A stretch of DNA of 47,617 bases, from contig JAGPKU010000012.1 in NCBI GenBank assembly GCA_018053845.1, positions 1-47,617 on the forward strand. The letters run 5' to 3'. The notes beneath the pieces were generated by a model. The model saw only the letters and a list, made by a program, of their open reading frames with translations. It ran no database searches and was not told where the DNA came from. Source of the DNA: Syntrophobacterales bacterium (lineage in GTDB: Bacteria > Desulfobacterota > Syntrophia > Syntrophales > UBA2192). The translations under genes were made by a program, and so were the position numbers. Of this stretch, positions 1 through 47,617 are shown in pieces (the stretch's first letter is position 1; each line of letters starts with the position of its first letter).

Positions 1-136
1 CGCCGAGGGGACGTACGTGACGGAGCAGGAGATCCTGGACCTCGAGCGCGAGGCCTTCCTGAGCCTCTGCGGCGAGCAGAAGACGCAGGACCGGATCATG
101 TCGCTGCTCTCCACGGGCAAGCCGCTGAGGAACTAG
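1..136 (+). CDS. 3-hydroxyacyl-CoA dehydrogenase (fragment, C-terminal end only)
   Basis: Reading from base 2, 44 codons run to a TAG stop at 134-136; the start lies upstream of the window. The visible peptide contains [14 protein letters not shown], then KTQDRI and a final TGKPLRN. This matches the conserved C-terminus of FadB-like 3-hydroxyacyl-CoA dehydrogenases, often fused to enoyl-CoA hydratase, which oxidise 3-hydroxyacyl-CoA with NAD in beta-oxidation. A thiolase, the next enzyme of the pathway, follows on the same strand about 200 bases later. The recognition rests on recalled family ends and only 44 residues, so whether the protein is single-domain or bifunctional cannot be told. 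Confidence 0.75.
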
Positions 137-228
137 AAGATCGGAAGAGCGGAAGTGAGGATGAGCGGACAAGCGAGACATCCATCCTCCATACCCTCCG
201 ATCTTCCGCTCTTCATAACTTCCTACGT
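137..228. repeat. Near-tandem 8-nt intergenic repeat with inverted copy (locus R1)
   Basis: Directly after the TAG stop, 8-nt purine-rich units follow each other: AAGATCGG, AAGAGCGG, AAGTGAGG, ATGAGCGG. A pyrimidine-rich copy follows at 185-223, whose reverse complement again contains AAGAGCGG and AAGATCGG. The two halves could fold into an imperfect hairpin. Bases 198-223 recur in reverse complement at 12291-12316 with one mismatch. Confidence 0.7.
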
Positions 229-332
229 TCGTAATCCTTAACGGAGGCCTTGCATCCGGGCACTTTTGATCAGCCCGATGCGAGAACGAAAAGAATAGAA
301 ACCGTCTCTTCAGCAAAGGGAGGAACCATACC

Positions 333-1520
333 ATGAGAGAAGCCGTTATTGTTGCAGCGGTCAGGAGCCCGGGCGGGCGATATCGAAGAGGGGGCCTGGC
401 GGCCACCCGGGCCGAGGAGTTCGGCCTGCAGGTCGTCAAGGGGCTGCTGGCGAGGGTCCCTCAGCTCGACCCCAAAGACGTGGACGACCTCATCGTCGGC
501 TGCGCCTTCCCGGAAGCCGAGACGGGCATGAACCTCGGCCGCGTCCTCGCCCTGGGGGCGGGTCTGCCCATAGAAACCTCGGGCATGACGATCAACCGGT
601 TCTGCTCCTCGGGGATTCAGTCCATCGCCGACGCCACGGCGAAGATCCAGGCGGGCTGGTCCGACGTGATCATCGCCGGGGGGGTCGAGACGATGTCCCA
701 TATCCCCATGGGCGGAAGCCAGTTCCGGCCCGACCCCGACTGGGGCGACCGGCCCAACACCTACGTCTCCATGGGCATCACGGCGGAAAACGTCGCCGCC
801 AAGTACAACATCTCCCGCGAGGACCAGGACAAGATGGGCGTGGAGAGCAACCGCCGGGCCGCCGAGGCGATCAAGGCCGGGAAGTTCAAGGAGGAGATCG
901 TCCCCATCCAGGCCTGGAAGTACAAGAAGGATGCAAGCGGCAAGCGCATCCGCGAGGCCGTGGTCTTCGACATGGACGACGGGGTGCGCTGGCCGACGAC
1001 GGCCGCCGACCTGGCGAAGCTCAAGCCCGCCTTCAAGGCGGGGGGCTCCGTCACGGCGGGCAACTCCTCGCAGATGACCGACGGGGCCGCCTTCGCCCTG
1101 CTCATGACGCCGGAGAAGGCCAAGGCCCTGGGCCTCAAGCCCCTGGCCAGGCTGACGTTCTATGCCGTGGCGGGCTGCGCGCCCGAGGAGATGGGCATGG
1201 GTCCGTCCGTGGCCATCCCGAAGGTCCTGAAGATGGCCGGGCTCAAGACGGACGACATCGACCTGTTCGAGATCAACGAGGCCTTCGCCTCCCAGGCCAT
1301 CGCCTCGTGCCGTCTCCTCGGGATCGAGGAGCGCTACTGGAAGGGCGACATCAACCCCAACGGCGGCGCCATCGCCCTGGGCCACCCCCTGGGGGCGACG
1401 GGGGCCAAGCTCACGGCGCAGGTGCTCCACGAGGGCAAACGCCGCAAGGCCAGGCGATGCATGGTCTCCATGTGCATCGGCGGCGGCATGGGTGCAGCGG
1501 GGATCTATGAGATGCTCTAA
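333..1520 (+). CDS. Acetyl-CoA C-acyltransferase (thiolase)
   Basis: This 395-residue enzyme has the normal thiolase length and all three signatures. The acyl-accepting cysteine is C91 in NRFCSSG, the NEAF motif lies near residue 295, the GHPLGATGA motif carries H351, and C381 is in CIGGGMGAAG. It cleaves 3-ketoacyl-CoA with CoA, or condenses two acetyl-CoA, in the cytoplasm. The ATG is preceded by GGGAGGAACC. The dehydrogenase end upstream makes a beta-oxidation role most likely, so this is probably the FadA-type subunit. Chain-length specificity cannot be read from the sequence. A terminator follows at 1564-1606. Confidence 0.95.
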   Translation: MREAVIVAAVRSPGGRYRRGGLAATRAEEFGLQVVKGLLARVPQLDPKDVDDLIVGCAFPEAETGMNLGRVLALGAGLPIETSGMTINRFCSSGIQSIADATAKIQAGWSDVIIAGGVETMSHIPMGGSQFRPDPDWGDRPNTYVSMGITAENVAAKYNISREDQDKMGVESNRRAAEAIKAGKFKEEIVPIQAWKYKKDASGKRIREAVVFDMDDGVRWPTTAADLAKLKPAFKAGGSVTAGNSSQMTDGAAFALLMTPEKAKALGLKPLARLTFYAVAGCAPEEMGMGPSVAIPKVLKMAGLKTDDIDLFEINEAFASQAIASCRLLGIEERYWKGDINPNGGAIALGHPLGATGAKLTAQVLHEGKRRKARRCMVSMCIGGGMGAAGIYEML

Positions 1521-1523
1521 AAG

Positions 1524-1556
1524 CAGGCATTAGGCGAAAGGCTTGAGGATTAAGGC
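1524..1556. repeat. Short near-tandem intergenic repeat (locus R2, left part)
   Basis: Imperfect copies of an AAGG-centred unit (GCGAAAGGCTTGAGGATTAA) lie just after the thiolase stop. The same kind of unit returns beyond the terminator at 1654-1745. Confidence 0.5.
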
Positions 1557-1563
1557 AGCAGAG

Positions 1564-1606
1564 TCCCCCTCTTTCCCGGACACGGGAGGGAGGGGGATTT
1601 CTTTTT
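1564..1606 (+). terminator. Rho-independent terminator after the thiolase
   Basis: TCCCCCTCTTTCCCG and CGGGAGGGAGGGGGA form a stem of about 15 bp with two G-T wobbles and a 4-6 nt loop. It is followed by TTTCTTTTT. It would end the beta-oxidation transcript 44 nt after the stop. Confidence 0.75.
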
Positions 1607-1653
1607 CAGTTTCCGCTTCCAGCCGGATGAAAAAGGCGGTATAGACAAAAAAC

Positions 1654-1745
1654 GGCGTAAGGCTGAAGGATTAAGGCGTAAGGTCAAAGGAAGAAAACAT
1701 GATGTTGTATTCTGCCCTTAGCCGTCAGCCTTGAGCCCTTAACCC
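1654..1745. repeat. Near-tandem intergenic repeat with inverted copy (locus R2, right part)
   Basis: Plus-strand units such as GGCGTAAGGCTGAAGGATTA (1654-1690) are followed by a pyrimidine-rich stretch at 1714-1744. Its reverse complement begins GGGTTAAGGGCTCAAGGC, so the two halves are imperfect inverted copies and could form a hairpin upstream of the DUF169 gene. Confidence 0.6.
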
Positions 1746-1766
1746 ACCCCGAAAGGAGGAGAGGCG

Positions 1767-2555
1767 ATGGCGGGACCCAATTACGCGGAAGCGGCGGAGT
1801 TCATCCGGAACAACGTGAGACTGAAGACCTTGCCCGTGGCCGTGAAGTTCCTCAAGGACAAGGCCTTCCCGGAAAAGACGAGGCAGCCGTCGGTGGCGCT
1901 GGGCAAGCGGGTGGCCGTCTGCCAGGCCGTTTCGATGGCCCGGCTCTACGGCTGGACCGTGGGTTTGGCGAAGGAGGATCTCGTCTGCGTGCCCGCGGGC
2001 ATCGCCTTCGGGTTCAGCAGCGCCGACGACACGGCGGCCGCCGTCGGCAGGCTCTTCTGCGGCGGGGCCTATTCGCGAACGGAGGAAGCGGGCACGCGCG
2101 AGGGCATGTCCATCTGCCGGCTCGGGAAGGGCGAGTACGCGGCACTCCTCGTCGCTCCGCTGGCCCGGGCGGCATTCGAACCCGATGTCGTCGTGATCTA
2201 CGGCAACCCCGCGCAGGTGATGCGTTTCGTCCAGGCCTGGAGCTGGCAGGAGGGGGAGCGGATCGTCGGCAACTTCGGCGGGAAGATCGAGTGCTCGGAG
2301 TACCTGATCGCGCCGTTTCGGGAGCAGAAGCCCCGCGTGGCCATCCCCGGCATGGGGGACCGCGTGTTCTCCCTCACGCAGGACGACGAGATGGTCTTCT
2401 CGCTGCCCGCGAAGGGGCTGGCTCAGCTCGTGACGGGACTGCAGGAGGCAGGCAAGAAGGTGGGTGCGGGCTACCCTGTCACGTTCTTCCTGAACTTCCA
2501 GCCCGAGTTCCCGCCGCACTTCAAGGCGATGGGCAAGGAACTGGGCCTTCTTTAG
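1767..2555 (+). CDS. DUF169 family protein
   Basis: This 262-residue cytoplasmic protein resembles the DUF169 family (COG2043), common in anaerobic bacteria and archaea and of unknown function. Family-like features are the opening FIRNNVRLKTLPVAVKFL, the cysteine in VAVCQAVSMARLYGW near residue 53, and the conserved middle with CSEYLIAPF. No signal peptide or membrane helix is seen. The ATG has an excellent ribosome site (AAAGGAGGAGAGGCG). It stands alone between two repeat loci and downstream of a terminator, so it probably has its own promoter. Nothing in the neighbourhood suggests a substrate. Confidence 0.85.
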   Translation: MAGPNYAEAAEFIRNNVRLKTLPVAVKFLKDKAFPEKTRQPSVALGKRVAVCQAVSMARLYGWTVGLAKEDLVCVPAGIAFGFSSADDTAAAVGRLFCGGAYSRTEEAGTREGMSICRLGKGEYAALLVAPLARAAFEPDVVVIYGNPAQVMRFVQAWSWQEGERIVGNFGGKIECSEYLIAPFREQKPRVAIPGMGDRVFSLTQDDEMVFSLPAKGLAQLVTGLQEAGKKVGAGYPVTFFLNFQPEFPPHFKAMGKELGLL

Positions 2556-2647
2556 TGAAAGAAGTGAAGGCAGTGGGAGAAGTGAAGGAAGTCATACAGC
2601 CCGAATAGACCGAAGAGACGGGATAGACGGAATAGACCGGATTGACG
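2555..2647. repeat. Near-tandem 9-nt intergenic repeat (locus R3)
   Basis: The first half (2555-2595) has GAAGTGAAG-like units. The second half is a clear 9-nt array: GAATAGACC (2603-2611), GAAGAGACG (2612-2620), GGATAGACG (2621-2629), GAATAGACC (2630-2638), GGATTGACG (2639-2647). It ends exactly at the ATG of the next gene and replaces the place where a ribosome site would be expected. GAAGTGAAGGAAGT recurs inverted at 40944-40970. Confidence 0.85.
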
Positions 2648-3145
2648 ATGAAAATCCGTTTTGACCGGATGGCCGAGGGCGACCGCGAGGCGGTGATCGA
2701 CCTGTTCAACTACTACATCGAGAACAGCTTCGCGGCCTACCCGGAAGAAAAGGTGCCCTACGGGCTCTACGACCGGTTCCTGAAGCTGACGGAGGGCTAC
2801 CCCGCCTACACGGCCCGGGACGAGGACAACGGAGGCCGCTTCGCCGGCTTTGCCTTTCTTCGCCCCTATCATCCGGTGCCGTCCTTTCTGCGTGCAGCGG
2901 AAATCACCTATTTCATCGAGCCGCGGTACACGGGGAAGGGGGTCGGTTCGGCCCTGCTGGAACGGCTCGTCGCAGAGGCCCGGGAAAGGGGAATCGACAC
3001 GATCCTGGCCAACGTCTGCTCGCTCAACGAGGCGAGCCTGCGCTTCCATGAGCGTCATGGGTTTACGGAGTGTGGCCGATTTCGGCGGGTTGCGAGAAAG
3101 CAAGGCCGGGATCTCGACGCCGTGTGGATGCAGTTGATCCTTTGA
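2648..3145 (+). CDS. GNAT N-acetyltransferase, phosphinothricin-acetyltransferase-like
   Basis: This 165-residue protein has the full GNAT fold. The N-terminus is RMAEGDREAVIDLFNYYIE, the acetyl-CoA loop is YTGKGVGSALL near residue 103, and near residue 133 is LNEASLRFHERHGF, as in phosphinothricin or arsinothricin acetyltransferases. These transfer an acetyl group to the amino group of small amino-acid-like toxins; the true substrate here is unknown. I start at ATG 2648. A TTG at 2642 would add two residues, but it lies inside the 9-nt repeat. Neither start has a clear Shine-Dalgarno sequence, which is odd and due to the repeat. Confidence 0.85.
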   Translation: MKIRFDRMAEGDREAVIDLFNYYIENSFAAYPEEKVPYGLYDRFLKLTEGYPAYTARDEDNGGRFAGFAFLRPYHPVPSFLRAAEITYFIEPRYTGKGVGSALLERLVAEARERGIDTILANVCSLNEASLRFHERHGFTECGRFRRVARKQGRDLDAVWMQLIL

Positions 3146-3151
3146 AAAACA

Positions 3152-3168
3152 GGGTATCGGGTATCGGG
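3152..3168. repeat. Short tandem repeat GGGTATC (locus R4)
   Basis: Two perfect copies of GGGTATC (3152-3158, 3159-3165) followed by GGG lie just after the GNAT stop. The same unit occurs at 32718-32724 and, inverted, at 29985-30012 and near 32793. Confidence 0.6.
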
Positions 3169-3193
3169 AGAGAAACGACAGAGGGAGAATTCC

Positions 3194-3991
3194 ATGAAGA
3201 TAGGGTACGTGCAGTTCAACCCGGCTTTCGGGGAGGTGGACCGGAATCTCGACAGGGCCGAGGCGCTGATCGAAGGGGCGCAGGCGGACCTGCTGGTGCT
3301 GCCGGAGCTCTTCAACACGGGCTACCTCATCACCTCGAGGGAGGAAATCGGCGCCCTGGCCGAGGAAGCCCCCGGCGGGAAAACGTCGCAGCTCCTCGTC
3401 GCTCTTGCACAGCGAAACAACGTCCATCTCGTCGCGGGCATGGCCGAGCGCAGCGGCGCGAAGATCTACAATGCGGCGATCCTCGTCTCGCCGACGGGCT
3501 TTGTGGCGAGCTACCGCAAGGTGCACCTCTTTTTCGAGGAGAAGCTCTGGTTCGATCCCGGCGACGGCGGGTTTGAGGTCCACGACATCGGACCGTGCAG
3601 GGTGGGGATCATGGTCTGCTTCGACTGGTTTTTCCCTGAGTCCATGCGGGCCCTCGCCCTGATGGGGGCTCAGGTCGTCTGCCACCCCGCGAACCTCGTT
3701 CTCCCCTACTGCCAGACGGCCATGGTCACCCGCTGCCTGGAGAACCGCGTCTTCGCCGTGACGGCGAACCGGACGGGGACGGAGAACCGGGGGGGCAAGA
3801 GCCTTCACTACACGGGAAAGAGCCAGATCACGGGCCGGCTGGGCGAGATCCTGTCGCGGGCCGGTGAAGACGAGGAGTGCGTGGGCATCATCGACATCGA
3901 CCCCGCCGAGGCGCTCGACAAGCAGCTCAACCCCCACAACAACCTCTTCGGCGACCGGCGCCCCGGCTTCTATCGGGATATATGCCGCTAG
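3194..3991 (+). CDS. Nitrilase-superfamily carbon-nitrogen hydrolase
   Basis: This 265-residue cytoplasmic enzyme has the Glu-Lys-Cys triad: E38 in LPELF, K109 in YRKVHLF and C142 in MVCFDWFFPE. It hydrolyses a C-N bond of an amide or N-carbamyl compound through a cysteine thioester. The length and the CFDWFFPE context fit the amidase-type branches (N-carbamoylputrescine amidase, beta-ureidopropionase, omega-amidase) more than true nitrilases, but the substrate is not determined. The ATG follows GAGGGAGAATTCC. It may be co-transcribed with the GNAT gene 48 nt upstream, though a GGGTATC repeat sits between them. Confidence 0.9.
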   Translation: MKIGYVQFNPAFGEVDRNLDRAEALIEGAQADLLVLPELFNTGYLITSREEIGALAEEAPGGKTSQLLVALAQRNNVHLVAGMAERSGAKIYNAAILVSPTGFVASYRKVHLFFEEKLWFDPGDGGFEVHDIGPCRVGIMVCFDWFFPESMRALALMGAQVVCHPANLVLPYCQTAMVTRCLENRVFAVTANRTGTENRGGKSLHYTGKSQITGRLGEILSRAGEDEECVGIIDIDPAEALDKQLNPHNNLFGDRRPGFYRDICR

Positions 3992-4036
3992 GCCTCTGCT
4001 TGCGCAGTGCCGGAAGCGATACCGGTTCCTGGCGAC

Positions 4037-4109
4037 GGGAAGAGGGTGAGCGGGCAGGAGGGTAAGAGCGAACCAATCTTCTCGCCTTCTTACCTTCTCA
4101 CCGCCTGTT
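4037..4109. repeat. Near-tandem 8-nt repeat with inverted copy (locus R5)
   Basis: The left part (4037-4072) reads GAAGAGGGTGAGCGGGCAGG and continues similarly. The right part (4077-4109) read on the minus strand is GGTGAGAA, GGTAAGAA, GGCGAGAA, three perfectly spaced 8-mers. The right part covers the last codons and stop of the minus-strand HDOD gene, so the repeat forms its C-terminus. Confidence 0.7.
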
Positions 4110-4953
4110 CCTCCGGCGGCAGCCGGACCTCGACGAACTTGCGGCAGCCGATGGCGTTGAACTGGTCTAGCAGGGCGGAACCGAGCGTGGACTCGATCGT
4201 CCCGTCGGGCAGGGGCGATTCGACGACCAGCTTTCCGTGCCGGCGGAAGCTCTGCTGCACGGCGAGGTCGGCCAGGCGGATCACCGCCAGGGGTGAAATC
4301 GATCGGTGCAGGAAAGACAGATGTTCGTTCAGGAGGGCCTCCTCCAGGTATCCGGGCAGTTCGTACTTCCTGAGGATGGCAAGGCCCAGCAGCGGATGCC
4401 GGGCGGAGACGAACGCCTCGTCCAGGGCCGCAGCCGTGCGGATCTCGTACAGCACGGCGGGGATCCGGCCGATCTCGAGCAGGAGCGACCCCATCTCCAC
4501 CTGCTCCACGGCCATGCTCTTGAAGCCCAGTTCCTCGGCCAGGATGCGTCCGAGAATGGCCCTCGAGAAGCTCCGGCCCGCCAGGGGCTCCAGGGCGGGG
4601 TCGAGCAGGAAAAGGGCCAGCGCCAGGATGTAGATCTTGGACGGCTTCATCCCCATCCGCAGGACGACCTTCGTGAAGCTGCCGGCATCGCCCGGCTTGA
4701 CCTTGCCGAAGAGAACCACGGAGTTGGCGCGGGCCAGCATGCGGGAGACGATCTGCTCCCGGATCTTGAACTTGAGCTGTTCGATCTCGTGCTGGTGGGC
4801 GTCCTCGTTGTCCAGGACGAGGAGAACGGAAGGGTCGAAGCCGAGATTGAGCTTCTCGATGATCGTTTCGTGAATGTCGGACAGCAGCGCGAGGTCCTGC
4901 GCGGGGATGTCCCGTTGCAGCTCGGCGATGAGGCTTTCCATCGTGCTGCTCAT
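4090..4953 (-). CDS. HDOD-domain protein
   Basis: This protein of about 287 residues has the features of HDOD proteins (COG1639), degenerate HD-type signalling domains often linked to two-component or cyclic-di-GMP networks. Recognisable parts are the region with VLRMGMKPSKIYILALALF, the degenerate block HPLLGLAILRKYELPGYLEEAL, and SPLAVIRLADLAVQQSF. There is no transmembrane segment and no partner domain. I start at the ATG preceded by ACAGGAGCCGC; an in-frame ATG at 5019 would add 22 unlikely residues. The final residues EEQAVRR and the TAA stop come from repeat units of locus R5. It is convergent with the nitrilase gene. Confidence 0.7.
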   Translation of the reverse strand: MSSTMESLIAELQRDIPAQDLALLSDIHETIIEKLNLGFDPSVLLVLDNEDAHQHEIEQLKFKIREQIVSRMLARANSVVLFGKVKPGDAGSFTKVVLRMGMKPSKIYILALALFLLDPALEPLAGRSFSRAILGRILAEELGFKSMAVEQVEMGSLLLEIGRIPAVLYEIRTAAALDEAFVSARHPLLGLAILRKYELPGYLEEALLNEHLSFLHRSISPLAVIRLADLAVQQSFRRHGKLVVESPLPDGTIESTLGSALLDQFNAIGCRKFVEVRLPPEEQAVRR

Positions 4954-5287
4954 GCGGCTCCTGTCGGCGGGGCGCAGCATGCGTCCGTGGGGGCCCTGCT
5001 CGAACGATGACCCGACCACCGGCGATCGAGGGGTGAGCAGGGCGCAGGTGAGGTTCCGCAGTCGCTGTCGGTCGAGGCCGAGAAGAGCGTGAGCATCATG
5101 AGTGCCTGTTCCGCGTGAGATCCGTCGAGAGGGTTCGCCATGCCGATGGTCAGGTCATGCGCAGCAAATTTCCTCACCCAGGATGAAGCAATAACCATAC
5201 CATGGCCGGCAGGGACAGGCCGGTGGGCCCTCCGCGGCCGCGCAGGCGGCTCAAGCCGGTTGAAACCTCTGCACGAGGAGTGAGACA
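4954..5287. other. Intergenic region between divergent HDOD and CorA genes
   Basis: These 334 bases lie between two divergent starts and should hold both promoters. I see no convincing -35/-10 pair, no RNA gene and no recognisable protein. Open frames across it have no family resemblance. A G/C-rich patch with GGCCGGCAGGGACAGGCCGG (5204-5223) could form a hairpin. Confidence 0.5.
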
Positions 5288-6352
5288 ATGGTGAAGGGCG
5301 GTATCAAGAGATCCCGGAAGTCGGGCTTTCCCCCCGGCAGCCTGGTCCACATCGGCCCGGAGCGGACGGAAAAGACCCGGATCACCGTGGTCGACTACGG
5401 GGCAGGTCATTTCGAGGAGCGGGAAATCCAATCGGCCGCCGAGCTGGCCCCGTACTGCGGCAAGTCGACGGTCACGTGGGTCGATGTCGTCGGGATCCAC
5501 GATCCCCGGGTGATCGGGGAGATCGGCGCGCAGTTCAGGATCCACCCGCTTCTGATGGAAGACATCATGAACACGACCCAGCGGCCGAAGATCGACGACC
5601 TGGGCAAATACATCTGCCTGATCGTCAAGCTGATCCGCTGCGACGACACGGCCGGGGAGCTCCGCATCGAACAGCTGAGCCTCGTGTTCAACGACGATGT
5701 CGTCCTGTCCTTCCAGGAGTCCGACAGCGGGATCTTCAGGCCGCTGCGCGAGCGGATTCAAAACGGCTTCGGGCGGGTCCGCACGATGGGGACGGACTAC
5801 CTCGTCTACAGCCTGCTGGACGCCGCGGTGGATCATTATTTCGTCGTGATGGAAAAGATGGGGGAGAAGATCGACCGTCTCGAGGACGAGGTCGTGGCGG
5901 CCCCGAAACGCGGGACGCTACGGGGCGTCCAGCAGCTCCGCGACGAGATCCTGCTGGTGCGCCGCTCCGTGTGGCCCCTGCGCGAGGTGGTCTCCCTTCT
6001 CGAGCGGGCCGAGTCGCCGCTCATCGACAAGACGACGGCCATCTACTTCCGGGACGTCTACGAGCACACGATCCAGGTCATGGACACGGTGGACACCTAC
6101 CGGGACATCCTCTCCGGGATGTTCGACATCTACCTCTCCAGCATCAGCAACCGACTCAACGAGGTCATGAAGGTGCTCACGATCATCGCCACCCTCTTCA
6201 TGCCGCTGACCTTCCTGGCGGGCGTCTACGGCATGAACTTCGAGCACATGCCCGAACTCAAGTGGCGCTACGGCTATTTCCTGGTCTGGGCGGTCATGAT
6301 CGCCGTGGCGCTGGGGATGCTCGTCTTCTTCCGCAGGAAGAAGTGGATTTGA
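5288..6352 (+). CDS. corA: CorA-family magnesium/cobalt transporter
   Basis: This 354-residue inner-membrane channel protein matches CorA in length and layout. It has a large cytoplasmic N-terminal domain and long helices around residues 170-290. Two C-terminal transmembrane segments follow, the first ending in the hallmark GMN (315-317) of VYGMNFEHMPEL. The KKW-rich tail RRKKWI is typical. It forms pentamers that admit Mg2+ or Co2+ along the gradient. The ATG follows GCACGAGGAGTGAGACA. The gene appears to be a single unit; the next genes are convergent on the minus strand only 14 bases away. The family also includes Zn2+ exporters (ZntB), which cannot be fully excluded. Confidence 0.95.
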   Translation: MVKGGIKRSRKSGFPPGSLVHIGPERTEKTRITVVDYGAGHFEEREIQSAAELAPYCGKSTVTWVDVVGIHDPRVIGEIGAQFRIHPLLMEDIMNTTQRPKIDDLGKYICLIVKLIRCDDTAGELRIEQLSLVFNDDVVLSFQESDSGIFRPLRERIQNGFGRVRTMGTDYLVYSLLDAAVDHYFVVMEKMGEKIDRLEDEVVAAPKRGTLRGVQQLRDEILLVRRSVWPLREVVSLLERAESPLIDKTTAIYFRDVYEHTIQVMDTVDTYRDILSGMFDIYLSSISNRLNEVMKVLTIIATLFMPLTFLAGVYGMNFEHMPELKWRYGYFLVWAVMIAVALGMLVFFRRKKWI

Positions 6353-6366
6353 GCGGCGCGCTCCCC

Positions 6367-7647
6367 TCAGCGCAGACCGAAGAGTTCGGGCAGGAAGGTC
6401 GACAGGGCAGGAAAGGCCGTCACGATCCCCAGCGCGAGCAGCATGGCGAGGATGAAGGGGACGATCGCCCGGGAGATCTCCTCGAGGCGGATCTGCGCGA
6501 GGTTGCAGACGACGTAGAGGTTCACCGCCACGGGCGGGGTGAGCTGGCCGATGGCGAGGTTCACCGTCATGACGACGCCGAACCAGACGGGGTCCCAGTC
6601 GAAGAGGCGGATGATGGGGATCAGGATGGGCAGGAAGATGTAGTAGATCGAGATGGCGTCCATCAGCATGCCGGCCGCGAAGAGGATGACGTTGATCATG
6701 AACAGGACGGCCCAGGGGTTCTGCGAGACCGCGAGCAGGTAGCCCGAGAAGGCGTCCATGACGCCGAGGGTGGAGCCCGTCCACGAGTACAGGCCCGCGA
6801 AGGCCACGATGATCATGATGACCGCCGAGGACAGCACGGCGTCGCGCAGCAGGGCGTAGAGGTCCCGCAGGCGCAGCTCCCGGTGGATCGCCAGGCCCAC
6901 GAAAAGGCCGTAGAAGACGGCGAAGACGGCCGCCTCGGTGGGCGTGAAGACCCCGCCGTACATCCCGCCCAGGATGATGAAGGGGGCCGCCAGCCCCCAG
7001 ACGGCCTCCGTGAAGGCCTTCCAGATCTCCGCGGGCGTCCCCCAGCGCTCGCCGCGCCAGCCGTTCTTCCAGGAGATGACGAAACAGGGGATGATGAGCA
7101 GCAGCCCCACGAGGATCCCCGGGATCGCCCCCGCGGCGAACAGCGCCGAGATCGACGTTCCCGTGATGACCCCGTAGAGGATCAGGGCGATGCTGGGCGG
7201 GACGATGATCGCCAGGGAGCCCGACGACGCGATGAGCGCCGCCGTGAAGGGCTTCGCATAGCCCCTGGCGGCCATGGCCGAGATCAGGATCGTCCCCAGG
7301 GCGGCCGTGTCGGCGGGCCCCGACCCGGAAATGCCGGCGAAGATGAGGCCCACCACCACCGTCACGATGGCGAGGCCCCCGGGGATCGGTCCCACGACGA
7401 GGCTGATCAGGTGGACGAGGCGCCGGGAGATTCCGCAGCGCTCCATGATCAGGCCGGCCAGGATGAAAAAGGGGATGGCCAGGAGCTGGAACTTGGCGAT
7501 CCCCGCGTAGAAGTTGGGCGAGATGCCCCGGACCCCCAGGTCGAACTGCCAGATGAGCAGGAAGGCCACGGCCGCCAGCGACGTCGCCACGGGGACGCCG
7601 AGGACGAGGGCCGCGATGAAGAGGCCGAAGAGCAGCGCCGACTCCAT
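6367..7647 (-). CDS. dctM: TRAP transporter large permease DctM
   Basis: This 426-residue polytopic membrane protein has about 12 hydrophobic segments, the usual DctM size. Diagnostic stretches include AGISGSGPADTAALGTILI, IVPPSIALILYGVITGTSI and NLAIGQLTPPVAVNLYV near the C-terminus. It forms the main transport channel of a TRAP system that takes up organic acids with sodium. Its ATG overlaps the stop of dctQ (TGATG), indicating translational coupling. It is the last gene of a minus-strand operon dctP-dctQ-dctM, standing tail to tail with corA. Confidence 0.95.
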   Translation of the reverse strand: MESALLFGLFIAALVLGVPVATSLAAVAFLLIWQFDLGVRGISPNFYAGIAKFQLLAIPFFILAGLIMERCGISRRLVHLISLVVGPIPGGLAIVTVVVGLIFAGISGSGPADTAALGTILISAMAARGYAKPFTAALIASSGSLAIIVPPSIALILYGVITGTSISALFAAGAIPGILVGLLLIIPCFVISWKNGWRGERWGTPAEIWKAFTEAVWGLAAPFIILGGMYGGVFTPTEAAVFAVFYGLFVGLAIHRELRLRDLYALLRDAVLSSAVIMIIVAFAGLYSWTGSTLGVMDAFSGYLLAVSQNPWAVLFMINVILFAAGMLMDAISIYYIFLPILIPIIRLFDWDPVWFGVVMTVNLAIGQLTPPVAVNLYVVCNLAQIRLEEISRAIVPFILAMLLALGIVTAFPALSTFLPELFGLR

Positions 7648-8111
7648 CAGGCCTTCCCCCGGAGGTTCCCGACGGTGGCCTCGACCACCCGCAGGGCGAT
7701 GAAGAGGCAGCCCACGGGGATGGCCAGGGTATACCACCATTGGGGGATGCCCAAGGCCTCCGTCGTGATCGACATCTCGATTTCGTCCCGGATCTGCACG
7801 AGGCTGAAGCGGAAGAGAACCGCGCAGACCACGAGCATGAGGCCGCCGGAGAGGGCGGCCACGGCCTTGCGCCAGGCCGCGGGCAGCCGTTCGGCCAGGT
7901 AGGTGAAGCCGAGGTGCAGCCCCCGCCGGAAGCAGGCGGCGCCCCCGAGCATGGTGACCCACGCCAGGAGCGCCACCTCGATCTCTTCCGTGAAGGCGAA
8001 GGAGTAGTGGATGAAATAGCGGGTGAGCACGTTCGCGAAGGCGAGGATGCCCATGACGGCAAGCAAGACGACCGACACGGCTTCCTCGAACTGCTGCGTG
8101 AACGCCTTCAC
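7647..8111 (-). CDS. dctQ: TRAP transporter small permease DctQ
   Basis: This protein of about 154 residues has four predicted membrane helices and DctQ-like wording: LLAVMGILAFANVLTRYFI, FTEEIEVALLAWVTMLGGA, then IPQWWYTLAIPVGCLFIALR. It pairs with DctM in the inner membrane. I start at GTG 8111 (VKAFTQQFEEAV), 20 bases after the dctP stop; the frame is open further upstream, but that part is a shadow of dctP. The Shine-Dalgarno-like GGAGG lies very close to the GTG, so the exact start is uncertain, and coupling to dctP is likely. Confidence 0.9.
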   Translation of the reverse strand: MKAFTQQFEEAVSVVLLAVMGILAFANVLTRYFIHYSFAFTEEIEVALLAWVTMLGGAACFRRGLHLGFTYLAERLPAAWRKAVAALSGGLMLVVCAVLFRFSLVQIRDEIEMSITTEALGIPQWWYTLAIPVGCLFIALRVVEATVGNLRGKA

Positions 8112-8131
8112 CCCTCCGCCCCCCGCCCGCG

Positions 8132-9184
8132 CTATTTCTTCTTCGGTACGGGCTTCTTCGCCGGCGCCGCCGACCGGGCCACGGCCTCCTCGGCCGCCTT
8201 GACCAGGTCCGCCCCGATCTCCTTGGCCCACTTGTCGTAGACGGGCTTCGTCCTGGCCTTGAAGGCCTTGATCTGGTCGGCCGTGAGCACCGTCACGTCC
8301 ATGCCGTTTTTCCGGAGCTCGTCGATGGAGGCGGTGCTGTCGAGCAGCCCCTTGCGCGCCTCGGCCTTCTGCCACGCCGTCGCCTCGAGGGCGGCCTTGC
8401 GGAGGATCTCCTGGTCCTTCCGGTCAAAGGTCTTCCAGGTCTCGTTGCTGGCCAGGAGGATCAGGGGATCGATCACGTAGTGCCAGAAGGTGCAGTACTT
8501 GTGGACCGTCCAGAGCTTGTAGGGGATGATGATCCCCGTCACGGGGTTTTCCTGCCCGTCGACGGTGCCGGACTGGAAGGCGGTCAGGGCCTCGCCCCAG
8601 TTCATCGAGACGGGGTTGGCGCCGAGGGCCTTGAAGGTGTCGATGAAGATGGGCGAACCGACGACGCGGACCTTCAGCCCGTCGAGGTCCTCGGGCTTCT
8701 TGATGGCGCGCTTGCTGTTGGTGATCTCGCGGAACCCGTTCTCCCCCCAGCCCAGCGCCAGGGCGCCCTTCTCGTCGATGGCCCGGTAGATCCTCTTGCC
8801 CACGGGGCCGTCTTCGATGGCGTCGAGGGCCTTGTAGTCCGGGATCAGGAAGGGCAGGGAGAAGAGGTTGAGCTCCTTGACCGTGGTGGACCAGTTGATG
8901 GTGGAGCCCAGGGCGAAGTCCGCCACCCCCTGCTTGATCAGCATGAACTCGTTGGTCTGCTTGCCGGCGTAGAGCTGGCCGCTGTAGTAGACCTTGATGT
9001 TGATCTTGCCGCCCGTGCGTTCCTTGACGAGATCGGCGAACTTCTGACCCCCCTGCCCCCAGGCCGTCGTGGGGCCGACGACGATGCTCATCTTGTACTC
9101 GGGCTTGTAGTTTGCCGCCGATGCCGCCGCCGCCCCTGCGAGGACGAACAGCACAACCGTGACGATTCCGACCCAGCGTCTCAT
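8132..9184 (-). CDS. dctP: TRAP transporter substrate-binding protein DctP
   Basis: This 350-residue periplasmic binding protein starts with a signal peptide (MRRWVGIVTVVLFVLAGAAA, cut near ASAA-NY). The body has DctP features: KVYYSGQLYAGKQTNEFMLI, the arginine region LDGLKVRVVGSPIF expected to bind a carboxylate, and MNWGEALTAFQSGTVDGQEN. It captures an organic acid and delivers it to DctQM. The ATG has a strong ribosome site (AAAGGAGGAGGCATC). The C-terminus ends in a lysine-rich tail (APAKKPVPKKK). The specific ligand is unknown. Confidence 0.95.
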   Translation of the reverse strand: MRRWVGIVTVVLFVLAGAAAASAANYKPEYKMSIVVGPTTAWGQGGQKFADLVKERTGGKINIKVYYSGQLYAGKQTNEFMLIKQGVADFALGSTINWSTTVKELNLFSLPFLIPDYKALDAIEDGPVGKRIYRAIDEKGALALGWGENGFREITNSKRAIKKPEDLDGLKVRVVGSPIFIDTFKALGANPVSMNWGEALTAFQSGTVDGQENPVTGIIIPYKLWTVHKYCTFWHYVIDPLILLASNETWKTFDRKDQEILRKAALEATAWQKAEARKGLLDSTASIDELRKNGMDVTVLTADQIKAFKARTKPVYDKWAKEIGADLVKAAEEAVARSAAPAKKPVPKKK

Positions 9185-9207
9185 GATGCCTCCTCCTTTC
9201 TTGATGC

Positions 9208-9231
9208 GAAAACGGCCCCGCCCTGCGGCCG
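9208..9231 (-). terminator. Weak terminator or attenuator between kdsD and dctP
   Basis: On the minus strand CGGCC and GGCCG form a 5-bp stem with a 9-nt loop, followed by TTTTC. It lies between the kdsD stop and the dctP ribosome site and could partly separate the two transcripts. The short stem makes this tentative. Confidence 0.35.
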
Positions 9232-9252
9232 GGGACGATGTGGCTGCCGCGA

Positions 9253-10275
9253 TCAGGCCTCGCGCCCGTTGGCGCCGGGGATGGAGATCCGCAGCGTGCC
9301 GCCGCGGCCGAAGATGTCGTGCAGGTGGATGTAGCCCTTGAGGGTGTTGCGCTTCCCCGTGACGACGAGCGTGGTGATCTCGAGGGTCTCCATCGTCTCC
9401 ACGGTCTTCGCGAGGGTCGCGTTCTCGTCGATCGTCCGGGGCGTTTTCGTCATGATCTCGTCCACGGGGATCGCCTCGAAACGCACCCCGCGCTTGACGC
9501 AGCGCCGGACGTCGCCGTCGGTCAGGATCCCTTTCAAGCGGTCCCTGCGGTCCGTGATGAGGACGAAGCCCAGGTTGCGCCGATCGATCTCCTCGACGGC
9601 CTCCAGCGCCGGCGATCCGGCGAAGACCCGGGGGATCCTCTCGCCCGTGATCATGGCTTCCTTGACCCGGCTCATGAGCCGCTGGCCCAGCGTCCCGCCC
9701 GGGTGGAACTTCAGAAAATCCTTTTCGCCGAAGTTTCGCTTCTCCGTGAGGGCCACGGCCAGGGCATCGCCCATGGCGAGCGCCGCCGTGGTGCTCGAGG
9801 TGGGCGCCAGGCCGAAGGGGCAGGCCTCGCGGGTCACCCCCACGTCGATGACGATGTCGCTTGCGCGGGCGAGGGTCGATTTCGGGTTGCCCGTCAGCGC
9901 GATGAGCGGCAGTCCGATCGGGGCGATCCGGGCGATCAGCTCGTTGAGCTCGGCCGTCTCGCCGCTGTTGGAGATGGCGATGAGCACGTCGCCCTTCGTC
10001 ACGATGCCGAGGTCCCCGTGCATCCCCTCGACGGGGTGCAGGAAGATGGCCGGCGTCCCCGTGCTCGTGAAGGTGGCCACGATTTTGCGGCCGATGAGAC
10101 CCGATTTCCCGATCCCCGACACGATGACGCGGCCCTTGGCCCGGTAGATGGTGTCGACGGCCCTGGGGAAGTTCTGGTCGAGCTTGGGGATGAGCCCCAG
10201 GATGCACTCGGCCTCGAGTTTCAGAACCTCACGGGCCTGCTTGAGGGCGTCGCCGCCCGCCTTGTTCTTTTTCAT
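9253..10275 (-). CDS. kdsD: Arabinose-5-phosphate isomerase KdsD/GutQ type
   Basis: This protein of about 340 residues has an N-terminal SIS domain and two CBS domains. In the SIS domain are SGIGKSG at 53-59, GMHGDLG near 84-90 and SNSGET at 102-107; the CBS domains span about 215-335. It interconverts ribulose-5-phosphate and arabinose-5-phosphate, the first step of Kdo synthesis for lipopolysaccharide. I start at the ATG of MKKNKAGG because that gives the normal family length. An ATG 75 bases upstream would add 25 residues, and neither start has a good ribosome site. It lies just upstream of the TRAP genes on the same strand, possibly by chance. Confidence 0.93.
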   Translation of the reverse strand: MKKNKAGGDALKQAREVLKLEAECILGLIPKLDQNFPRAVDTIYRAKGRVIVSGIGKSGLIGRKIVATFTSTGTPAIFLHPVEGMHGDLGIVTKGDVLIAISNSGETAELNELIARIAPIGLPLIALTGNPKSTLARASDIVIDVGVTREACPFGLAPTSSTTAALAMGDALAVALTEKRNFGEKDFLKFHPGGTLGQRLMSRVKEAMITGERIPRVFAGSPALEAVEEIDRRNLGFVLITDRRDRLKGILTDGDVRRCVKRGVRFEAIPVDEIMTKTPRTIDENATLAKTVETMETLEITTLVVTGKRNTLKGYIHLHDIFGRGGTLRISIPGANGREA

Positions 10276-10467
10276 CCGCTCATCCGCTGCCGCCTGAGAG
10301 GCTCTTGGTGACAAGGATTCCTGACTATCAAATCTTTGCGGCGATGACAAGGTGCAATTTCGGGCGGCCCGGCAGACGGGGCGGCCCCCGTGTTCGGCGC
10401 GGGCCTTGAAACTTCACGGCCGCTGTGATGTAGTTCCGGGGAACGCCCGCTTCGCGAGGGAACCGAT

Positions 10468-10890
10468 ATGGAAATCCGAAATTACGTGCTGGCCTTCCCG
10501 ACGACGGGGAAGGCCGATCTGATCGACATCACGCGGGAGGTGTCTCACCGGGTCCGCGAGTCGGGGATTCTCGAGGGCAGCGTGCTCGTCTTCGTGCCGG
10601 GCTCGACGGCGGCCCTGACGACCATCGAGTACGAGAGCGGGGTCATCGAGGACCTCCGGGAGGCCGTCGAGCGGCTCGCCCCGGAAGGTCTGCGCTACCG
10701 CCACGACGCCCGGTGGGGCGACGGCAACGGCTACGCCCACGTGCGGGCGGCCCTGCTGGGCCCGTCCCTGACGATTCCCGTCGTCGAAGGCAGGCCCGTG
10801 CTGGGCACCTGGCAGCAGGTGATCCTCTGCGATTTCGACAACCGGCCGCGCAAGAGGCAGGTGGTGGTGCAGGTAACAGGTAACAGGTAA
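10468..10890 (+). CDS. YjbQ/UPF0047 family protein
   Basis: This 140-residue single-domain protein has the YjbQ family signatures: FVPGSTAALTTIEYE near 42-56, WGDGNGYAHVRAALLGPS near 90-107 and LGTWQQVILCDFDNRPR near 111-127. Conserved histidine and acidic residues suggest a metal or phosphate site. Members are annotated as secondary thiamine-phosphate synthases because they can make thiamine phosphate in vivo; the true role is not settled. The start follows GAGGGAACCGAT. The last codons (Val-Thr-Gly-Asn-Arg-stop) are formed by the AGGTAAC repeat, which has apparently replaced or extended the original end. Confidence 0.92.
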   Translation: MEIRNYVLAFPTTGKADLIDITREVSHRVRESGILEGSVLVFVPGSTAALTTIEYESGVIEDLREAVERLAPEGLRYRHDARWGDGNGYAHVRAALLGPSLTIPVVEGRPVLGTWQQVILCDFDNRPRKRQVVVQVTGNR

Positions 10891-10898
10891 CAGGTAAG
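10871..10898. repeat. Tandem 7-nt repeat AGGTAAC (locus R6)
   Basis: Three perfect copies of AGGTAAC (10871-10877, 10878-10884, 10885-10891) are followed by a fourth, AGGTAAG. The repeat begins inside the YjbQ coding region and provides its TAA stop at 10888-10890. No inverted copy is seen nearby. Confidence 0.9.
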
Positions 10899-10932
10899 TG
10901 GACCGACCGACAACAGGCGAGAAGCGAATTTG

Positions 10933-11547
10933 ATGGGATTGGCAGGGAAGCGTATATTGATTCGCGGCGGCAGCATCGCGGCGGGCGTCGGCGTTCCCCG
11001 GGGGTATGCGGATATCCTCCGGGAGCGCTATGCCCCGCTGGGCGTGGAGGTCGTCAACCGCTCGAGGCCGGGGGAGACCTCGTTTGACGCCGTCGAGACG
11101 TTTGTTGCGGACATCGAGCCCCATCGCCCCGACATCCTGGTCGTCCATTTCGGCATCGACGACGCCTTCTCCTCGGTCTACCGCTCCGAATTCAAGGAAA
11201 ACCTCGTCTGCATCGTCCGGCTCGCCCGACGGAGACTTTCGGCCGCCGTCGTGCTGCCCACCTCGCACCTCCTGCCCGACCCCTACGAGCGGGCCGCCGT
11301 CGACGTCTACTACCGGACGATCCGCGAGGTGGCCGCGGACCTGGCCTGCGAGATGGTGCCCGTCCACACCGCGTGGGCGGGCTGGCTCGCGGAACACGGC
11401 CTGGCGCATTCGGCCTTCCTGCAGGCCGACACCCGGCTGCCCGACGAAGAGGGGCACGGACGCTACGCGGCCTTCCTCGCCGTCCGTCTCGATCGCCTTC
11501 TTTGGCCCGCACCGGACCCGCCCCGCCCGGATTGGCACGAAACTTGA
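10933..11547 (+). CDS. SGNH/GDSL-like hydrolase
   Basis: This protein of 204 residues fits a compact SGNH hydrolase. Block I is degenerate (RGGSIAAGVG, nucleophile candidate S14), block III is VVHFGIDDAFS in place of the usual GxND, and near the C-terminus DEEGHGRYAAFLA supplies the Asp and His of the usual DxxH. There is no signal peptide, so it should act in the cytoplasm as an esterase or lipase-like enzyme. I start at ATG 10933; a TTG immediately before it is less likely. It sits between YjbQ and the CBS protein on the plus strand, 42 nt from each, so it may be part of a three-gene operon. Confidence 0.7.
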   Translation: MGLAGKRILIRGGSIAAGVGVPRGYADILRERYAPLGVEVVNRSRPGETSFDAVETFVADIEPHRPDILVVHFGIDDAFSSVYRSEFKENLVCIVRLARRRLSAAVVLPTSHLLPDPYERAAVDVYYRTIREVAADLACEMVPVHTAWAGWLAEHGLAHSAFLQADTRLPDEEGHGRYAAFLAVRLDRLLWPAPDPPRPDWHET

Positions 11548-11587
11548 TTTCGCTGATGCAGAGATTGCCTTTTCGCGGGGTGCAGTT

Positions 11588-12265
11588 ATGCTGGTCCGAT
11601 ACTGGATGTCCGAATCCCCTATCGTCGCGCAGGAGAAAACCAGTCTCTACGAGGCGCTCAACCTGATGCTCAGGCACGACATCCGGCGCCTGCCCGTCAT
11701 GTCTCCCGAGAACAAGCTCTGCGGCATCGTCACCCTCTCCGATCTCTACCCCTTCGTCCACCCCGTGAAGCTCAGGGGAGAGCTTCCGCCCGCGGACGCG
11801 GAGAACCTCAGGAGGCACACCGTGGCGGAGGCGATGACGAGGGAACTCGTCACCTGCGGCCCGAACACGGCGCTCGAGGACGTGGGGGCCCTGCTGCGGG
11901 AGAAGAAGATCGGGGCCCTGCCGGTCCTGAAGGACGACCGCCTCGTGGGCATCATCACCGATTGCGACGTCCTCGAGGCCCTCTGTGGCATCGCGCGGGC
12001 GGGCGACAACAACGTGCGCATCTGCTTCAGCGTCCCCGCCGGGGAAAAGCAGAACATCATCTACGATGTCGTCGAGCTGTGCAAGCGCTGGCGGCTCGAC
12101 CTGCAGACGGTCCTCGTGCACCCCCTGAGGGGCAGCAAGCGGTGCCTCGTCATGATCCGGGTGGAAGGGCCCCGGATGGATGATTTCCTCAAGGCCCTCT
12201 GGGACATCCACTACCAGGTGCTGATCGTCAGCGACGGGACGGACCGGGGCAGGGCGCGGCGCTGA
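11588..12265 (+). CDS. CBS-domain pair protein with C-terminal ACT-like region
   Basis: This 225-residue cytoplasmic protein has two CBS motifs: residues about 8-60 (MSESPIVAQEKTSLYEAL to LCGIVTLSDLYPF) and 80-140 (VAEAMTRELVTCGPNTALED to LVGIITDCDVLEAL). The C-terminal part, from about 147 to 215 (NVRICFSVPAGEKQNIIYD onward), has the pattern of an ACT-like ligand domain. The layout resembles AcuB-type regulators. CBS pairs bind adenosine nucleotides and ACT-like domains often bind amino acids, so a sensor role is likely. No enzyme domain is attached, so a partner must be regulated in trans. ATG 11588 is 40 nt after the SGNH gene; its ribosome site is weak. Confidence 0.85.
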   Translation: MLVRYWMSESPIVAQEKTSLYEALNLMLRHDIRRLPVMSPENKLCGIVTLSDLYPFVHPVKLRGELPPADAENLRRHTVAEAMTRELVTCGPNTALEDVGALLREKKIGALPVLKDDRLVGIITDCDVLEALCGIARAGDNNVRICFSVPAGEKQNIIYDVVELCKRWRLDLQTVLVHPLRGSKRCLVMIRVEGPRMDDFLKALWDIHYQVLIVSDGTDRGRARR

Positions 12266-12281
12266 GCACCCGCTGAAGAGG

Positions 12282-12316
12282 ATGAAGTCAGGAAGTTATG
12301 AAGAGCGGAAGAGCGG
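12282..12316. repeat. Near-tandem intergenic repeat (locus R7), related to R1
   Basis: GAAGTCAGGAAGTTATG is followed by two copies of AAGAGCGG. Bases 12291-12316 match the reverse complement of 198-223 with a single mismatch, linking two loci 12 kb apart. It begins 16 nt after the CBS gene stop. Confidence 0.75.
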
Positions 12317-12418
12317 TGTGGATAAAGAATTCTTTCGGTTCTCAGCCGATGTTCCGGTGTTCGCTCGCTCGGCGCGATTGGAGACAGGCAGGTGCATCGA
12401 CGGGGATGATCCCGGTGC

Positions 12419-12814
12419 CTACAGCAGAGGATGGAGGCTGTCGATGAGGATCAGGTGCCACACCGTCACGGCGCTGTACAGGACGGCGGCCACGGCGAGG
12501 CAGACCCGGGCCATGCGCATGTGGACGTAGCCGCTCAGCAGGATGACGGAGAAGGAGACGAGGGAATATTTCCAGATCCAGAACCGGTCGCCGAAGGCGG
12601 CGATGGCGCCCCGGGCGATCGGGTTGACCTCCCAGCCCCCGTGGGCGAGGATGAAATCCGTGCAGACCGCGTCGGCCAGGTTGAGGACGATCACCAGGAC
12701 GGCCAGGAAGAAGACCAGGGGGTTGTCCCTGCGGGCGCACAGGGCCTGCAACCAATCGTTCGGGCTCTGAAGCGGGCTGCAGCGTCCTTCCGTCACGATT
12801 CCCCTCCTGCGCAT
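12419..12814 (-). CDS. DUF5658-like small membrane protein
   Basis: This protein of about 131 residues has three hydrophobic segments, roughly residues 34-52, 82-97 and 104-124. A central NLADAVCTDFILAHGGWEVNPIAR matches my memory of the DUF5658 family: an N-terminal helix with LxDAxxT, then ExNP, then membrane helices. Function is unknown. I chose the ATG preceded by AGGAAGGCGGCCCGG; an upstream GTG at 12850 would add 12 basic residues. The gene is oriented toward the R7 repeat and is next to an MFS carrier gene upstream on the same strand. Confidence 0.65.
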   Translation of the reverse strand: MRRRGIVTEGRCSPLQSPNDWLQALCARRDNPLVFFLAVLVIVLNLADAVCTDFILAHGGWEVNPIARGAIAAFGDRFWIWKYSLVSFSVILLSGYVHMRMARVCLAVAAVLYSAVTVWHLILIDSLHPLL

Positions 12815-12914
12815 CCGGGCCGCCTTCCTGCGCCGGGGATATCCAACCACGAAATTCGGCGTCAGGGCAATACGACGGGAAGGTGATTTTTTCTACGAAA
12901 AAAACAGTAGATCC

Positions 12915-14216
12915 TCACCCGCCGGCCAGAATCCCCGCTTCCTGCTTTCCCTTTCGCTCGTCGACGCGGCTCAGCAGAAGACCCCCTGCCAGGAACAGGA
13001 CCGCCACCGAGACGATGCCGATGCGCGAGGCCGAGCCGCCCTCCCAGCCCATGGAGCGGGCCCAGATGCCGGTCGCGCCGACGAGGACGGGCCCGGCGAC
13101 GGTGGCGAAGCGGCTCAGCATGTTGTAGAAGCCGAAGAACTCGGCCGACTGGCCTGCCGGGATGATCCGGGAGTAGAGGGAGCGGCTCAGGGCCTGGACG
13201 CCCCCCTGCACGAGCCCGATCATGCAGGCCAGGACGAAGAACTCCCGGGTGCTGTCGATGAAGGCCCCGTAGAGCGTGATGAGGAGGTAGACGGAAAGCC
13301 CGATGAGGATGGCCTGCCGGGACCCGATCCGCTCGCCCAGGCGGCCGAAAAAGAGGGCGGAGGGGAAGCCGACGAACTGCGTCAGGAGCAGCGCGACGAT
13401 CAGGTCGTCGGCCTTGAACCCGATGGACAGGCCGTAGTCGAGGGCCATGACGATGATCGTGTCGACCCCGTCGATGTAGAGCCAGTAGGCCGCGAGGAAG
13501 AGAAAGATCGTCCGCAGGCGCCGGATCTGCCGGAACGTGCCGCGCAGCTGGGCAAGGCCCTCCCGGACGGCGGCTCCCGGGGACCGGGACGGCGGGCCGC
13601 CCCGCTCCCGCACGAGGAAGATCAGGGGCAGGGAAAACAGGGCCCACCAGATACTCACGGAGAGAAACGAGAGCTTCACCGCCCCGCCGCTGTCGGGCAG
13701 CCCGAAGGAGGCGGGCGACAGGGTCATCCACACGTTGAGGGCGAACAGCAGGCCGCCCCCGAGGTACCCCAGGGAAAAGCCGAGCGACGAGACGAAATCC
13801 CTGCGCGCCTCCGCGGCCACCGTCGTCAGCAGGGAGTCGTAGAAGACGATGGATCCGGCAAAACCCAACATGGCGAAGACGTAGCATGCCGCGGCGGGCC
13901 GCCAGCCGCCCCGCGGGACCCAGTACAGGGCGGCGGTCGCCGCGATGCCGAGGGCCGCGAAGAACAGCAGAAAGTGCTTCTTGGCCGCGCCCCGGTCGGC
14001 GATCGCCCCGAGGACGGGCGCCATGAGGGCCACCAGGATGCCCGCCGCCGAGTTGGCGAGCCCCAGCTTCGCCGTGCTCACCACGGGGTCGCTCCCCGCG
14101 GCCCAGTATTCCTTGAAGAAGATCGGGAAGAAGGAGGCCATGACGGTCGTGGCGAAGGCCGAGTTGGCCCAGTCGTAAAGGGCCCACCCGAAAATCGCTT
14201 TGCCGTCTTCCTGCAC
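12915..14216 (-). CDS. Major facilitator superfamily transporter, UMF1 type
   Basis: This protein of about 433 residues has around 12 membrane helices. It opens with the UMF1/Atg22-type motif IFGWALYDWANSAFATTV and has the related IVFYDSLLTTVA, DGVDTIIVMALDYG and LVQGGVQALSRSLYSRIIP. UMF1 carriers in bacteria are poorly characterised; the yeast relative exports amino acids from the vacuole. No substrate can be assigned. I start at GTG 14216 (preceded by AGGGGGCTTGAC), which gives the family length. A second GTG seven codons upstream is possible. A terminator at 14238-14269 separates it from the upstream SYLF gene. Confidence 0.9.
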   Translation of the reverse strand: MQEDGKAIFGWALYDWANSAFATTVMASFFPIFFKEYWAAGSDPVVSTAKLGLANSAAGILVALMAPVLGAIADRGAAKKHFLLFFAALGIAATAALYWVPRGGWRPAAACYVFAMLGFAGSIVFYDSLLTTVAAEARRDFVSSLGFSLGYLGGGLLFALNVWMTLSPASFGLPDSGGAVKLSFLSVSIWWALFSLPLIFLVRERGGPPSRSPGAAVREGLAQLRGTFRQIRRLRTIFLFLAAYWLYIDGVDTIIVMALDYGLSIGFKADDLIVALLLTQFVGFPSALFFGRLGERIGSRQAILIGLSVYLLITLYGAFIDSTREFFVLACMIGLVQGGVQALSRSLYSRIIPAGQSAEFFGFYNMLSRFATVAGPVLVGATGIWARSMGWEGGSASRIGIVSVAVLFLAGGLLLSRVDERKGKQEAGILAGG

Positions 14217-14237
14217 GTCAAGCCCCCTGTGCGTCAC

Positions 14238-14269
14238 AAAAAACCCCCCGCGGGCGGCGAAGGGTTTTT
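14238..14269 (-). terminator. Terminator after the SYLF protein gene
   Basis: On the minus strand AAAAACCC and GGGGTTTTTT flank a GC-rich centre (CGCCCGCG), forming a stem that ends in a run of T. It is nearly symmetric and so could act in both directions, but only the minus strand has a gene ending here. Confidence 0.65.
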
Positions 14270-14293
14270 CGGCCGGATGCCGGTCCCCCGGGA

Positions 14294-14989
14294 TCACTTG
14301 CCCCCGGCGATCTTGGCCACGCTCGCGCGCAGCGCGTCGGCGTGGGCGTTGGTCACGCTCCGCTTGACGAGGATGTCCGTCGGCGTGACGGCCTTGCCGT
14401 AGTAGGCGCGGTTCAGGCTTTCGCGCACGTCCATGACCGCCCCGTCCAGGGAGATCCCCCCGTAGAGCCCCTTGGACCGGGAGAAGGCCAGGATGTCGGC
14501 GCTGATGTTCGCCGTGGCGGCCTGGGCGCCGGCACCGTAAGGCCCGGCGGCGATGCCCACGTCGGCGCCGAGCTTGACGCTGCTCTGCAGCATCGTCGTC
14601 ACCCCCCGGTCGGTCATGGCCAGCAGGATGACCTCCGAGGCCTGGCCGCCGATCTGGAGCCCGAAGCTGACGCTGCCGATCGTGTAGAAGGCCGGGTAGG
14701 TCCACGTGCCGCCCTCGCCGCGCACGAGAAGCACGCCCGTGCCTCCCGACGCGCCGACGACGAAGGCGCCCTTGAGCACCTGCGGGGCGATGAAGATGCC
14801 CTTCGCGGTGCGCGAGAGTTTTCGCATCTCCGTGAAGTTCTTGTCGGACATGAAGCTGTTGAAGGTGATGTTCGCCTTCGTGACCGTGGCCTGGGCGTCG
14901 GCCCGGTCACTGGCGACGGCCGTTGCGGGGACGAAGAAAAACACGGCGAGCACGGCGGCTGCCAGCACCAGGACGGATGATCGTTTCAT
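14294..14989 (-). CDS. SYLF (YSC84-like) lipid-binding domain protein, exported
   Basis: This protein of 231 residues has an N-terminal signal peptide (MKRSSVLVLAAAVLAVFFF, likely cut near AVAS). A SYLF domain follows, with AKGIFIAPQVLKGAFVVGAS, the glycine-rich GGTGVLLVRG, and FGLQIGGQASEVILLAMTD. SYLF domains bind phosphoinositide-like or other acidic lipids; bacterial versions are exported and uncharacterised. The ATG follows AAAGGAGGTCCC; the frame is open further upstream, but the good ribosome site and signal peptide decide the start. The gene appears to be expressed alone, given the terminator behind it. Confidence 0.9.
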   Translation of the reverse strand: MKRSSVLVLAAAVLAVFFFVPATAVASDRADAQATVTKANITFNSFMSDKNFTEMRKLSRTAKGIFIAPQVLKGAFVVGASGGTGVLLVRGEGGTWTYPAFYTIGSVSFGLQIGGQASEVILLAMTDRGVTTMLQSSVKLGADVGIAAGPYGAGAQAATANISADILAFSRSKGLYGGISLDGAVMDVRESLNRAYYGKAVTPTDILVKRSVTNAHADALRASVAKIAGGK

Positions 14990-15122
14990 GGGACCTCCTT
15001 TTTCGCGATGGGCCCGGCCGGGCGCATACCGGTTTGCGCGCGGGCCGCCCATCTCCCTTGCGGGACAGTATATCGAAAGACAAGGGAATTGCAAAGCATG
15101 TTGTCGGGCGCGTCCATCCCGC

Positions 15123-16415
15123 TCACGGCGCCGGTGACGCGCCCGCCGAGGCGGGGAGAAGGTCCACCTCCCGCACGATCCGCTCGCGGAGGCGCCGCAG
15201 GCGCCTCTCGGTGTGTCGGGACCACCGGCCCCCGAAGAAGGCGTGCGGGGCGTTCGGTCGGATGCCCAGGGTCTCGCGCCACTCGAAGTAGCGAAGCGTC
15301 AGCCAGGTCATGGGCAGGATCCCCGCGCCGAACAGCAGGGCCGCGGGCCACCCGAGCGCCGTGCCGACGAGGATCGCCTCGGCCAGGTAGGCCGGCGGGA
15401 AGACCAGCAGCGACCAGGCGATCTTCATCGTGGCGATGTCGGTCCGCGGGATCCGCCTTCGCTCGACGAGCCACCGGACGATGCGGTAGGGGACCCAGTT
15501 GAAGACCCAGCCCGTCCATGCGGCCAGGGAACCCAGCGCCCCCAGGAGATCCTCCCCGGGGGTCCACGGGGTCTGACCCGTGCGCGTGCCGCCGATGCGC
15601 GACAGCCGGCGATAGCGGGCGACCTGCCGCCTCAGACGCCTTATCCGGCCGGGGCAGCACTGCCGCATGGCGGATACCCGCTCCTTGAACGCCTCGAGCC
15701 GCCTGTAGCGCTCCGCCCACCGCCCGCCCGGTTCGGACTCATGGCAGATCCGCTCCAGCAGCACGATGAGCTCCCGGTCCTGGTAGCTCTCCGCCTGGAA
15801 GACGTGCTCGCCGAGGACCCGCTGCACCTCGGCCGTCAGCTCCCGGACGGCCGCTGCGGGGTCCGACGCGTACAGGGACGCCAGGCGGTCGCCGCTCACC
15901 GGCTGGGCCGCGAGGAGCAGGACGGAGGAGCGGAAGATCGATCCCTCCTCGTAATTGATCCCGACCGGGATGATGGGCGCATCGATTCCCCCCGCGCGGG
16001 CCAGGAAATGCAGCCGCGCCGCGCCCGTCTTGAGCGGCCCCAGAAACGCCCGTTCGTAGGAGCCGCCCTCGGGAAAGATGACGACGGTCTCGCCGTCGGC
16101 CAGCGCAGCGACGCAGGCGTCGAAGAAGGGGGTGTAATCGACGGGCCCCGGGGCCTCCTGGCGGCGCAACACGGGGATCGCCCGCATCCGGCGCAGGATC
16201 CCGCCGACGACGGGGACGCGGAACAGCGAGGCCTTGGCGATGTGGCGCAGCCGCAGGGGAGGGCTGAGGAAGAGCGTGAGCAGAGGGTCGAGAAGGTCGT
16301 TGGGGTGATTCAGGGCGAGGATCGCCGGGCCGTGCGAAGGGAGATTTTCACGCCCCTCGATGACGATCTCGCGGAAGAAGAGGTTCCCGATGAGGCGGAA
16401 GAAAGCGGGGAGCAT
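15123..16415 (-). CDS. 1-acyl-glycerol-3-phosphate acyltransferase-like protein
   Basis: This 430-residue membrane-associated protein has the PlsC-type core in its first half. NHPNDLLDPL carries H37 and D43, an HX5D spacing like that of the yeast glycerol-phosphate acyltransferase group rather than the usual HX4D. FPEGGS at 114-119 is followed by PLKTGAAR. The second half (from about residue 270) has two hydrophobic segments and a basic tail, and I do not recognise it. It probably transfers an acyl group to glycerol-3-phosphate, lysophosphatidate or another lipid acceptor. The start is ATG 16415 with a weak ribosome site, 41 nt after the nrdG-type gene on the same strand. Confidence 0.85.
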   Translation of the reverse strand: MLPAFFRLIGNLFFREIVIEGRENLPSHGPAILALNHPNDLLDPLLTLFLSPPLRLRHIAKASLFRVPVVGGILRRMRAIPVLRRQEAPGPVDYTPFFDACVAALADGETVVIFPEGGSYERAFLGPLKTGAARLHFLARAGGIDAPIIPVGINYEEGSIFRSSVLLLAAQPVSGDRLASLYASDPAAAVRELTAEVQRVLGEHVFQAESYQDRELIVLLERICHESEPGGRWAERYRRLEAFKERVSAMRQCCPGRIRRLRRQVARYRRLSRIGGTRTGQTPWTPGEDLLGALGSLAAWTGWVFNWVPYRIVRWLVERRRIPRTDIATMKIAWSLLVFPPAYLAEAILVGTALGWPAALLFGAGILPMTWLTLRYFEWRETLGIRPNAPHAFFGGRWSRHTERRLRRLRERIVREVDLLPASAGASPAP

Positions 16416-16456
16416 GTCGGTCTGTCCGGTCGTTCGGTACGTCCGCGAACCTTTTC

Positions 16457-17146
16457 TCAGCGCTGCGTCACCTTCTCCACGAAGGGGCCCAGCTCTGCGG
16501 CGAGCGCCTTCAGCTCCCCGTTGCTGTAGGACGGCTCGCCGAGGTAGCCCCGATCGAGCGTCTTCGTCGGGACGAACTTCTGCAGCACGAAGCGCTTTGC
16601 ACCGGCGACGAGGCGTCCGATCGCCTCGAAATCCCCGGGGGCGAGCAGCGACCGGACGGCGGTCGTCCGGAACTCGTAGTCGACGCCGGAGCCCATGATG
16701 AGGGCGATGCTCCGGCGGATCCGATCCCCGTCGATGCCGGTCTTCGTCGTCTCCCCGTATTTCTCCAGCGGGGCCTTGATGTCCATGGCCACGTAATCCA
16801 GGAGCTTGCGGCCGAGCATCTCCTCGAGCACGTCGGGAAGGGCACCGTTGGTGTCGAGCTTGACCGGATACCCCATCGCCCGGAGGTGGATGATGAAGGG
16901 GATGAGCTCGGGCTGCAGGGTCGGCTCTCCGCCCGAGATGACGACGGCGTCGAGACGTCCCTTTCGCTTCTCGAGAAACGCGAGGATCTCCGCCTCCGGG
17001 ACCCGCTCCGTGAATCGCTCCGGGTCCACCAGCTCGGGGTTGTGGCAGTAGGGGCAGCGGAAATTGCAGCCCTGGGTGAACACGACGGCGCTGATCCTGC
17101 CGGGGTAGTCGATGAGGGACACTTTCTGGAATCCGCCGATCTTCAT
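16457..17146 (-). CDS. Anaerobic ribonucleotide reductase activase, NrdG2 type
   Basis: This 229-residue radical-SAM enzyme has the cluster motif C27-x3-C31-x2-C34 in TQGCNFRCPYCHN. VISGGEPTLQPEL near 69-81 is the SAM-binding GGE region, and VAMDIKAPL follows near 124. It uses a 4Fe-4S cluster and SAM to install the glycyl radical on NrdD. The opening (MKIGGFQKVSLIDYPGRISA) is that of NrdG2-type activases, found where the NrdD is encoded elsewhere. Here NrdD lies at 30025-32187. ATG 17146 follows GAGAGGGGAAGC and overlaps the upstream gene's stop (ATGA), so it is translationally coupled to a small membrane protein. Confidence 0.9.
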   Translation of the reverse strand: MKIGGFQKVSLIDYPGRISAVVFTQGCNFRCPYCHNPELVDPERFTERVPEAEILAFLEKRKGRLDAVVISGGEPTLQPELIPFIIHLRAMGYPVKLDTNGALPDVLEEMLGRKLLDYVAMDIKAPLEKYGETTKTGIDGDRIRRSIALIMGSGVDYEFRTTAVRSLLAPGDFEAIGRLVAGAKRFVLQKFVPTKTLDRGYLGEPSYSNGELKALAAELGPFVEKVTQR

Positions 17147-17430
17147 GCTTCCCCTCTCTGCTGTCCCGCCGCCCTTCCGGGTGTCCGCGCGCGGGTCGAC
17201 CGGATCCGCTTCGCGAGGGCCGCCGTCGCCACCAGGCACCAGACGGCCTCGAGGACGACGAAGGGCATGAAGGCGATCATCCAGGAAGACCAGCACGCGA
17301 GGGCCGACCCGGCGATGTTCATGCCGATGCAGGGAAAACCGTCCTGGGCGGTGAATCGGAAGAGGCTCAGAAAAAAAGCCAGGAGCAGCAGGGCCACCCC
17401 CAGCGAACCGATCCAGGTTGCCGCATCCAT
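17143..17430 (-). CDS. Small membrane protein with three hydrophobic segments
   Basis: This 95-residue protein has three hydrophobic stretches (about 7-24, 35-52, 56-73) and a basic, arginine-rich C-terminus. It resembles small membrane proteins of the CBU_0592 type (opening WIGSLGVALLLLAFFLSLF, middle GMNIAGSALACWSSW), with low certainty. Function is unknown. Its stop overlaps the activase start by 4 bases, so the two are co-translated, although no functional link is known. Confidence 0.7.
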   Translation of the reverse strand: MDAATWIGSLGVALLLLAFFLSLFRFTAQDGFPCIGMNIAGSALACWSSWMIAFMPFVVLEAVWCLVATAALAKRIRSTRARTPGRAAGQQRGEA

Positions 17431-17452
17431 GAGAAACCCTTTCCGACGCCCC

Positions 17453-17944
17453 TCACATCTCCCGCACGGTCAGGTGGACGGAGCCCGTGTGGGACGTCCC
17501 GGGCCGGGGCTTGCCCGTTGCGTCCGCCAGGGGCTTGTCCTCCAGCGTCACGAGGGCGGCCGTGACGGACTTGCGCCCCGATGTGTCCCACCGCGCCATG
17601 AAGGTGCGCTGCCACGTCTTGCCGGGCTCGATCGCCTCGACCCGGTACAGGCGCGGCTCGCCCGCCCTGCCGTCCGTCTCCGCGTATCGCAGGCGGACGG
17701 GCTCCGATTTCTCCTTGCCGTAGTTCTCGACGGTCACGGTGATGTTGACCCGCTTGCCCTTTCTAATGGCGTGCGGGGCGGTTCCCCCAAGGGGGATCTT
17801 CTTCTCCGATTCCTGGATGAAGAAGGGCCCCACCTTGACCCTGAGCTTGTTGGTCTCGGGTCCCGCCTCGGCGCTGCGGGCGGGGGCCGCCGCCCCGAGC
17901 AGGACGAAACCGGACAGGATGAGGACCCAAAGCGCTCTTTGCAT
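17453..17944 (-). CDS. Secreted protein with a beta-sandwich-like domain
   Basis: This protein of about 163 residues has a signal peptide (ALWVLILSGFVLLGAAAPA, cut near ARSA). One domain follows in which KGKRVNITVTVENYGKEK and GKTWQRTFMARWD alternate as expected for beta strands in an immunoglobulin-like or CARDB-like fold. No catalytic residues are visible. I start at the ATG preceded by ACGGAGGCCGCC; a start five codons upstream is possible but lies in the repeat-bearing leader. It probably shares a transcript with the two following genes, being 22 nt upstream of the small membrane protein gene. Confidence 0.65.
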   Translation of the reverse strand: MQRALWVLILSGFVLLGAAAPARSAEAGPETNKLRVKVGPFFIQESEKKIPLGGTAPHAIRKGKRVNITVTVENYGKEKSEPVRLRYAETDGRAGEPRLYRVEAIEPGKTWQRTFMARWDTSGRKSVTAALVTLEDKPLADATGKPRPGTSHTGSVHLTVREM

Positions 17945-17957
17945 GGCGGCCTCCGTC

Positions 17958-17971
17958 ATCTGGCATCTGGC
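17958..17971. repeat. Tandem 7-nt repeat GCCAGAT (locus R8)
   Basis: Two perfect copies of GCCAGAT (minus strand) lie immediately upstream of the secreted-protein gene. It is the same kind of short unit as at the other loci. Confidence 0.5.
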
Positions 17972-18007
17972 GTTTCCTGATCAATGTACAGGGAACGGCC
18001 GGGCCGG

Positions 18008-19255
18008 TCAATAGCGGATTGGCCAGGGCCCATCCTCCCGGCGGATCTTCAGGGACAGCAGCATCGACAGGACGGTCAGCCCCGCGCAGGCGATCCAGAA
18101 GGGTCCGTAGCCGCCGGTCGTGTCGTAGACCCACCCCGCAGCCGTGGGGCCGATGACGCCCCCGAGGGACGCGGCGCCGAGGGTGATGCCCATGAGTTTG
18201 CCGAAGCTGTGCACCCCGAAGTACTCCCGGACCACGGCTCCCCGCATGACCATGTTGCCGCCGAATCCGGGCGAGAAAAACAGCAGGAAGAGGGCGATCG
18301 GCCACAGCGCCGCCGCGAAGTGGAAGGCGACGAGGCCGGCGGCCATGCAGGAAAACGCCGCCGCCATGACGTAGCGCTTCTCCGTCACGTCTCCCAGCCA
18401 GCCGAAGCCGAAGCGTCCGGGGATGCTGAACAGGGGGATGGCCGCCGCCACGAGTCCCGCCGTCTCCCGCGCAATGCCCTGCGCCGAGAGGTAGGGCATG
18501 ACGTGCACGACGACGGCCGTGAGCACCGTGAACCGGATGGCCTCGACGAGATTGAGCCACAGAAAAGGAGGGCTCTTCAGGGCGTCCCGGAAGGGGACCC
18601 CGGCCTCCGGGACCGCGGGCGCCCCCCCGGCGGCCGCAGCCGGGGGCCCCGGCCGGGGGGCGCCGTCAGGCGCAAGCCCCACGTCCTCGGGCCGGTCGCG
18701 GATGACGAGGGCAAGCGGGATCCCCAGAACCCACATGCCCGCGCCCTGCAGGATCATGGCCGAGCGCCACCCGAAGCTGTCGATGAGCCAGACCATGGCG
18801 GGCACCAGAAGGCCGCTGGCGCCGAACCCCGAGACGGTGACGCCCATCGCCTTGCCCAGGTTGCGGCGGAACCATCGGGCCACGACGACCAGCGTCACGA
18901 CGCTCGTGCAGCCGCCGGCGCCGAAGGCCAGCAGGATGAAGGCGGCGTAGAACGTCCAGAGGCTCTGCGTGAGGCTCAGGAGCATGAAGCCCGCCCCGAT
19001 CGTGACGACCCCGGCGAGGATGAGCCGCCGGGGACCGAAGCGGTCGACGAGCACGCCCACGATCGGGGCGAGGATGCCCATCTCGAGCCCCCGCAGGCTC
19101 GAGGCGAAGGAGACCTCCGTATAGCTCCAGCCGAACTCCCGGACGATCGGGTCGATCATGGCGGTGAAGCCGAAAAACCCGAAGCAGCCGACGTAGACGC
19201 TGATCAGGAAGCAGGCGGCGACGATCCGCCACCCGTAGAAGATTGCCGGGAACAT
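18008..19255 (-). CDS. Major facilitator superfamily transporter, OFA/MCT-like
   Basis: This 415-residue protein has 12 predicted helices in two sets of six, separated by a proline- and alanine-rich loop (about 200-220). The opening MFPAIFYGWRIVAACFLISV, the motif LVDRFGPRRLILAG and VARWFRRNLGKAMGVTVSGFG are typical of oxalate/formate-antiporter-like and monocarboxylate-type MFS carriers. It probably moves a small organic acid across the inner membrane. The substrate is not deducible. The gene stands 61 bases after the esterase gene on the same strand and may be transcribed with it. Confidence 0.9.
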   Translation of the reverse strand: MFPAIFYGWRIVAACFLISVYVGCFGFFGFTAMIDPIVREFGWSYTEVSFASSLRGLEMGILAPIVGVLVDRFGPRRLILAGVVTIGAGFMLLSLTQSLWTFYAAFILLAFGAGGCTSVVTLVVVARWFRRNLGKAMGVTVSGFGASGLLVPAMVWLIDSFGWRSAMILQGAGMWVLGIPLALVIRDRPEDVGLAPDGAPRPGPPAAAAGGAPAVPEAGVPFRDALKSPPFLWLNLVEAIRFTVLTAVVVHVMPYLSAQGIARETAGLVAAAIPLFSIPGRFGFGWLGDVTEKRYVMAAAFSCMAAGLVAFHFAAALWPIALFLLFFSPGFGGNMVMRGAVVREYFGVHSFGKLMGITLGAASLGGVIGPTAAGWVYDTTGGYGPFWIACAGLTVLSMLLSLKIRREDGPWPIRY

Positions 19256-19316
19256 GGTTGGGTAGGATACCCCCGCCGGGCGGCGAACACAAGGTCTTTC
19301 CCCGCCTCCCCGGCGG

Positions 19317-20273
19317 TCAGTCCCGCCTCGGGTGGGCGGCGAAGAACGCCCAGATCGCGTCCGTGGCGGAGATCTCGCGGGAGGGCGCGTCGGCCCAGAA
19401 GGCCCACTTCGTCCCGCCGGGCCAGGTGTGGCCCTCGCCGTGCAGGGTGTAGAGGCTCACCGCCGTGCCCTCCGCGCAGCCTTCGTAGGTCTCGATGGTG
19501 ACCTTCCCCTTCCGCTGCGTCTGCGGCCCGGCGGGGCAGCCGTTGTGCCGGACCCAAAAGGCGACGGCCTCGGACACGGGGCGGTCGACGCGCGGGTTGC
19601 GGGCGTCGGCCATGCGCAGCGGGGGCCCGCCGGTGTATCGGACGTGTAGGTCCGCCGTCCCGTGCAGGGCGATCAGGGAGACGGGCCTCGACGGTCGGCA
19701 CTCGATGTTCTGGGCGCCGGCCACGGGACCGGCCGCGGCGACGAGGTCCGCGAGCTCGCAGGCCAGCCGGTAACTCATCATGCCGCCGTTGGAGATCCCC
19801 GTGACGTAGACGCGCCGCGGGTCGACGGCGTAGTCCTTCTGCACCCGGCCGATGAGGGAGCGGACGAACCCGACGTCGTCGATGCGGTTTTCGTAGGCGT
19901 AGGCGCAGCAGTTGCCCGCGTTCCAGGTGAGGAAGCGGTTCTGCCAGCGGCCCGTGCCGTTGGGGTAGACGGCGATGAACCCCTCGTGATCCGCCTTCCT
20001 GCTGAACCCCGTCATCTCCGCCATCTGCCCGCCGTGGCCGCCCCCGCCGTGAAAAACGAGAACCACGGGCAGGTTTTTCACCCCGTCGTAGGCGGGCGGC
20101 AGGTGGACGAGGTAGGTCCTCGCCCTGCCGTCATGGCGCAGGGAGTGCAGGGTGTCCTTCCCCTTCGCGTCGGCGGCGCAGGCGGGGCCCGCCGCAAGCG
20201 CCAGCAGGGACGCCAGGGCCGCCGCGCAGAGGGCCGCCCGGTTCGCGGGCCCGTGAAATAACCGTTGCATCAT
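19317..20273 (-). CDS. Secreted poly(3-hydroxybutyrate) depolymerase/feruloyl-esterase-like hydrolase
   Basis: This protein of about 318 residues has a signal peptide (about 1-33, ending ACAA) and the LpqC/PHB-depolymerase type alpha/beta hydrolase fold. The oxyanion region is VLVFHGGGGHGG near 71-82, the nucleophile S160 lies in GISNGGMMS, an Asp is in HGTADLHVRY, and the C-terminal His is in GEGHTWPGG. It cleaves esters outside the cytoplasm; short PHB or feruloyl esters are the known substrates of relatives. I chose the second ATG because GGGG lies at a better distance; the first ATG at 20282 adds three residues. It is divergent from the cupin gene and shares a 48-base control region. Confidence 0.88.
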   Translation of the reverse strand: MMQRLFHGPANRAALCAAALASLLALAAGPACAADAKGKDTLHSLRHDGRARTYLVHLPPAYDGVKNLPVVLVFHGGGGHGGQMAEMTGFSRKADHEGFIAVYPNGTGRWQNRFLTWNAGNCCAYAYENRIDDVGFVRSLIGRVQKDYAVDPRRVYVTGISNGGMMSYRLACELADLVAAAGPVAGAQNIECRPSRPVSLIALHGTADLHVRYTGGPPLRMADARNPRVDRPVSEAVAFWVRHNGCPAGPQTQRKGKVTIETYEGCAEGTAVSLYTLHGEGHTWPGGTKWAFWADAPSREISATDAIWAFFAAHPRRD

Positions 20274-20288
20274 CGTCGGCATCCCCTG

Positions 20289-20306
20289 TAATCTACCGTC
20301 AGATTA
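20289..20306. promoter_or_regulatory. Palindrome TAATCT-N6-AGATTA between divergent genes
   Basis: A perfect 6-bp inverted repeat with a 6-nt spacer lies between the esterase and cupin starts, only 48 bases apart. Its position and symmetry suit an operator for a divergent control region, but no regulator gene is next to it. Low certainty. Confidence 0.4.
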
Positions 20307-20321
20307 TCCCAGGAGGACCGC

Positions 20322-20672
20322 ATGAAGATAACAGGTCTCGATCGAATTGAGAAGGTCAAGATGACGATGGAAGGGGCCAAGGACGTCCTGAAGCAGGTGC
20401 CGCTGTCGAAAAACGACGGCGCCCCGAACTTTTCCTTCCGCGTCTTCACCATCCTGCCGGGCGGTCACACGCCCTACCACACGCACAGCGTGGAACACAT
20501 GAACTACGTGATCGAGGGCGAGGGGGCCGTGGTGGACGAGGCGGGCAGGGAGCATCCCGTGAGAAAGGGGGAGTTCGTCCTCGTGCTGCCCGACGAGAAG
20601 CACCAGTACAAAAACGCCTCCGCCACGGAGCCGATGGTGATGATCTGCGCCGTCCCGAAGGAATATGAATAG
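20322..20672 (+). CDS. Cupin-domain protein
   Basis: This 116-residue single-domain protein has the cupin motif 1 (PYHTHSVEHMNYVIEGEG, near 51-68) with two His and one Glu for a metal. Motif 2 (KGEFVLVLPDEKHQYKN, near 82-98) has one more His. It is probably a small metal-binding enzyme or sensor in the cytoplasm; substrates of single-domain cupins vary too much to guess. The start follows CCAGGAGGACCGC. A good terminator lies after it, so it is transcribed alone. Confidence 0.9.
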   Translation: MKITGLDRIEKVKMTMEGAKDVLKQVPLSKNDGAPNFSFRVFTILPGGHTPYHTHSVEHMNYVIEGEGAVVDEAGREHPVRKGEFVLVLPDEKHQYKNASATEPMVMICAVPKEYE

Positions 20673-20696
20673 GTTTTCCGCCTGTCCGGAGTGAAC

Positions 20697-20733
20697 GGCC
20701 CGGCCTCCGTCGAGGGGCCGGGCCTTCCTTTTT
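20697..20733 (+). terminator. Terminator after the cupin gene
   Basis: GGCCCGGCC (20697-20705) and GGCCGGGCC (20716-20724) form a perfect 9-bp stem with a 10-nt loop. It is followed by TTCCTTTTT. Confidence 0.9.
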
Positions 20734-20778
20734 GCTTCCGAACAACAGGCTGCTGACCGGGCGCGGTGCCGATGCACC

Positions 20779-20876
20779 GGAGAGGGTAAGAAGTTTGGAT
20801 GAGCAGGCAACGGGATTCATGCCTTCTGCTTCACCAACCTTTTCACCTTCAGACCCTCGCACCCTCTGCCTGGAGG
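20779..20876. repeat. Near-tandem intergenic repeat with inverted copy (locus R9)
   Basis: The left part GGAGAGGGTAAGAAGTTTGG (20779-20798) and its continuation are purine-rich. The right part (20820-20872) is pyrimidine-rich and reads AGGTGAAAAGGTTGGTGAAG on the minus strand. The two halves are imperfect inverted copies that flank the end of the following minus-strand gene. Confidence 0.6.
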
Positions 20877-20886
20877 GCGTCTCACG

Positions 20887-21948
20887 CTACCGGGTCGCGC
20901 CTTTTCCCCTCTGCTGCGTCTCCTCGGCGTGCGGGCGGTCTGCCAGGAACTGCAGCATCTCGTGGATGAAGGCGGCGCGCCCCTTCTCGGGCCGGTCCAG
21001 GAGAAGGAAGTGCGTGGCGCCGTGCAGGACGATGAACTGCCTTGCGGGCGCGTTGACCAGCTCGGCGTGGAGCGCCTGCAGGTCCTCGGGCCTCGACCAG
21101 TGGTCGAGGGTGCCCCGGGCGTAAAGCGTCGGCACCCGGATGTCCCTCGCGTCCCAGAGCTTCTTTCCCTGGGCCGCCTCGAAGTGCTCCCGGAGGTGCG
21201 CCACCGGGATGCGAAGGCCGCCGGGCGGCGCGTCGGCAAGGGCCAGTTTCACGTAAGCCTGCGCCACGCGGGGGTCACGCCACTTCGATTTGTCGGCAAC
21301 GGGGATCGCCCGGTCCCAGTCGGCCGTGAGGCCCGCCGCGTCGGCAAGGATCGCGCCGCCCGCCGAGTGGTCGAACAGGCCCGACCTCTTCGGGTCTTCG
21401 AAGGCCTTTCCGGCCGGCCAGGGCGCCTTGACCCCGTAGAGGGTGTTGAGCAGGACGAGGCGGCGGACCCTGTCGGGGTTTTTCACCGTGTACCGCGCGG
21501 CCCAGTGACCGCCCGCACCGAGCCCCACCAGGGCGACCCTGTTGTCCCTGCTGCGGCGAAGGATCCAATCCACGACGGCCGAGATGTCCTTCACGGCCTC
21601 GTCGGAACCCGCCTCGGTTGCCTTGCCCGTCGATTTGCCGAAGCCGCGCACATCCATCAGGTAGACGAAATAGCCCGCACCGGCGATATCCTCGGCGAGG
21701 GAGTAGTGCGGGACGGCGGTATCGAAGTGGGGGACGCTTCCCGGGCCGACCCCGTGTATGAGGAGCACGGGGGAACCCTGCTCCTCCTTCACGGAGGCCT
21801 TGATCTCGCGGACGAAAATCCGGACGCCGGGCTCGCTCTCTACGAAGCTTTCGGCGCGGAAGAACGCCCGCGACTCGGCTGCGGCCAAAAGCCCCTGCAA
21901 CACCGCGACAGCCAGGATGATCAGGATGAAACGCCCCGTTGCCCTCAT
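20887..21948 (-). CDS. Alpha/beta hydrolase-fold protein lacking the catalytic serine
   Basis: This protein of 353 residues has a signal peptide (about 1-23, ending LAAAESRA) and an alpha/beta hydrolase fold. The oxyanion loop is LLIHGVGPG near 62-70, YFVYLMDVRGFGKST is near 93-107, and a His is in LHGATHFLLL near 319. The nucleophile elbow, normally GxSxG, reads GLGAG (142-146): the serine position is Gly, codon GGT at 21517-21519. The acidic residue is probably the Asp in GTLDHWSRPEDL. It is exported or membrane-anchored. A serine-to-glycine change normally kills hydrolysis, so it may be a binding protein, unless the base is an error. ATG 21948 follows AGGGGGCGGAA. Confidence 0.8.
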   Translation of the reverse strand: MRATGRFILIILAVAVLQGLLAAAESRAFFRAESFVESEPGVRIFVREIKASVKEEQGSPVLLIHGVGPGSVPHFDTAVPHYSLAEDIAGAGYFVYLMDVRGFGKSTGKATEAGSDEAVKDISAVVDWILRRSRDNRVALVGLGAGGHWAARYTVKNPDRVRRLVLLNTLYGVKAPWPAGKAFEDPKRSGLFDHSAGGAILADAAGLTADWDRAIPVADKSKWRDPRVAQAYVKLALADAPPGGLRIPVAHLREHFEAAQGKKLWDARDIRVPTLYARGTLDHWSRPEDLQALHAELVNAPARQFIVLHGATHFLLLDRPEKGRAAFIHEMLQFLADRPHAEETQQRGKGATR

Positions 21949-22162
21949 TTCCGCCCCCTTTGCCGTTGTCCGTTGCGCCTGCGCGGTGTCGGGTTTGCCG
22001 GCCGGCCGCGACGCTGATACTATCGGCACAAACGGGCGACTTTTCAAGGCCCTTTTGCGTCCCCGGAGGCGGGGTGCGGCCCCTGCCGCCCGGGGGCCTG
22101 CCGGGTGCATGTATCAGCATAAGCATCTGGAATCATTTGTTATTATTTTTATCGGGGCGGGC

Positions 22163-22191
22163 TTGGATTTCGGCCGCAAAGTCGTTATGAT
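22163..22191 (+). promoter_or_regulatory. Sigma-70-type promoter for the C39-like protease
   Basis: TTGGAT (22163-22168) and TATGAT (22186-22191) are separated by 17 bases, close to the consensus TTGACA-N17-TATAAT. Transcription would start near 22198 and give a leader of about 60 bases that contains the hairpin at 22205-22230. Confidence 0.65.
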
Positions 22192-22204
22192 AGGTGCCGA
22201 AACC

Positions 22205-22230
22205 GGGCGGGCCATTCGGCCGGCCCGCCC
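22205..22230 (+). promoter_or_regulatory. GC-rich hairpin in the leader of the protease gene
   Basis: GGGCGGGCC (22205-22213) pairs perfectly with GGCCCGCCC (22222-22230), 8-nt loop. It lies between the predicted promoter and the ribosome site AAAAGGAG. No T-run follows, so it is not a plain terminator; it may stabilise the leader or hold a regulatory site. Confidence 0.5.
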
Positions 22231-22259
22231 GGCCCCGGCGTCAAAAGGAGTGAAAACCC

Positions 22260-22787
22260 ATGGTCCTGCACCCCTATCCCACGGTCACCCAGAGGACGAG
22301 GAACGACTGCGGGGCAGCCATCGTCTCCTCCATCCTGCGCAAGCACAACATCAAGCACCAGTACAGCCGCCTGTGCCGGGAGCTCAACGTCAACAGCAAG
22401 ACGGGGACCGAGGAGCGCGACATCGTCAATTTTCTCAACGCCAAGGGGTTCCGCGCCTGGATGACCTACGACATGACCGTGGATTCGCTGATCAATTTCA
22501 TCGACTCCGAGATCCCCGTGATCCTCATCATCCAGGCCTACAGCCGCAGCAGGAAGGAAGACCGCTACGAGGGGCTCACGAATTACGGCCACTACATCCT
22601 GACCATCGGCCACGACGACGACCGGGTCATCTTCATGGACTCGGGGCTTCCCTTCGGCAGCTACGGGTACCTGACGAAGGCGGAGCTGGAGAAGCGCTGG
22701 TACTACGTCTCGGAGGACAACCGCAAGCTGCGCGTCGGCATCGTCGTCGAGCCACCCAAGCAGAACAACCTCATCCACATCCGCTGA
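22260..22787 (+). CDS. Peptidase C39-like papain-type cysteine protease
   Basis: This 175-residue protein has the C39-like catalytic triad: C17 in RTRNDCGAAIVSSIL, H111 in NYGHYILTIGHDDD and D127 in VIFMDSGLPFGSYGY. The C39 fold normally cleaves double-glycine leader peptides and is fused to an ABC transporter, whereas this one has neither a transporter domain nor a signal peptide. The start follows AAAAGGAGTGAAAACCC. A promoter and leader hairpin lie directly upstream, and no substrate-like or transporter genes are near. It may be a standalone protease or an inactive C39-like domain; the catalytic residues look intact. Confidence 0.8.
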   Translation: MVLHPYPTVTQRTRNDCGAAIVSSILRKHNIKHQYSRLCRELNVNSKTGTEERDIVNFLNAKGFRAWMTYDMTVDSLINFIDSEIPVILIIQAYSRSRKEDRYEGLTNYGHYILTIGHDDDRVIFMDSGLPFGSYGYLTKAELEKRWYYVSEDNRKLRVGIVVEPPKQNNLIHIR

Positions 22788-22800
22788 CGGGGCTCAGCCG

Positions 22801-22827
22801 CGCGGGGTCTGCGTCACGGACCCCGCG
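22801..22827. other. Perfect hairpin after the protease gene
   Basis: CGCGGGGTC (22801-22809) and GACCCCGCG (22819-22827) form a perfect 9-bp stem with a 9-nt loop, 14 bases after the protease stop. No T-run follows, so Rho-independent termination is doubtful; it may protect the mRNA end. Confidence 0.5.
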
Positions 22828-22905
22828 GGCCCGTCCGCGGGTGCCGGGTCGCTGCTCCCGTCGCTGACGTTCTCGGTCGGCTGCCGCGCAGGCGGTCCCG
22901 CCCGA

Positions 22906-23007
22906 TCAGCCCGTGAGGACGATGGTGAGAAAGGCGCCGAAGATCGACAGGATGAAGGCGCAGAGGTTCTCGTGATGCAGGACGAAGCGTCTGATCCTCT
23001 TTTTCAT
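22906..23007 (-). CDS. Possible 33-residue membrane peptide
   Basis: A 33-codon frame starts MKKRIRRFVLHHENLCAF and ends with a hydrophobic helix (about 16-32). A basic N-terminus and a single C-terminal helix suit a small inner-membrane peptide. The ribosome site is weak (GGGGGGCC about 7 nt before the ATG). No homologue is recognised. It is included because of its protein-like composition, but it could be chance. Confidence 0.4.
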   Translation of the reverse strand: MKKRIRRFVLHHENLCAFILSIFGAFLTIVLTG

Positions 23008-23332
23008 GGCCGCAGGCCCCCCGCTGTGATCGCGATCGCCTGCCGGCTGCCTGCCCGGGCGATCCCGTGCCGGGTGCCTGACGCATAAGGGGTGCCGTGA
23101 AACCGATATCGAGGAAAACGATGGGGATTGCGGGAAGTTGGCGATTTGGGCGGCAGGAGGAAACGGCGGGTCGGGCGGCGCAAGGTGTGCCATTTCCGGG
23201 CTGATGCGTTTGAGGACCTAAGAATTTCATCGGGTTGCGACCGCCGATCCGTTTTGGGGGCGTCCGTTTCAGACGCAGCGCCCCGGGGCTTCCGGGGTAA
23301 TCGCACGAATCGGCGCGCTGCAGGGCTCGTGA
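23008..23332. other. Intergenic region upstream of the possible small peptide
   Basis: About 325 bases hold no convincing gene on either strand. GCGTC and GACGC near 23260-23276 could form a small hairpin. The open frames here lack ribosome sites and resemble no family. Confidence 0.5.
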
Positions 23333-24223
23333 TCAGGCGGAGGAGCAGACCCGGTTCTTCCCCCTCTTCTTGGCCTCGTACATGTAGCGGTCCGCCCGGT
23401 TGATGAAATCCTTCATCTCCTCTCCCGGCCTGTAGGAGGTGATCCCGATGCTCACCGTCTTGGCTTCCTCGCGGCCCGGGACGGGCCGGAACCGCTCGGC
23501 GGCGAACTCCGTCCGGATTCTCTCCGCCACCACCTCCGCCTGGTCGCCCTCGGTTTCCGGCATGAAGACGGTGAATTCCTCGCCGCCGTACCGGAAGGCC
23601 CAGTCCGTGCGGCGGATGCATCGATGGATGGTGGCCCCGATTCGCTCGAGGACGCGGTCGCCCTCCATGTGGCCGTAGGTGTCGTTGAAGTGCTTGAAAT
23701 CGTCGATGTCGAGCAGCAGCAGAGACAGGGGCCGGCCGTAGCGCTCGGTGCGCTCGATCTCGGCCTGCAGCAGGTTGTAGAAATGCCGCTGGTTGTAGAG
23801 TCCCGTGAGGTCGTCGGTGATGCTGAGTTCCATGTATCGCGATTCGCTTTGCCGCAGGGCCGCCTCGGTGTTCTTGTGCCCGTCGATCTCCCGCTGCAGG
23901 GCGTCGACGTGGGTCTGGATGCGGCTCGAGAGCACCGAGATGATGGCGGCGACGGCCATCAGCGCCAGGGCCCGGATGCAGGACTCGATCAGGACGCGCG
24001 GGTTGTCGGGGAAGTAAAAAAAGACGAGCAGCAGGTAGACCATCACGAGGAAGAGCGACAGCAGGAGCCCCCGCTCGCGGTACTGATAGGAGGCGATGAG
24101 AATGGGGATGTAGTAGAGGTGCACGAAGATGCCCGTGATGTCCTCGGAGAGACAGTACACGGAAACCGCGACGGCGATCACCGACGTGGCCGCCGTGTAG
24201 AACTGCCAGTGCTTTTCGGTCAA
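23333..24223 (-). CDS. Membrane-bound GGDEF diguanylate cyclase
   Basis: This 296-residue protein has four to five N-terminal membrane helices (about 8-100), a short coiled-coil (100-128) and a complete GGDEF domain (133-296). The active site is GGEEF (213-217), and an inhibitory I-site RxxD (R204-D207) lies five residues before it, as needed for product feedback. It makes cyclic di-GMP from two GTP at the inner membrane. The membrane part may sense a signal, but no known sensor domain is recognised. Its start is an ATG at 24223 with AGGCGAC upstream. No partner is nearby, though the HDOD protein at 4090-4953 is a possible signalling relative. Confidence 0.95.
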   Translation of the reverse strand: MTEKHWQFYTAATSVIAVAVSVYCLSEDITGIFVHLYYIPILIASYQYRERGLLLSLFLVMVYLLLVFFYFPDNPRVLIESCIRALALMAVAAIISVLSSRIQTHVDALQREIDGHKNTEAALRQSESRYMELSITDDLTGLYNQRHFYNLLQAEIERTERYGRPLSLLLLDIDDFKHFNDTYGHMEGDRVLERIGATIHRCIRRTDWAFRYGGEEFTVFMPETEGDQAEVVAERIRTEFAAERFRPVPGREEAKTVSIGITSYRPGEEMKDFINRADRYMYEAKKRGKNRVCSSA

Positions 24224-24261
24224 AGTCGCCTCCCCGCTGTGGAACTCCCCAGCCCTTTATA

Positions 24262-24843
24262 TCACAACAGCCAGCTGACTGCGATGTAGGTCACGATGTC
24301 CTCGATCGTGCTGAGGATCGGGGTGGTCGTCCCGCCGGTGCCCGTGTCGACGCCCCCGCGCAGGCCCTGCCGAAGGGCCTGCGCGGCGGACCCGGTGAGG
24401 ATCCCGTAGATCGTCGCGAAATCGGCGTTCAGGAACGTCGTCGCGATGTAGGCGAGAAACCAGATGACGCCGTACTCGAAGAAATGGTGGATGTGCGCGA
24501 CCCCGGGGATCTTGTCCAGGGTGAAGCCGATGAAGGCGATGATCCAGAAGAGCCACAGGAAGCTGCCCAGCCAGTTGTTGCCCCCGTTGAGGCTCCGGTC
24601 GTCCTTGAAGTCGTAGACGACCTTCAGCAGGGCGATGCCGGGGGAAAGGGCGGAGACGGCGCTCAAAAGATAGAGCCGGAGCTTCGGGACGGGCTGCGCC
24701 GCCTGGCCGGGCGGGCTTGCGGCCTCGGCGCCGGCCTGGGGGGCCGCCGGTGGGGGGCCGGCTGTCCGGGAACAGGCGGTCAGCCCTGCACCGTGGGCGA
24801 GCAGGGCGGCGCAGAGCAGGACCGGGAGAAGTGATCTCGTCAC
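24262..24843 (-). CDS. Probable lipoprotein or membrane protein with three helices
   Basis: This protein of about 193 residues opens with a signal-like helix (LLPVLLCAALLAHGAG) and a lipobox-like LTAC, so Cys24 may be lipidated. A proline/alanine-rich linker follows, then three hydrophobic segments at about 99-114, 128-144 and 180-192. No family is recognised. I start at GTG 24843 because AGGAGTCCTGC precedes it; the frame is open further upstream but there shadows DUF488. It is the last gene of a minus-strand cluster. Confidence 0.55.
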   Translation of the reverse strand: MTRSLLPVLLCAALLAHGAGLTACSRTAGPPPAAPQAGAEAASPPGQAAQPVPKLRLYLLSAVSALSPGIALLKVVYDFKDDRSLNGGNNWLGSFLWLFWIIAFIGFTLDKIPGVAHIHHFFEYGVIWFLAYIATTFLNADFATIYGILTGSAAQALRQGLRGGVDTGTGGTTTPILSTIEDIVTYIAVSWLL

Positions 24844-24872
24844 AGGCAGGACTCCTGCATACCCGGGAGGCG

Positions 24873-25229
24873 TTACGGTCTTTTCACCAGGTAGAGCCTC
24901 AGGGCTTCGGCGTTGTTGATGACCCGCTCCGTGGAGCCGTAGACGAAGGTCACGGGGCCTGTCCCCATGGCCTTGACCAGCGCGGCGACGCCCGCCGGTT
25001 TCCGGTCCAATTCGGCGAAGTAACGCTTCCTGAACTCGTCCCACTTGGCGGGATCGTGGCCGTACCACTTCCGCAGCCCGTCGGAGGGCGAGATGTCCTT
25101 CGCCCAGTGATCGATCTTCGCCTTTTCCTTCGTCAGGCCCCTGGGCCAGAGCCGGTCGACGAGGATCCGCCGACCGTCGGAGGCGGCCGGCTCGTCGTAG
25201 ACGCGCTTGATTGCGATCTTTGCTTTCAT
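24873..25229 (-). CDS. DUF488 family protein (YeaO-like)
   Basis: This protein of about 118 residues has the DUF488/YeaO features: an IAIKRVYDEPAASDGRRILV opening, VDRLWPRGLTKEKAKIDHW near 25-43, the region SPSDGLRKWYGHDPAKWDEF near 47-66, and VTFVYGSTERVINNAEAL near 93-110. Function is unknown; members are small cytoplasmic proteins. I start at the ATG preceded by GAGGGGGTGACC; two codons upstream there is another ATG. The gene is in a cluster with the small membrane protein, the O-methyltransferase and the rhodanese, with short gaps. Confidence 0.92.
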   Translation of the reverse strand: MKAKIAIKRVYDEPAASDGRRILVDRLWPRGLTKEKAKIDHWAKDISPSDGLRKWYGHDPAKWDEFRKRYFAELDRKPAGVAALVKAMGTGPVTFVYGSTERVINNAEALRLYLVKRP

Positions 25230-25239
25230 GGTCACCCCC

Positions 25240-25431
25240 TCACCGGTCGCGGCGCCTTTCTTTCCAGAGCATGACCGCCAGGCCTCCCGTCACGAGGGCG
25301 CCGGGAATGCTGACCCATAGCGGGACGGCCCATCCGCCGACGATCAGTTCGAGTCCTGTCATCAGCCTGACGACGTGCAGGAGGGAGATCAGTCAGAAAA
25401 AGCCGGCTGCGATCGCGGTGAACGGTTTCAT
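25240..25431 (-). pseudogene. Small two-helix membrane protein with an in-frame TGA
   Basis: From ATG 25431 the frame begins MKPFTAIAAGFF, meets TGA at 25393-25395 (codon 13), then continues LISLLHVVRLMTGLELIV and on to WKERRRDR with a stop at 25240-25242. The readthrough product of 63 residues would have two membrane helices (about 5-26 and 38-57) and a basic end, and it resembles a widespread type of small deltaproteobacterial membrane protein that I recall but cannot name. The TGA falls at a membrane residue where Ala or Ser is usual, so a nonsense change or sequencing error is likelier than selenocysteine. No GG-loop hairpin follows it. Confidence 0.6.
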
Positions 25432-25456
25432 GTCACGACTCCCGCTTGACGGCCGA

Positions 25457-26449
25457 TCAGGGCTTGAACGCATCGACCAGTCCATCCATCCGCTCCCCCC
25501 TTTTCAGGAGGCGCACGTTCGCAAACCCCGCTGCCTCGAGCCAGGTCCTAATCTCCTCGAAGGTGTACGTCGAGCCGCCTTCCGTGTTCACGAGCATGTT
25601 GACGGCGAAGATCGCCCCGTCGCGGGGCCGCGTGCGGTCCGGATCCATGATGTGGTCGCGGATGACGATGCGGCCGCCGGGGACGAGGGCCCGGAACACC
25701 TTGCCGAAAAGCCCGCGGTTCTCCTCCGGGCTGTTCTGGTGGATGACAGCCGACAGGAGCGCCAGGTCGTGCCCGGCGGGAAGCTCGTCGTCGTAGAAGT
25801 CGCCCCCGACGAGGCGGACGCGCTCGATGACCCCCGCCTCGGCCAGGCGCTCGCGCGCCATGGAGATGACCTCGGGCCGGTCGAAGAGGGTTGCCTTCAT
25901 CGCCGGGGCGGCCTTCAGAAAGGCGATCGTGTAGGTCCCCGAGGCGCCTCCCACGTCGAGCAGGTTCCTCGCGGGGCCGGGCTGAACCGCCGCCGCGATC
26001 TTTTCCGCCAGGGGCATGCCCACCACGTGCATGGCCCCGATGAAGGCCCGCAGTTCTTCGGCGTCCCTTGCCTGACCCGCGTCGCTTCCCGTCGGGTTGT
26101 TCCCCCTGACGATGGGCGTCAGGCGTGACCAGCTGTCCCAGAGATGGGCCGCGTGGAGGATCATGGGGATTACGGACCGGGGGCCCGCATCGGCGAGATA
26201 CGGGGCTGCCGCCGGGACCGTGCGGTAGGAGCCGTCCCGCTTCTCCAGCAGGCCCATGGCCGCCAGGGCGTCGAGAAGGATCGTCAGGGCGCGGGTGTCG
26301 CAGCCGAGCCTGCCGGAGAGCTGATCCGCGGTGTGCGCCGTCTCCGCAAGCGCGCTGAAGAGGTTCAGCTCCGCCGCGGTCAGCAGGATCCGGCTCTCCA
26401 TGAACTGCCGGGCCAGCTTCAGGACCGCTTCGGGGGTGTCGTAACCCAT
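25457..26449 (-). CDS. SAM-dependent O-methyltransferase with dimerisation domain
   Basis: This protein of 330 residues has an N-terminal winged-helix dimerisation domain (about 10-100: LTAAELNLFSALAETAHTAD) and a C-terminal class I methyltransferase domain with motif I in NLLDVGGASGTYTI near 161-174. Further on are FDRPEVISMARERL and LVPGGRIVIRDHIMD. The architecture is that of small-molecule O-methyltransferases such as hydroxyindole or plant caffeate types; the acceptor is unknown. I start at the ATG of MGYDTPEAV. It is only 18 nt after the rhodanese stop, so the two are probably co-transcribed. Confidence 0.88.
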   Translation of the reverse strand: MGYDTPEAVLKLARQFMESRILLTAAELNLFSALAETAHTADQLSGRLGCDTRALTILLDALAAMGLLEKRDGSYRTVPAAAPYLADAGPRSVIPMILHAAHLWDSWSRLTPIVRGNNPTGSDAGQARDAEELRAFIGAMHVVGMPLAEKIAAAVQPGPARNLLDVGGASGTYTIAFLKAAPAMKATLFDRPEVISMARERLAEAGVIERVRLVGGDFYDDELPAGHDLALLSAVIHQNSPEENRGLFGKVFRALVPGGRIVIRDHIMDPDRTRPRDGAIFAVNMLVNTEGGSTYTFEEIRTWLEAAGFANVRLLKRGERMDGLVDAFKP

Positions 26450-26467
26450 GGTCACCTCGCGACGGCG

Positions 26468-26782
26468 TTACAGGACCCCGTAGCCCGCTTTTTTCCAGCC
26501 CTCGACGCCGTCGAGCAGGGCCTTGGCGTTCGGGTATCCCAGCTTGTTGAACTTCACCGCCTGACCGGCGGCCGTGTGCTCCTTCGTTCAGGCGCAGTAG
26601 AAGATGATCTCCCGGTCCTTCGGGATCGCGGGGAGCATCTTCTGGAACTCGGAGAAGGGGACAGCCCCCTCGAGGCGCAGGGCCCTGAACTTCTCGTCCT
26701 CCTCGTAGCCGCAGACCAGCAGGGCCTGTCCGGCCTTCACCTTCTCGTAGGCTTCCTGGGGTGTGATGCGAGCGGCGGGCAT
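26468..26782 (-). CDS. Rhodanese-like protein with probable selenocysteine
   Basis: The frame runs 104 residues if TGA at 26588-26590 (residue 65) is read as selenocysteine. Before it the protein has LLVCGYEEDEKFRALRLEGA and DREIIFYCA; after it come TKEHTAAGQAVKF, LGYPNAKALLDGVEGWKKAG and a TAA stop. The C-terminal half, with its GVEGWKKAGY ending, is rhodanese-like, so readthrough is needed for a complete fold. Related sulfurtransferases, as I recall, have CAC here, so Sec replaces the reactive Cys. A hairpin CCGCC-GGTCA-GGCGG at 26557-26571 begins 17 nt downstream of the TGA, as expected for a bacterial SECIS. ATG 26782 follows AAGGAGGCAACC. Sulfur-transfer or redox activity is inferred. 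Confidence 0.8.
26557..26571 (-). promoter_or_regulatory. Probable bacterial SECIS element
   Basis: On the minus strand CCGCC and GGCGG form a 5-bp stem with the loop GGTCA, so the loop starts with the GG needed by SelB. The loop begins at nucleotide 25 counting the T of TGA as 1, against 22 for GGTC in E. coli fdhF. It lies within the rhodanese coding region, as bacterial SECIS elements do. Confidence 0.7.
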
Positions 26783-27056
26783 GACGGTTGCCTCCTTCTC
26801 CCGGTGCTTGTCTAATTTGTTACCAACGTCCCCGAGATTCGATGTATGCCGTCTCTATATCCTGCAAAAGCGTGCGGAAATGCAAGGGGCGAGTTTCGGG
26901 CCGGTCCGGGTGAAAGGGGATGGCGTTTCGGCACGATCTCTGATAATCATGGGCTCGACACCCCTGTGCCCGCCCGCGCCGGAGGGTGAAAACACTGCCG
27001 GAAGCACAGAGGCGAAAGGGCGGCAAGGGGTCATTCACGCATCCGGGGAAGATGTC
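26783..27056. other. Divergent intergenic region
   Basis: About 274 bases between the rhodanese and the EVE-like gene, holding both promoters. I see no clear -35/-10 pair. The frame of the downstream gene is open through this region but has no ribosome site and no protein-like composition. Confidence 0.4.
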
Positions 27057-27593
27057 ATGGCCAACGTGTTCATCTGTGCAGTCGACGACGGGGCGGCCGC
27101 CTTCGGACGAGAGCTGGAAACCGGGTGTGCCCTCGAGACCGTGCTGCCCTTCATTCCGGACGAGCGGCAGAAGGAGGCGCTGAGGCGTCTCTGCCCGGAT
27201 GGGCGATGCTACCCCTGGGGGGTCAGGGGGGACAACCTTCCGGTCTGGACCCTGATGGCCCCGGATGACCTCGTGCTGATGTATCGCCGCCGCGCCATCG
27301 TCTGCGCCTCGACCGTTCTGATGAAGGGCAGATACCCCTCCCTGGCGGAACATTTATGGGGCGGCCGCCCCGAGGGGCCGTTCGAACTCATGGGCTTCGT
27401 GCGGAAGCCGCATGTGGGGGAGGTCCCGATCGTCGAGCAGATGCTGGGTTATCTGGACCGGGAGTTCAGCGGGTTCACCCGGCTCGACCCCGCCAAGTGC
27501 GAGAACATCCTGCGGGCCTTCGGGTCGCTCGACGTGTTCGTCCGGCTGGGGCTTCGCTACGATTTCCCGTTCAACTTCCGCCATTCGGAATGA
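27057..27593 (+). CDS. Possible EVE-like (PUA-fold) protein
   Basis: This protein of about 178 residues resembles EVE-type domains that read modified bases. It has CYPWGVRGDNLPVWTLMAPD, DDLVLMYRRRAIVCASTVLM and YPSLAEHLWG, with FELMGFV later. Such domains occur fused to nucleases in modification-dependent restriction systems; here it stands alone. There is no nuclease motif and no partner nearby. I start at ATG 27057 with GGGGAAGATGTC upstream; the frame is open for 98 more codons but with no ribosome site. The EVE match is from memory and weak. Confidence 0.5.
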   Translation: MANVFICAVDDGAAAFGRELETGCALETVLPFIPDERQKEALRRLCPDGRCYPWGVRGDNLPVWTLMAPDDLVLMYRRRAIVCASTVLMKGRYPSLAEHLWGGRPEGPFELMGFVRKPHVGEVPIVEQMLGYLDREFSGFTRLDPAKCENILRAFGSLDVFVRLGLRYDFPFNFRHSE

Positions 27594-27616
27594 CCGGCGG
27601 CAGCCAAGGGGGCTGG

Positions 27617-27656
27617 AACGAAAAAAAGCAAGGTGCCGGGCACCTTGCCTTTTTCG
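27617..27656. terminator. Bidirectional terminator between convergent genes
   Basis: GCAAGGTGC (27628-27636) and GCACCTTGC (27640-27648) form a perfect 9-bp stem with a 3-nt loop. It is flanked by AAAAAAA on one side and CTTTTT on the other, so it works on both strands for the EVE-like and CoA-transferase genes. Confidence 0.95.
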
Positions 27657-27677
27657 TTACGACCCTGCAATGCGGGA

Positions 27678-29225
27678 TCAGTCGCTGAACTTGGCGATCT
27701 CCTTCGGCCTGAACTCGAGGTCCATGTAGCCGTACTTGTGATCCTTCAGATCCTCGTGCGACGGGAACCGCCGGTCCGGGCAGCTCTTCCACATCCAGTG
27801 GTTCAGCTTGATGCCGAGCTTCTCCACGGCCGCCTTCTCCAGCGCCGCACGGTCGTCCGGGTGTGCGATGGAGATGATCTTTCTCGCCTTTTCGGCGTCG
27901 GTGCAGCCCATGATGTTGACGATGCCGTACTCCGTGCAGACCCAGGTGACGAGCTGGTCGGGGACGGTCACGGCGCTGCCCTTGTCCAGCATGTCGACGA
28001 AGCGCGAGCGGCCCTTGGCGTCGCGGGACGTCGCCGCGAGAATGGCCCGGCCTCCCTTGGCCATCATGGCGCCGAGGGTGAACTGGAGCTGGCCGCCCGT
28101 GGAGGAGATGGGACGGCCGCCGACGTTGCCGGCCGCGTTCACGCCTCTGAGGTCCATCATGGCGAAGTTGTTGACCGTCACCATGTTGTCGAGCTGGGCG
28201 AGCGACACGATGTTGTTCGTGTAGCCGATGTCGTAGCCGGCGAACTGCGGGTTGCGGTGCACCCACTCGTAATAGCGGGGCGTGTCGACGGGCATGATGT
28301 AGGCCCAGCCGCAGCGGCCCTTGTCGATGTTCTTCCGGGAGTTGTCCACACAGCCCGCCTCGATGAGCGTGAAGGCGTACTCGCCGATCATCTCGCTGTG
28401 CACGCCGAGGTGCCTCAGGCCGTGGTCCCGCATGCCGATGACGACGGCCGTGGGCAGGGCGCCGATGCCGACCTGGATGCAGTCGCCGTCGCGCATGATG
28501 GAGACGCAGTTTGCCGCGATGGCCCTCTGCACGTCATCCGGCTTGATGTCCTTCTCGGCGATGTAGGGCCACTGGTACTTCGGGTCGTCCACGTCCACCT
28601 CGACGAAGTAGTCCACCTCGTCGATGGGCAGGAACATGCCGCGGCCGCCCTCGCACCAGGCGTAGTCCGAGCGGATCTCGCAGACGAACTTCTTGCAGGA
28701 CTTGGCGGTGATCATGAAGTTGTTGACGCCGTAGCTGGCGTTCACGTAGCCGGCCTGGGGGACGGCGCAGGCCTGGATGCCCCAGTCCATGGCGCGCTTG
28801 GCCTTGTCCTTCCGGTAGAAACGGGCGTACTCGGCGTCCATGCCGAGGGCCCATCCCCAGTGCTTCCAGTCGACGGCTTGGTATCCCTTGGTCATCAGGC
28901 CGCGGGTGGTGGGGAGAATGAAGGCCTCGTGGAGGACGTGGTACTTGCCCTCCATGTCGGCGGCGGCGCAGAAGCCGTTGCCGATCATGATCGCCTGGTT
29001 CCAGATCTCGATGTTGTTCAGGTCGCCGGGCCCGGGGCCGAGGCGGGCCGCCAGGGCTTCCATCAGCACCGTCGTGTCCGAGCCGGGGCCGCCGCGGTTG
29101 ATCCAGTCGCCGGGCTTCACCATCTCCGCCCATTTCTTGGCGGTGATGGTCTTGTCCCGAAGTTTCTGCTGTACGGGAGTGGGCATCCAGATCTTCTCTT
29201 TGTTTGCGATTTTCTGCTGGGGCAT
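27678..29225 (-). CDS. Acetyl-CoA hydrolase/CoA-transferase family (4-hydroxybutyrate/butyrate type)
   Basis: This 515-residue cytoplasmic enzyme is a CoA-transferase of the acetyl-CoA hydrolase/transferase type. The catalytic Glu is E278 in HLGVHSEMIGEY, the position used by 4-hydroxybutyrate CoA-transferase; VGIGALPTAVVIGM precedes it and NAAGNVGGRPISSTGGQLQ follows. The enzyme moves CoA between acetate and a short-chain acid such as butyrate, 4-hydroxybutyrate or propionate. With the 515-residue length and the family's variety, the partner acid cannot be settled. An AAGGAGG ribosome site lies about 12 nt upstream of ATG 29225. It ends at a bidirectional terminator. Confidence 0.9.
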   Translation of the reverse strand: MPQQKIANKEKIWMPTPVQQKLRDKTITAKKWAEMVKPGDWINRGGPGSDTTVLMEALAARLGPGPGDLNNIEIWNQAIMIGNGFCAAADMEGKYHVLHEAFILPTTRGLMTKGYQAVDWKHWGWALGMDAEYARFYRKDKAKRAMDWGIQACAVPQAGYVNASYGVNNFMITAKSCKKFVCEIRSDYAWCEGGRGMFLPIDEVDYFVEVDVDDPKYQWPYIAEKDIKPDDVQRAIAANCVSIMRDGDCIQVGIGALPTAVVIGMRDHGLRHLGVHSEMIGEYAFTLIEAGCVDNSRKNIDKGRCGWAYIMPVDTPRYYEWVHRNPQFAGYDIGYTNNIVSLAQLDNMVTVNNFAMMDLRGVNAAGNVGGRPISSTGGQLQFTLGAMMAKGGRAILAATSRDAKGRSRFVDMLDKGSAVTVPDQLVTWVCTEYGIVNIMGCTDAEKARKIISIAHPDDRAALEKAAVEKLGIKLNHWMWKSCPDRRFPSHEDLKDHKYGYMDLEFRPKEIAKFSD

Positions 29226-30024
29226 ATTATGATGTTCCTCCTTTTCAGTCAGTCATGTCATCATGCCGTTCATTTTCTCTGTCATCGATATAGCCCTTGC
29301 AATGAATGGAAAAGATAAGCTGTCGGCAGGACCCCCCCTTTCGTCGTTGAATTTTTTTCGAATTGTGTCTCCCACAATCGTGTCGGCTTGCCTGTCGTCC
29401 CCGGTGCGGAAACCCCTGACGTTTCGGCGCAAACGGGTTCCGGCGCATGATTGCGAGATGCGGTGATGGACGCTATGCTTCAGTCGATGCCCGGGAGATC
29501 CCGGGTATGACGTTCGTCATGCAGGCGGGAAGAACGGAGGGCCTCTCCCCTCGAGCCGCCCGTCCGCAGGGCCGTGTCGCCTGTGGACCGGGGCCTTATG
29601 AATCCCGGAAGCCCCGATTCAGGGGCCGCAGCATGAGTTCCGGGAACCGGCAGGAATCTCGGGCTGATTCAGGATCTCCGGAGAACCTGCCGTCTCTCTG
29701 TCATCGTTATCGGGAAGGTCGAAAACCGCTTACAGAACCCGGCCTTGCAGCGATGCGACCGCCCGTCTCGATGCCCGCGGATCCTGAAGCCTGTTTTCGA
29801 TTGCCTGAACTGATAACAAAAAAAAGACTCGAAATCAAATCCTTTTTCTTTTTTTCGCGCAATTTCTCGATCCGGCATTCCGGGGAGTGCCGGACTGAGA
29901 CCGGGGCCCGGAAATCCCCGGCTGGGGCCGAAAGACAGAACGGGCCGCCGATGCGCCCGCAAGCGCCCCGGCAGCCCGGTTTCCATTCCCTATACCCGAT
30001 TTCCTAGACCCGGTACCCGGGCTT
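29226..30024. other. 799-base region with no gene; hairpins and poly-pyrimidine tract
   Basis: No convincing gene on either strand. A 186-codon plus-strand frame (29447-30007) has a random composition and no ribosome site. It holds nested inverted repeats: TCCCGGAA (29603-29610) with TTCCGGGA (29638-29645) around GCCCC and GGGGC; a 10-bp stem at 29872-29893; a T-rich tract CCTTTTTCTTTTTTTCGCGC near 29841-29860; and a short repeat at 29985-30012. It could hold the CoA-transferase promoter or an RNA. Confidence 0.5.
29985..30012. repeat. Intergenic repeat related to GGGTATC (locus R10)
   Basis: CCCTATACCCGATTTCCTAG reads on the minus strand as units close to CGGGTATAGG, related to R4 and R11. 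It lies just downstream of the nrdD stop. Confidence 0.5.
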
Positions 30025-32187
30025 TCAGCGAGCGGCCCCCGACTGCCGGGCGGCTTCCACGAGGTAGACCCGCGCGTCCTTCTTCACTCCCTTCTCCTCC
30101 GACGCCGTGCCGTTGACTCGGTAGGTCTGCCGCATGCCGAACTCGGCCTGCTTGCCCTTGTTCCACTGCCTGACGGGCCGCAGATAGCCCACGACGCGAG
30201 AGTAGATCTCGGTGGGCGCGCTGCACTCGGGGCAGGCCTCGATCTCGCCACGGATGTAGCCGTGGTCCGGACAGACGCTGAAGGTGGGCGTCAGCGTGAA
30301 GTAGGGCATGTGGTAGGTCTCACAGATCTTGCGCACGAGGACCTTGGCCGCCTCGGGCTCGGCGATGCGCTCGCCGATGAAGGTGTGGAACACGGTGCCG
30401 CCGGTGTACTTGACCTGGATCTCGTCCTGCAGGTCGAGGGCCTCGAAGATGTCGTCGGTGTAGTTCACGGGCAGCTGCGTCGAGTTGGTGTAGAAGGGGG
30501 GCCCCCCGTTGTCGTTGGCCGAGATGATGTCGGGGTACTTCGCCTTGTCGATCCGCGCGAGACTGAAGGAGGTCCCCTCGGCCGGCGTGGCTTCCAGGTT
30601 GAAGTTGTTGCCCGTCTCGGCCTGGTACTCGAGGAGCTTGGCGTTCATGAAGTCCAGCACGCGCTTGGCGAAGTCCATGCCCTCGCGCTCGGCGATCGTG
30701 CGGCCCATGAGGTTCAGGCAGGCCTCGTTCATGCCCACCAGCCCGATCGTGGAGAAGTGGTTCTTCCAGTAGCTGCCCAGGCGCTCCCGGATGCCCCGGA
30801 GGTAGTGCTTCGTGTAGGGGTAGAGGTTGCGGTCCGTGAAGATCTCGAGGACCTTGCGCTTGATTTCGAGGCTCTCCTTGGCGTGGTACATGAGCCGCTC
30901 GAGACGCTCGAGGAACTCCTCCTCGGACTTGGACAGGTAGCCCAGCCGGGGCATGTTGAGCGTCACGACGCCGATGGAGCCCGTCAGGGGGTTGGAGCCG
31001 AAGAGGCCGCCGCCGCGCTTGACCAGCTCGCGGTTGTCGATGCGGAGCCGGCAGCACATGCTGCGCGCGTCCTCGGGGCTCATGTCGGAGTTGACGAAAT
31101 TGGAGAAGTAGGGCACGCCGTACTTGGCCGTCATCTCCCAGAGGCCCTTCATCAGGGGGTTGTCCCAGTCGAAGTCGCGGGTGATGCTGTAGGTGGGGAT
31201 GGGGAATGTGAAGACCCTGCCCTTCGCATCCCCCTCCGCCATCACCTCTAGGAACGCCTTGTTGAAAAGGTTCAGCTCTTCCTGGAACTCGCCGTAGGTC
31301 TCCTTGCGGGGCACACCGCCGATGATCACGTTGCGGTCGGCATAGTGCTTCGGCACGTTGACGTCGAGGGTCACGTTGGTGAAGGGCGTCTGGAAGCCCA
31401 CCCGCGTGGGGACGTTGATGTTGAAGATGAACTCCTGCAGGGCCTGCTTGACGTCCTGGTAGCTCAACTTGTCGTAGCGGATGAAGGGCGCCAGCAGCGT
31501 GTCGAAGTTCGAGAAGGCCTGGGCGCCGGCCGCCTCGCCCTGCAGGGTGTAGAAGAAGTTCACCACCTGCCCCAGGGCGCTTCGCAGGTGCCTGGCCGGA
31601 CGGCTCTCCACCTTGCCCGTCACGCCGCGGAAACCCTCGATGAGGAGATCGTAAAGGTCCCACCCGACGCAGTAGACCGAAAGGAGGCTCAGGTCGTGGA
31701 TGTGGAAGTCCCCGTCGGTGTGTGCCTTCTTGATCTCGGGGGTGTAGATCTCGTTGAGCCAGTAGACCTTGCTCACCTCCGAGGAGATGTAGTTGTTGAG
31801 CCCCTGGAGGGAGTAGTCCATGTTGGAGTTTTCGTTGATCTTCCAGTCCGCCTTCTGGAGGTACTGGTCCACCAGGTCGACCTCCATCTTGTTGACCACC
31901 TCGCGCAGGCGCGCATGCTGGTCGCGGTAGATGATGTAGGCCTTGGCGGTCTTGCGGTACGGAGACTGGAGCAGGATCTCCTCGACGATGTCCTGGATTT
32001 CCTCGACGCTGGGAATGCGGTCGCCCAGGAGCTGCTCGGCCAGCGCGAGCACCTTGATGGTCAGGCGCTTCGCGGTGCCCGTTTCGTACTCTCCCGTGGC
32101 GGCCCCGGCTTTGGCAATGGCGTTGGTGATCTTCTCCGGGTCGAATTTGACAACACGTCCGTCCCGCTTCCGAATTTGAGTGAACAT
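30025..32187 (-). CDS. nrdD: Anaerobic ribonucleoside-triphosphate reductase (class III)
   Basis: This 720-residue enzyme reduces ribonucleoside triphosphates for DNA synthesis without oxygen. An ATP-cone domain fills about 1-90 (MFTQIRKRDGRVVKFDPEKI). The glycyl-radical site G667 lies in SRVVGYLRPVRQWNKGKQAE. A zinc site uses C639, H642, C652 and C655 (CPDHGY to CPEC), and CCRLRID near 390 is in the catalytic barrel. ATG 32187 follows AAAGGGGGAACCGA; the frame is open upstream but not coding. The radical is made by the NrdG2-type activase at 16457-17146. Two NrdR boxes overlapping a promoter precede it, so it should be repressed by NrdR. Length fits the family. Confidence 0.96.
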   Translation of the reverse strand: MFTQIRKRDGRVVKFDPEKITNAIAKAGAATGEYETGTAKRLTIKVLALAEQLLGDRIPSVEEIQDIVEEILLQSPYRKTAKAYIIYRDQHARLREVVNKMEVDLVDQYLQKADWKINENSNMDYSLQGLNNYISSEVSKVYWLNEIYTPEIKKAHTDGDFHIHDLSLLSVYCVGWDLYDLLIEGFRGVTGKVESRPARHLRSALGQVVNFFYTLQGEAAGAQAFSNFDTLLAPFIRYDKLSYQDVKQALQEFIFNINVPTRVGFQTPFTNVTLDVNVPKHYADRNVIIGGVPRKETYGEFQEELNLFNKAFLEVMAEGDAKGRVFTFPIPTYSITRDFDWDNPLMKGLWEMTAKYGVPYFSNFVNSDMSPEDARSMCCRLRIDNRELVKRGGGLFGSNPLTGSIGVVTLNMPRLGYLSKSEEEFLERLERLMYHAKESLEIKRKVLEIFTDRNLYPYTKHYLRGIRERLGSYWKNHFSTIGLVGMNEACLNLMGRTIAEREGMDFAKRVLDFMNAKLLEYQAETGNNFNLEATPAEGTSFSLARIDKAKYPDIISANDNGGPPFYTNSTQLPVNYTDDIFEALDLQDEIQVKYTGGTVFHTFIGERIAEPEAAKVLVRKICETYHMPYFTLTPTFSVCPDHGYIRGEIEACPECSAPTEIYSRVVGYLRPVRQWNKGKQAEFGMRQTYRVNGTASEEKGVKKDARVYLVEAARQSGAAR

Positions 32188-32283
32188 TCGGTTCCCCCTT
32201 TGCTTAGATTTTACAGAACGCGAGCATGAGAATGAGATGGACAGGAGTCGGTTTGCGTCCCCTCTACGCAAAGTGTCCGTGTC

Positions 32284-32331
32284 GCACAAGATATAGTGGT
32301 GCAATTTTGATGCAAGCACTACATCTAGTCA
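32284..32331 (-). promoter_or_regulatory. NrdR boxes overlapping the nrdD promoter
   Basis: Two sites match the NrdR box ACACWATATATWGTGT: 32284-32299 (GCACAAGATATAGTGG, 13 of 16) and 32316-32331 (GCACTACATCTAGTCA, 11 of 16). Their starts are 32 bases apart, three DNA turns, as is typical. On the minus strand TTGACT (32327-32332) and CAAAAT (32304-32309) with 17 bases between them form a promoter. Its -35 lies under one box and its expected start point under the other. NrdR would repress when ATP or dATP is high. Confidence 0.85.
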
Positions 32332-32580
32332 AGAGAAAATTGAAAAAATCTTCATCGCGGCCGGCTTCAAGCCAACATGCCGTAATGATTAACGGTTCGA
32401 ATCGCTCAGCGGGCCTCCGCCGCCGGGGGGTCAAAATTTTTCTCAGGGCGGAAATTCGCGCATTCTTGGGGCAAGTGCCTGTTTTTTGACGGGGTATGAG
32501 AAGGCATCCGTCCCGGGAACCGCCCGGGGAGGGCCTTTGGCGGCCTTTCGGCCCCGGGTGACGGGTTGCCTCAAAGCGTC

Positions 32581-32631
32581 AAAAAATCATACTACATATG
32601 GGGGTCCAAAACTGCACCTTGGCCCATATGT
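32581..32631 (-). terminator. Possible terminator for menG
   Basis: On the minus strand ACATATGGG and CCCATATGT form a perfect 9-bp arm with an inner CCAA/TTGG stem, followed by AGTATGATTTTTT. The T-run is seven bases from the stem, which is long, so termination is likely but not certain. It lies about 190 bases after the menG stop. Confidence 0.5.
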
Positions 32632-32717
32632 TGGGGTTCGGGCCCCCGGATCGGTGCAAAGGGTAACGGTTCGTGCGGCGAAATGCAATACCAGATTTCT
32701 GCCAGGGCCCGGGGGCC

Positions 32718-32808
32718 GGGTATCGGGGTTCGGGAGAAGACGAAGCTGTGAAGTTGGGAAGCTGAGAAGCGGTAACGCTTCCATCTTTTTCCGATACCCG
32801 GGACCCTG
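32718..32808. repeat. Near-tandem 8-nt repeat with inverted copy (locus R11)
   Basis: GGGTATC (32718-32724) is followed by four tandem 8-mers: GAAGCTGT (32742-32749), GAAGTTGG (32750-32757), GAAGCTGA (32758-32765), GAAGCGGT (32766-32773). The right end GATACCCGGGACCC (32793-32806) is the inverse of the GGGTATC part. The locus ends ten bases before the menG stop. Confidence 0.85.
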
Positions 32809-32817
32809 TGCACTATC

Positions 32818-33543
32818 TCAGAGTTTCTCCGCCACGTAGAGGCGGCAGATGCCGAAGGTGAAGGGCCTCGATACGGCCAGGCGGAAGCCGTTTCTCAGAA
32901 TCCTCTGCTCGAGGGCCTTGGGGGGCTCGAAGTCCAGCACGGAGTCGCGCAGGTAGAAGTAGGGCTCCTTCTTCCCGGCTATGGCGGCCCCGATCAGCGG
33001 GAGCACCTTCTTGAAGTAGAAGAGGTAGCCCTGGCGGATCACGGGGGTCTCGGGAAGGGAGAACTCCAGGATGGCGAAGCGGCCCCCGGGCTTCAGGACC
33101 CGGAGCGTCTCCCGGAAGAGGCGGTCCATGTCCTGGACATTGCGGATGCCGAAGCTGATCATGGCGTGGTCAAAGCTTTCGTCCCGGAAGGGCGCCTGCG
33201 TGCCGTCGCCCTGCAGGAAAAAGCAGCGGCCGGGGAAGGGCGACCTGCGGTTCTTCTCCCGGGCGATGCGGAGCATCTCCTCGGAGAGGTCGATGCCGGC
33301 GATGCGGCAGTCGGCCTGGCGGGCCGCCTCAAGGGCCATGTCGGCCGTGCCGGTGGCGATGTCGAGCACGTACTGGCCGTCACGGAGGGACAGGGCGCTC
33401 ACGGTCCTGCGCCGCCAGACCTGGTCGATCAGCAGCGACAGGGTGCGGTTGCCCCGGTCGTAGGTCGCCGCCATCCGGTTGAACAGGGGGCGGATGACGC
33501 CGGGCCGCTTATCCATGCGGTTCTTGCCTTCCGGTTTCTGCAT
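32818..33543 (-). CDS. Demethylmenaquinone/2-polyprenyl methyltransferase MenG/UbiE
   Basis: This 241-residue SAM-dependent methyltransferase has the UbiE/MenG set of motifs: VLDIATGTADMALEA near 59-73, GIDLSEEMLRIAREK near 83-97, AMISFGIRNVQDMDRL near 127-142, and LRVLKPGGRFAILEFSLPE near 147-165. It methylates demethylmenaquinone (or the ubiquinone precursor), making the quinone of an anaerobic respiratory chain. The ATG at 33543 follows GAGGGATGATCGGCA; an ATG nine codons later is less likely. No other quinone gene is near. It is divergent from the large activase gene. Confidence 0.9.
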   Translation of the reverse strand: MQKPEGKNRMDKRPGVIRPLFNRMAATYDRGNRTLSLLIDQVWRRRTVSALSLRDGQYVLDIATGTADMALEAARQADCRIAGIDLSEEMLRIAREKNRRSPFPGRCFFLQGDGTQAPFRDESFDHAMISFGIRNVQDMDRLFRETLRVLKPGGRFAILEFSLPETPVIRQGYLFYFKKVLPLIGAAIAGKKEPYFYLRDSVLDFEPPKALEQRILRNGFRLAVSRPFTFGICRLYVAEKL

Positions 33544-33631
33544 TGCCGATCATCCCTCGGCGGTTTGATATACACGCCTCGGATGACGAGGTAAAGAATT
33601 TTCGGGCTCCACCGGTTTCGATGGGACGGCA

Positions 33632-33664
33632 TTCCTATTCTTTACCCTGAATTCTGAACCCTGT
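33632..33664. repeat. Short intergenic repeat (locus R12)
   Basis: CCTATTCTTTACCCTGAATT and the following TCTGAACCCTG contain repeated TTCT/ACCCTGA units with the same style as the other loci. It lies between menG and the large activase gene. Confidence 0.4.
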
Positions 33665-33811
33665 CTTGCCCCCTTGCGCTCCCGGGGGATTTTGTCCATA
33701 ATGTCCCATATTCTTTTCTTGTCGTTGTCAGCGTTATTCTCGCCCCGTTCAACCCCGGGCGGGTTGAGTGGGGGCCGTCTTTTCCGGTCACGCACGCTCG
33801 CGAGGGACCTC

Positions 33812-36800
33812 ATGAAGGCGCTCGGGATCTGCGTTGGGGCTTCCACGATCAGTACGGCCGCCGTCGAGCGGGATGCGATCGGCGCTGTCCGGATCGGCGA
33901 CGCGCGCGTGGAGGCCCATCACGGCAACCCGCGCCGCACCCTCCTGGAGATGATCCGCGACGTCGATGCGGCGCGCTATGACCGGGTATGCGTCACCGGG
34001 AGGCGTTTCCGTCAATTCCTCAATCTCTCCTCCATCCCCGAGCCCGAGGCCGTCGAGCAGGCCCTCGCCCATCTCAACGGGCGAGGCGAGAACCTCGAGG
34101 CCGTCGTCAGCGCCGGCGGCGAGACCTTCCTGGTCTACACCCTCGGCAGGGACGGTCGCATCTCGACGGTCCACACGGGGAACAAGTGCGCCTCGGGGAC
34201 GGGCGAGTTCTTCCTCCAGCAGATCAAGCGCCTCGGCATGGGCGTGGACGAGGCGACGGGGCTCGCCCGCTCGGAGAGCCCCTACCGGGTCTCGGGCCGC
34301 TGCAGCGTCTTCTGCAAGAGCGACTGCACCCACGCGGCCAACAAGGGCGTGCCGAAGGGGCGCATCGTAGCCGGCCTGTGCCAGATGATGGCGGGAAAGA
34401 TCCTCGAGATCCTCCGCCAGGTGCCCCGGCGGGACATCATGGTGATCGGAGGCACGGCCCGCAACGAGGTCCTCATGGACCACCTGCGCGGGGAGATCGA
34501 GAACCTCCGGGTCCCCGATGAAGCGCCCTACTTCGAGGCCCTGGGCGCTGCCCTCTGGGCCCTCGAGAACGATACGGCCCCCTTCCCGGGTCCCGAGAAG
34601 CTCTTCCGCGAGGGGGAGAGCTCCTTCACGGTCCTCCGGCCGCTGTCCGATTTTGCCGATCGCGTCGAGTTCCGGCCCTCGCGACGGGGCGAGGCGAAGG
34701 CAGGGGATGTGCTCATTCTCGGCCTCGACGTGGGCTCCACGACGACGAAGGCCGTCCTGCTGCGCTGCGAAGACGACACGGTCGTCGCCTCCGTCTACCT
34801 GCGGACCCGCGGCGACCCCGTGCGCGCCTCGCGGGACTGCTACCGTGCCCTGATCGAGCGGCTCGGGCCGCTGGCCCCGACCGTCCGGATCGAGGGCCTC
34901 GGCGTCACGGGCTCGGGACGCCAGATCGCGGGGCTGCACGCCATGACGGAGGGCATCGTCAACGAGATCGCCGCACACGCCGCCGCCGCCGTCTGGTTCG
35001 ACCCGGACGTGGACACGATCTTCGAGATCGGCGGTCAGGATGCCAAGTACACCTTCATCACCGGGGGTGTGCCCTCGGATTACGCCATGAACGAGGCCTG
35101 CAGCGCCGGCACGGGCTCCTTCCTCGAGGAGGCGGCCCGGGAGTCCCTCGACATCGCGACGGAGCAGATCGCCGAGATCGCCCTGGCCGGCAGGCGGCCG
35201 CCGGACTTCAACGACCAGTGCGCCGCCTTCATCAACAGCGACATCAAGCGGGCCTTTCACGAGGGGATCGCCCGGGAGGACGTCGTGGCGGGGCTGGTGT
35301 ACTCGATCTGCATGAACTACCACAAGCGCGTCAAGGGCAGCCGGGCCGTCGGGAAGAAGGTCTTCATGCAGGGCGGGGTCTGCTACAACCGCGCCGTGCC
35401 CCTCGCGATGGCCGCCGTCACGGGCCGGCGGATCATCGTCCCGCCCGACCCGGGCCTCATGGGCGCCTTCGGCGTCGCCCTGGAAATCAAGCGGCGCCTC
35501 GCGCTGGGGCTCATGCGCCCGCGGCGATTCCCGCTCGCGGTCCTGCGGGACCGGGAGATCGAGTACGGCAAGCCCTTCCGGTGCAACGGGGGCGCCGAGC
35601 GCTGCGACCGCGGCTGCGAGATCGCCCGCATCCGGATCGAGGGCCGGACCCATCCCTTCGGGGGGGCCTGCAACCGCTGGTTCAACCTGCGTTTCGACCG
35701 CAAGACGGAGACCGCGGACCTCGATCTCGCGCGCGCCTGGGAGCGCCTGGTCTTCGAGGGCAGGGGGGCCGGGACGGACCGGCCGGCGGGCACCGTCGGC
35801 CTCAACAAGTCCTTCTTCGCCAACACCTGCTACCCGCTCTACCGGCGGTTCTTCGAGGAGCTGGGGTTCCGGGTCGTCCTGCCCGAAGCGATCCGCCCGG
35901 AGGGCGTCGACCGCCGGGGGGCGGCCTTCTGCTGGCCCGTCGAGATCGCCCACGGCTACCTGCAGGACCTCCTGGAGCGCAGGATCGACTGGCTCTTCCT
36001 GCCCCATTTCAAGGGGGGCGACCGGCGGGGCGGGGGCCGCGACGGGCAGGGGCCGTCCAAGAGCATCACCTGCCCCATCTCGCAGGGGGAGCCCTACTAC
36101 CTGGCGGCGGCCTTCAAGGACCATCCCGCCTGGAAGTCCCTGAAGCAAGCGGGCCGCATCCTGTCGCCCGTCATCGATTTTTCGAAAGGCCCCGACGCGG
36201 CCCAGGGGGAATTCGCCGACATGGCCCGGGCCCTCGGCCGGGCGGCCGAGGACGGGCGGAGGGCCTTCGTGGCCGCCGTGGCCGAGCAGAGGGCCGTCTG
36301 GCGGAAGGTGCGGGAGTCGGGCCGTGAGGCCCTGGCGGCGCTGCAGGCCGACCCCCGGGCCTTCGCCGTGGCCCTGTTCGGCCGTTCCTACAACGCCTTC
36401 GTGTCCGAGGCCCACATGGGCATCCCCCAGAAACTGGCCACGCGCGGCATCCGTGTCATCCCCATCGACATGCTGCCCATCGACGACGAGCCGGTGCACG
36501 GCCAGATGTACTGGTCGGCGGGGCAGACCATCCTCAAGGCGGCGAGCTTCGTGGAGCGTCACCCGCAGCTCTTCGGCTGCTACATCACGAACTTCTCCTG
36601 CGGGCCCGACTCGTTCCTGCTCGGGTATTTCCGGGACCTCATGGGGGAGAAGCCCTCGCTCACCCTTGAGCTCGACAGTCACACGGCCGACGCGGGTCTG
36701 GAGACGCGCATCGAGGCGTTCCTCGGGATCGTCGAGGCCTGGCGGGAGATGCGGGGAAAGCGGGGCGCAGGCGGGGGCGCCCGGCCGCGGGCCTTCACCC

Positions 36801-38239
36801 GCTCGCGCTTCGACTACCGCAACCGGCTCTTCATCGACTCGCAGGGCAAGGCCCACTCCTTCCTCGACCCGAGGGTGCACCTGCTGTTCCCCTCCATGGG
36901 CCGGCTCAACTCGGAGGCCATGAGCGCGGTCTTCCGGGGGCTGGGGATCCGCAGCACCTGCCTGCCGCCCGCCGACCGCAGGGCCCTCGAGACGGGCAAG
37001 GGCAACACCCTCTGCAAGGAGTGCCTGCCGCTGCAGCTCGTGACGGGGGGGCTGCTGAACTACCTCGAGGGGCGCGAGCGGAGCGGCGAACTGCTGCTCT
37101 ACGTGATGCCCACCACGTCGGGCCCCTGCCGCTTCGGGCAGTACGCCCCCTTCATCGAGCGCCTCCTGGAGAAGCTTCGCTTCGAGGACGTGGCCCTCTT
37201 CTCGCTGTCCGGCGAAAACAGCTACTCCGACTTCCACGGCAGTTCCTTCACGAGGAAGGCCTGGACGGCCGTCGTGCTGGCCGACGTCATGCACGACGTC
37301 TACTCCATGCTGCTGGCCTGCGCGGCCCGGAGGCCCCGGGCGATGGAGATCTTCTGGAAGGAGTGGTCGCGCCTGCTGGGGGTCCTGGAGCGGGGCTGCG
37401 AACCGCGGGCGCTGCGCGAGGCGGTCGTGTCGACTGCGGAAGAGCTGGCGCGGATCGAGCTGCGGCGCCGGCCCGCCGAGACGCCGCTGATCCTGCTGAC
37501 CGGGGAGATCTTCGTGCGCCACGACGACCTGTCGCGCCAGTGGCTCGTCGAGAGGCTGGCCGACGAGGGCTTCGCGGTGAAGGTGTCGAGCGCCATGGAG
37601 TGGATCTACTACACCGACTGGTGCTACGCGAACCGGATGACGGCCGACGACATCTCCGTCCGGCAACGGCTGCAGCTCATGCTGCGCCAGGCGGTGATGA
37701 GGCGCCAGGAGCGGATTCTCAAGGGCCTCCTGCGGCCCTCGGGCCTCTTCCACTACCGCCTCGAGGACGTCGACCGCCTCATCGACGGGGTGCGCCACCT
37801 CCTGAGCCCGCGGCTCGTGGGCGAGGCGATCCTCACGGTCGGGGCGGCGCTCACGGAGGTCCTCGAGGACTACTGCGGCGTGATCGCCATCGGGCCCTTC
37901 GGCTGCATGCCGAACCGGATCGCCGAGGCGATCCTCTCGCGGGAGATGAACCGCGAGGGCAAAGGCGCCCTGAAGGACGGCAGCCCGAAGATCCGGCGGA
38001 TCCTCGAGCGGTTCGACCACCTGCCGTTTCTCGCCGTCGAGAGCGACGGCAGCCCTTTCCCGCAGATCGTCACGGCCCGGCTCGAGACGTTCCTGCTCCA
38101 GGCCCGCAGGGTCCACGAGGCGATGCGGAAGGTCCCCCACGTCCGGGTGGGGGTGCCTCCCGTCGTGGCCATCCCGGACGAAATCTGCTGCGCCGCCCGC
38201 ATCGGGCTCCCCCGCGAGACTCGGGACCGCTCGGACTGA
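33812..38239 (+). CDS. Very large 2-hydroxyacyl-CoA dehydratase activator (BcrAD/HgdC-type, COG3580-like)
   Basis: The 1475-residue protein has two ASKHA ATPase domains. The first is at about 1-255, with HTGNKCASGTGEFF (C126) and cysteines C164, C168, C172. The second is at about 299-575, with LGLDVGSTTTKAVLL, IGGQDAKY, C430 in EACSAGTGSFLEE and C470 in DQC. These Cys hold the 4Fe-4S cluster that drives electron transfer with ATP. The rest resembles DUF2229 and a dehydratase D-component-like part, with CNRWFNLRFD and HFKGGDRRGG near 630-740. It is probably an acyl-CoA dehydratase activase for an unknown dehydratase. ATG 33812 follows CGAGGGACCTC. No dehydratase subunits are in the window. Confidence 0.92.
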   Translation: MKALGICVGASTISTAAVERDAIGAVRIGDARVEAHHGNPRRTLLEMIRDVDAARYDRVCVTGRRFRQFLNLSSIPEPEAVEQALAHLNGRGENLEAVVSAGGETFLVYTLGRDGRISTVHTGNKCASGTGEFFLQQIKRLGMGVDEATGLARSESPYRVSGRCSVFCKSDCTHAANKGVPKGRIVAGLCQMMAGKILEILRQVPRRDIMVIGGTARNEVLMDHLRGEIENLRVPDEAPYFEALGAALWALENDTAPFPGPEKLFREGESSFTVLRPLSDFADRVEFRPSRRGEAKAGDVLILGLDVGSTTTKAVLLRCEDDTVVASVYLRTRGDPVRASRDCYRALIERLGPLAPTVRIEGLGVTGSGRQIAGLHAMTEGIVNEIAAHAAAAVWFDPDVDTIFEIGGQDAKYTFITGGVPSDYAMNEACSAGTGSFLEEAARESLDIATEQIAEIALAGRRPPDFNDQCAAFINSDIKRAFHEGIAREDVVAGLVYSICMNYHKRVKGSRAVGKKVFMQGGVCYNRAVPLAMAAVTGRRIIVPPDPGLMGAFGVALEIKRRLALGLMRPRRFPLAVLRDREIEYGKPFRCNGGAERCDRGCEIARIRIEGRTHPFGGACNRWFNLRFDRKTETADLDLARAWERLVFEGRGAGTDRPAGTVGLNKSFFANTCYPLYRRFFEELGFRVVLPEAIRPEGVDRRGAAFCWPVEIAHGYLQDLLERRIDWLFLPHFKGGDRRGGGRDGQGPSKSITCPISQGEPYYLAAAFKDHPAWKSLKQAGRILSPVIDFSKGPDAAQGEFADMARALGRAAEDGRRAFVAAVAEQRAVWRKVRESGREALAALQADPRAFAVALFGRSYNAFVSEAHMGIPQKLATRGIRVIPIDMLPIDDEPVHGQMYWSAGQTILKAASFVERHPQLFGCYITNFSCGPDSFLLGYFRDLMGEKPSLTLELDSHTADAGLETRIEAFLGIVEAWREMRGKRGAGGGARPRAFTRSRFDYRNRLFIDSQGKAHSFLDPRVHLLFPSMGRLNSEAMSAVFRGLGIRSTCLPPADRRALETGKGNTLCKECLPLQLVTGGLLNYLEGRERSGELLLYVMPTTSGPCRFGQYAPFIERLLEKLRFEDVALFSLSGENSYSDFHGSSFTRKAWTAVVLADVMHDVYSMLLACAARRPRAMEIFWKEWSRLLGVLERGCEPRALREAVVSTAEELARIELRRRPAETPLILLTGEIFVRHDDLSRQWLVERLADEGFAVKVSSAMEWIYYTDWCYANRMTADDISVRQRLQLMLRQAVMRRQERILKGLLRPSGLFHYRLEDVDRLIDGVRHLLSPRLVGEAILTVGAALTEVLEDYCGVIAIGPFGCMPNRIAEAILSREMNREGKGALKDGSPKIRRILERFDHLPFLAVESDGSPFPQIVTARLETFLLQARRVHEAMRKVPHVRVGVPPVVAIPDEICCAARIGLPRETRDRSD

Positions 38240-38255
38240 TTGCGTCACGAAGGCC

Positions 38256-38304
38256 AAAAAAAAGGGGAACCTCCCCCCCTCCTTCCAAAAAAGGGAGATT
38301 CCCC
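38256..38304 (-). terminator. Terminator for a minus-strand transcript
   Basis: GGGGAACCTCCC (38264-38275) and GGGAGATTCCCC (38293-38304) form a 12-bp stem with one C-A mismatch. On the minus strand it is followed by TTTTTTTT (38256-38263). It would end the pbpC and small-peptide transcript. Confidence 0.8.
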
Positions 38305-38367
38305 TAGGGGATGGCCCGGGCGAACCCGGGGCGAGAACGACACTCTAGGGTCGGGCCTGCCGGCCGC

Positions 38368-38469
38368 TCAGCATCTCTCCCGCTCGCGTCTCTCCTTCCG
38401 CGCCGGGAAGAGAAGCGTGTAGACGAGGGCCAGGCCGGTCAGAATGAAAAGCAGAAAAATCCCCTCCAT
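38368..38469 (-). CDS. 33-residue single-helix membrane peptide
   Basis: A short frame from ATG 38469 to TGA 38368-38370 encodes 33 residues. It opens MEGIFLLFILTGLALVYTLL, a single membrane helix, and ends in a highly charged basic tail with ERRERERC. The ribosome site is excellent (GAGGAGGAGGATTC) at the ideal distance, and a minus-strand terminator follows it, so it is probably a real gene. It has the build of small accessory subunits such as KdpF or CcoQ, but no match is claimed. It is downstream of pbpC on the same strand, perhaps in one operon. Confidence 0.75.
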   Translation of the reverse strand: MEGIFLLFILTGLALVYTLLFPARKERRERERC

Positions 38470-38677
38470 GAATCCTCCTCCTCGAACCCCCTCCGGTCGG
38501 ACGCAACTCTCTCCGGGTCACAGCCCGGCCCTTGTCTGGCGGGGATGGTACCGAAACGCGGGGGCGATGACAATACGGCGGACGTGTGATTTTTTTCTCG
38601 GAACCGATTAGTAGGGAAACTACGAAGAAAGTATGAGCCCGATACGGACGTTGCGCCTGTGGATAAGGCGGGGCGGG

Positions 38678-40828
38678 TCATTTCACGACGAAGCTGACCG
38701 CGTCGGCCACGCGGTCCTCACGGTCGACGAGGGTCAGCACGTGCCGGCCGCGCTCGGGCTTCCAGTCGAGCGTGGCCGTCGAGCCGAGGGCGCGGTTGTC
38801 AAGGCGCCACTCGTGGGTGTCGCCGGCGAAGCGCCCGACGAAGGAGACACGCTGAAACTCGGCGGGGATGTCCGGGTCGAGGGTGATGATCGTCGCGGGC
38901 CGGGGGTAGACGATCCGGGCCACCGCGTGGCGCCGCTCGAAGGCGATCTCCCCCTGCGGTTCCGTCCCCTCGATGAACCACTCCGTCCGAGGCGGCTCCA
39001 GGCCGTCCCGAAAGCTCACCGGGCGGGCGACGATCCCCGCGACCGCACGCGGGGGCTTCGAGGCGGTTCGCCGGTGGAGGTGGTTCATGATGTCGAGCCA
39101 CACCGGGGCGGCTCCGGCCATGCCGGAGACGTTCCACATGGGATCGCCCGGGAAGTTTCCCACCCAGACCCCGACGGTGTAGCGCTCGGAGTAGCCCAGG
39201 CACCAGTTGTCGCGCATGTCCTTGCTCGTGCCCGTCTTGACGGCCGTCCAGAAGCGCGTGGCCAGCGGGTTCTCGAGCCCGAAGGTCGCGCTGCGGGCCT
39301 CGCGGTCCGAGAGGATGCCCGAGACGATCAGCGCCGCCCGCCGGTCCATGACGGGCACGGATTTCTCCGCCGCCCCGCCTGCGGCGATCTTGAGCCTGCC
39401 CCGGCGCCCCCCGTTGGCGAGGGTCCGGTAGGCGTTCACCAGCTCGTAGAGGGTCACGTCGGCCGAGCCCAGCGCGAGCGAGTAACCGTAGTAGTCCGCC
39501 TCGCGGTCGAGGCTTTCCATCCCGAGGGCCCGGAGCCGCTCCACGAAGGCCTCGGGCGTGACGAGCATCAGCGTCCTGACGGCGGGGATGTTGAGCGAGG
39601 CCGACAGGGCCGTCCGCAGGCTGACGGGCCCCAGGAACTCCCGGTCGTAGTTCTCCGGGACGTAGAGCCCCCCGGGCGTCGGGACCTGCAGGGGCGCATC
39701 CTCGAGGATCGAGGCCGCCGTCAGATACTCCTTCTCGATCGCCAGGCCGTAGAGGAAGGGCTTGAGCGCGGAGCCCGCCTGCCTCGGCGCCCGGATGCCG
39801 TCGACGTGGGGCGCGCTCGACGCGCTGCCCTGGTTGGCCGCGTACGCGAGAATCTCGCCCGTGGCGTTGTCGACGACGAGGGCGGCGCCGTCGCGCACGT
39901 TTCGATCCCTGAGCTGCGCGAGCTGGCGGTTGAGTGCCTCGAGCACGAAGGCCTGGAGCTCCCCGTCGAGCGTGCACTGCGCCTGCTGTCCCGCGCCGCC
40001 GGCAAGCAGCATCCGCGCCACGTGGGGGGCAAGCGCCGCCCGGGGGCGGATCCGGTAGGGCCGCCCGAGCGTCTCCAAGGTCAGCGCCGTGATTTCCTCT
40101 GCACTCAATGAGGAATGCGTCCGCTCGGCCAGCCGCGAGGCCCTTCTCGCCGCGGCCTCGGCCGTCGTCCTGGCCGAGGGGATGAGCGAGGCCAGCAGCA
40201 GCGACTCCGCCTCGCCGAGGCCCGAGGGGTCCTTGTCGAAGAGGCCCCGCGAGGCGGCGGCGATCCCCTGCAGCTCTCCCCGGAACGTGACGAGGTTCAG
40301 GTAGGCCTCGAGGATCTCGTCCTTGGACCAGCTGCGCTCCAGTGCGAGGGCCGCCGAAACCTGGCGGAGTTTCTCGCGCCAGGTCCTCTTCGCACTGCGG
40401 GGCGCCGCGGCCGCATCGAGGCGCGAGGCGAGCTGCATGCTGATCGTGCTTGCGCCCCGGGCTCCTCCGGCAAGGACTTGGCGCACCGCCGAGGCGCCGA
40501 GGGCGACCCAGTCGACGCCCCCGTGGTCGCGGAAGCGCCTGTCCTCGGCGGCGATGACAGCGTTGCGAAGCGCGGGCGAGATGTCGCCCAGGGCGACCCA
40601 GTCGAGCCGTCTGCCTTCCGGCTCCACGCGCAACTCGTGGATCACGCTTCCGTGCCGGTCGATGAGCAGGGCGTCGGAGAGGCGGTGGGAGGCGCGCACG
40701 TCTGCGAATGGGGGCAGCGCCGGACCGGAAAGGACGAGCCCCGCCGCGAGCGTGCAGAGGAACGCCGCGGCGCCCGTCAGCAGGGCCGCTGCAACAAACC
40801 TCCATCCTCTCAATGATGCACGAGTCAT
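38678..40828 (-). CDS. pbpC: Penicillin-binding protein 1C
   Basis: This 716-residue bifunctional peptidoglycan enzyme has a signal anchor (about 11-34), a GT51 transglycosylase domain (E95 in EDRRFRDHGG), and a transpeptidase domain with S353-x-x-K356 (GSALKPF), S411-L-N413 and K531-T-G533. A C-terminal BiPBP_C-like domain follows (about 620-710). It is anchored in the inner membrane and works in the periplasm. The GTG/ATG choice is the ATG at 40828, with a weak ribosome site. It follows the alpha-2-macroglobulin gene, the conserved partner, separated by 150 bases of repeats. Confidence 0.96.
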   Translation of the reverse strand: MTRASLRGWRFVAAALLTGAAAFLCTLAAGLVLSGPALPPFADVRASHRLSDALLIDRHGSVIHELRVEPEGRRLDWVALGDISPALRNAVIAAEDRRFRDHGGVDWVALGASAVRQVLAGGARGASTISMQLASRLDAAAAPRSAKRTWREKLRQVSAALALERSWSKDEILEAYLNLVTFRGELQGIAAASRGLFDKDPSGLGEAESLLLASLIPSARTTAEAAARRASRLAERTHSSLSAEEITALTLETLGRPYRIRPRAALAPHVARMLLAGGAGQQAQCTLDGELQAFVLEALNRQLAQLRDRNVRDGAALVVDNATGEILAYAANQGSASSAPHVDGIRAPRQAGSALKPFLYGLAIEKEYLTAASILEDAPLQVPTPGGLYVPENYDREFLGPVSLRTALSASLNIPAVRTLMLVTPEAFVERLRALGMESLDREADYYGYSLALGSADVTLYELVNAYRTLANGGRRGRLKIAAGGAAEKSVPVMDRRAALIVSGILSDREARSATFGLENPLATRFWTAVKTGTSKDMRDNWCLGYSERYTVGVWVGNFPGDPMWNVSGMAGAAPVWLDIMNHLHRRTASKPPRAVAGIVARPVSFRDGLEPPRTEWFIEGTEPQGEIAFERRHAVARIVYPRPATIITLDPDIPAEFQRVSFVGRFAGDTHEWRLDNRALGSTATLDWKPERGRHVLTLVDREDRVADAVSFVVK

Positions 40829-40857
40829 CGGTCTAATCCGTTCGGATAAATCATTTT

Positions 40858-40885
40858 GAGTTAGGAGTTATGAGTTTTGAGTCGG
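40858..40885. repeat. Tandem 7-nt repeat GAGTTAG-like (locus R13a)
   Basis: GAGTTAG (40858-40864), GAGTTAT (40865-40871), GAGTTTT (40872-40878), GAGTCGG (40879-40885): four 7-nt units in perfect register. It lies between pbpC and alpha-2-macroglobulin genes. Confidence 0.85.
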
Positions 40886-40943
40886 GGATGAAGATTGCCA
40901 TGTCGGCCCGGCGGGCCTCCTTGCAGTGACACGGGACATCAGA

Positions 40944-40970
40944 CACTTCCCCCACTTCCTTCACTTCTTC
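40944..40970. repeat. Tandem 9-nt repeat (locus R13b)
   Basis: CACTTCCCC (40944-40952), CACTTCCTT (40953-40961), CACTTCTTC (40962-40970) form a 9-nt array. On the minus strand it contains GAAGTGAAGGAAGT, also seen at 2580-2594 in locus R3. Confidence 0.8.
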
Positions 40971-40978
40971 CTCTGTCC

Positions 40979-43900
40979 TTACGGATTCACCGACAGCGTC
41001 GCGTTCGGGATCTCGCCGAACATCTCCGGCGCGTAGAGCGCCTCGGCCCGCGTGGGCGGCATCTGGAAGGTGCCCTCGTTGTTGAGGCGCAGCGTGTAGC
41101 CCGTCTTCCAGGTCCCCTTCGGGACGAAGCGGTAGTAGAACCGGCAGGCCTCGAAGGCGCGCTCGACGTAGGCTTCCTGAGCGCTGCCTGCGTTTTTCTC
41201 CTGGCCCGGCTCGAGGCCCACGGCGATGACCGCCGAACCCGCCGGGATGGGGTCGTTCAGGACGACCCAGGTCATGTCCGACTGGGCTTCCACCTCGAGC
41301 AGCACCCGCACCACGTCGCCGCGGCTCCAGAAGCCCTTGACCTTTTTCTCCACGGGAGTGACCGTCTTCTTGATCCGGTAGCCGCTTGAGAAGGGCTTGC
41401 GGAGCGGCACGGCCGCGAGGCTCTGGACGGTGGCCCAGGGGGCGCCCTCCCCCTCGTGGCTCAGGGCGAGGGTCTGCTTGCCCTCGGGCCAGTCGAAGCG
41501 CACCGTCCCCCCCTTCGGCGTGTCCCAGGTGCCCCAGCTCACCGACGAGGACTTCTGCCCCAGCGAGGCCGACGTCTTGCCCGAGACGTCCTCCTTCTCG
41601 AAGGCCGCCGAGAACTTCTCGAAGGCAAGCGTCCCCCAGGCATTGGCCGTCGTCGTGTCCCAGCGGCCCTGCCGCATCCGGCCCAGGGCCCCCCTGGCGA
41701 TGCGGGGGGCGTCCTCCTTCCAGGCCTCGAGGTCGGTTGCGGCAAGCAGGGTGCGTACGGCGTTGACGTCGGGCGAGACCATCAGCCACCACAGGCCGTC
41801 GGCCCGCTCCGTGGAGAAGCCCATCGCCGTCCCCTGGAGATTGAGCCGCGAGCGCAGGATCTGCTCAGCCGCGGCGAGCTTCTTCGCCCGGTCGGGGATG
41901 TCGGCCGTGCGCTTCAGCACGCCGATCCAGTCGATCACGGCCGAGGTGGGCCAGAGAGCGGGCTCGACGGCCACGGATGCGAGCATGGCGGCCTTCGCCT
42001 TGCCGTGGCGGGAGAGGGCCTCGACGGCGGCCACCTTGCGGACGGCGAGGTCCGCCGTGGCCAGGTCGCCCAAGCGCCGGATGCGCCCCTCCACGAAGCC
42101 CGTGAGTCCCTCCGCCATCCGGTCCCGCAGGGCCGGCGGGATCTCGTAGCCCGCCTCGTGAGCGACGGCCATCACGTAGGCGGTCAGCACGTCGCTTCCC
42201 GTCCGCATGAGGGGGAAGTACTTCAGCAGCCCCTCGCCGTCGAGATAGGCCGGAAGCTCGCGCATCCTCTCCTGCCAGAGCGCCTTGTCGCGAAGGGCCA
42301 CGGCCTTCGAGATCTTCTGCTCGAGGCAGCCGTAGGGGTAGAGCGACATGTACTCGCGGACACCGGCAAGCCCGTCGGCGATCCGCGGCTGCAGCCGCAC
42401 CGCGATGCCGCCCCTGCCCGCGAGGGCGCCGGCGGGGCGCTCCACGGGAATGTCGATCTTGTCGCGGACCTGCACCAGTGTGGCCTGCCGGGTCCGGACG
42501 GGGACGGCGGGGACGATCTTCTGCGAAACCCGGATGCGGTCCTCCGTCCTGCCGTCGCGTTCCATCGCCGAGATCTCGTAGTCGAGCGTGCCGACGCCGG
42601 CGGGCACGCGGATGTCCCATCCGATCTCCTTCGCCTCGCCCGGCGAGAGGCCGACGCGCAGCGTCTCGTAGTCGGTCTTCTCCTGCGCCGCCGTGACGGC
42701 GAGCCGCGCCTCGGCGTTCATGGGCCTCTGCGTCGCGTTGCGGATCGTGACGCCGGCCTTCAGGAAATCGCCCTCGCGGGCCAGCGGCGCGATGCCCGCC
42801 AGCAGCTGCAGGTCCTGCGTCGTGCGGATGTCGGCCTGTCCCGTGCCGAAAAGGTCCGGCCCGCCCGTTGCGACGGCGACGATCCGGTACTCCGTGAGGC
42901 TGTCCTTCAGGGGGATCTTCAGGCGCGCCTCGCCCCTCTCGTCGAGCGGCACGGACGCCTTCCAGAGAAGCAGCGTGTCGAAGAGCTCGCGGGTGATCTG
43001 CTTGCCGCCCCCGCCTCCCTGCGGCAGGGCCTTGAGGCCGAAGTGCCGCTTGCCGATCACCATCATCTGCGCCGTCGAGGTGAAGATCTCGTAGGGGCGC
43101 CGGCCCATCATCGCCTCCAGGAGCCTCCAGGTGCCGTTGGGCCGCAGGGCCAGGAGGCCCCGGTCCACGGCGGCCACGGCGAGCTCCGTCCCCTCCGGCA
43201 GCTTCTGCCCCGAGGCCGCGCGGACCCGGAAGAGCACGTCCGCCTCCTGGCGCACCCGGTAGAGGGGCTTGTCCGGCCTGACCTCCACGGCCAGCTCGTG
43301 CTCCTTCCAGCCCACGTGGATCTCGGCGATGCCCAGTTTCCAGGCGGGCTTGCCGGCATCGAAGGTCGCCGTGGGGGCCGCCTCGGCCGTTCGCCCCCGG
43401 ACGGCCAGGACCGAGACGAAGGCGTTGGGTGCGTGGTTTCGCTTCACGGGGATCTCCACGACGGGGTTCGTGCCCGCAAGCTTCTGCACGTGCACGTCCA
43501 CGATGCCCTCGCGCTCGACCGTGACCAGGGCCGTCGCCTCGCGGAAGGGCATCCGCACCTGCAGGCGGGCCTTCTCGCCGGGTTCGTAGCGCTTCTTCTC
43601 GGGGATCACGTCGATGCGGTCGTCGTTGCGCGCCTCGAACCACCAGTCGTCCTTGCCGGCCGCCCAGAGGCTGAAGGTCGCCAGGGCCGGGTTGCCGTCG
43701 GCGTCCTTCGCCTCGGCCTGCAGGATGACGTTGCCCGAGACGGGCGAGGGAGCCTCGCACAGGAGCAGCCCCGAGGCGTCCGTCCTGCCCTTGCAGTGCG
43801 GGCCGGCCTCGCAGAGAGCCCTCCCGGCGTCATCGGGCCCGGCCTTGCAGGGCACGGCGATCCGTCTGATCTCGGAGACGTTTTCGTAGGAGTAGAACCC

Positions 43901-46792
43901 GCCGGCGATCCGCCTGCGGTGCGAGTAGGTCTTGCGCTGGTACAGGTCCACGGCCACCTCCGTGTCGGGCACGGGGTTGCCCGCCAGGTCGAGCACGACC
44001 ACGCGGTAGCGAAGCGAATCGGCCGAGGCCGTCCAGGATTCCGGCTTCAGGCCCACGGCGAGCTTCGAGGGGGCAAGCGGGATGTCCGCGGCGGCCGTCT
44101 GGACCTCGCCGTTGGGGTCGCGGTACTCGAGCTCGGCGTGGAGGGACTTCGGCGCGTCGATCTTCGGCAGCTTGGCGAACTTCGTCCGCGCGGAGCCCGT
44201 CCCGTCGAGCCTCAACTCCTGCGTGGGAAGCCGGCGCAGCCGTTCACGGCCGGGGGCGTCTTCGTCGTCGAGGCCCGTCTCGTCGTAGGCCGACAGTGTC
44301 CGGGTGCCCTCCTTCAGGCGCTCGCCCGAGAAGGTGTACTCGTCGTATCCCGTGAAGCTCAGCGCGCGCGGCCGGATCTCCCCGCGCAGCTTCACGGGGA
44401 GCCTCCCCGCGCCTCCGCCGGAGAAGTAGGACACGGAGAGATCGAGGCCGACCTCCTTCGGCTGCACGGGAGGTACGGAGGGCCCCTGCACGACGGCCTT
44501 CATCAGGGGGATGCGGAACTCCTGTACCTGGAAGGAGCCCGTGGCGAGCCTCGGCGCATTCCTGTCGCCCTTGCGCGCGAGGCTCACCTCGTAGGATCCC
44601 AGCCGCGCCCCCTCGGGGATCTTCCAGTCCGTCGCGGCGCTGCCGTTCGATTCCCAGGCGAGCGGCAGGCGGTACTCCTGCCCGCTGCCGTCGTGGCGGA
44701 TCGCCACCTCGTCGAATCGGGGGCGGTCCCCGGCCAGGGTGAGCCCGGCCGTCGTGGGCACCCGCAGGATGTGCTTCATGTGCACCGTCTCGCCGACGCG
44801 CAGCAGGGTGCGATCCAGGATCGTGTGTCCGACGACGTCGTCGAGTCCGCGCCAGTCGCCCGAGGGGAGCTGGAAGCGCCAGGGCTCGATGCCGTCCTCC
44901 CAGCTCGAGTGGGTGAAGGTGGCGTCCGTCTCCGTGCGGGCGAAGACGAAGAGGCCCGTCGCCATGCCGCTCAGCATGCCCGTGTGTTCGCTGTAGTTGA
45001 CGGGCCAGTTGCATCGGTCCTGCTGTTCCCGGGAGGGGAGGGTGCCCTGGATGAGGGCGACACCCCGCTGGTCCGTCCTGCCCTGCCAGAGTCTCTTCCC
45101 GCTGCAGTCGCGCACGGAGAGGGCGGCGCCCGCAACGGGGGCGCCCGTATCGAGGGCCGTGACCCAGACGAGCGAGGACTCGCGGCCCCACTTGAAGTGG
45201 GCGGCCAGGTTCGTCACGAGGGCCGCCGCCGGGACGTACAGGGGAGCGGGCCTTGCCAGCAGGTGCCGGCCCAGGATGCGGCTCTCGAGCTCGACGACGT
45301 GGAAGCCGGGTTTTTCGAGGGGGATGCCGATGACCTCGAAGGCCTTCCCGCCGCCGGGGGCGGGAAGCCTGAATTCCTTCCCGGCCGTCCGGCCCTCGAA
45401 GAGGGACTTCTCGCGGGTGGCCGCGGCGACGTTGCGCAGCCAGTGGATGACGCGCTGCTCCTCGGTGAGGCTCACCGTCCGGACCCTGCCCGTGACCTGC
45501 TGGTCCAGAGCGGGCCGGCCGTCGAGGGTCATCTCCACGCGCCTCCCCGGACGCGCGGAGGGCTCCGGCGTCTCCGGCACGGTCTCCTCGGCGTCACCCT
45601 CGACGGTGAGCAGCCGGTTTTTCAGCTCTGCCTCGATGTTGCGCACCGTCACGGGCAGAAGCGGGGTTGCCGCCTCGAGGATGCCGAAGCGTGCCGCGAA
45701 TTTCGCCAGCGGAGGGTATCCCTCCGTCTTCACCGCAAGCGGGAACCGGCCGGCGTTGGCCAGGGGGCGCCCGGCGTCGTCCTTCATGCCCTTGGGCATC
45801 TCGATGGAGAATGCCGTCTTCTCCGGGAAGGGTCCCGGGAACATGATGAACCGGGTGTGCGTGCGGCTCTCTTCGTCCCCCGTCTTCGGTTTCCACGTCT
45901 TCCCGCTTGCGTCTTTCAGGACGATGTCTTTCGCGAGGGCCCAGGGCGCGGGCGCCGAGAACGTCATGCGCATGGGAAGCACGGGGATGCAGCCGCCGCC
46001 CTTCTTCTCGCGGGGGCAGGAGAACTCGGCCCGGAAGGGAGCCCGGGCCTGGAACTCGAGGACCTGGTCCTCCTCCGTCGCCACACCGCCGACGGCGGCG
46101 ATGCCCTTGCCCCAGACGAGCCGGACCTTCGCCGAGGGCGGGAAGGCCTGCCTTGCCCGGAGGGTCAGCAGCGTCCCCTCGTCCTTCGGGATCCGCAGGG
46201 CCTTGAGGAGCTGTTCGCGCTCCTTGCCCGTGACGAGCGTCACGCCGACCCGCTCGTTGACCCCGTCAACCGAAAACCACGCGTTTTTCAGCAGCGTCTC
46301 CTGCACCGGCTGCGCATCCAGGGTGAGCACGAAGATCTGCCTCTCGTCGATGGACGTGTCCCCCTCGTAGGGACGCGACTGGATGACGGCGGGCCCGCCC
46401 GTGGAGAAGGAGAAGTCCCTGTCGCCATCAACGGAAGCCCCTGAAAGCGTCTTGACGCCGGCCTTCAGGGTGAAGCGGCAGGCGACACCGCCGGGGAGGT
46501 TCCGCTCGAAGTCGTAGGACCAGGTCCGGGCGTCGACCCAGCGCCCCTGTCCTTTCTCGGCGCACCGGATCTCGAAGGGATCGGCCAGCTGAGGGTCACC
46601 GAAGGAAACCATGGGCTCCGAGAAGCGCGCCGTCACCTGGCGGATCTCCTTGACGGTGCCCTGGGGCGCGAACATCTCGATACGCGCCCCCTCGCCGGAG
46701 CCGAAAGCAGACGGCGGAGGAAGCATGACAGGGACGATCCAGGTTGACAGGAAGAAGGACACGAGACCGCGCAACGGGATGCTTGAACGCAT
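40979..46792 (-). CDS. Bacterial alpha-2-macroglobulin
   Basis: This 1937-residue exported protein is a broad-spectrum protease trap. A thioester motif C1489-L-E-Q1492 lies in LYPYGCLEQKISKAVAL, with helical repeats following. MG-type domains fill the N-terminal two thirds. The N-terminus has a hydrophobic segment (LVSFFLSTWIVPVMLPPP), which looks like a signal peptide; I see no clear lipobox cysteine, although most YfhM proteins are lipoproteins. ATG 46792 follows GAGAGGTCGGCC. The pairing with pbpC is classical: the trap is thought to guard the periplasm during repair of the cell wall. It is longer than E. coli YfhM (about 1650). Confidence 0.95.
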   Translation of the reverse strand: MRSSIPLRGLVSFFLSTWIVPVMLPPPSAFGSGEGARIEMFAPQGTVKEIRQVTARFSEPMVSFGDPQLADPFEIRCAEKGQGRWVDARTWSYDFERNLPGGVACRFTLKAGVKTLSGASVDGDRDFSFSTGGPAVIQSRPYEGDTSIDERQIFVLTLDAQPVQETLLKNAWFSVDGVNERVGVTLVTGKEREQLLKALRIPKDEGTLLTLRARQAFPPSAKVRLVWGKGIAAVGGVATEEDQVLEFQARAPFRAEFSCPREKKGGGCIPVLPMRMTFSAPAPWALAKDIVLKDASGKTWKPKTGDEESRTHTRFIMFPGPFPEKTAFSIEMPKGMKDDAGRPLANAGRFPLAVKTEGYPPLAKFAARFGILEAATPLLPVTVRNIEAELKNRLLTVEGDAEETVPETPEPSARPGRRVEMTLDGRPALDQQVTGRVRTVSLTEEQRVIHWLRNVAAATREKSLFEGRTAGKEFRLPAPGGGKAFEVIGIPLEKPGFHVVELESRILGRHLLARPAPLYVPAAALVTNLAAHFKWGRESSLVWVTALDTGAPVAGAALSVRDCSGKRLWQGRTDQRGVALIQGTLPSREQQDRCNWPVNYSEHTGMLSGMATGLFVFARTETDATFTHSSWEDGIEPWRFQLPSGDWRGLDDVVGHTILDRTLLRVGETVHMKHILRVPTTAGLTLAGDRPRFDEVAIRHDGSGQEYRLPLAWESNGSAATDWKIPEGARLGSYEVSLARKGDRNAPRLATGSFQVQEFRIPLMKAVVQGPSVPPVQPKEVGLDLSVSYFSGGGAGRLPVKLRGEIRPRALSFTGYDEYTFSGERLKEGTRTLSAYDETGLDDEDAPGRERLRRLPTQELRLDGTGSARTKFAKLPKIDAPKSLHAELEYRDPNGEVQTAAADIPLAPSKLAVGLKPESWTASADSLRYRVVVLDLAGNPVPDTEVAVDLYQRKTYSHRRRIAGGFYSYENVSEIRRIAVPCKAGPDDAGRALCEAGPHCKGRTDASGLLLCEAPSPVSGNVILQAEAKDADGNPALATFSLWAAGKDDWWFEARNDDRIDVIPEKKRYEPGEKARLQVRMPFREATALVTVEREGIVDVHVQKLAGTNPVVEIPVKRNHAPNAFVSVLAVRGRTAEAAPTATFDAGKPAWKLGIAEIHVGWKEHELAVEVRPDKPLYRVRQEADVLFRVRAASGQKLPEGTELAVAAVDRGLLALRPNGTWRLLEAMMGRRPYEIFTSTAQMMVIGKRHFGLKALPQGGGGGKQITRELFDTLLLWKASVPLDERGEARLKIPLKDSLTEYRIVAVATGGPDLFGTGQADIRTTQDLQLLAGIAPLAREGDFLKAGVTIRNATQRPMNAEARLAVTAAQEKTDYETLRVGLSPGEAKEIGWDIRVPAGVGTLDYEISAMERDGRTEDRIRVSQKIVPAVPVRTRQATLVQVRDKIDIPVERPAGALAGRGGIAVRLQPRIADGLAGVREYMSLYPYGCLEQKISKAVALRDKALWQERMRELPAYLDGEGLLKYFPLMRTGSDVLTAYVMAVAHEAGYEIPPALRDRMAEGLTGFVEGRIRRLGDLATADLAVRKVAAVEALSRHGKAKAAMLASVAVEPALWPTSAVIDWIGVLKRTADIPDRAKKLAAAEQILRSRLNLQGTAMGFSTERADGLWWLMVSPDVNAVRTLLAATDLEAWKEDAPRIARGALGRMRQGRWDTTTANAWGTLAFEKFSAAFEKEDVSGKTSASLGQKSSSVSWGTWDTPKGGTVRFDWPEGKQTLALSHEGEGAPWATVQSLAAVPLRKPFSSGYRIKKTVTPVEKKVKGFWSRGDVVRVLLEVEAQSDMTWVVLNDPIPAGSAVIAVGLEPGQEKNAGSAQEAYVERAFEACRFYYRFVPKGTWKTGYTLRLNNEGTFQMPPTRAEALYAPEMFGEIPNATLSVNP

Positions 46793-46870
46793 GGCCGACC
46801 TCTCAGGGTGGGATTACTGGAAGATTGTTTAGCAGATATAAAGGAATGAGGGCAAAGGCTTTCTTGAAAG

Positions 46871-46906
46871 CCAGGGGTCAGGGTCCAGGGTCCAGGGGAC
46901 AGGGAC
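46871..46906. repeat. Tandem 7-nt repeat GGGTCCA (locus R14)
   Basis: GGGTCA (46875-46880), GGGTCCA (46881-46887), GGGTCCA (46888-46894), GGGGACA (46895-46901) and GGGAC. The style matches the other loci. Confidence 0.8.
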
Positions 46907-46930
46907 GAGCGGAATCGGATTGAAACAAGA

Positions 46931-46977
46931 AAATCCCCCTCCGTCCCCCTTTACGAAAGGGGGATGAAGGGGGATTT
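46931..46977. repeat. Long near-perfect palindrome
   Basis: AAATCCCCCTCCGTCCCCCT (start of the left arm 46931-46952) and its mate at 46956-46977 form two 22-nt arms with 20 of 22 positions complementary and a 3-nt loop. Similar AAATCCCCCT palindromes are widespread in bacteria as REP-like elements. It lies just after the NHL protein gene, on which it may act as terminator. Confidence 0.85.
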
Positions 46978-46992
46978 GCGGCCTGCCGCCAT

Positions 46993-47617
46993 TCAGTGTT
47001 TGACGCGACGTCTCGCGAAGGCGAAACCGATTGCCGGGAAGAAGAGGAATCCCAGCAGGAGCGGGTACTTCACCGCGTAGACGATCGGCGTGAGGACCCA
47101 GCGCACCGCCGTCCGCAGGCCTTCGTGCTGCGCAATGAACGCCGCCGCGGGAGGCGACCACGCCTGGTAGATCTCGACGAAGGCCCTGCCGCCCGGGCTG
47201 TGCACAAGCACCCGGTCCCTGAAGTCCCTCAGGGCCTGGACGTGCGGGTCGAGGGCCGAGCCGAAGGCCGCCGTGGCGATGAAGCAGCTCACGAACACCG
47301 CCGAGTCGTCCCCCGGCGTGCTCACGGGGGTGAAGACCTGGATCCGCTGATTCACCGTGTCGGCCACGTAGAGGTTGCCGTTCGGGCTCAAGGCGAGCCC
47401 CGTCAGCCCGTCGAACTGTCCGCTGCCGGAACCGAAGGAGCCCCACTTGTTGAGGAAAAGGCCTCCCGGGGTGAAACTCTGGATGCGGTGATTGCCCGTG
47501 TCGGCCACGTAGAGGAAACCGCTCGCATCGGCGGTGATGCCCGCGGGACTGTCGAACTGGCCGTCGGCCGTCCCGAAGGAGCCCAGGGTGCCCGCAAAGA
47601 CCCCCATGGTGGTGAAT
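46993..47617 (-). CDS. NHL-repeat protein with CFI-box C-terminal domain (5' end cut)
   Basis: This gene runs off the window end; 207 codons plus a partial one are visible. Two NHL-type repeats appear ([16 protein letters not shown] and [18 protein letters not shown]), so the N-terminal part is a beta-propeller. After a linker comes [20 protein letters not shown], the CFI-box domain known from exported deltaproteobacterial proteins. One hydrophobic stretch ([18 protein letters not shown]) and the ending RRRVKH fit a C-terminal membrane anchor or sorting signal. The protein is probably at the cell surface. Whether ATG 47607 is the start is unclear, because the frame is open to the window end. 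Confidence 0.8.

Follow-up and report, generated by a model that had tools for sequence, protein, structure and literature searches.

Based on our genomic analysis, the window, meaning the whole 47,617-nucleotide stretch of DNA analysed, very likely encodes on its minus strand a single-domain rhodanese in which the UGA at codon 65 is decoded as selenocysteine (Sec) by SelB and tRNASec via an in-frame SECIS element. With UGA read as Sec, the gene (26782-26468) comprises 104 codons plus TAA, running from an ATG at 26782 to the TAA that ends at 26468, with 64 sense codons upstream of the TGA (26590-26588) and 39 downstream. A Shine-Dalgarno-like AAGGAGG (26797-26791), read directly as a probable ribosome-binding site, lies 8 nt 5' of the ATG. 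The predicted product, MPAARITPQEAYEKVKAGQALLVCGYEEDEKFRALRLEGAVPFSEFQKMLPAIPKDREIIFYCAUTKEHTAAGQAVKFNKLGYPNAKALLDGVEGWKKAGYGVL, scores 31.5 bits against the Pfam rhodanese model PF00581 (gathering cut-off 22.2). Consistent with a rhodanese fold, an AlphaFold2 model with Cys put at position 65 has a mean pLDDT of 93.7 and superposes on GlpE (1gmx) with a Z of 15.7 and an rmsd of 2.1 over 101 residues.

The in-frame TGA is kept in the orthologues of five other species of the genus, at 80-86% identity, and thus in six of six species with the orthologue when the window is counted. Across the window's phylum, matches at E 1e-8 or better are found in 56 of 395 genomes, and every one of the best phylum-wide homologues (45-59% identity) has one TGA or two. 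Within the close family, defined as the rows at 40% identity or more with the window included, UGA occupies the site in 45 of 46. Named homologue records include those of an uncultured Desulfobulbaceae bacterium and of the Syntrophaceae bacteria UBA2192 and UBA5744. The only close-family row lacking the UGA is a paralogue from the genus (L058, contig C96 of genome G001) with a shorter, ordinary loop, FYCGSG. As L058 has kept LVCAY, it appears to have lost Sec. One homologue alignment (A2), in which a row (L092) was misplaced, was left out. Pooling all 15 pairwise comparisons among the six congeners gives a dN/dS of about 0.20 before the TGA and about 0.22 after it, and therefore the region past the TGA is under constraint at the protein level. 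No match to the gene was found among plasmid records, and a profile search of 398 genomes from the phylum of Rhodoferax (L050), run with no positive control and hence of little weight, returned nothing at E 1e-12.

The upper stem-loop of the SECIS, CCGCC-GGTCA-GGCGG (26571-26557), spans nucleotides 17-31 after the TGA. Its first base is the 17th nucleotide after the TGA, nucleotides 17-21 and 27-31 form the stem, and the loop GGUCA (26566-26562) begins at the 22nd. The bacterial SECIS model describes a loop of 3-9 nt with a G in its first two bases, a stem of 4-16 bp, a spacing of 16-37 nt and an MFE of at most -7.5 (PMC13188914). With its 5-nt loop, 5-bp stem, 21-nt spacing and MFE of -15.2 kcal/mol for 45 nt (-11.8 for nucleotides 14-34), the hairpin lies within every one of these published limits. 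Of the TGAs in this GC-rich window, 12% are followed at an allowed spacing by a perfect stem of at least 5 bp whose loop has a G at its first or second base; therefore, the hairpin alone is weak evidence and the comparison across species carries the argument. A hairpin with a GGTC loop follows just one of the 1169 TGAs in the window, and no other frame in the window that combines a UGA with a hairpin was convincing when judged by eye.

Among the amino-acid-invariant degenerate codons of the six congeners, synonymous change is found in none of nine within codons 66-75 versus 34 of 56 elsewhere (hypergeometric P = 6e-4). Both bases of the pair 18-30 are third codon positions. In 44 of 47 close UGA homologues this pair is Watson-Crick, alternating between T-A (23) and C-G (21), with a permutation P of about 2e-4, an optimistic value as the covariation permutations ignore relatedness. 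In the wider set of 65 UGA homologues the pair 17-31 switches from C-G to G-C, and the second loop base is a G in all 65. The hairpin is absent from all eight non-UGA homologues checked, two of which are of the Y-C-x-C-x-N-E-A-S kind. On single sequences, the folding energy of the window sequence showed no excess stability over its synonymous recodings (P 0.14-0.18), and across sequences and measures this recoding test is weak, with P ranging from 0.01 to 0.65; the structural case therefore rests on the species comparison. The conservation of the TGA, the lack of synonymous change beneath the hairpin and the covariation together place the hairpin beyond chance. Since the covariation is codon-neutral and lies within a coding region, this SECIS is unusually clear.

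The genome to which the window belongs, 2.65 Mb in size and 96.6% complete, encodes selA, selB, selD and a tRNASec with anticodon TCA in DNA (UCA in RNA). Its selD carries a UGA within the GAGUACK motif, an internal sign that UGA is read as Sec in this genome. It is most improbable that the TGA is a true stop instead, whether in a pseudogene or through a sequencing error in a single metagenome assembly. Decay does occur in the genus, as one orthologue (L019, genome G001) has an extra in-frame TAA at codon 31 beside its kept TGA. However, six species whose genomes were assembled separately share this TGA, which also recurs throughout the close family, with neither TAA nor TAG at codon 65 in any genus orthologue or close-family row, and purifying selection continues past the TGA, next to a conserved, covarying SECIS and in a genome with complete Sec machinery. 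The conservation of the TGA across species and the selection after it led us to reject a pseudogene or sequence error. The TAA in L019 itself is either decay or an error of sequence, the G001 assembly being 77% complete. Scarcely more probable is that the UGA serves as a selenium-sensitive switch for which the 64-residue and the full-length products both matter. In favour of such a switch, decoding of UGA by SelB in general competes with release factor, and the 64-residue product would stop one residue past the catalytic Cys. Nevertheless, the short product would be without the final two helices of the rhodanese fold and the greater part of the active loop, and is predicted from the model to be unlikely to fold; no other support for a switch was found. 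Decoding of UGA65 as Sec is strongly backed by the sequence evidence, and much of the original prediction holds: a rhodanese-domain selenoprotein with an in-frame TGA after FYCA, an in-gene SECIS with a GGTC loop 17 nt after the TGA, and a gene that should not be taken as a truncated one of 64 residues. The search for selA, selB, selC and selD that it had proposed found all of them.

Where the Sec sits relative to the catalytic residue differs from what had been predicted, namely that Sec would stand in place of the reactive Cys. In the phmmer alignment to the YgaP rhodanese domain, FYC63 of the window protein falls on FHC63 of YgaP. C63 of YgaP is its catalytic Cys, and a C63D mutant entry of YgaP exists in the PDB. 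By this alignment the canonical rhodanese catalytic Cys is retained at Cys63 (codon 26596-26594) and Sec65 therefore lies at +2, in a C-x-U motif, which led us to reject Sec as a substitute for the catalytic Cys; the active loop FYCAU fits the motif YCxU. The CAC given in the original prediction for Cys-containing relatives does exist, in the YCAC of a more distant homologue (L098); another distant homologue has YCDC (L096), and in both it is the second Cys of C-x-C that lies at the UGA position.

In four members of the close family (L023, L047, L084 and L086) the codon for the catalytic Cys is UGA as well, resulting in UxU loops. L025 is also listed among the UxU active loops, and no UxU rhodanese is listed in the cited reviews. 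By parsimony, on a tree with weak deep branches, C63 changed to UGA at least four times. Judged from these sequences, the repeated change suggests that positions 63 and 65 act as a pair. The active site may include a third residue. The D-x-R after the second strand, a common rhodanese trait that the Pfam model does not demand, is absent from the window protein, which instead has C24-x-Y26 within an LVCxY motif, with Cys24 (codon 26713-26711) aligned to the Asp of YgaP and Tyr26 to its Arg. All 46 close homologues have Cys24, and 45 of them have Tyr26. In the rhodanese fold, the strands corresponding to residues 20-24 and 58-62 are neighbours. As Cys24 ends the first of these strands in the AlphaFold2 model and Cys63 is just past the second, Cys24 may join the active site.

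Under the mechanism we propose, SelB and tRNASec would decode UGA65 as directed by the SECIS just downstream in frame, and Cys63 would act as the normal rhodanese nucleophile, taking up sulfane sulfur or becoming oxidised. Sec65, as the resolving or redox partner, would then attack the persulfide or oxidised thiol at Cys63, and the selenenylsulfide so formed would be opened by a cellular reductant. Cys24, which stands where D-x-R normally has its Asp, may provide the site with a third thiol. We give an even chance that the window protein works on sulfane sulfur as a Se-S redox couple, and we infer both the substrate and the part played by Cys24; Sec at +2 could have a purpose besides sulfane-sulfur reduction. 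Genomic context, whether from the neighbours in the genus or the paralogue loci, gave no pointer to a substrate. Somewhat more doubtful, and put forward tentatively, is the broader view that these proteins form a separate branch over many families of the phylum, with a three-chalcogen site (Cys24, Cys/Sec63 and Sec65) that nearly always has Sec at 65 and has given rise repeatedly to a diselenide-capable UxU form, and that their function is to reduce persulfides or peroxides and not to transfer sulfur.

The Sec could be real and the protein still be a sulfur or selenium transferase, with Cys63 as the persulfide or perselenide carrier and Sec65 tuning the transfer instead of resolving a redox intermediate; the product might, for example, be a donor for selenophosphate or for modified tRNA. 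The rhodanese fold and the retained catalytic Cys would suit such a carrier, and rhodaneses have been proposed in the literature as carriers of both sulfur and selenium. Several observations nonetheless make transfer the less likely role. Enzymes dependent on Sec are mostly redox enzymes (PMC9312934), the paired C-x-C, C-x-U and U-x-U forms resemble a redox couple, and the gene is not adjacent to the sel genes.

As the original prediction correctly stated, the family is not new, as CxU rhodanese selenoproteins are already known as rhodanese form 3, NF041203 (PMC13188914, PMC9312934). The window protein shares with NF041203 (rhodanese_LYCAU, 'rhodanese-related (seleno)protein') a single rhodanese domain, a YCxU loop, Sec at +2 of the catalytic Cys and a SECIS just downstream. 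However, it scores 52.1 bits against that model, for which the curated cut-off is 115, and matches it from residue 35 onward only, while control members from the same order as the window score 119 and 138 bits, over the cut-off. In addition, members of the NF041203 type such as L061 retain D-x-R where the window protein has LVCxY. Based on the score and this difference, we assign the window protein to a sister branch of the known CxU selenorhodaneses and not to NF041203 itself. We treat this sister branch, outside the curated family models by its sequence and distinguished by C-x-Y for D-x-R and by recurrent UxU, as somewhat new; as a rhodanese selenoprotein, the window protein is real and well supported from its sequence but ordinary.

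Other rhodaneses with Sec are more distant. TsoB (NF045694), a rhodanese/DsbD fusion-like selenoprotein with UxxxxU, also has a rhodanese domain with Sec; its model, however, describes a fusion of 572 positions with two Sec, whereas the window protein has 104 residues, a single domain and one Sec and scores 19.7 bits against a cut-off of 805. Rhodanese-like selenoprotein forms 1, 2 and 4 (UxxS, UxxG) are rhodanese-fold selenoproteins too, but their motifs differ from CxU (PMC13188914). GlpE (1gmx) and the YgaP rhodanese domain (2moi, 5hbo) have the same fold as the window protein, with the catalytic Cys aligned in the case of YgaP, but are without Sec and without CxC or CxU, and YgaP has D-x-R in contrast to C-x-Y in the window protein. 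The window's own genome codes for two further selenorhodaneses. One (L055, contig C65, 12634-12930) is a second protein with LVCAY and CAU, 54% identical to the window protein. The other (L064, positions 684-2339 on the minus strand of contig C32) is a 552-residue protein in which a rhodanese with two UGAs in its active loop (LYUAU) is fused to a multihaem cytochrome c region; it scores 141.8 bits against NF041203, over the cut-off. The same UAU rhodanese recurs elsewhere in the genus, in the species of L038 and L066-L069.

Annotation of the TGA as a stop would yield a truncated protein of 64 residues, and the enzyme would be overlooked, probably across dozens of genomes. The branch nearly always has Sec and keeps its catalytic Cys. 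With its natural CxU and UxU pairs and one relative without Sec, it is well suited to studying the contribution of selenium to rhodanese chemistry.

Downstream of the selenorhodanese gene by 12 nt, and on the same strand, lies an O-methyltransferase gene (26455-25457; Pfam PF00891 and PF08100) with which it is probably co-transcribed. The two genes are linked and share a strand in each of the six congeners, and in four of these they are immediate neighbours. This linkage is confined to the genus, the paralogue lies beside a different gene, and no widely conserved neighbours were found around the rhodanese gene outside the genus. The paralogues L053, L055 and L056 are found a few hundred bases upstream of a pyridine nucleotide-disulphide oxidoreductase gene (PF07992, for the L053 copy). 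Divergent to the selenorhodanese gene is an ORF of 177 codons on the plus strand (27060-27590) that has no Pfam match and is kept in three other species of the genus at 65-76% identity.
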